32,748 nucleotides of DNA from Variovorax sp. (GCA_028292285.1 JAQGMP010000318.1:1-32748), one strand, 5' to 3'; positions 1 to 32,748 are shown, counted from the stretch's first letter. Made by a program: numbers and translations. The notes: a model not told the origin generated them from the sequence alone.

Positions 1-385
1 GAACAGACGAACAGTCAGCGCAAGCGCTTTCCGTTCGTTCGGGTCCCGCCGTCATTGGCGGAGGCAACGCGCAGCGCATGGCGACATTGCCAGCGATACG
101 CGTTCCAGAGCGAGCAACTTCCATGCCTCCGATCCGATAGGACCTTTGACTTTCTCGGCGCCTGCGACGCACCGGAAGCAGTCATGGCCCACTGGCCGCT
201 GGACCACGCTGCGCCAACCTGGCGTGCTGGCCCTTCTTTGGTGCGAAACCGAAGCCGCAACGCCGACGTGGAAATGGCCCTGGGCCGATGACCGTGTTTG
301 GCTGCGAATGGGTGAGCAAAAATGCTCCGTGCCTGGTTCGCGGTTGCATCCAACCGGCCGTGTCTATGGCGAACAAGGCCGCTAC

Positions 386-436
386 TGGTAAACCATGATC
401 CGCGAATTGGTGAACCACTTTTAGACTGGTTTACCA
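386..436. promoter_or_regulatory. Three tandem TGGTNNACCA palindromic operators (386-395 TGGTAAACCA, 408-417 TGGTGAACCA, 427-436 TGGTTTACCA), probable GntR/UxuR-type autoregulatory region
   Basis: Read directly from sequence; centre-to-centre spacing 22 and 19 bp; last copy ends 2 bp before the ATG at 439; matches the core of the E. coli UxuR/ExuR operator (TTGGTATACCAA). Confidence 0.8.
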
Positions 437-438
437 AT

Positions 439-1170
439 ATGACGTCAAGCACCGCCTCTGCTCTTGTGCCGGTCGCCGAGCCGGAGACCGACCGCACCTA
501 TCAACGGCTGGCGGCGCGCATCGCCGGCCTCATCAGTGAGGGCGAGTTCAGGCTGGGCGACCGACTCCCCTCGGAACGCGCGCTGGCCGATCGCTTCAAC
601 GTAAGCCGAACGCTGGTGCGCGAGGCGATCATCGTGCTGGAGATACAGGGTGCCGTCGAGGTGCGCGGCGGCTCCGGCATCTACATCTGCGCATCTGCGC
701 CGGGCGCCGCGGCGTCCGCCTCCGCCTATACGCTGTCGCGGGGTCCGGGGCCCTTCGAACTGCTGCGCGCACGTTGCTTGATCGAATCCGAAATTGCCGG
801 CGTCGCAGCCGAGAACCGCAAGGACAGCGACATAGACCGCATCTATGCCGCACTTGCCGCGATGCGCGAGCACATGCAGGACAAGGCGGCCAACGAAGCG
901 GCCGATCGTCTCTTTCACCTGCGCATTGCCGAGTCCACCGGCAACAGCGTGCTGCTGCAGATGGTGACGGCGCTGTGGGACCACACTCGAGCGCCGATCT
1001 GGTCGCAGATGGAGGCGCACTTTCACACGCCCGAACTGCGCCGCGCCTCACAAGACGACCATCAGCTCGTGTTCAACGCGCTGCTCGAACGCGACCCGGC
1101 AGCAGCCCGCGCCGCCATGCGCGGCCACATCCAACGCGTGATCGGCGAGTTTGCACAGGCCTGGCGCTGA
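439..1170 (+). CDS. GntR family (FadR/UxuR-like) transcriptional regulator
   Basis: N-terminal wHTH 'IAGLISEGEFRLGDRLPSERALADRFNVSRTLVREAIIVLEIQGAVEVRGGSGIYI' and FCD-type C-terminal domain; ATG at 439 is preferred over the ORF start at 322. Confidence 0.9.
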   Translation: MTSSTASALVPVAEPETDRTYQRLAARIAGLISEGEFRLGDRLPSERALADRFNVSRTLVREAIIVLEIQGAVEVRGGSGIYICASAPGAAASASAYTLSRGPGPFELLRARCLIESEIAGVAAENRKDSDIDRIYAALAAMREHMQDKAANEAADRLFHLRIAESTGNSVLLQMVTALWDHTRAPIWSQMEAHFHTPELRRASQDDHQLVFNALLERDPAAARAAMRGHIQRVIGEFAQAWR

Positions 1171-1250
1171 GCAACCGCCCCGGCGCGCCGACGGCCACCT
1201 TTTCCCCCCTCTGCCCGGCTCCGGGCGATCACTAGAACTGGAGACTGAAG

Positions 1251-2081
1251 ATGACCATGACGAAGACCCTGCTTGCCGCCCTCTTGGCCGCGGCATTTGT
1301 CGCCCAGGCAGCGGCACAGACAGTGCCGCTGCCCGCGCCCGGCACGAGCGCGCGCATCGACGCGATCAAGAAGTCGGGCGTTCTGCGCGCGGCCGTGCTG
1401 TCGAACCCGCCCTGGCTGATCGAGAACACTACAAGCTCGGGCGACGCCTGGGCGGGCCCAGCGTGGCTGCTGGCCAACGAGATGGCCAGGCAACTGGGCG
1501 TGAAGCTGCAGGCGGTGCCGGTTTCGCACGAGACCAAGGTGCCGGTGCTGGCCTCGAACCAGGCCGACATGACGATCTCGCCGCTGTCTGTGACGCCCGA
1601 GCGTCTGAAGGTGGTCGACTTCGTGACCTACTCGCGCACCGCGCTGTGCGTGTTCGGCCGCGCCGACAACCCGAAGGTGGCCAACGCCAAATCGATCGAC
1701 GAGTTCAACGACCCGAACATCACGGTCGCGTACTTCACGGGCGGCGGCGAAGAGAACTGGGTCAAGAAGCGGTTTCCCAACGCGAAGCTGCGCGGCGTGT
1801 CCACCGCCGGCACCGCGGCACCGGTGGAAGAGATCATGGCCAGGCGCGCCGACGTGACGCCCATCAACCGCGTGCCATGGCAGGCGCTCAACCGCAAGGT
1901 CAAGGGCCTGAAGGTGCTGCCCGAAGGCAACAACTGCCAGGATTCGGCCGAAATGGCCACGCCCATCGGCCTGGCCATCGACAAGAACCAGCCCGAATAC
2001 CTGAACTGGCTCAAGGCGGTGAACGACCAGATGAAACCCAAGCTCGACGCGGACGAGGCCCGCATCATCAACGCAATGTGA
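1251..2081 (+). CDS. ABC transporter substrate-binding protein, family 3 (polar amino acid type)
   Basis: Signal peptide 'MTKTLLAALLAAAFVAQAAAQ'; 'DAIKKSGVLRAAVLSNPPW', 'ADMTISPLSVTPERLKVVDFVTYSR' typical of SBP_bac_3. Confidence 0.9.
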   Translation: MTMTKTLLAALLAAAFVAQAAAQTVPLPAPGTSARIDAIKKSGVLRAAVLSNPPWLIENTTSSGDAWAGPAWLLANEMARQLGVKLQAVPVSHETKVPVLASNQADMTISPLSVTPERLKVVDFVTYSRTALCVFGRADNPKVANAKSIDEFNDPNITVAYFTGGGEENWVKKRFPNAKLRGVSTAGTAAPVEEIMARRADVTPINRVPWQALNRKVKGLKVLPEGNNCQDSAEMATPIGLAIDKNQPEYLNWLKAVNDQMKPKLDADEARIINAM

Positions 2082-2111
2082 GCTCGGCGCCGCCTGGCGC
2101 CTTGCGAGTGC

Positions 2112-2777
2112 ATGGATCTGGACTTCTCTCCCCTGCTCGACAGCTGGCAGTATCTGCTCGGCGGGCTGGGCATCACGCTGCTGCTGTCGGCGCTTACTGC
2201 CGTCGGCGCACTGGTGCTCGGCACGGCGCTGGGCCTGGGCCGCGTCTACGGCTCGGTCTGGCTGCGCGTTCCCATCGTGTTCTACATCGACACCCAGCGC
2301 GCCATTCCCGTGCTGGTGGTGCTGGTGTGGTTCTATTTCGCGGTGCCCATCCTCACGGGCATCAGCTTTCATCCGTTCTGGGCCGCGCTGATGGCGCTGA
2401 CGCTGCACATCGCGGCCTATGTGGCCGAGATCGTGCGCGCCGGCATCGAATCGATCCGGCCGGGGCAGGTGCGCGCCGCGCTCGCGCTGGGCATGTCACG
2501 CGCACAGATCGTGCGCAAGGTGGTGCTGCCGCAGGCGCTGGTGCGCATGCTGCCGGCCTTCGGCTCGGTGCTGTCGATCACAATCAAGGACACGGCCATC
2601 GCCACGGTGATTGCAGTGCCAGAGCTGATGAAGCGCGCCGAGACCATCGCGGGCCAGAGCTACAGGCCTATCGAGGTTTTCACGGTGGTGATGATGATCT
2701 ACTTCATCGTGCTGTTCCCCGGCACGCGGTTGATCGACGCGCTCTACAAGCGCGTGGCGCACCTGGGGAGGTCGTGA
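2112..2777 (+). CDS. Amino-acid-type ABC transporter permease (HisMQ/GlnP family)
   Basis: 'VAEIVRAGIESIRPGQVRAALALGMSRAQIVRKVVLPQALVRMLPAFGS' EAA-loop motif; multiple TM segments. Confidence 0.93.
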   Translation: MDLDFSPLLDSWQYLLGGLGITLLLSALTAVGALVLGTALGLGRVYGSVWLRVPIVFYIDTQRAIPVLVVLVWFYFAVPILTGISFHPFWAALMALTLHIAAYVAEIVRAGIESIRPGQVRAALALGMSRAQIVRKVVLPQALVRMLPAFGSVLSITIKDTAIATVIAVPELMKRAETIAGQSYRPIEVFTVVMMIYFIVLFPGTRLIDALYKRVAHLGRS

Positions 2778-3436
2778 TGAACCTGGACTGGAACATCATC
2801 TGGGACCACCGCTCGGAACTGCTGCATGGCGCGATGCTGACCGTGCTGCTCACTGTTCTGACCATGGCGGTGGCGGTGCCCGCGGGCATCGTGCTGGCGC
2901 TGATGCGGCTTTCCGGATCGCGGGCTTTGTCCGGCGCGAGCCAGGTCTTCGTGGAGTTCTTTCGCAACCTGCCGCTGATCCTGGTCGTGTACTGGGCGTT
3001 CTACGTGATGCCGGTGTTGCTGCACATCGAGTTCTCGGCCTTCACCACGGGGCTGGTGGCGCTGTGCCTGAATGTGTCGGCCTACAACGCAGAGACCTTC
3101 CGCGCCGGCATCAACTCGATCCGCAAGGGCCAGGCCGAAGCGGCCATCGCCGTGGGCATGAGCCGCTGGCAGGCCATGCGCAAGGTGGTGATTCCGCAAG
3201 CCTGGCGGCGCGTGCTGCCGGTGCTGGCGAGCACCTGGGTGTCGCTGTTCAAGGACACCTCGCTGGTGTCGGTGATTGCGGTGGGCGAACTCGCGCACGT
3301 GGCGCTGCAGATCCGCTCGTCGAGCTTTCGCGTGCTGGAGATGCTCACGGCCATGGCCGCCATCTACTGGCTCATGGGCTACCCGCAGGCCAAGCTGGTT
3401 GACTGGATACAGAAGAAATTCGAGGTCAGGGAATGA
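2777..3436 (+). CDS. Amino-acid-type ABC transporter permease (second subunit)
   Basis: '[28 protein letters not shown]...[43 protein letters not shown]'; ATG overlaps the previous stop; occupies only the 3' part of the 1151-3436 ORF. Confidence 0.92.
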
Positions 3437-4200
3437 TGAGCGAACGCAAATCGGCAGGCCAGGCGCCAGTCGTCGTGTACGACAACGTGCGCAAGCTGTA
3501 TGGCGACTTCGTGGCGCTCGACGGCATCACGGTGCAGGTCAACAAGGGCGAGGTCATGTGCCTCATCGGCCCTTCGGGCTCGGGCAAGTCGACGCTGCTG
3601 CGCTGCACGAACGCACTCGAAACCATCGACGGCGGCCGTGTGCTGATCGACGGCGTGCCACTTCCCACCGACGAGCGCGCGGCGCGCAAGGTCCGCCGGC
3701 GCATGGGCATGGTGTTCCAGAACTTCGAGCTCTTTCCGCACAAGAACGCGCTGGACAACGTGGCCATGGGCCCCGTCACCGTGCTCGGCATGAGCGTGGA
3801 AAAGGCGCGCGAGCGGGCCATGAAGCTGCTTGAGAAGGTCGGGCTGGTGAGCAAGGCGATGAACTTTCCCAGCGGCCTGTCGGGCGGCCAGCAGCAGCGA
3901 GTGGCCATTGCCCGCGCGCTGGCAATGGAGCCCGAGGTGATGCTGTTCGACGAGCCCACCTCCGCACTCGACCCAGAGACCATCGGCGAAGTGCTCAACG
4001 TGATGAAGCGCCTGGCCGATGAAGGCATGACCATGGTTGTGGTGACGCACGAGATGGCCTTCGCGCGCAGCGTGGCCGACTGGGTCGTGGTGTTCGACCA
4101 CGGCAAGGTCGTCGAGCAGGGGCCGCCCCGGCAGATCTTCGAAGCGCCGCATGCCGAGCGCACGCGCGACTTTCTGGGTCATCTCGGCTGGCAAGGCTAG
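3433..4200 (+). CDS. Amino-acid-type ABC transporter ATP-binding protein (GlnQ-like)
   Basis: Walker A 'GPSGSGKST', signature '[15 protein letters not shown]', Walker B '[14 protein letters not shown]'. Confidence 0.96.
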
Positions 4201-4233
4201 TCAATCCCACCCTCGTTCCTGAACCGCAACCTC

Positions 4234-5445
4234 ATGAAAATCACCAACGCCCGCATCATCGTCTGCAGCCCGGGACGCAACTTTGTCACCCTGAAGATCG
4301 AGACCGACGAGGGCCTCACCGGCATCGGCGACGCCACCCTCAACGGCCGCGAGCTCTCAGTGGCGGCCTACCTCACCGAACACGTCATCCCCTGCCTTAT
4401 CGGACGCGACGCGCACCAGATCGAAGACATCTGGCAGTACCTGTACAGGGGCGCCTACTGGCGCCGCGGTCCGGTCACGATGACCGCGATTGCGGCGGTT
4501 GACACCGCGCTGTGGGATCTCAAGGCAAAGGCTGCGGACATGCCGCTGTACCAGTTGCTCGGCGGCAAGAGCCGCACCGGCGTGATGGTCTATGGCCACG
4601 CCAATGGCCGCGACATCGAGGAGACGGTGGACGAGGTGCTGCGCTACAAGGAAGAAGGTTACCTGGCCATCCGCGCGCAAAGCGGCGTGCCCGGCCTGGA
4701 GAAGGTCTACGGTGTAGGGGGCGGAACCATGTTCTACGAGCCGGCCGATGCCGACCTGCCGGGCGAGCACGACTGGTCCACGTCCAAATACCTGGAACAC
4801 ACGCCGAAACTGTTCGAGGCCGTGCGCCATGCCGTCGGGCCCGAGGTGCACCTGCTGCACGATGTGCACCACCGGCTCACGCCCATCGAGGCCGCGCGGC
4901 TGGGCAAGGCGCTGGAGCCTTGCCGCATGTTCTGGATCGAGGACGCCACGCCGGCCGAGAACCAGGAGGCGTTCAAGCTCATCCGCCAGCACACCACCAC
5001 GCCGCTGGCCGTGGGCGAAATCTTCAACAGCATCTGGGATTGCAAGGACCTCATCCAGAACCAGCTGATCGACTTCATCCGCACCACAGTGGTCCACGCG
5101 GGCGGCATCACGCAGCTGCGCCGCATTGCCGACCTCGCCTCGCTCTACCAGGTGCGCACGGGCTGCCACGGCGCCACCGACCTGTCGCCTGTGTGCATGG
5201 GCGCGGCGCTGCACTTCGACCTGTGGGTGCCCAACTTCGGCGTCCAGGAGTACATGCGCCACACGGACGAGACCGACGCGGTGTTCCCGCACTCGTACAC
5301 CTTCGCGAACGGCATGCTGCATCCTGGAGAGGCACCCGGTCATGGCGTGGACATCGACGAGACGCTGGCCGCGAAGTACCCCTACCAGCGAGCCTACCTG
5401 CCGGTGAACCGGCTCCAGCACGACGGCACGCTCTGGAACTGGTAA
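4234..5445 (+). CDS. Mannonate dehydratase-family protein (ManD/RspA-like, enolase superfamily)
   Basis: '[47 protein letters not shown]', '[13 protein letters not shown]', '[13 protein letters not shown]', '[14 protein letters not shown]' typical of ManD family. Confidence 0.92.
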
Positions 5446-5447
5446 CC

Positions 5448-6941
5448 ATGGCGCACCTGCGTACCGACGCCCTGCCCCGACTGCCTTCGGACGTCGCCCG
5501 GCCACTGTACCCCCGCGAGGCGCTGCAGGCCGGCATCGTCCACCTGGGGGTGGGCGCTTTTCACCGCGCGCACATCGCGGTCGTCAACGAAGCCGCACTG
5601 CACGCGAGCGGCGATCTGCGCTGGGGCACTGTTGGCGTATCGCTGCGCGCCGCTGACACACGCAACGCCCTGCGGCCCCAGGCCGGGCTCTACACGCTGG
5701 CACTGCGCGACGCGGGCGAAGATGGAAGAGCACGCGAGTCTTTGCAGGTCATCGGCAACCTGCTCGATGTGCTCGTCGCCCCCGAAGACCCGCACGCCGT
5801 GCTCGAACGCATCGCACATCCGGACACGCGCATCGTGAGCCTCACGATCACGGAAAAGGGCTACCACCACAACGCCGCCACCGGCGCGCTGCGTCTGGAC
5901 GATGCCGACATCGCGCACGACCTTGCGCACCCCGGTGCGCCGCGCACCATGCCCGGCTTCGTTGTGCATGCGATGAACCTGCGCCGCAACCGGGGGCTGG
6001 CGCCCGTCACGCTGCTGTCCTGCGACAACCTGCCGGCCAACGGGGACACGTTGCGCGGCGTCGTGGGCGCTTTCGCAGAGCAGGTGGACGCCGGCCTGCA
6101 CGACTGGATCGAGACGGCGTGCACCTTTCCGAATTCGATGGTCGACCGCATTGTGCCGCGCACCACGGATGCGGACCGCGCGCGCATCTCGGGGCGGCTG
6201 GGCGTGGAAGATGCGTGGCCCGTGGTCGGCGAGCCCTTTCTCGAATGGGTGGTGCAAGACCGCTTCGCGAACGGCCGCCCCGAATGGAGTGTCGGCGGGG
6301 CGCGCTTCGTCGAACACGCCGAGCCTTTCGAGCGGCTGAAGCTGCGCATGGTCAACGGGAGTCATTCTGCGCTGGCCTATCTCGGCGCAATGGCCGGGTT
6401 GCGCACGGTCGACCGCGCAATGGCGCAGCCTGCGCTGCGCGCCTACGTGGACGCCCTGATGCGCGAAGAAATCGCGCCGACGCTGCCTGAGATGCGGGGC
6501 ATCGACCTCGACGGCTATCGGGCGCGTCTGTTGCAACGCTTTTCGAACCCCGCCTTGCAGCACCAGACGAAACAGATCGCGATGGACGGTTCGCAGAAGT
6601 TGCCGCAGCGACTGCTCGGAACGGTGCGCGACCGGCTGCGGGCCGGTCAGTCCATTGACCGGCTCGCGCTGGCAGTCGCCGCATGGGTCCACTACCTGCG
6701 CGGCACCGATGAAACAGGCGCCTCCCACGAGATCCAGGACCCGTTGTCGGCCGCGTTGGCCGAGCGGCTGGCGCAGGCGAACGCGGCAGGCTCCGTACAC
6801 GACCGCGTCGCGCTTTTCACCGGCTTTGCGCCGGTCTTCGGTGAGTTGGGCGGCGAGACGCGCTTCGTGGCTGCGGTGGCCCGCCATGTGGGCCGTCTCG
6901 AAGCAGCTGGCGTGCTGGCTACATTGGCAGGAAGCGCCTAG
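5448..6941 (+). CDS. Mannitol dehydrogenase family / fructuronate reductase-like (UxuB-like) oxidoreductase
   Basis: 'GIVHLGVGAFHRAHIAVVNEAAL', 'VTLLSCDNLPANGDTLRGVV', 'FPNSMVDRIVPRTT', 'KLRMVNGSHSALAYLG'; ATG 2 bp after the previous stop. Confidence 0.93.
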   Translation: MAHLRTDALPRLPSDVARPLYPREALQAGIVHLGVGAFHRAHIAVVNEAALHASGDLRWGTVGVSLRAADTRNALRPQAGLYTLALRDAGEDGRARESLQVIGNLLDVLVAPEDPHAVLERIAHPDTRIVSLTITEKGYHHNAATGALRLDDADIAHDLAHPGAPRTMPGFVVHAMNLRRNRGLAPVTLLSCDNLPANGDTLRGVVGAFAEQVDAGLHDWIETACTFPNSMVDRIVPRTTDADRARISGRLGVEDAWPVVGEPFLEWVVQDRFANGRPEWSVGGARFVEHAEPFERLKLRMVNGSHSALAYLGAMAGLRTVDRAMAQPALRAYVDALMREEIAPTLPEMRGIDLDGYRARLLQRFSNPALQHQTKQIAMDGSQKLPQRLLGTVRDRLRAGQSIDRLALAVAAWVHYLRGTDETGASHEIQDPLSAALAERLAQANAAGSVHDRVALFTGFAPVFGELGGETRFVAAVARHVGRLEAAGVLATLAGSA

Positions 6942-7190
6942 TTTTACTGTGTCACAAGCGGAGCCTTGCGTTTGCGCGCAGGCAGCATGGACACCAAAGA
7001 AGCGCTTGAGCAAAACTGTGGCGATAAGCAGTCGTAACATCGTGAAGATCGGCTCGCGATGGCCCCCGGGCCACACGATGAGACGCCACTCCTGAGCGCA
7101 GCTTGCTTTCATTGCGCTGTTGCAACGCCTGCTTGAAAAACATCCAAATGCCGACATGCCTGCGGTCTGACCCACGGCATAAGTTGGGCG

Positions 7191-7715
7191 ATGAACATTC
7201 CAACCGCACAACCCGCCGCCGCGAGCCAAGAATATATTGAGTTTGCACAGGAGGTGTTTCAGCTCGCACGGGCAGGCGACGCGCTGACACTTTCGCGTCT
7301 GCTCCAAAAAGGATTGCCGCCGAACATGAGTAATCACAAGGGCGACACACTCCTGATGCTTGCTGCCTATCACGGTCAAGTCGAGGCAACGAAGGTGTTG
7401 CTCGAGGCTGGCGCCGAACCGGACCGCTATAACGACATGGCGCAGACGCCTCTCGGCGGGGCTGCCTTCAAAGGGTATCAAGGTATTGTTGAACTTTTGC
7501 TCTCTCATGGAGCCCAGGCGGGATTCGCACCACCCGGCGGTAAAACGCCACTGATGTTCGCGGCTATGTTCAACCGGCTCGAGATCGTCAAAGCTTTGCT
7601 GGCACAGGGGATCGACGTGCATGCGACAAGCTCGGACGGTCTGTCCGCACTGGATCTCGCTCAAAGCATGGGCGCCGCCGATACGGCCGCTTACTTGGAA
7701 ACTCGCAGGCTCTAA
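7191..7715 (+). CDS. Ankyrin repeat protein
   Basis: Several repeats: 'KGDTLLMLAAYHGQVEATKVLLEAGAEPD', 'AQTPLGGAAFKGYQGIVELLLSHGAQ', 'GKTPLMFAAMFNRLEIVKALLAQGIDV'. Confidence 0.93.
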   Translation: MNIPTAQPAAASQEYIEFAQEVFQLARAGDALTLSRLLQKGLPPNMSNHKGDTLLMLAAYHGQVEATKVLLEAGAEPDRYNDMAQTPLGGAAFKGYQGIVELLLSHGAQAGFAPPGGKTPLMFAAMFNRLEIVKALLAQGIDVHATSSDGLSALDLAQSMGAADTAAYLETRRL

Positions 7716-7819
7716 CGGCGTAACGGAACAGCTGTGGTCCGAGTGATCTACGATTTATCGCTTCTCGATTTTTGATGCGGGACAAAGCACATGCGAGCGG
7801 AAGGCAACTTGCCGTGCTG

Positions 7820-8010
7820 CGCGGCTGCTGCGGCACCTGGCACGCGGAAAAGTGTGCAACTTCAATCCGTGCGACCGAGGCCATCCGGGGGACGCTGCCC
7901 ACCAAGTCGTCAACCTTCAGGGTCGGCACGATGCTGCCGGAACCTGGGCCGCCATGCGCGGTGTAGCTCGGAGGCGACCTTGATCGACATGGGCGACCCG
8001 GCGGCTGCAT
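7820..8010 (-). pseudogene. Possible remnant of an asparaginase-family N-terminus
   Basis: Minus-strand translation 'TAHGGPGSGSIVPTLKVDDLVGSVPRMASVARIEVAHF' resembles 'TGGTIAG...VPxLxxDDLVxxVPxLAxVAxIE'; no full-length frame follows. Confidence 0.4.
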
Positions 8011-8229
8011 CGTGAAGACCGGATAAGCACCTGCCGGGGTGGAGATAGTTCAGTGCAGCACTCGCGGCGGTCGGGTTAGTGAGGGAGGCGGGCCTTCGAA
8101 CATGTCGCTGCCTGAGTCCAGGGCGATGAACGCGCGCCAGACCGTGACGGCGGTCGGGGAAATTCTCGGTTCGGAGAGTGCGCGAGGCAGCAAGGTTGCC
8201 CGGATGACGGACGGCGATGCGTGCCGTAG

Positions 8230-8721
8230 CTAGCCGCTGGCCAGGAGATCGCGTGCAGAAACCACAAGCCCATCGGAATCTCCGTAGACAAAATGGCCAG
8301 GTAAGAAGCGCCCGTCCCCAAAGCGCACCTCCCTTCCTGCAGTACCTGTGCCCGTGCTGCCGCCGCGCCCTGGAACCGCGTTCAAGGCGAACACCGCGAT
8401 GTCCATGCGCCCCAACGCGTCGACGTCGCGCACTGCACCATGGATCACGATGCCGGTCCAGCCATTCTGCACCGCACGGTGCGCCATCTTGTCGCCCAGG
8501 ATCGCGACCCGGCGTGAGCCACCGCCGTTCACCACCAGCACCCCGCCATCGCCCTGCTGCCCGAGCACGCTCCGGATGAGCGCCGCATCTTCGAACGTCT
8601 CGACCGTTGCAATGCGGCCAGTCAGCCATGGCCTGCCGCCGAAGCTGACGAGCGGCACATGACAGACCTGCGCGGCATCGCCATGCAGATCGCAAAGGTC
8701 TGCGGTTTTGAAAGGGGCCAT
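8230..8721 (-). CDS. RraA-like family protein (HMG/CHA aldolase-type)
   Basis: 'MAPFKTADLCDLHGDAAQVCHVPLVSFGGRPWLTGRIATVETFEDAALIRSVL...GVLVVNGGGSRRVAILGDKMAHRAVQNGWTGIVIHGAVRDVDAL'; ATG at 8721. Confidence 0.88.
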   Translation of the reverse strand: MAPFKTADLCDLHGDAAQVCHVPLVSFGGRPWLTGRIATVETFEDAALIRSVLGQQGDGGVLVVNGGGSRRVAILGDKMAHRAVQNGWTGIVIHGAVRDVDALGRMDIAVFALNAVPGRGGSTGTGTAGREVRFGDGRFLPGHFVYGDSDGLVVSARDLLASG

Positions 8722-8744
8722 GATCGGTCGCGGCTCGAATGCGC

Positions 8745-9728
8745 TCAGTCGAGCTTGGCGCCTGACTGCTTCACCAGTTTCTGGTGCTTGACCAGCTCTG
8801 TCTGAAAGAACGCAGGCGCTGCATCGGGCCCGATGTTCAGCAGCATGAGCCCCTGGCCCGTGATCGCATTCTGCGCCTCGGGCGATCCGAGCGCGGTGCG
8901 CATGGCGGCGAAGTCGGCATCGACAATGTTCTTCGGCAGCCCGGCAGGTCCGACCAGCGCGATCCACGCGTCGAAGCTGTACTTGGGCACGCCGGCTTCG
9001 GCCATCGTCGGCACATCGGGCAGCGCGGCGGAGCGGGTGGTCGTCGACACCCCCAGAGCGCGCAGCGAACCCGCCTTGACCTGCGGCGCGACCTGCGACA
9101 CCGAGACGAAAGCCAGTTGCACCTGACCTCCGATCAGGTCAGTGATGAGCGGGCCGGTACCGCGGTAGGGCACGTGCTTCATGTCGATGGCGGTTTCGCT
9201 GACCAAGAGCTCCCCCGCGAGGTGCAGGGTGCTGCCGTTGCCGGCCGAACCATAGTTGAGCGTCCCCGGGTGCGCCCTGGCGTAGTCGAGCAGTTCTCTC
9301 ACCGTCTTGACGGGCAGCGCCGCATTCACCACCAGCACCAGGGGCACGGTGGCGAGCACGGCGATAGGCGTGATGTCTTTCAGGCTGTCGTACGGCACCG
9401 TCTTGTAGATGCCGGGGTTGATGACGTGGTTCGATGAAACCATGCCCAGGGTTGAGCCGTCTTTGGGCGCCTTCACGATTTGTGCGGTGCCCGGAATGCC
9501 GCCGGCGCCGACGAGGTTCTCCACCACGATCGGATGCCCGGTGGCGCGGCCGAAGCCCGGCGCGAGCGAGCGCGCCACAGCGTCGACGGTCGAGCCCGCA
9601 GCCAGCGGGATGACCATGCGGATGGGTTTGTCGGATGGTGCCAGTTGCGCCGACGCAGCGAACGCCACGCTGCAAGATGCAGCCCCCAGCATCCACGCAA
9701 GTGCCCGCTTTGATGTGTTCGATTTCAT
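8745..9728 (-). CDS. Bug/TctC-family tripartite tricarboxylate transporter substrate-binding protein
   Basis: Signal peptide then 'KPIRMVIPLAAGSTVDAVARSLAPGFGRATGHPIVVENLVGAGGIPGT...'; ATG at 9728. Confidence 0.94.
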   Translation of the reverse strand: MKSNTSKRALAWMLGAASCSVAFAASAQLAPSDKPIRMVIPLAAGSTVDAVARSLAPGFGRATGHPIVVENLVGAGGIPGTAQIVKAPKDGSTLGMVSSNHVINPGIYKTVPYDSLKDITPIAVLATVPLVLVVNAALPVKTVRELLDYARAHPGTLNYGSAGNGSTLHLAGELLVSETAIDMKHVPYRGTGPLITDLIGGQVQLAFVSVSQVAPQVKAGSLRALGVSTTTRSAALPDVPTMAEAGVPKYSFDAWIALVGPAGLPKNIVDADFAAMRTALGSPEAQNAITGQGLMLLNIGPDAAPAFFQTELVKHQKLVKQSGAKLD

Positions 9729-9754
9729 ATGGTGTGCCTCCGATGAGTAGTTGT

Positions 9755-11755
9755 CTATGCGTGCAGAAGCTGAAGCGCCTCGAACGAGATCAGCCGGCCC
9801 GCGATGGCACTCGCCGCCACCGTCGGCGGACTCGCGAGCCAAACCTGGCCCGGCCCGCCGCGACCCGGGAAGTTGCGGTTTATGGCGCTCACCGTCACTT
9901 GAGACGGCGTAGTCGAGCCCCCCGGGCCGCAGTTGCCGCAAGCCCCGCACGACGGCTGCAGCGTGCGGGCACCGACGCGCTCGAAGGCCTCCATGTAGCC
10001 TGCAGCGATGCAGTGGTCGCGCACGGCGGTAGTGCCGAACTGCAGGTACAGATCGACGCCCTCAGCCACGCGCAGGCCACGGTCGGCGGCCCACTTCAAC
10101 ACGGCGTGGTAGTGGTCGAAATCCTCGCGCTTGCCGGCGGTGCATGATCCGCCGTAGGCGATGTCGATGGCTACGGCTTCGTTCACATCGACCAGCGGTA
10201 GGCCATGACCCGGATCACCGGGCGCGGCGACCATCGGTTGTACCTCGGCGCAATCGATGGCGATCGTTTCGGCATACGTTGCGCCGGCGTCGCTTTCCAT
10301 CCACGGCTCGATGGTGAAATCGACGCCGCGGCGCTCGCGCAGAAAGCGTAGGGTTTCCTCGTCTGGTGCCACGATGCCGGTGAAGCCGCCGAGCTCCGCC
10401 GTCATGTTGGTGAGCGTGGCTCGCTCGTCGATTGACAGATGAGGGACCGCATCGCCACCGAACTCGAAGACCTTGCCGACACCGCCGCCTGCGCGAATGA
10501 AGGGCTGCGCCAGCAGATGCAGGACGATGTCTTTGGCCGTGACGCCGGGCGCCACACGGCCGTTCAGTGCAATGCGAAGCGACTGCGGCACCGTGAGACG
10601 CACCGCGCCGGTGACGAAAGCGTTGGCCATGTCGGTGGTGCCCACGCCAAATGCCACGCAGCCCAGCGCGCCGCTGTGAGGCGTGTGCGAATCGGTACCG
10701 ACCACGAGCTGACCCGGCAACGCATAGTGCTCGGCCACCATCGCATGCGAGATGCCGGCCACGTTGGTGCCATCGTCGTGCGCCGCCTCTTCCTCGGTCA
10801 AGGTGCGGTGTGAGTGCAGGCTGTAAGTTGCAGCGAAGTCCCGCTGGGCCTCGACCATGCGATGGACATTCGGCACCAGCCCGCCGCGCACGTGTGCCGG
10901 GCTCTCTTCTACATAGGAGGTGTGATCTTCGAACACCACGATCGAACCCGGATCGTGCAGCACCAGCGGGCGCCCGAAGGTCGCGTGCAGCATGTGCGCC
11001 GCCATGCCCGTGTAGTACTCATGGATGAAGCGCAGATCGGCACGCACGAAGGCGCCGTCGCCTGGGCCAGGATGGGCAGTCGTGAGCTCGGTCGCGAGCG
11101 CGTGGCGGGCCACGATCTTTTCGAAGAGCGTTCGCGGACGCGGATGCGGATCGTCATCGTCGGTGCCGCCGGTGATGCGGCGCATGAAGCGCTGACCGAA
11201 TGCGAGCAATCCACCGCTCTTCAGAATAGCGGCGGCCAGCGCGTCGCGGCCGGCGACCAGATCGTCCACCGGGATCGGCTCGCCGGCAGCGATGCGGTCG
11301 AGCAAGCCGAAGTCGGTCGAGGTGAAGAGCCCGATGTTGTCGGCGTTCTGCCGGTAGATGCGCTCGAAGCTCTCGGCGATGACGAGGCGCACGCCTGCCA
11401 GCTTTTCCGCGGCTGGGCTGTGCTCGCGCGACGAGCCCTTGCCATAGCGCTTGCCGGCGACGACGACCTCGATGCCCGACTTGCGGACGGCGTCGGCACT
11501 GATCGGCGTGCTCTCGCCTGCCTTGAAGCCGGTGTACGGATAGCGGCCGAGCTTGTCGTCGTAGTGCGTCAGGATGGCGATCGGCGTGATCTCGTCCGTC
11601 GAGACGTCGTCGCGCAGTGGCGCGGCGTCGGCGAGCGAGAGCGTCTCGCCTTGCAGGCACCGCGCCACGACATCGAGCGAACGGCTCAGGAAGAGAAAGC
11701 GAGGTTCAAACCGGATGGCCTGAACGGAATCGGTGGCTGGCTTGGGCGCTGGCAT
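9755..11755 (-). CDS. Aconitase-family hydratase with fused swivel (LeuD-like, N-terminal) and catalytic (LeuC-like, C-terminal) domains
   Basis: N-term 'DDVSTDEITPIA...GKRYGKGSSREHSPAAEKLAGVRLVIAESFERIYRQNADNIGLF'; C-term 'VVGTDSHTPHSGALGCVAFGVGTTDMANAF', Fe-S ligand regions 'GGSCTAGKREDF' and 'PSCGACGNCGPG'. Confidence 0.92.
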   Translation of the reverse strand: MPAPKPATDSVQAIRFEPRFLFLSRSLDVVARCLQGETLSLADAAPLRDDVSTDEITPIAILTHYDDKLGRYPYTGFKAGESTPISADAVRKSGIEVVVAGKRYGKGSSREHSPAAEKLAGVRLVIAESFERIYRQNADNIGLFTSTDFGLLDRIAAGEPIPVDDLVAGRDALAAAILKSGGLLAFGQRFMRRITGGTDDDDPHPRPRTLFEKIVARHALATELTTAHPGPGDGAFVRADLRFIHEYYTGMAAHMLHATFGRPLVLHDPGSIVVFEDHTSYVEESPAHVRGGLVPNVHRMVEAQRDFAATYSLHSHRTLTEEEAAHDDGTNVAGISHAMVAEHYALPGQLVVGTDSHTPHSGALGCVAFGVGTTDMANAFVTGAVRLTVPQSLRIALNGRVAPGVTAKDIVLHLLAQPFIRAGGGVGKVFEFGGDAVPHLSIDERATLTNMTAELGGFTGIVAPDEETLRFLRERRGVDFTIEPWMESDAGATYAETIAIDCAEVQPMVAAPGDPGHGLPLVDVNEAVAIDIAYGGSCTAGKREDFDHYHAVLKWAADRGLRVAEGVDLYLQFGTTAVRDHCIAAGYMEAFERVGARTLQPSCGACGNCGPGGSTTPSQVTVSAINRNFPGRGGPGQVWLASPPTVAASAIAGRLISFEALQLLHA

Positions 11756-11834
11756 GCACGATCTTTGCGCGCTGCGCCGCCGCTGAAAAGCGCTCGATCG
11801 GCACAGGGGGTCACGCCGAACGCGTGATCCGTGA

Positions 11835-12722
11835 TTACCCTCGGAGGCAGTCGATGAGCGCGGTCACCGCACGCGGCTGCGGCGTCTTCCGGAGCGCGTA
11901 GACATTCAGCACACGCTCGGCCCAGGGCTCGTCGAGCGGCCGCCTGACAAAGCGCGTGGAGCCCGCATACGCGGCGGCGGCGCTCTGCGGAATAATGGCG
12001 ATGCCGAGCCCGGCTTCTACCATTCGGCATACCGCGTCGAAGCTGCTGACCGACACGGTCGGCGCAAATGTCTTTTGCAGCGCGGCGGCGCGCTCGACCA
12101 ATGAACGATCGAGCGCGCCGCCGGCATGCACACCGACCAGCGGATGCGCCAGCGCGAGATCGAAAGGGATCTTCTTGCGAGAGGTCAAAGCATGGCCGAC
12201 CGGCAGCACGACATGCAGCGGGTCGGTTGCAAAGTGCCAAGCATCGAGACCAGGCGGCAACGAGGTTTCGACACCTACTCCGACGTCCGCCCGATCGTCC
12301 AGGCACGCCCGGAGCACATCGCGCGTGTCTTCCTCGTGCAGCGACACCGTGACCGCCGGATGCGCCGCCATGAAGCGCTGAAGCCGTTCCGGCAGGAAGC
12401 CGATGACTGCCGACATGTTGGCGTAGAGGCGCACGGTGCCGCGCACTTCCCCTCCTTCGATCTGCACTTCGCGCATCAGCGCCTGCAACTCCTCGTCGAT
12501 GCGCTCGCCCCGTGCCAGCACCAGCCGGCCCGCGTCGGTCAGCGCGATGCCGCGCGGCGAACGCACGAGCAATGGCGTATCGAAAGCATGCTCAAGATCG
12601 GCGAGCCGCCGACTCAGCGCGGATGGCGCGATGTTCTCGAGTTCCGCCGCGCGCACGATCGATCCTGCACGGGCTGCAGAGACGAACAGCCGGACGTTGT
12701 AGGAGTCGATGCGACGCGTCAT
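11835..12722 (-). CDS. LysR family transcriptional regulator
   Basis: 'VRLFVSAARAGSIVRAAELENIAPSALSRRLADLEHAFDTPLLVRSPRGIALTDAG' HTH plus LysR substrate domain. Confidence 0.95.
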   Translation of the reverse strand: MTRRIDSYNVRLFVSAARAGSIVRAAELENIAPSALSRRLADLEHAFDTPLLVRSPRGIALTDAGRLVLARGERIDEELQALMREVQIEGGEVRGTVRLYANMSAVIGFLPERLQRFMAAHPAVTVSLHEEDTRDVLRACLDDRADVGVGVETSLPPGLDAWHFATDPLHVVLPVGHALTSRKKIPFDLALAHPLVGVHAGGALDRSLVERAAALQKTFAPTVSVSSFDAVCRMVEAGLGIAIIPQSAAAAYAGSTRFVRRPLDEPWAERVLNVYALRKTPQPRAVTALIDCLRG

Positions 12723-12801
12723 TGACCCGCATGGTACGTCCTGTCCCCTTGCAAATCACCGCTCGACAACGCAGTCACGCAGCCTGCTCGACGTCAAGGA
12801 C

Positions 12802-13336
12802 TTAAGCCGGAATGCGAGGATTGACTGCTTTCGGGGCCGGGAAAATGGCCCCCCGGCCAAGGGCTCGGGTCGGATGTCGGTCGGCCCCGACACGTGGGCG
12901 CCGCAACCAGTTCACGTCCGCCTGCAACCCAACCAAACCGATGCCAAACACGGCGCATGCCTTGTCTTGATCCGGCATGTCGCCACCGATGCCGACGGAC
13001 CCGATCGCGTTGCCTGTCGGGTCGCGAACGATGACCTCCTGGCACTGGCGCGATGCGCCCTTCGGAGATACCCGACAGCGCCGCGAAGAAGCCAGGTGTT
13101 GCCGCCGCACGTTGCGCCGAGGCCCGACCGCCGTGCCCCATGCCGAGGACCCCACGCCTTTTTGTTTGCGCGATCTGCGGCCTGAGGATGCCGCTGCCGT
13201 CTGCGCGCTGGAAGGCCAGCAGGTGGCCGCCTGCATCGAGTACAGCCACTGTCGGCGGCTTGCACCCGATCTCGCGGCCTGTTTGCAGCGAGAGTTCAAC
13301 GATTTTGGCCGCCTGATGCAGAAGCAATGTCTGCAT
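12802..13336 (-). pseudogene. Frameshifted GlcG/HbpS (DUF336) heme-binding-family protein
   Basis: Homologous segments lie in three frames: 'MQTLLLHQAAKIVELSLQTGREIGCKPPTVAVLDAGGHLLAFQRADGSGILRPQIAQTK' / 'AWGVLGMGHGGRA' / 'TPGFFAALSGISEGRIAPVPGG' / 'EVIVRDPTGNAIGSVGIGGDMPDQDKACAVFGIGLVGLQADV'. Confidence 0.8.
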
Positions 13337-13663
13337 CTTCGGATTTCGTTTTCTGAGTTGAAGCGGCAACGTAGGTCGTCCAACGGATCCGCGCTGGTCG
13401 CCTCGGGAAAGCGTAGCCTCAGGCACTCGCATTGCGCGAATCCGTGGCACGAAAGCACCCATTGCCAGGATCGCGGCGCCCGATAGAAGAGATGTCAGTC
13501 CGCGCTATCGGTTAATCGCCAGTATTCAGATGAGGTGACGAAAACGTCAAGGTACAAGCTGCTGGAGGTCACTGAATCGATGGGTTCACCGTTCTCGGAA
13601 TACAAGATGCCGCGCCGCGATAAGTCTCGTTCATCCTTGCACACAGCTCTCAAGGCCGCGAAA

Positions 13664-14488
13664 TCACACGGCCGCTACGCGGCGGTTCAGGAGTTCACTG
13701 ATTCGAGCCGCCTCGCAGTCCAATGCAAGGCGTACCCTGAGCGCATATTCCCGGGTCATCTGCGAGGAGTGATTTGCGACGCTGATCGCGGCGACAGTCC
13801 TACCTGCTTTATCAAACACCGGGACGCCGACGGCAGAAAACCCCCGAACGACATCGCTGGCAGTCAGCGCATACCCCGTCGCCCTGGTCTCTTCGACCTT
13901 TTCGCCGAGCGAGCGATCTTGTGCCCGTCCGGCTTTGGGCAGGCGCGCCGCGCCTTTATCTATTAGCGCTGCACGTTCACTGGCGGGGAGAAAACTAAGC
14001 ATTGCAAGACTGCAGGCGCCTGCTCCCAATGGCAGTCGGCTTCCGGGTCCGTACTCATGCATCCACGGCAACTCGACTTGTGTTTTCATATCGACACAAA
14101 AACAGTCGTCACCGCTGCGCATTGCCAAATAGATCGTTCCCCTCGACGCATCAAACAATCGTTGCACGGATGGCTGGCATACCTCGCGCAGGTTGAAACT
14201 GTTCGAGGCCGCGATGCCGATCTCGTAGGCAAACTGCCCAAGTCGGTAAATTCGACTCTCTCGCCTGAGCAGACCGGACGCGACCAATTCAGACAGCAGG
14301 CGGTGAGCCGTTGCCTTGGGCAAATGGCTGGCAGTCACCAACTCCGCAAGACGCGCGCCTTCGATGTTTTTCCGTGATACGAGCTGCAGCAATTCCAGCG
14401 CCCGACTCATGCTTTTGACGTGCTGCTTTCCGGGCACCGCCTTATCTAGCGTTTGTTCCACGATGCGGTCCTTTTTCCTTGTGGCCAT
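13664..14488 (-). CDS. IclR family transcriptional regulator
   Basis: 'SMSRALELLQLVSRKNIEGARLAELVTASHLPKATAHRLLSELVASGLLRRE' HTH; C-terminal IclR effector domain. Confidence 0.95.
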   Translation of the reverse strand: MATRKKDRIVEQTLDKAVPGKQHVKSMSRALELLQLVSRKNIEGARLAELVTASHLPKATAHRLLSELVASGLLRRESRIYRLGQFAYEIGIAASNSFNLREVCQPSVQRLFDASRGTIYLAMRSGDDCFCVDMKTQVELPWMHEYGPGSRLPLGAGACSLAMLSFLPASERAALIDKGAARLPKAGRAQDRSLGEKVEETRATGYALTASDVVRGFSAVGVPVFDKAGRTVAAISVANHSSQMTREYALRVRLALDCEAARISELLNRRVAAV

Positions 14489-14547
14489 TGACGTCGCAAA
14501 GGATCATCTCTGCAGTCGCCTCAGGTGACATACGTTTAGGAGAACGC

Positions 14548-15012
14548 ATGAACAACTCGACCCGCAACGGGAATAACCCTGTAGTTGCCAGCAATACAAG
14601 TTGGAGCCCCGAAGAAGCCGCTTGCATCCGTCTTTGTGTCGATATGGTTCACGGCGTGGATCTGCGCGACTACGAACGCACGATTGCCACCTTCACCAGC
14701 GACGCGCTGCTCGTTGCCCCAGGCAAGCAGGTCAACGGACATGAGGGGCTCCGCAGCTTTCTGAGCGCGCGGCCTGTCGACATTTTGACCCGCCATTGCT
14801 GCAGCAACTTTCGCATTGACTTTCACGACGCGCGAAGCGCCAGCGGCTCCTGCTATGTCGTTTGTTTCAAAGCCAAAATGGTGGACGGCGCGGACCTTCC
14901 CGTTCAAACGCCCGCTCCCACAGTCGGGGAGTATCACGATCAGTTTGTCCTGACCACCGACGGCTGGCGGATCCATCGGCGAGAGATTCGGCTGCTCTTC
15001 GCACCGCTGTGA
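14548..15012 (+). CDS. SnoaL-like / NTF2-fold protein
   Basis: 'SPEEAACIRLCVDMVHGVDLRDYERTIATFTSDALLVAPGKQVNGHEGLRSFLSARP...YHDQFVLTTDGWRIHRREIRLLF'; RBS-like AGGAGA upstream of ATG 14548. Confidence 0.75.
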   Translation: MNNSTRNGNNPVVASNTSWSPEEAACIRLCVDMVHGVDLRDYERTIATFTSDALLVAPGKQVNGHEGLRSFLSARPVDILTRHCCSNFRIDFHDARSASGSCYVVCFKAKMVDGADLPVQTPAPTVGEYHDQFVLTTDGWRIHRREIRLLFAPL

Positions 15013-15022
15013 AACGCGTGCC

Positions 15023-15901
15023 GTGAAACTGCTGACCTTTCGCCACGGGCTAGAACCGCCGCAACTGGGGGTGCTTCGCGGCAAGAACGTGATGCGGCTT
15101 GCTGCCAGGGCACCTGGCTTACCTGCCGACATGATCGAGCTCATAGCGGGCTGGAGCGCCTATCGCGAGCAATTGGAAGCATTGGAGCCGGATGAAGCGT
15201 TGGACCACCTGCTGGACGAGGTGACACTCTGCGCTCCGATCCTGCGCCCGGGAAAGCTGTTGGGCATCGGCCTCAATTACGCCGACCATGTTGCCGAAGC
15301 CGCCTTACCAGCCCCAACGGACCAGGTCTGGTTCATGATGCCGCCCAGCGCTGTCAACGGGCCTCGGGATCCGATCCAGATGCCCAAGGTCTCTTTATCG
15401 CTTGACTACGAAGCCGAGTTGGCATTTGTGATCGGGCGGCGGTGCCGGCATGTGTCGCGGGAGCGGGCACATGAGGTGATCTTTGGCTATTGCGCCGCGA
15501 ACGATGTCAGTGTCAGGGATTGGCAACTGCGGACCAGTCAGGTCATCCTCGGAAAGTCTTTCGACAGTCATGCGCCATTCGGTCCCTGGATCGTCACCAC
15601 CGACGAACTCAATGACCCCCACTGTTTAGGGATTCGTTGCTTTGTCAATGGGGAAAAGCGGCAGGACTCCAACACTCGCGAGCTCATTCATAACTGCTTC
15701 GACCAAGTCGAGCACCTGTCAAAAGTCATGACGCTGGAACCTGGTGACGTCATCTTTTCCGGCACTCCGGCGGGCGTGGGCTTTGGCTTCAAGCCTCCGC
15801 GCTGGCTGGCCATCGGAGACGTCGTGCGCGTCGAGATCGACAACATAGGGTTCCTCGAAAACCGTGTAGCCGCAGAACCCGAAGTCCCTTATGGAACCTA
15901 A
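15023..15901 (+). CDS. Fumarylacetoacetate hydrolase family protein
   Basis: 'GKLLGIGLNYADHVAEA', 'DYEAELAFVIGRRCRHV', 'GYCAANDVSVRDWQ', 'GDVIFSGTPAGVGFGFKPPRWLAIGDVVRVEIDNIG'. Confidence 0.95.
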   Translation: MKLLTFRHGLEPPQLGVLRGKNVMRLAARAPGLPADMIELIAGWSAYREQLEALEPDEALDHLLDEVTLCAPILRPGKLLGIGLNYADHVAEAALPAPTDQVWFMMPPSAVNGPRDPIQMPKVSLSLDYEAELAFVIGRRCRHVSRERAHEVIFGYCAANDVSVRDWQLRTSQVILGKSFDSHAPFGPWIVTTDELNDPHCLGIRCFVNGEKRQDSNTRELIHNCFDQVEHLSKVMTLEPGDVIFSGTPAGVGFGFKPPRWLAIGDVVRVEIDNIGFLENRVAAEPEVPYGT

Positions 15902-15937
15902 TCGATCTCACAGACCAACAACGCAGAGACAAACACT

Positions 15938-16936
15938 ATGAAAAAAACTTTCCGTATTTCTGTTCGCTTGTGGCGTCGAAACGCGGCGGCATTGCTGAGC
16001 GCCTCGCTTGCCGTCTTGACCCCCCACGCCATGGCGGCCTATCCAGAAAAGCCGGTGCGAATTATCCATGCCTACCCGGGCGCTCCGCTCGACTCCGCGG
16101 TGCGATACATAGCCGACAAGCTGTCGGCTGTATGGCATCAACCGGTGATTGTTGAAACGCGCCCCGGCGCCGCGGAAATTATCGCCGGGGACGCTGTGGC
16201 GAAGGCGGCGCCTGACGGCTACACGCTGTTTGTCGGCTCCGAATCTAACTTCTCCAACAACCAGTATCTTTACTCAAAACTCCCTTTCAACCCAGAGCGT
16301 GACCTCGTACCGGTGACCGAACTCTTTGCGCTTCCTTTTGCATTGATCGTTCCGTACGATTTCCCTGCGAACACGGTCAAGGAATTTGCCGCCGCTCTGA
16401 AAATGCCCGGCGCAGACTACAGCTATGCATCATCAGGTCTCGGTAGCCCGAACCATATGCTGATGGAAACATTGCTCCAAACGCTTGACGTCAAGATGCT
16501 GCATGTTCCCTATAAGGTGGGACCGCAGATCACGCAGGATCTTATTGCAGGCAGGGTTCAGGCGGTGGTCGGAGGCGTCTACACGGCGGTTCCATATGTT
16601 CCGACGCATCGCCTGAAACTGCTAGCTGTGAGCGGCATCGAAAGGCAGAAAGCAATTCCTGACACCCCGACATTCAGCGAAGCGGGCTACCCCAGCATTG
16701 ACATTCAGACCTATGTGGGGATGGCGGCCCCCAAGGGGACGCCGCCGGCAATCGTTGAAAAAATACGAAATGACATCAAGGCGATATTGATGACGAGCGA
16801 GTTCCAACAAAAGGTTGGTGAGCCCCTTGCCTATGTGCCCGTGGGCAGCACGCCTGCGCAGTTCAGTGAATTTCTAGTGAGCAGGCGAGCAAATACACAA
16901 AAAGAGATAAAGGCATTGGGACTGAAGCTCGACTGA
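15938..16936 (+). CDS. Bug/TctC-family substrate-binding protein
   Basis: 'AAYPEKPVRIIHAYPGAPLDSAVRYIADKLSAVWHQPVIVETRPGAAEIIAGDAVAKAAPDGYTL'. Confidence 0.93.
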   Translation: MKKTFRISVRLWRRNAAALLSASLAVLTPHAMAAYPEKPVRIIHAYPGAPLDSAVRYIADKLSAVWHQPVIVETRPGAAEIIAGDAVAKAAPDGYTLFVGSESNFSNNQYLYSKLPFNPERDLVPVTELFALPFALIVPYDFPANTVKEFAAALKMPGADYSYASSGLGSPNHMLMETLLQTLDVKMLHVPYKVGPQITQDLIAGRVQAVVGGVYTAVPYVPTHRLKLLAVSGIERQKAIPDTPTFSEAGYPSIDIQTYVGMAAPKGTPPAIVEKIRNDIKAILMTSEFQQKVGEPLAYVPVGSTPAQFSEFLVSRRANTQKEIKALGLKLD

Positions 16937-17122
16937 CGGGACAGCCTCATCGGGTAGCTGCGATTCACTCGACTTCGGAAGCGGTTGGACGCAGAAAGCG
17001 CCCACCAAACTGGATCTTCTATGCGAACCGACCAGTTTGCGAAGTGGTGAAGTTTTGCGCATGGGCTGAACGACGCTCTTGGCGAGCAGCATCAACCGCC
17101 ATTACACAATGGTTTTCGCTGC

Positions 17123-17401
17123 GTGCGGACCCTCGGCAACGAGCGAAGAAAGTACCCTGAGCGCCTGCAGCAAGCCTGCTTTATTCTGTGCCGCCGCGCC
17201 GACTTGCATGCCATCGGTAGTCCCTTGATCCTGGATGACCTTCGCCGCCACACCGCCCTGGACCGCACGCCGTTGCGGCTTGAGCACAGCATGGGCCGCA
17301 TCTACAACATGCCGCCACCCACACAAAGTTTGGTATCGCTCATCATCCTGGGGCGCAAGCCGGAAATCGATGGGGACGGGCTGACGGTCGCACGCTATTA
17401 A
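17123..17401 (+). pseudogene. Gamma-glutamyltransferase fragment
   Basis: 'IGSPLILDDLRRHTALDRTPLRLEHSMGRIYNMPPPTQSLVSLIILG' resembles the GGT segment 'GSPLTLDDLxxHxxxxxTPLxLxxxGxxxYNxPPPTQGLASLxILG'; no flanking GGT sequence. Confidence 0.65.
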
Positions 17402-17585
17402 TTGCAAGGCGGTAGATGCTGCGATGAGTCGACGTTATGCGATAAATAGCCTTGACGGTCGTTCTATACAAATGTGCTTGGCGTCACAACAGGCTCTTTG
17501 GAAGGCCTAAAGGAGTGTGTCAATATCGATTTCGCGACAGCCGGTTGGAGATTGACTTGTGCGGAGCGTCAACCGCCTGAGGCGC

Positions 17586-18278
17586 TCAACCGGTCAAGCG
17601 CGAAGCTGCCAGCGTTGCGGTTATTTTCCGACGCTCCAGCATGGCCTTGGCCATCTCGCGGACCGCCTCCACCGTGTGCGCATCGGCGACATCCGGATGT
17701 CCGCTGCGGAAAGGCGGGGCCGGGTCATATTCGAGCATCAATTGAATTGCCTTCGCAGTTGCTTCGCCACGAAGCAATCTGAGCAATACGAACGCGAAGT
17801 CCAGGCCTGAGGTGACCCCGCCGCCGGTGACCCTGTTTCGGTCGATGACAACGCGATCAGGGACGACATCTACCTGGAACAACCGAAGATAGTCAAGCGA
17901 AAGCCAGTGACAAGTCGCCTTGTATCCGGTCAACAGGCCCGCAGCTGCCAACAAAAGGGAGCCGGTGCAAACCGAGGTAATCCACTGCGCACCCGCTGCT
18001 TGCTGCCGCAGAAAGGAGAAAAGTTCTTCGTCGTCCATGAGGTCGTTCTGGCCCGGCCCTCCGGGGACGACAACGACATCAAATTGAGGAGCGTCCAGAA
18101 AAGACATTGACGGCGTCACCAACAGCCCGGTGTCCCCGACAAACGGCGTACAGTCCTTCCAGACCAGATGCGCCGTGCTGTTGGGTGCTCTTGCCAATAT
18201 CTCGAACGGCGCAAGCGCATCGAGTGACGTCATTTTCGGGAACGCAAGCACTCCGATCTGCAGATGTTTGTCAGTCAT
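17586..18278 (-). CDS. DJ-1/PfpI family protein, isonitrile-hydratase-like (paralogue 1)
   Basis: 'LQIGVLAFPKMTSLDALAPFEILARAPNSTAHLVWKD...VVPGGPGQNDLMDDEELFSFLRQQAAGAQWITSVCTGSLLLAAAGLLTGYKATCHW'; keeps D and CT of the InhA-type active site. Confidence 0.9.
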   Translation of the reverse strand: MTDKHLQIGVLAFPKMTSLDALAPFEILARAPNSTAHLVWKDCTPFVGDTGLLVTPSMSFLDAPQFDVVVVPGGPGQNDLMDDEELFSFLRQQAAGAQWITSVCTGSLLLAAAGLLTGYKATCHWLSLDYLRLFQVDVVPDRVVIDRNRVTGGGVTSGLDFAFVLLRLLRGEATAKAIQLMLEYDPAPPFRSGHPDVADAHTVEAVREMAKAMLERRKITATLAASRLTG

Positions 18279-18308
18279 GTTCGTTGGTCCTGTCACGAAG
18301 TGGGTGCC

Positions 18309-19445
18309 TCATCGCAAGCGCTGCGGCGAAAGGCTGCTGGCTCGCACGCCAAAATTCGAGAGGTGCGTGGGCATAGGCTGGTCCAGCAGCAGCGAGGCAG
18401 CCAACTGCGAAGCAGCAGACGCGGTCTGGATACCGTATCCGCCTTGCCCGGCGACCCAAAAAAAGCTCGGACAGTCTGTGTCCTTGCCGATCACGAGTTC
18501 GCCGTCGGCAACGAACGAGCGCAGACCGGCCCAGACGTGTTTTGGTCGTCGTATCTGCATCGTAGAGACCTCCTCGATGTGATAAATTCCTGTGGCGACG
18601 TCAAGCTCCTCTGGCTGTACATCGTGCGGTTCGACCGCATCGGCGTTCGCTGGCGAACCCAGCAGTTGGCCCGCATCCGGCTTGAAGTAATACGACTCGT
18701 CGATGCCTATCACCATGGGCCATGCCGAAAAGTCGGTGCCCGAAGACGCGTCGAAAGTAAACGCGGATCGTCTCTTCGGCTGTAGTCCAATCGGCTTTAC
18801 ACCGCTGCACTGCGGGACCACATCGGCCCAGGCACCCGCTGCATTGACCAACGTGCTCGTGGTAAGGGTACGGCCGTCGGCGAGACGAATCGTCCATTTG
18901 CCATCGCGGAACACCGCGGAAACCAGATCCGCATCGGCGAGCAGTTGGCCCTGATGGGCGCGAAAGCCGCGCAGATAGCCCTGGTGCAACGCGTGGACGT
19001 CCATGTCCATTGCATCGGATTCCAGAACGGCGCCGCAAATGAGGTCGTTGCGCAGCAGGGGGCAGCGTTCAAGCGTCTGTTCGACGGACAACAACTCAAC
19101 GCTCGGGGAGGTTTGCAGTGCGATCGTAAAAGCGTCGGCAAGCTCCTTCTCCTGCCCGATCCTGGCCACATGCATCACGCCACGGGCGGAAAGGATGGGA
19201 TGCTCCGTAAAGCCTGCGGGCGGCGCGGTGTAGAAAGCGCGGCTGGCGCGCGTCAGTGCACGCACCGCGGGGCCGCCATACGTCTCGATGAACATCGCAG
19301 CCGATCGGCCGGTGGCGTGGTAGCCCGGTTGCGATTCGCGCTCCAGCAGCGCAACCTGCGCATGAGACGCCAACTCGTAAGCCACGGAAGCACCGGCAAT
19401 GCCCGCGCCGATCACCACAAAATCGTAGTGCACCCTAAGCTCCAT
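18309..19445 (-). CDS. FAD-dependent D-amino-acid dehydrogenase, DauA (D-arginine dehydrogenase)-like
   Basis: 'YDFVVIGAGIAGASVAYELASHAQVALLERESQPGYHATGRSAAMFIETYGGPAVRALTRASRAFY', 'ALHQGYLRGFRAHQGQ', 'GLQPKRRSAFTF', 'YYFKPDAGQLLGSPANADAVEPHDVQPEELDVATGIYHIEE' closely recall DauA. Confidence 0.85.
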   Translation of the reverse strand: MELRVHYDFVVIGAGIAGASVAYELASHAQVALLERESQPGYHATGRSAAMFIETYGGPAVRALTRASRAFYTAPPAGFTEHPILSARGVMHVARIGQEKELADAFTIALQTSPSVELLSVEQTLERCPLLRNDLICGAVLESDAMDMDVHALHQGYLRGFRAHQGQLLADADLVSAVFRDGKWTIRLADGRTLTTSTLVNAAGAWADVVPQCSGVKPIGLQPKRRSAFTFDASSGTDFSAWPMVIGIDESYYFKPDAGQLLGSPANADAVEPHDVQPEELDVATGIYHIEEVSTMQIRRPKHVWAGLRSFVADGELVIGKDTDCPSFFWVAGQGGYGIQTASAASQLAASLLLDQPMPTHLSNFGVRASSLSPQRLR

Positions 19446-21357
19446 GCTCTTCGCCCATGCCCTGGTGATGAGGGTGAGCGGTCTGTTGCTTCTCTCTCGA
19501 TGACAACATCCTTTTCGCGCTCATGAAGCTGCCGGCGATGCCTTCACGGAACGCGAGAACTACGACGAAGAAGACCAGGCCCTGAGTGACCGTGACCCAA
19601 TCCCGTAATTCAGCCATGTAGGTCTCCATGCCGATCAGCGTCAACGCCCCAAGGACAGGTCCGATGATCGTCCCAAGACCTCCGACGAGAGCCATCAATA
19701 TGAACTCGCCGGAGGTTTGCCATGTGACGTCCGTGAGCGTTGCGATTTGCACTGCGATCGCCTTGGTGGCGCCTGCAAGGCCGGTTACGCCAGCAGAAAA
19801 CACGAAGACTGCAAGCTTGTATCGATTCACGTTGTAGCCCAACGAAATTGCGCGCGGTTCACTGTCACGAATCGCCGCGATGATGCGACCGTAGGGCGAA
19901 TGAACAAGCCTGGCGATCATCAATATGCAGGCCACGCAGATTGCAAGAACGAAGAAATAGGCGGAAACGTCCCCCTTGAGATTCCAAATTCCGAACGCCA
20001 CGCCGCGGGGGATATTCTGTATTCCGTCCTCGCCGTTCGTGAACGGAGCCTGGACACAAAAAAAGTAAACCATCTGTGCAAGGGCGAGTGTCGACATCGC
20101 GAAATAGATGCCTTGAAGTCGGATGGCAATAACTCCCACGATGCTTCCCGCTATCACCGAGGCGGCTGTTGCGACCAGGATGGCCCATTCAGGAGCCATC
20201 CCATACTTGGTCGCAAGGTATCCGGAGACATAAGCGGAGAGGCCAAAGAACATGGCGTGTCCGAACGAGAGCATGCCCATGAAGCCGAGCAACAGGTTAA
20301 CGGCGCTTGCCGCAACGGCGAAGCAAAGCACCTTCACGAGAAACACGGGGTAGACGAAGAACGGCGCCAGCAGGAGGGCTATGACCGACGCGGCCAGCAG
20401 CACCCAACTTCCGGCCGTACGGCGGCTCGCAGTCGTGGATACCTGGCCAATCAGTGCGCCAGAAAATTTCTGCGTGAGCACGCCCTTGCCGAACAAACCC
20501 GCAGGTTTGAAAAGAAGGACTGCCGCCATGATGATGAACACCACGGTGTCGGCCAAGGGCGCGTAGAAGACTTTGACGAGTCCTTCCGACAGGCCCAGCA
20601 TGTAGCCGGTCAAAATGGCGCCCTTGATCGATCCCATACCGCCGATGACGACGACTGCGAAGATGACCACGATCAGATTGGACCCCATCGTGGGGCTCAC
20701 GTTGTAGATGGGCGCAGCAAAAACGCCAGCCAGTCCAGCCAGACCGACCCCGAATCCATATACGAGCGTCACCATCAGGGGCACGTTGATACCAAATCCC
20801 CGAACTAGGTCCGGCCGCTCGACGGCGGCCCGGAGGTAGGCCCCTAGCTTGGTCTTTTCGATCGAGTACCAAGTGCCGAAGCAAACGATGAAGGATGCAA
20901 GCAGGGCCCACAACCGGTAGTAAGGCATGTAGCCCAATCCAGTGCGAAAGCCGCCCGGCAGCGGGTTGTCGTAGGGCAAGCCCGCGGCACCAAAGCCTTT
21001 TCGGTAGAGGCCTTCAACGATCAGCGTGACGCCGAAAGTCAACAACAAGCCGTAAGTGTGATCCAGATGATAGATGCGACGCACAAAGAGGCGCTCCATC
21101 AACATGCCGCTCGCGCCCACGGCCAGCGGTGCGAGCACGATGGCGAACCAGTAGTTGATGCCCAGCCACTGGAGCAGCATCCAGGCGGTGAAAGCTCCCA
21201 TCATGTATTGCGCGCCGTGCGTAAAGTTCACGACGTTCAACAAGCCAAAGATGATGGCGAGTCCGAGGCTGAGCATTGCGTAGAAGGAGCCATTTATCAG
21301 GCCAAGCAATACTTGCCCGACCAGGGCTTGGGGCGAAATACCCAAAACTTCAAACAT
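19435..21357 (-). CDS. Branched-chain amino acid-type ABC permease, LivH-LivM fusion
   Basis: N-half 'LINGSFYAMLSLGLAIIFGLLNVVNFTHGAQYMMGAF' (LivH), C-half 'FAVAASAVNLLLGFMGMLSFGHAMFFGLSAYVSGYLATKYG' (LivM) in one 640-aa ORF. Confidence 0.95.
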   Translation of the reverse strand: MFEVLGISPQALVGQVLLGLINGSFYAMLSLGLAIIFGLLNVVNFTHGAQYMMGAFTAWMLLQWLGINYWFAIVLAPLAVGASGMLMERLFVRRIYHLDHTYGLLLTFGVTLIVEGLYRKGFGAAGLPYDNPLPGGFRTGLGYMPYYRLWALLASFIVCFGTWYSIEKTKLGAYLRAAVERPDLVRGFGINVPLMVTLVYGFGVGLAGLAGVFAAPIYNVSPTMGSNLIVVIFAVVVIGGMGSIKGAILTGYMLGLSEGLVKVFYAPLADTVVFIIMAAVLLFKPAGLFGKGVLTQKFSGALIGQVSTTASRRTAGSWVLLAASVIALLLAPFFVYPVFLVKVLCFAVAASAVNLLLGFMGMLSFGHAMFFGLSAYVSGYLATKYGMAPEWAILVATAASVIAGSIVGVIAIRLQGIYFAMSTLALAQMVYFFCVQAPFTNGEDGIQNIPRGVAFGIWNLKGDVSAYFFVLAICVACILMIARLVHSPYGRIIAAIRDSEPRAISLGYNVNRYKLAVFVFSAGVTGLAGATKAIAVQIATLTDVTWQTSGEFILMALVGGLGTIIGPVLGALTLIGMETYMAELRDWVTVTQGLVFFVVVLAFREGIAGSFMSAKRMLSSREKQQTAHPHHQGMGEEHGA

Positions 21358-21359
21358 CT

Positions 21360-22148
21360 TCAGATTCCCAGATGTGCCTGAACACGAGAGGTGCCACCGA
21401 TCATCTCTTCACAAGTCAGCTCGTCGACGATCCGGCCGGTCTCCATGACGTAATGCCTGTCGGCGAGCTCACACGCAAATCGCAGGTTCTGCTCCACGAG
21501 CAGAATCGTGTAACCCCTTTCTTTGAGCGCATGGATTGTTTTGCCAATGAGCTTGACGATCACAGGCGCCAGTCCTTCGCTGGGCTCGTCCAGCAAGAGC
21601 AACTTGGCGCCCGTGCGAAGGATTCGCCCGATGGCCAACATTTGCTGTTCGCCGCCGGACAACTTGGTTCCTTGGCTAGCGCGACGCTCGTAAAGATTAG
21701 GGAACAGCTGGTACACCTCGTCCAGGGTCAAACCGCCCTGGCTGATCAGAGGGGGCAACGTCAGGTTCTCTAGAACGCTTAGCTGCGAAAAAATCCCGCG
21801 CTCCTCAGGACAGTAGGCCATGCCGAGCCGAGCAATCTGTTCCGGCAGGAAATTCGCGACCTGTGTACCCATGAAGTCGATCCAACCGGACTTCTCTTCG
21901 ATAAAGCCCATGAGACATTTCAGCGTCGTCGACTTTCCTGCGCCGTTGCGTCCGAGCAGTGTCACGATCTCCCCTTCCTGAAGATTGAAGCTGACTTCGT
22001 CAAGCACCCGGTTGCCCATGTAGCCCGCGCGAAGCTTCCGCACTTCAAGCACTGTCTTTCCCGTTTGAGATTCAGTGGCCAATGTAGGCTTCCAGTACGC
22101 GAGAGTCTTCGGCGACCATGTCGTAAGAACCCTCTGCGAGCACTTCAC
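21360..22148 (-). CDS. livF: Branched-chain amino acid-type ABC ATP-binding protein (LivF)
   Basis: 'GRNGAGKSTTLKCLMGFIEEKSGWIDFMG', 'KLSGGEQQMLAIGRIL', 'LLLLDEPSEGLAPVIV'; start may be internal (TTG near 22082) because the ORF overlaps livG. Confidence 0.93.
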   Translation of the reverse strand: MKCSQRVLTTWSPKTLAYWKPTLATESQTGKTVLEVRKLRAGYMGNRVLDEVSFNLQEGEIVTLLGRNGAGKSTTLKCLMGFIEEKSGWIDFMGTQVANFLPEQIARLGMAYCPEERGIFSQLSVLENLTLPPLISQGGLTLDEVYQLFPNLYERRASQGTKLSGGEQQMLAIGRILRTGAKLLLLDEPSEGLAPVIVKLIGKTIHALKERGYTILLVEQNLRFACELADRHYVMETGRIVDELTCEEMIGGTSRVQAHLGI

Positions 22149-22836
22149 CGCGACACAGGACTGTCACAACGTCGGAGAGCTTTTGCACGACCTTGAGGTT
22201 ATGCTCGACCATGACGATGGTGTTTCTGTCTGCCTGTTCCGCGATAAGGTCCGTGACACGTGCAACATCCTCAATGCCCAGACCCGCCATGGGCTCATCA
22301 AGCAGCGCCAATTCCGGCTCAAGCGCAAACGTGGTTGCGAGCTCGAGCGCACGCTTGCGGCCATAGGGAAGTTTGCCAGCAGCTACGTTTGCATACTCGC
22401 TCAGGCCAAACCTGCTGAGGAGCCCGTGGACGCGATCATCCAGTTCACTGAGGCATGCTGTTGAGCGCCAAAACACTTTTTGGAATCCAGATATTCGCTG
22501 GAGGGGGATGCACAGGTTCTGCGAGGCCGTCAGATGCGGAAAGACGGCGGAGATCTGGAATGACCGCACGACACCGTCGCGCGCCAGTTGCGCTGGCGGA
22601 GTGTGGGTGACTTCCAGCGCCTTGTAGAAGATGCTTCCCGAGTCGGCGTCCAGAAATCGAGTCAGCAGGTTGAATAAAGTGCTCTTGCCTGCGCCATTCG
22701 GCCCGATGACCGAATGGACAGTGTTGCGCCGCACCGTCAAATCAACATTGTTGACGGCCGTGAAGCCCGAGAAACTTCGGCTCAAGCCCGTAGCCGAAAG
22801 AATGATGTCTTGGGAGACGCTGCTGGCCGCAGTCAT
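22072..22836 (-). CDS. livG: Branched-chain amino acid-type ABC ATP-binding protein (LivG)
   Basis: 'GPNGAGKSTLFNLLTRFLDADSGSIFY', 'LPYGRKRALELATTFALEPELALLDEPMAGLG'. Confidence 0.94.
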   Translation of the reverse strand: MTAASSVSQDIILSATGLSRSFSGFTAVNNVDLTVRRNTVHSVIGPNGAGKSTLFNLLTRFLDADSGSIFYKALEVTHTPPAQLARDGVVRSFQISAVFPHLTASQNLCIPLQRISGFQKVFWRSTACLSELDDRVHGLLSRFGLSEYANVAAGKLPYGRKRALELATTFALEPELALLDEPMAGLGIEDVARVTDLIAEQADRNTIVMVEHNLKVVQKLSDVVTVLCRGEVLAEGSYDMVAEDSRVLEAYIGH

Positions 22837-24065
22837 TTGGTTTTAGCTGCAGCCTTGTCGACAAGGGGGCAGTCGCTCGCGCTCAGCGCGGACAACGCAT
22901 CGCTGGCCGGGATCACGGTGTTCACCTTGTAGTAATCCCAAGGGTATTTTGAGTCGGCCTTCGACTTGACGGTTACAAGCAGGAAGTCGTGACTGAGCTT
23001 GCCGTCCGGACGCAACATGCCATTCTTTTGATACATGTCATTGACAGGCGTGCTACGCATCTTCGCGTCTACAGCATCCGTTGCATCCGTTTTCGTCGCG
23101 ACGACGGCCTTGAGATAGTGGCTCGCTGCGGAGTACATGGCTGCCTGCGTCGCCGTTGGCATGGCCTTGAAGCGCTCAAAGAACCTGCGTCCGAATGCGC
23201 GAGACTGTTCGTTCAGGTCCCAATACCAGGCGGTGGTGGCCGAGAGCCCTTCGATGACGTCGAGGCCTGCAGCGTGGACGTCGGAAATTTCAAGGATGGT
23301 GGCGACGGGCTTCTGCTTGCCGCCCTGCATCCCGAATTCCTTCCACTGCTTCATCGAGTTGACCAGCTGCGCCCCACCATTGGCGAACATCACGGCTTTC
23401 GCATCGGAACTTTGCGCCTGAAGCAGGAAAGAACTGTAGTCGGTAGTGGCCATAGGGTGATAGGTCTCGCCAACGCTCCGGCCTCCGTTCGCAGCCAAAA
23501 TCTCCTTGGCGACTTGAACGGCGTTCTTTCCAAATGCAAAATCCGCGGCAACGAAATACCATGTGTCCGCACCGCTCTTTAGCAGCGATCTGACCGGGCC
23601 CGATACCAGCGCATAGGAGTCATGAAGCCAGGAATAACCAGTCCTCACGCACTGCTTTCCAGTCAGTTCCGTGGTGCCAATCGCACCGTACATCCCGATC
23701 TTGTTTTTCTCCTTGATAACCGTCTGAATTGCCAGTGCTACGGCAGAGTTGCTAACATCCATGATTGCATCGACTTTGTCCACATCGAACCAGCGCCTGG
23801 CGATCGTGACCCCTAGGTCTGCCTTGTTCTGATGGTCGGCAACCAGGACTTCAACCTTGATGCCTCCAAGTTGACCCTTCATGTCCTCAACAGCCATTTG
23901 GACCGCCAAGACCGAGCCGGGACCGCTCAAAGCCGAATACGGACCCGACTGGTCATTGATGACACCCAGCCGAACGACGTCGTCGGAGATCTGGGCAACA
24001 CAAGGCAAGGTGATTGAAGCCAGTGCGCAGAGAATCAAGTCTTTGATCGCATAACCGGTTTTCAT
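22833..24065 (-). CDS. Branched-chain amino acid-type ABC substrate-binding protein
   Basis: 'VVRLGVINDQSGPYSALSGPGSVLAVQMAVEDMKGQLGGIKVEVLVADHQNKADLGVTIARRWFDVDKVDAIMDVSNSAVALA' peripla_BP_6 type. Confidence 0.95.
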   Translation of the reverse strand: MKTGYAIKDLILCALASITLPCVAQISDDVVRLGVINDQSGPYSALSGPGSVLAVQMAVEDMKGQLGGIKVEVLVADHQNKADLGVTIARRWFDVDKVDAIMDVSNSAVALAIQTVIKEKNKIGMYGAIGTTELTGKQCVRTGYSWLHDSYALVSGPVRSLLKSGADTWYFVAADFAFGKNAVQVAKEILAANGGRSVGETYHPMATTDYSSFLLQAQSSDAKAVMFANGGAQLVNSMKQWKEFGMQGGKQKPVATILEISDVHAAGLDVIEGLSATTAWYWDLNEQSRAFGRRFFERFKAMPTATQAAMYSAASHYLKAVVATKTDATDAVDAKMRSTPVNDMYQKNGMLRPDGKLSHDFLLVTVKSKADSKYPWDYYKVNTVIPASDALSALSASDCPLVDKAAAKTK

Positions 24066-24805
24066 GAGACGTCCTTAGTGGAATTGAAGGAGGGGCCGCC
24101 GAGGTCGATCGGTATGGGCCTTGATCTTTGCAGGGCGGCCCTTGCAACCACAGGCGTCACGCTCTTGTGCAGGTCCGCCTCCGCAGCCAGGGCACGGGCT
24201 ACTCGCTCCGGCCCCGCCTTTTCGGGGGAGCCGCAATCAAAGGGCGGCTGCGGGTCGTACTCGAGACCTAGCTGAATCAACTTTGCGATCTCTTCCCCGC
24301 CCAGTTCTGCCGCCAACGTGAGGCCGAAATCAATGCCGGAAGTAACGCCGGCGCCTGACAAACGATTTCGATCGCGAACGACCCGCTCCCGGACCGGCTC
24401 TGCGCCGAACTGCGGGAGATAGTGCAACCACTTCCAGTTGCACGCCGACCTGTAGCCATCGATCAACCCTGCTGCGCCCAACAGCAAGGAGCCGTTGCAT
24501 ACCGACGTCACATAACGCGCCGCCGCTGCCTGTTGCCTCAGGAAGTCGATGGTCAATGCATCGGTCATCTGCTCGATCACACCAAAACCACCCGGGGCGC
24601 AAACCACGTCGAGTTGCGGGCAGTCCGCATAGGTCACCGTGGGGTTGATGGAAAAGCCGACATCGGTCATGACCGGCTCAAGCGACTTCCATACCAGGTG
24701 CACTTTCGCTCCCGGGACACGGCTGAGAACTTGGGCGGGTCCGGTCAAGTCGAGTTGTGTTACCCCCGGGAAGAGCAGAAATCCGACGTGGATGGTTGTG
24801 TTCAT
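24062..24805 (-). CDS. DJ-1/PfpI family protein, isonitrile-hydratase-like (paralogue 2)
   Basis: 'IHVGFLLFPGVTQLDLTGPAQVLSRVPGAKVHLVWKSLEPVMTDVGFSINPTVTYADCPQLDVVCAPGGFG...YVTSVCNGSLLLGAAGLIDGYRSACNW'; ATG at 24805. Confidence 0.9.
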   Translation of the reverse strand: MNTTIHVGFLLFPGVTQLDLTGPAQVLSRVPGAKVHLVWKSLEPVMTDVGFSINPTVTYADCPQLDVVCAPGGFGVIEQMTDALTIDFLRQQAAAARYVTSVCNGSLLLGAAGLIDGYRSACNWKWLHYLPQFGAEPVRERVVRDRNRLSGAGVTSGIDFGLTLAAELGGEEIAKLIQLGLEYDPQPPFDCGSPEKAGPERVARALAAEADLHKSVTPVVARAALQRSRPIPIDLGGPSFNSTKDVS

Positions 24806-24843
24806 AGGCAAAGGCGCGGTCAAGAGAAATAAGCAACAGGTCG

Positions 24844-24898
24844 ATTCTCGACAGCAGCGCGCATGGCGTAAATGACAGACTTAGGTCAATATCGGCCA
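24844..24898 (-). promoter_or_regulatory. Shared regulon promoter, copy A (upstream of the inh2-liv-dauA-inh1 operon)
   Basis: On minus strand: TGGCCGATA (24890-24898) and TGTCATTTA (24869-24877) 21 bp apart; -35 TTTACG (24867-24872), 17-bp spacer, -10 GAGAAT (24844-24849). Confidence 0.75.
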
Positions 24899-24932
24899 AA
24901 TGCCTCCCGCATTGACGATCGACGTGGCGGGA

Positions 24933-26585
24933 TCAGGGAACTGTGCACGCGTAATTGGTCGCGAGCGCGGCGGCTGCGGGGTCGTTGACCGGGCCGATAT
25001 ACCGCGGGTATTGCGGATAACGGCAAAGCGGGCGAGCGGCCTGGACGACACCGCTGGCCACCCGTGTCGCAGAGAGCGTTTCCGGCGCCGTCCCCTTGAC
25101 CGCCCAGGTATCCAGTGCGCTGAGCAGGTCGGTCTGGTCGGCGCCGGGGCCACCTTCACAGTGACCCACGCCCGGCGCTACGTAGTAGCGTACGAACTCG
25201 TCGGTGGCTGCCTGGCCTCCCACCGCATTGGTCATGGCTTGATAGTAGGCGGTCGTTGCCTTGGGACTGAGGGACGGGTCACTTCCACCGTGCCAAAGGA
25301 TGAGCTTGGCGTTGGCCTTCTTAAATGGACGCAGATCGGTGTTCGTCGCGTCGTTGAGTGCCGCCATGCTGTAGAGGGAACTCAGATTCGACTCAAAAGC
25401 GTAAGTGAGCGAATCTTGCGCCGGGTCGCGTGCCAGGTAGTTCTTCACGGTGGTGTCTTGGAACAGGTAATGGAGTGCGTTCAGCACGTTACCGTTGCCG
25501 GTGACCCACGAACCCCAACCAGCCGCCGAGTCGTCTTCGTTGCCGTTCAGAGGCAGAGCAAAACTTGTGTAGGTCCCGTTCACGAACGAGGCAGGCGAGG
25601 TCCGAGAGATCACAACGGCTAACTGCGGATCCGACAGACAGGTGTCGCCGGTGTCCGCACCCCCCGCGCAACGCAAAGACGTGGCGTCGAACGTGCATGC
25701 CTGCGGGTTGGAGACAATCCCGTCGACGATGCCGTCTTGTGCGTCGCAGGTATCGCGCACTGCCTTAGACAGCAACGCAAGCTTTGCGGCAGTGATTTGA
25801 CCACCGGGTGCTGCCACCGCCTTCTCGTTTCGATTCCAGTGACCCATGAATCCCACCCAGTTATACCCGGGTGCGCGTGCAATGATGCCATCGAACAGGT
25901 TGGGATTGCGCTCGGCTGCCATCAAGGCTTCCCGCCCCGCGTTCGAACATCCCTCGAAATACGACTTGGTCGGCGACGAGCCGTAGGCGGCGGTCACCGC
26001 TTTGAGTGCGGTCGACATGACTGTCGGCACTGAAAGGCTGCCGAAGAGTTGGGCCGCGAAGGTGTCATTTAACGCAAAGCTGGCATCGAGGCCGCTGGCC
26101 TGGTGCCCCGAATCGCTCGCGACTGCTGCGTAACCTTGCATCAAAGCAGGCAGCACCAGATCCGGAATCGAGCCGTCGTAGCCACCACCGCCGCCGTAAT
26201 AGAGCTTTCCATTCCACGCGTCAGGCAAACGCATTTCAAAATTCAGGGACGGCGCGATGGTGCCGTTGACTTTGCAGTAAGTGGGCACATTCCCGCTCGG
26301 CGGGACGACGACGCCAGTCAATGTGGCACCCGCGAGCGTTTTTCCGGACAGTGACTCGCAGGCAACTTTGGCGGTGACCGCAGGTTGGGTCGCATCCGCC
26401 GGTTGAGAGGTTGCAGGTGGCGCTGCTGACTGCGGGTTCGTCACTGGCGTTGCCAAGGCGAACGGCACCGAATTGTTGCCTCCGCCACCGCATGCCGACA
26501 TTAGGATCGAACACGTCGTCGTCACGGCGAGTACCGGCCTATGCGCCATACGTGACTGCAACTTTATCAATGATGCGAGCTTCAT
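24933..26585 (-). CDS. Tannase/feruloyl esterase family lipoprotein
   Basis: Lipobox 'CSILMSACGGGG'; 'TYCKVNGTIAPSLNFEMRLPDAWNGKLYYGGGGGYDG', nucleophile motif 'YFEGCSNAGREALMAAERNPNLFDGIIARAPGYNW', 'GVGHCEGGPGAD'. Start assigned to ATG 26585 because the predicted -10 lies at 26663-26668. Confidence 0.9.
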   Translation of the reverse strand: MKLASLIKLQSRMAHRPVLAVTTTCSILMSACGGGGNNSVPFALATPVTNPQSAAPPATSQPADATQPAVTAKVACESLSGKTLAGATLTGVVVPPSGNVPTYCKVNGTIAPSLNFEMRLPDAWNGKLYYGGGGGYDGSIPDLVLPALMQGYAAVASDSGHQASGLDASFALNDTFAAQLFGSLSVPTVMSTALKAVTAAYGSSPTKSYFEGCSNAGREALMAAERNPNLFDGIIARAPGYNWVGFMGHWNRNEKAVAAPGGQITAAKLALLSKAVRDTCDAQDGIVDGIVSNPQACTFDATSLRCAGGADTGDTCLSDPQLAVVISRTSPASFVNGTYTSFALPLNGNEDDSAAGWGSWVTGNGNVLNALHYLFQDTTVKNYLARDPAQDSLTYAFESNLSSLYSMAALNDATNTDLRPFKKANAKLILWHGGSDPSLSPKATTAYYQAMTNAVGGQAATDEFVRYYVAPGVGHCEGGPGADQTDLLSALDTWAVKGTAPETLSATRVASGVVQAARPLCRYPQYPRYIGPVNDPAAAALATNYACTVP

Positions 26586-26662
26586 CTTGAGGTCTTTCGC
26601 GAGAGTTGAGCTGGTGAGGGTCGAGTGGGTAGCACTGCCGAGCGATGGCCTGAGTGAAGTCA

Positions 26663-26717
26663 ATTCTCGGCACCCGTCCGTTTGGCGTAAATGACAAAAC
26701 GCGGCTAATATCCGCCA
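26663..26717 (-). promoter_or_regulatory. Shared regulon promoter, copy B (tannase promoter / araC 5' boundary)
   Basis: On minus strand: TGGCGGATA (26709-26717) and TGTCATTTA (26688-26696) 21 bp apart; -35 TTTACG (26686-26691), 17-bp spacer, -10 GAGAAT (26663-26668). Confidence 0.75.
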
Positions 26718-27710
26718 ATGTCATCACCTCGAAACGTCGCCATATTGACCTTTGATCGTTGCCAAATCCTGGACGTCACAGGCCCCGCAATGGTGTTCGC
26801 TGCCGGCAACGACGCATTGGGCAAGACCTTCTATAAGGTGCATCTCTTGTCGGCTAGAGGCGGCATCGTTCAGAGCAGCAGCACGGTGTCATTCCTCACG
26901 GCGCCGACCAAAGACCTCCCGTCCGGGACGATCGATACCTTGTTGATTGCGGGCGGTGACGACGCCGGCCTGCGCGAGCTTTCGGCCAATGCGGCAGTCA
27001 AGAAATGGGCTGTGCGTGCCAGTGAGAAGGCGCGTCGGTTCGGATCCATCTGCACAGGATCGTTTGCATTGGCGCAGTTCGGACTTCTTGACGGCAAGCG
27101 TGTCGCAACGCACTGGTCGGCTTGCTCGGCGCTGGCCGAGATTTGCCCCGGGGCCCAAGTCGACGCCAATGCGTTGTTCGTCAATGACGGTCGGCTGTGG
27201 ACGTCGGCGGGGGTCACCACGGGCATCGACATGAGCCTTGCGATGGTGGCCTCGGACCTCGGCGACGCGGTTGCCAACATGATCGCCAAGCGACTTGTCC
27301 TGTACGCGCGACGGCCGGGTTATCAGTCTCAGTTCAGTCCTGTTTTGAGCGCGCAGAGCCATGCGGATGCACCGTTCTCAGAATTGATCGACTGGATTCG
27401 CGAGAACCTTTCGCAGCCGTTGGAAGTTCCAAGACTTGCGTCTCGAGTCTCGATGTCGGAACGCACCTTCCTCCGCAATTTCACCCGTCGCGTCGGTGAG
27501 ACACCGGCGCGTTTTGTCGAGACCTTGAGACTCGACCAAACCCGTGTTTTTCTCGCGGCTGGCATGTCGCTGAAAGAGATCGCCTCGAAGGTCGGTTATC
27601 TCACCGCCGCGCAATTATCGAAGGCATTCGATCGGCGCTTTGGCATGACGCCCTTGTTGTTTCGGGAATTGCACTGCAGTGGCACGCGAGCCGGCGTCGA
27701 CTCCGACTAG
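26718..27710 (+). CDS. GlxA-type AraC family regulator with N-terminal DJ-1/PfpI domain
   Basis: N-term 'VAILTFDRCQILDVTGPAMVFAAGND...SICTGSFALAQFGLLDGKRVATHW'; C-term AraC HTH 'LASRVSMSERTFLRNFTRRVGETPARFVETLRLDQTRVFLAAGMSLKEIASKVGYLTAAQLSKAFDRRFGMTP'. Confidence 0.95.
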   Translation: MSSPRNVAILTFDRCQILDVTGPAMVFAAGNDALGKTFYKVHLLSARGGIVQSSSTVSFLTAPTKDLPSGTIDTLLIAGGDDAGLRELSANAAVKKWAVRASEKARRFGSICTGSFALAQFGLLDGKRVATHWSACSALAEICPGAQVDANALFVNDGRLWTSAGVTTGIDMSLAMVASDLGDAVANMIAKRLVLYARRPGYQSQFSPVLSAQSHADAPFSELIDWIRENLSQPLEVPRLASRVSMSERTFLRNFTRRVGETPARFVETLRLDQTRVFLAAGMSLKEIASKVGYLTAAQLSKAFDRRFGMTPLLFRELHCSGTRAGVDSD

Positions 27711-28144
27711 TTCCTCGGCGAACGGTCGCAATAGGTGCCCCCGACGCAAGCCATAGGAACATAGAGTTCACCCTGTATGCGCCATTTGCGATTCGCGCAA
27801 ACCCATTGGGCCGCATAGCGCCCTCGTAGTTCGACGCTTCCGTCGGGTTCCGTCCATCGCCCTGTCCAGTCCCCTTCTTCGAAAGCAACACCCCACGCAG
27901 ACATGACCGAGACCGAGATCGGTGTCCGAACCCACAAGGTGTCGGGCCTTCTCGCAAATTGCGCCATGTAGAAACGGCGGTTGGCCTCGGCACCCAGCAG
28001 CTGAACAGAGGTCGAGCCTAAGACCAGGATGTCATCCATCCACACACTGGCGATGTCCTCGATTTCCTGGCGAACAATCGCCAAGTTCGACGACGCACGC
28101 GCTGCGCGAATCATGTGTTCGTCGGTCGCCCTTTCAGTACTCAC
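27707..28144 (-). CDS. SnoaL-like / NTF2-fold protein
   Basis: 'IVRQEIEDIASVWMDDILVLGSTSVQLLGAEANRRFYMAQFARRPDTLWVRTP...GRYAAQWVCANRKWRIQGELYV'; GTG start overlaps the upstream TGA (GTGA). Confidence 0.75.
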   Translation of the reverse strand: MSTERATDEHMIRAARASSNLAIVRQEIEDIASVWMDDILVLGSTSVQLLGAEANRRFYMAQFARRPDTLWVRTPISVSVMSAWGVAFEEGDWTGRWTEPDGSVELRGRYAAQWVCANRKWRIQGELYVPMACVGGTYCDRSPRN

Positions 28145-29604
28145 GCTGCAACCTTGTCCTGTCGCGTGATCACCTGGCCGCTGCGCGCTCCGCTGTGCAT
28201 GCCGTGCTGCCAGGTGACGGTGCCGTTGACGATCACGGTGTCGATGCCTTCCGCTGGCTCCGTAGGCGTCGCGTAGTTGGCCGCGTCACGTATCGTGGCC
28301 GCGTCGAAGATCACGATGTCGGCGTGCTGCCCGACCTGTAACGTGCCGCGGCCGTGCAGGCCGAAGTTTCTCGCAGTGAGACCCGTCATCTTCCAGACCG
28401 CGGTCTCGAGCGGAAACAAGCCGATGTCTCGGCTGTAGTGGCCGAGCACCCGCGGAAACGTGCCCCATAGCCGCGGGTGCGGCTTGTCGCCGAGCGGGAT
28501 GCCGTCGGAACCGATCATCGTTTCGTCAAACGCCAGCACCCGCTGCACGTCGTCTTCGTCCATCATGAAATAGATGGCGGTGCCGGGCTGCAGTGTGAGG
28601 GCCGCCTCCTCTTTCGACACGCTCCATTCCTTCGCGATCTCGGCCAGATCGCGGCCGGCGCATTCGGGATGCGGTTCGCTGCTGGCGATGAGCACGCGTC
28701 CGCCAAGCATGCCGCCGTCGGCGCGGATCATGGTGGAGCCGGCCGTGTAGGGGTAGCAGTCGAGCGACACACATTGGTGCTTCATCGTTTTCTCGATGAG
28801 GGGCAACGTGATCTTGGTTTGACCAAAATTGGGAGCATGCATCGCCTTGTGATGCGACAGGACCACCGGTACCTCCAACGCGCGACCAATGGCGAAGGAC
28901 TCTTCCATCGCTTCCAAGATCTTGTCGGCCTCGTCGCGCATATGCGTCACGTAGAGGGCGCCCCGCGCTGTCAAGGGGCGGCCGACCTCGATGATCTCGT
29001 CGGTCGTCGCCTCTGCTGCCGCCGCATAGAAAGTGCCAGTGGACATGCCGATGGCGCCGGCTGCCATCGCCTCTTCGACGTGCATACGCATGGCTGCAAT
29101 CTCCGTCGGGTTGGCTGGCCTGTCCAGCTCGCTCATGATGAGTCCGCGAAGCGTCGAATGGCCGACCATGGCTGCCACGTTCACCGAAGAGGGCGTTGCA
29201 CGCAGCGCATCGAGGTAGGCGGCAAACGTGGTGAAGCGCCCTTCCGCGGGTGCGTCGATCAGATTCAGCGGCATTGGCAGATCCATGTCGGCGCGCAGCG
29301 GTGCGGCACTCACGCCGCAGTTGCCTGTCACCACCGTGGTCACGCCCTGCGATATCTTGAAAGGCATCGCCGCCTGTGACAGCACGGCCTGGTCGTCGTG
29401 GGTGTGCGAGTCGATGAATCCGGGTGCCACCATGCGGTCGGTAGCATCGAGCGTTTGGTCGGCGGTCGCGAACGACAGGTCACCGACCGCGGCGATGAAT
29501 CCATCGACGATACCGACATCTGCGTTGAATCGGGGGGCCTTGGTGCCGTCGATGACGGTGCCACCACGTATCAGCAGATGGTAGTGATCGTGCAGATTGC
29601 TCAT
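28141..29604 (-). CDS. N-acyl-D-amino-acid deacylase (D-aminoacylase) family amidohydrolase
   Basis: 'LLIRGGTVIDGTKAPRFNADVGIVDGFIAAVGDL', 'MVAPGFIDSHTHDDQAVL', 'ISQGVTTVVTGNCGVSAAPL', 'GALYVTHMRDEADKILEAMEESFAIGRALEVPVVLSHHKAM'; ATG at 29604. Confidence 0.93.
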   Translation of the reverse strand: MSNLHDHYHLLIRGGTVIDGTKAPRFNADVGIVDGFIAAVGDLSFATADQTLDATDRMVAPGFIDSHTHDDQAVLSQAAMPFKISQGVTTVVTGNCGVSAAPLRADMDLPMPLNLIDAPAEGRFTTFAAYLDALRATPSSVNVAAMVGHSTLRGLIMSELDRPANPTEIAAMRMHVEEAMAAGAIGMSTGTFYAAAAEATTDEIIEVGRPLTARGALYVTHMRDEADKILEAMEESFAIGRALEVPVVLSHHKAMHAPNFGQTKITLPLIEKTMKHQCVSLDCYPYTAGSTMIRADGGMLGGRVLIASSEPHPECAGRDLAEIAKEWSVSKEEAALTLQPGTAIYFMMDEDDVQRVLAFDETMIGSDGIPLGDKPHPRLWGTFPRVLGHYSRDIGLFPLETAVWKMTGLTARNFGLHGRGTLQVGQHADIVIFDAATIRDAANYATPTEPAEGIDTVIVNGTVTWQHGMHSGARSGQVITRQDKVAA

Positions 29605-29642
29605 TTGCTTTTCAGTTTCCCGGCAAGGTTGCCGCACCGTCG

Positions 29643-29697
29643 ATTTTGGACAACCAGACGGTCTGGGTAAACGACAAAAGCCCGCCTGTATCCGCCA
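29643..29697 (-). promoter_or_regulatory. Shared regulon promoter, copy C (upstream of the D-aminoacylase-SnoaL pair)
   Basis: On minus strand: TGGCGGATA (29689-29697) and TGTCGTTTA (29668-29676) 21 bp apart; -35 TTTACC (29666-29671), 17-bp spacer, -10 CAAAAT (29643-29648). Confidence 0.72.
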
Positions 29698-29820
29698 GCT
29701 TGCTAGCGAATGAGCGAATGGACTGTACGTCCAGAGCGAAAAATGGCGCTCCAGGTATTGAAGTCACATAGCTCGGGTAGCGACGTCAGCAAACCTCGCG
29801 AACTGCCCAACGAACCACGC

Positions 29821-29845
29821 TAGGGCGGCTGCGATTGCTGCCCTA
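29821..29845. other. Hairpin-forming inverted repeat TAGGGCGGC-N7-GCTGCCCTA
   Basis: 9-bp stem (one G-U), 7-nt loop, read from sequence; no adjacent T-tract. Confidence 0.5.
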
Positions 29846-30602
29846 ACGCAACTGGCGTTCGTTCCGGCTCACCAGCTGCAACAGCTTGCGTGAGGTTCCT
29901 GCACGCAAGCAACCGGCTGCTCGCCTGTGTCGCGAACCCTCCGCCTTGGATTGGGCAGCCGGACAGTTTTGAGTCCAACCAATCCCACCGCCCGATTGGC
30001 ACGGTGACATCCGACGGGTTCAGAAACATGCACCGAGCGCGTTAGCAGAAGTAGGTTCTCTTGATTTTTGAGATTCGGCACGTGTATTTCCGCGCTCCGC
30101 CCTCGGTTGTTGCGCGTAATTGCGTCAAGCACGTCAACCGACTGACAGCCAGCGGTTGGCAGGATAGCAGCCGCATCTGGGTCGGCTGACTGACGGTGCA
30201 GGAAAACGCGTCACTCGCATTCGAGCGGCACCGGCCGACGGCGGATGGCCCTGCCATCGTCGCGGCACGCTGCTCGCCAAATGTTCAACTGCAGGATCTC
30301 GCGCAGAGCTTTACGGAGTTTTTCGGCGCCCATGCGTCCGGCTCCGACAGACCGATCGCGCGTTGCATCAGTGCGTGTTTGGAGCGCGGCATGCGCTGCG
30401 TGGCTTGCGAAGTAGTCCATCGTGGCCTTCACCCCACTTCCGGCAAGCTGCATGCCCGTGAGCTTCAGGCCCATCTCGACGCCCGCCGCGGTTGCAAATG
30501 TTCCGGCGCATCGGACAGACAGTGTCGCCAATTAAGTTGCTGATAGATGGCGTCGCGACGTGGTCAGGGTTTGCAACTTGCGTTAGGGCGCTTTTGAACG
30601 GG

Positions 30603-30915
30603 GATGCTCGCCGGGCGTCGTTGCCCCGCATGTCGATACGACAGATCCTCGTCTCTGATGCGCTGCAAGACCGCCGTCTTGAATCTTACGTCGTACACCT
30701 CCTCATGCTTGTGTCGGAGCCGGCGAGTCCGTTCGCCTCATATGCGGCAGCCCAATTGCGCAGCGATGAAAACTCCCATGTCATGATGCTGCGCGGTAGC
30801 TCGCAGCCCCAGCCGAACAGAACAGTAGTAGGTCTCGACCGCTTCCGCTTTATCTATCTGAATATTCTTCCAAGTTCGACCCCCTAGATATGTCCAACTT
30901 TCCGGGGTCAGTTCA
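30603..30915 (-). mobile_element. IS3-family (IS150-like) insertion sequence remnant with degenerate orfA
   Basis: Terminal 'TGAACTGACCCCGGAAAGTTGGACA' (rc of 30891-30915); translated pieces 'DKAEAVETYYCSVRLGLRATAQHHDMG', 'SSLRNWAAAYEANGLAG', 'VYDVRFKTAVLQRIRDEDLSYRHAG' in different frames. Confidence 0.75.
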
Positions 30916-31154
30916 TACGTTACGTGCACACATAGACGAGCGAGTCACATCGGGCGAGGACACAGCCGGCGTTGTCAAGGCGTGCCTCCATTTGTTGGTT
31001 GCTTCCGTGCCCGGTACGAGCGGCCCACAGCATTCGCTGGAGCGGGTCGTGAGGCGCGGATGCCGTGCCGATCGACGTCACTCGTTGAGCGACGCCGCCC
31101 TGCAACCGCTTTTCATGCGGCGCCGTTCCATGAGCGTCATTGGTTGGATGCGAT

Positions 31155-31502
31155 TCAGAGCCGCTTGCGCCAGGTGATCCAGCCGACAAAAATTGACAGT
31201 GCCGCCACCACAAGCGGAGGCGCAGCGTGCCCATATTCGCTGTGGATCGTGACGGTTCCGAGTGCCGCCAACATGACGGCGCAGCCGAGCGCGGAGCCCA
31301 TAAGGCGGCTCGGCGCCCGAGCAAGCAGAATCGCTGCGGTGAGTTCCAACGACCCGGTGACAAAATGGAACCAGTGCGGATACCCCCATCTCAGGTACTC
31401 CTCGTAGATAGATCGCGGGGCAAAGAGATTGCTGAGTGACCCCACGACGAAAAATGCGGCAAGGGCCAAGGGCAAGACCTGGCGCCAAGTAGTTTTGATC
31501 AT
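31155..31502 (-). CDS. DoxX-like small integral membrane protein
   Basis: 'VLPLALAAFFVVGSLSNLFAPRSIYEEYLRWGYPHWFHFVTGSLELTAAILL'; multiple hydrophobic helices; ATG at 31502. Confidence 0.82.
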   Translation of the reverse strand: MIKTTWRQVLPLALAAFFVVGSLSNLFAPRSIYEEYLRWGYPHWFHFVTGSLELTAAILLARAPSRLMGSALGCAVMLAALGTVTIHSEYGHAAPPLVVAALSIFVGWITWRKRL

Positions 31503-31519
31503 TGGTCGGTCCCTCGCAG

Positions 31520-32392
31520 CTACTTCGTGGTGGCGTTTTTTGCAGCCGCGAACACTTGGCCGGGTGCCGTCGTGCCCGCGACGTGCTCCGTACCTTCGAC
31601 GCCAACGTCCATCCAGCCCAGGTTGATCGCCTCGTACATGGCTTCGGCCTGTCCCGTCTGTCCCCTGGGGAGGCCAAACTGCTCGAACGCTGCGGACCAC
31701 CCTGCCCGCGGAACGGCAAAGGCTTTGACGTCGCGCTGAAGGACCTCCCCCAATTGGGTGGCGACTTCATCGGCGCTGACCATCGAACCGAGCTCGATGG
31801 CCCGCTGCCCCGACCACGCCGGCCCGGTCAGGAGCGCAGCCACCTCGGCGCCGATGTCGTTGGTCGCGACCATGGTTGATTTCCGGCTGGTCGGGTCGTA
31901 GAAGACAGGGAGGGTGCCGCCCTGGGCGACATGCAGTCCGAAGAGAAAGTTTTCGAAGAAGCCGCCGGCGCGCACGAAGGCGATCGGCAATGGCAGATTG
32001 CGCAAGCCCTGCTCCAGCAACGACAGCGCCGTGATCATCCCCAGCCCCTGGGATCTGTGCGCTCCCATCGACGAAAGCGCGACGATGCGCGGCGGCTTGA
32101 CCTGGGTCAGGGCCTTAACATAATTGGCAATGATGCCCTTGGCTTCTTTGAAGTCCGGCGAAGGTGTCCAGACAGCCGGCAACATCACAAACGCGCCGTC
32201 GACGCCGTCGAGCGCCCGCGCGATGGCGTCTGTGTCGCTCCAATCGCCGTCAACCAGTTCGACGCCTTGGGCCGCCCAGCTGGCCGCCTTCGCCCGGTCA
32301 CGAACCAGCGCGCGCACTTTCTTGCCTTGCGCCAGCAGATGCCTTGCCGTTGCGCCACCGACTTGTCCCGTAGTTCCCATGACTAAAAACAT
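31520..32392 (-). CDS. NmrA-like NAD(P)-binding protein
   Basis: 'MFLVMGTTGQVGGATARHLLAQGKKVRALVRDRAKAASWAAQGVELVDGDWSD' Rossmann motif. Confidence 0.93.
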   Translation of the reverse strand: MFLVMGTTGQVGGATARHLLAQGKKVRALVRDRAKAASWAAQGVELVDGDWSDTDAIARALDGVDGAFVMLPAVWTPSPDFKEAKGIIANYVKALTQVKPPRIVALSSMGAHRSQGLGMITALSLLEQGLRNLPLPIAFVRAGGFFENFLFGLHVAQGGTLPVFYDPTSRKSTMVATNDIGAEVAALLTGPAWSGQRAIELGSMVSADEVATQLGEVLQRDVKAFAVPRAGWSAAFEQFGLPRGQTGQAEAMYEAINLGWMDVGVEGTEHVAGTTAPGQVFAAAKNATTK

Positions 32393-32432
32393 TGAATGAT
32401 CTCCTGCCCCGTGGGGTCTACAATTGAGGGAA

Positions 32433-32449
32433 GGTCTACTTTAGAGACC
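32433..32449. promoter_or_regulatory. Candidate HxlR-type operator GGTCT-N7-AGACC
   Basis: Palindromic GGTCTACTTTAGAGACC in the divergent nmrA/hxlR intergenic region. Confidence 0.5.
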
Positions 32450-32510
32450 CTGTCACTGCTCCACAAGGAGGCAGTTTTAAGTAACCTAGGACGGGCAAGG
32501 GGAACCCTGC

Positions 32511-32748
32511 ATGAGCACCGCGTCGGGCGCGATCGAGAGATTCAGCCGTTTTCAAACAGACGACGCCCAGTCAGCTGACGGGGTGCACTGCCCCGTGCGG
32601 GACGTACTCGACCGCATCGGTGACAAATGGAGCATCCTGATGATCATGACCCTCGCGACGCGGTCGCAGCGCTTCAGCGAGCTTCACCGCGCCGTACGCG
32701 ACATCTCCAAGCGCATGCTCACCCAGACCCTGCGCGATCTGGAACGCG
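32511..32748 (+). CDS. HxlR family transcriptional regulator (truncated by window end)
   Basis: '[55 protein letters not shown]'. Confidence 0.94.

Follow-up and report, generated by a model that had tools for sequence, protein, structure and literature searches.

Three near-identical promoter blocks in a 32,748-nucleotide stretch of Variovorax sp. DNA (GCA_028292285.1 JAQGMP010000318.1:1-32748, called the window here) are a real, conserved feature. They very probably act as the operators of one small local regulon under the GlxA/AraC protein encoded at 26718-27710, an assessment that covers the regulon and its regulator and excludes the pathway. A single GlxA/AraC regulon with three operators had been proposed from the window alone (the sequence-only reading), and comparison across species strongly supported it: the site was conserved at the regulator, second sites were present, and the site was absent where the regulator had been replaced.

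Operator sites in the window

The three operators and the regulator gene are as follows.

24864-24898, minus strand: operator A, TGGCCGATATTGACCTAAGTCTGTCATTTACGCCA, upstream of the inh2-livKGF-livHM-dauA-inh1 operon; exact pattern match, matrix rank 2
26683-26717, minus strand: operator B, TGGCGGATATTAGCCGCGTTTTGTCATTTACGCCA, between the tannase gene and the divergent regulator gene, adjoining the regulator ATG
29663-29697, minus strand: operator C, TGGCGGATACAGGCGGGCTTTTGTCGTTTACCCAG, upstream of the D-aminoacylase-SnoaL pair; exact pattern match, matrix rank 3
26718-27710, plus strand: GlxA-type regulator; Pfam DJ-1/PfpI sensor domain at residues 6-178 and AraC HTH_18 at residues 240-317

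Exact matches to TGGCSGATA-N12-TGTCRTTTA were found in the window at 24898, 26717 and 29697, all on the minus strand and where the blocks had been placed earlier, compared with a chance expectation of 0.00 from shuffles. The genome-wide motif scan suggested with the original claim gave no further match with two or fewer mismatches in the genome itself (695 contigs), which at 58.8% completeness may harbour distant sites beyond those scanned. At three mismatches there were five matches, as against two with a reversed-pattern control, and these five were discarded, as their best matrix scores did not exceed 8.7 compared with 59-72 for the real sites.

The search pattern was derived from the same three sites and is therefore circular. 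A cross-species matrix, trained solely on regulator-promoter sites from other species, was added as a non-circular test and used to score 65,418 positions. Operators B, A and C ranked first, second and third (56.8, 41.6 and 19.7, operator C being the weakest of the three), while the best score among the remaining 65,415 positions was 0.5. Operators A and C start equally far from their respective ATG codons, as claimed earlier, but at 93 bp (24898 to 24805 and 29697 to 29604) and not 59 bp.

Promoter layout and proposed mode of regulation

Each operator overlaps a promoter-like element, and a further putative promoter lies on the opposite strand within operator B.

24844-24872, minus strand: promoter A, TTTACG (24872-24867), 17 bp, GAGAAT (24849-24844)
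26663-26691, minus strand: promoter B, towards the tannase gene, TTTACG (26691-26686), 17 bp, GAGAAT (26668-26663)
29643-29671, minus strand: promoter C, TTTACC (29671-29666), 17 bp, CAAAAT (29648-29643)
26682-26711, plus strand: putative regulator promoter, inside operator B, TTGGCG (26682-26687), 18 bp, TAATAT (26706-26711)

The -35-like hexamers, the 17-bp spacer and the -10-like hexamers were all as first described, and all 11 tabulated sites, those of relatives included, have TTTAC inside the site and a spacer of 17 bp. This overlap with the -35 at a fixed spacing in relatives is consistent with class II activation by an AraC-type protein.

Analysis of the site itself showed TGGC and TGTC candidate half-sites that start 21 bp apart in the same orientation, in a sequence that doubles as a 35-bp imperfect inverted repeat (TGGCG...CGCCA). 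The inverted repeat matched at a mean of 8.5-8.9 of 14 positions, compared with at best 6.4 of 14 for direct repeats; the dyad match reached 12/14 in the D-aminoacylase sites of two related loci (L009 and L010), and operator C had little dyad symmetry (5/14). In the upstream regions of 58 GlxA paralogues, TGKC pairs with a 21-bp spacing were enriched, on 29 locus-strands as against 3-18 at other spacings. TGGC-N26/27-GCCA was over-represented as well, at 9 and 8 of the 58 loci, although a few other spacings reached 7-8. Part of this dyad background is probably codon periodicity, with spacings of 16, 28 and 37 also common. When direct repeats alone and a dyad alone were set against each other as models, neither accounted for all sites. 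The direct repeats noted earlier are present as a 21-bp TGKC repeat but are not the exclusive layout, and the imperfect dyad fits better on average; likewise, the class II layout holds in its conserved -35 overlap and fixed spacer, and not in having direct repeats as its sole arrangement.

We propose that a dimer of the regulator would bind the 35-bp site overlapping the weak -35 and, when bound to an inducer, would bring RNA polymerase to the promoter, whose spacer is 17 bp long and whose -10 is poor, in a class II-type activation. Site A would then switch on inh2-livKGF-livHM-dauA-inh1, site C the D-aminoacylase-SnoaL pair and site B the tannase gene. Alternatively, the regulator could be chiefly a repressor whose ligand lifts repression of the enzyme operons, as the sites overlap the -35 elements and promoters and, at B, the regulator's own promoter is covered. 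We consider this unlikely. GAGAAT and CAAAAT are poor -10 elements and a consensus promoter scan found no strong sigma-70 match above threshold around site B, as is expected of activator-dependent promoters; furthermore, the related regulator CdhR activates its catabolic operon (PMC5806209).

The overlap of operator B with the putative promoter of the regulator gene had been overlooked in the sequence-only reading. TAATAT at 26706-26711 ends 6 nt before the regulator ATG at 26718. It is unchanged across the nine regulator promoters, lying 6-7 nt from an ATG with no in-frame start codon upstream, and occurs in none of the A or C sites. TTGGCG, 18 bp further upstream, varied in three loci (L011, L013 and L015), and each hexamer of the regulator promoter matched the consensus at 4 of 6 positions, which is under the threshold of the sigma-70 scan. 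It is plausible that TTGGCG and TAATAT together form the regulator promoter, with transcription starting at or near the ATG. Since TAATAT lies so close to the ATG inside operator B, we infer that the regulator mRNA is leaderless and its promoter autorepressed, the regulator at site B covering the opposite-strand promoter of its own message.

Conservation of the operator with the regulator

Orthologs were collected by a search with the regulator (57-78% identity). They came from Pseudorhodoferax soli, P. aquiterrae, two Variovorax isolates and one Variovorax MAG, and from the further lineages Allopusillimonas ginsengisoli, Salinisphaera and a Terriglobia MAG, in which the ortholog is a fragment. 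In all eight loci (L009-L016) a site adjoined the regulator start codon, with 0-1 mismatches in L009-L014 and L016 and four in L015 (Salinisphaera), and the link drawn earlier between the sites and the adjacent AraC gene therefore extends to every ortholog examined. Comparison of orthologous loci, which had been put forward as a check, also revealed second sites before D-aminoacylase genes (L009:14090, L010:12322 and L014:10138). L012 carried a second site with three mismatches before an FAD oxidase-D-aminoacylase-SnoaL operon, and no second site was found in L011. Sites with one mismatch or fewer in relatives were nearly all within the regulator locus. These second sites agree with the assignment of the D-aminoacylase-SnoaL pair as a target.

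A syntenic inh2-livK-livG-livF-livHM cluster lies in divergent orientation to the regulator in L009-L012 and L014, indicating that site B would drive the operon directly there. A DauA-like gene is present in the L009, L010 and L014 loci, and inh1-type genes occur at varying places. The tannase gene follows the regulator on the same strand in L009 and is a remnant in L012; judging from these loci, it is part of the neighbourhood without a fixed position, and its location between the regulator and the operon is specific to this genome. The earlier inclusion of the tannase among the regulon targets does not extend to the core, as relatives lack the gene or have it at another place, and site B there serves the operon of hydratase and transporter genes. 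The tannase gene would have come between the regulator and the operon in this lineage, and the similarities among the sites weakly suggest that operator A is a duplicate of B from that time: A and B share 44 of 62 positions, compared with 36 and 40 of 62 with C, and B is slightly closer to L014_B (47/62) than to A.

The arrangement differs in Allopusillimonas and Salinisphaera, where the gene divergent from the regulator encodes a TonB-dependent receptor and the next one a hydratase homologue whose N-terminus is signal-like. The common denominator is the regulator, a hydratase homologue and, in loci with sufficient sequence, an import system.

A natural control was provided by three family genomes with an inh2 ortholog (67-73% identical) and a nearby GlxA protein that is 38-40% identical. 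No matrix match to the operator was found in these three 18-kb loci (best scores -3.1 to -5.8), which carry different TGGC-N27-GCCA sites near inh2 or the regulator. The absence of the operator where the GlxA regulator differs indicates that the operator goes with the regulator and not with the target gene.

This bears on the possibility that the sites belong to a different member of the regulator family, encoded outside this locus, the adjacent gene being just one of its targets. Two or more additional GlxA paralogues are present in the genome (C589 and C363), and overlapping sites can be common to related regulators, GbdR and CdhR being an example (PMC5806209). However, among 301 family genomes convincing copies were found only together with a close (78%) ortholog of the regulator, which was present in G176 alone, with sites at the regulator and the aminoacylase (the coordinates of this locus are the same as those of the P. 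aquiterrae locus), and the operator was missing from genomes in which the hydratase occurs with another GlxA protein. An outside regulator is therefore quite improbable. Single one-mismatch matches in four other family genomes, none with a close regulator ortholog, were set aside as background. The probability that the similarity is due to chance, or to general promoter features of no regulatory significance, is practically negligible, for although some similarity is always common to promoter-like elements, 33 of 62 columns were identical in the three sites compared with a mean of 4.5 for random triples, the site is conserved across genera and in one distant MAG, and the cross-species matrix speaks decisively against it.

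Predicted target genes, proposed pathway and known systems

The genes downstream of the three operators, all on the minus strand, are listed below.

24062-24805, minus strand: inh2, isonitrile hydratase homologue, first gene of operon A; 53% identical to InhA, E=1.3e-69
22833-24065, minus strand: livK-type periplasmic binding protein; Peripla_BP_6 (Pfam)
19435-22836, minus strand: livG and livF ATPases and fused livH-livM permease (640 aa); Pfam, NCBIfam
18309-19445, minus strand: DauA-like FAD D-amino-acid dehydrogenase; D-arginine dehydrogenase 3NYC, E=1.4e-128
17586-18296, minus strand: inh1, isonitrile hydratase homologue, last gene of the operon; 47% identical to InhA, E=6.5e-62
24933-26585, minus strand: tannase/feruloyl esterase-like protein, downstream of promoter B; Pfam Tannase, E=3.1e-102
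28141-29604, minus strand: D-aminoacylase; 1RJP, E=1.4e-175
27707-28144, minus strand: SnoaL/DUF4440 protein; PF14534

The tannase gene probably starts at the ATG at 26585 rather than at the listed TTG at 26663, as the latter falls inside promoter B.

Equivalents of the catalytic residues Asp17 and Cys101, whose roles in isonitrile hydratase have been described (PMC10971408), were invariant when Inh1 and Inh2 were aligned with InhA. The regulator combines an N-terminal DJ-1/PfpI domain with a C-terminal AraC HTH, the domain combination of DJ-1/GATase1-like AraC regulators, and in the alignment with InhA its sensor domain keeps the Asp and Cys of the hydratase. These hydratase residues, in the Inh proteins as well as in the sensor domain, had escaped the sequence-only reading.

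The regulon may import and degrade a compound, possibly of isonitrile or N-acyl-amino-acid type. A small compound would be imported and its isonitrile group hydrated to a formamide; later, an N-acyl-D-amino acid would be deacylated and then oxidised by the DauA-like enzyme. A route from an isonitrile through an N-formyl-D-amino acid to a keto acid would fit the enzymes, and is speculative. More specifically, the regulon could sense, import and mineralise a natural isonitrile such as an isocyano acid or an isonitrile metallophore, a suggestion that we regard as doubtful. The regulator would here sense the isonitrile through the domain that keeps the hydratase Asp and Cys, the hydratases would yield the N-formyl compound, the formyl or acyl group would be cleaved off by the D-aminoacylase, and the D-amino acid would be oxidised by the DauA-like enzyme. 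The pairing of a TonB receptor with a hydratase, facing the regulator in two distant lineages, would fit a metallophore.

A search of the open-access literature found nothing relevant, neither a published regulon of this kind nor a report connecting isonitrile hydratase with a GlxA regulator, and no regulated pathway for isonitrile hydratases surfaced. The type of regulator and operator is known and the regulon itself apparently new. It gives a precise operator-regulator pair for a cluster of hydratase homologues, a D-aminoacylase and a D-amino-acid dehydrogenase, and the occurrence of the hydratase homologues beside the latter two enzymes suggests a catabolic role for isonitrile hydratases. 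Identity of the inducer would reveal the substrate.

CdhR, GbdR, SouR and ArgR of Pseudomonas aeruginosa form an AraC-family group with a DJ-1/GATase1-like sensor domain. The CdhR site is a protected region of ∼34 bp with GGTCGC half-sites in direct repeat, a 15-bp spacer and half-site starts 21 bp apart, and is reported to resemble closely those of GbdR, SouR and ArgR (PMC5806209). The system described here resembles that of CdhR in its divergent catabolic operon and in the 21-bp distance between the starts of the candidate half-sites (PMC5806209). It differs in its half-sites (TGGCGG/TGTCAT) and added outer dyad, in its targets, and in a site that overlaps the -35 in a class II-like manner, whereas CdhR is described as class I (PMC5806209). 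Identity with CdhR or GbdR proper was rejected on the half-sites and on a GbdR model score of 139 bits against a cut-off of 480, and identity with FtrA on an NCBIfam equivalog score of 209.6 bits against a cut-off of 425.

Among the target enzymes, the two hydratase homologues show 47% (Inh1) and 53% (Inh2) identity to InhA of Pseudomonas (e.g., 6NI5), with the catalytic Asp and Cys conserved. They differ from InhA in that the Thr following the catalytic Cys is replaced by Asn in Inh2, and in that the inh genes are found here in an importer operon. The D-aminoacylase and the DauA-like enzyme are near full-length matches to 1RJP and 3NYC (E=1e-175 and 1e-128), but in this regulon they are combined with isonitrile hydratase homologues.

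Operator-like patterns upstream of GlxA paralogues

In a set of 58 regions upstream of GlxA paralogues (L031-L048 and L082-L121), we observed that TGKC pairs with a 21-bp distance between their members are enriched ahead of GlxA-type regulator genes generally, and TGGC-N26/27-GCCA dyads were likewise enriched. Taken together, these sequence patterns suggest that an autoregulatory operator may be common to the whole GlxA family.

Gene neighborhoods in other genomes

A TonB-dependent receptor gene lies divergent from the orthologous regulator in Allopusillimonas (L013:4853-7902) and Salinisphaera (L015:4837-8126). The next gene after the receptor encodes a homologue of isonitrile hydratase whose N-terminus is signal-like. 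The pairing of receptor and hydratase homologue hints at a metallophore-type substrate.

The D-aminoacylase gene of Variovorax sp. WDL1 is separated from an FAD oxidase gene by a gene for a helix-turn-helix regulator of XRE/cupin-like type (L011:11231-11884), and the second operator, present before D-aminoacylase genes in relatives, was not found in this region, whose control has possibly changed.

LivH-LivM fusion

The LivH and LivM permeases are fused in a single 640-aa protein (window 19435-21357), matched over almost its whole length in relatives.
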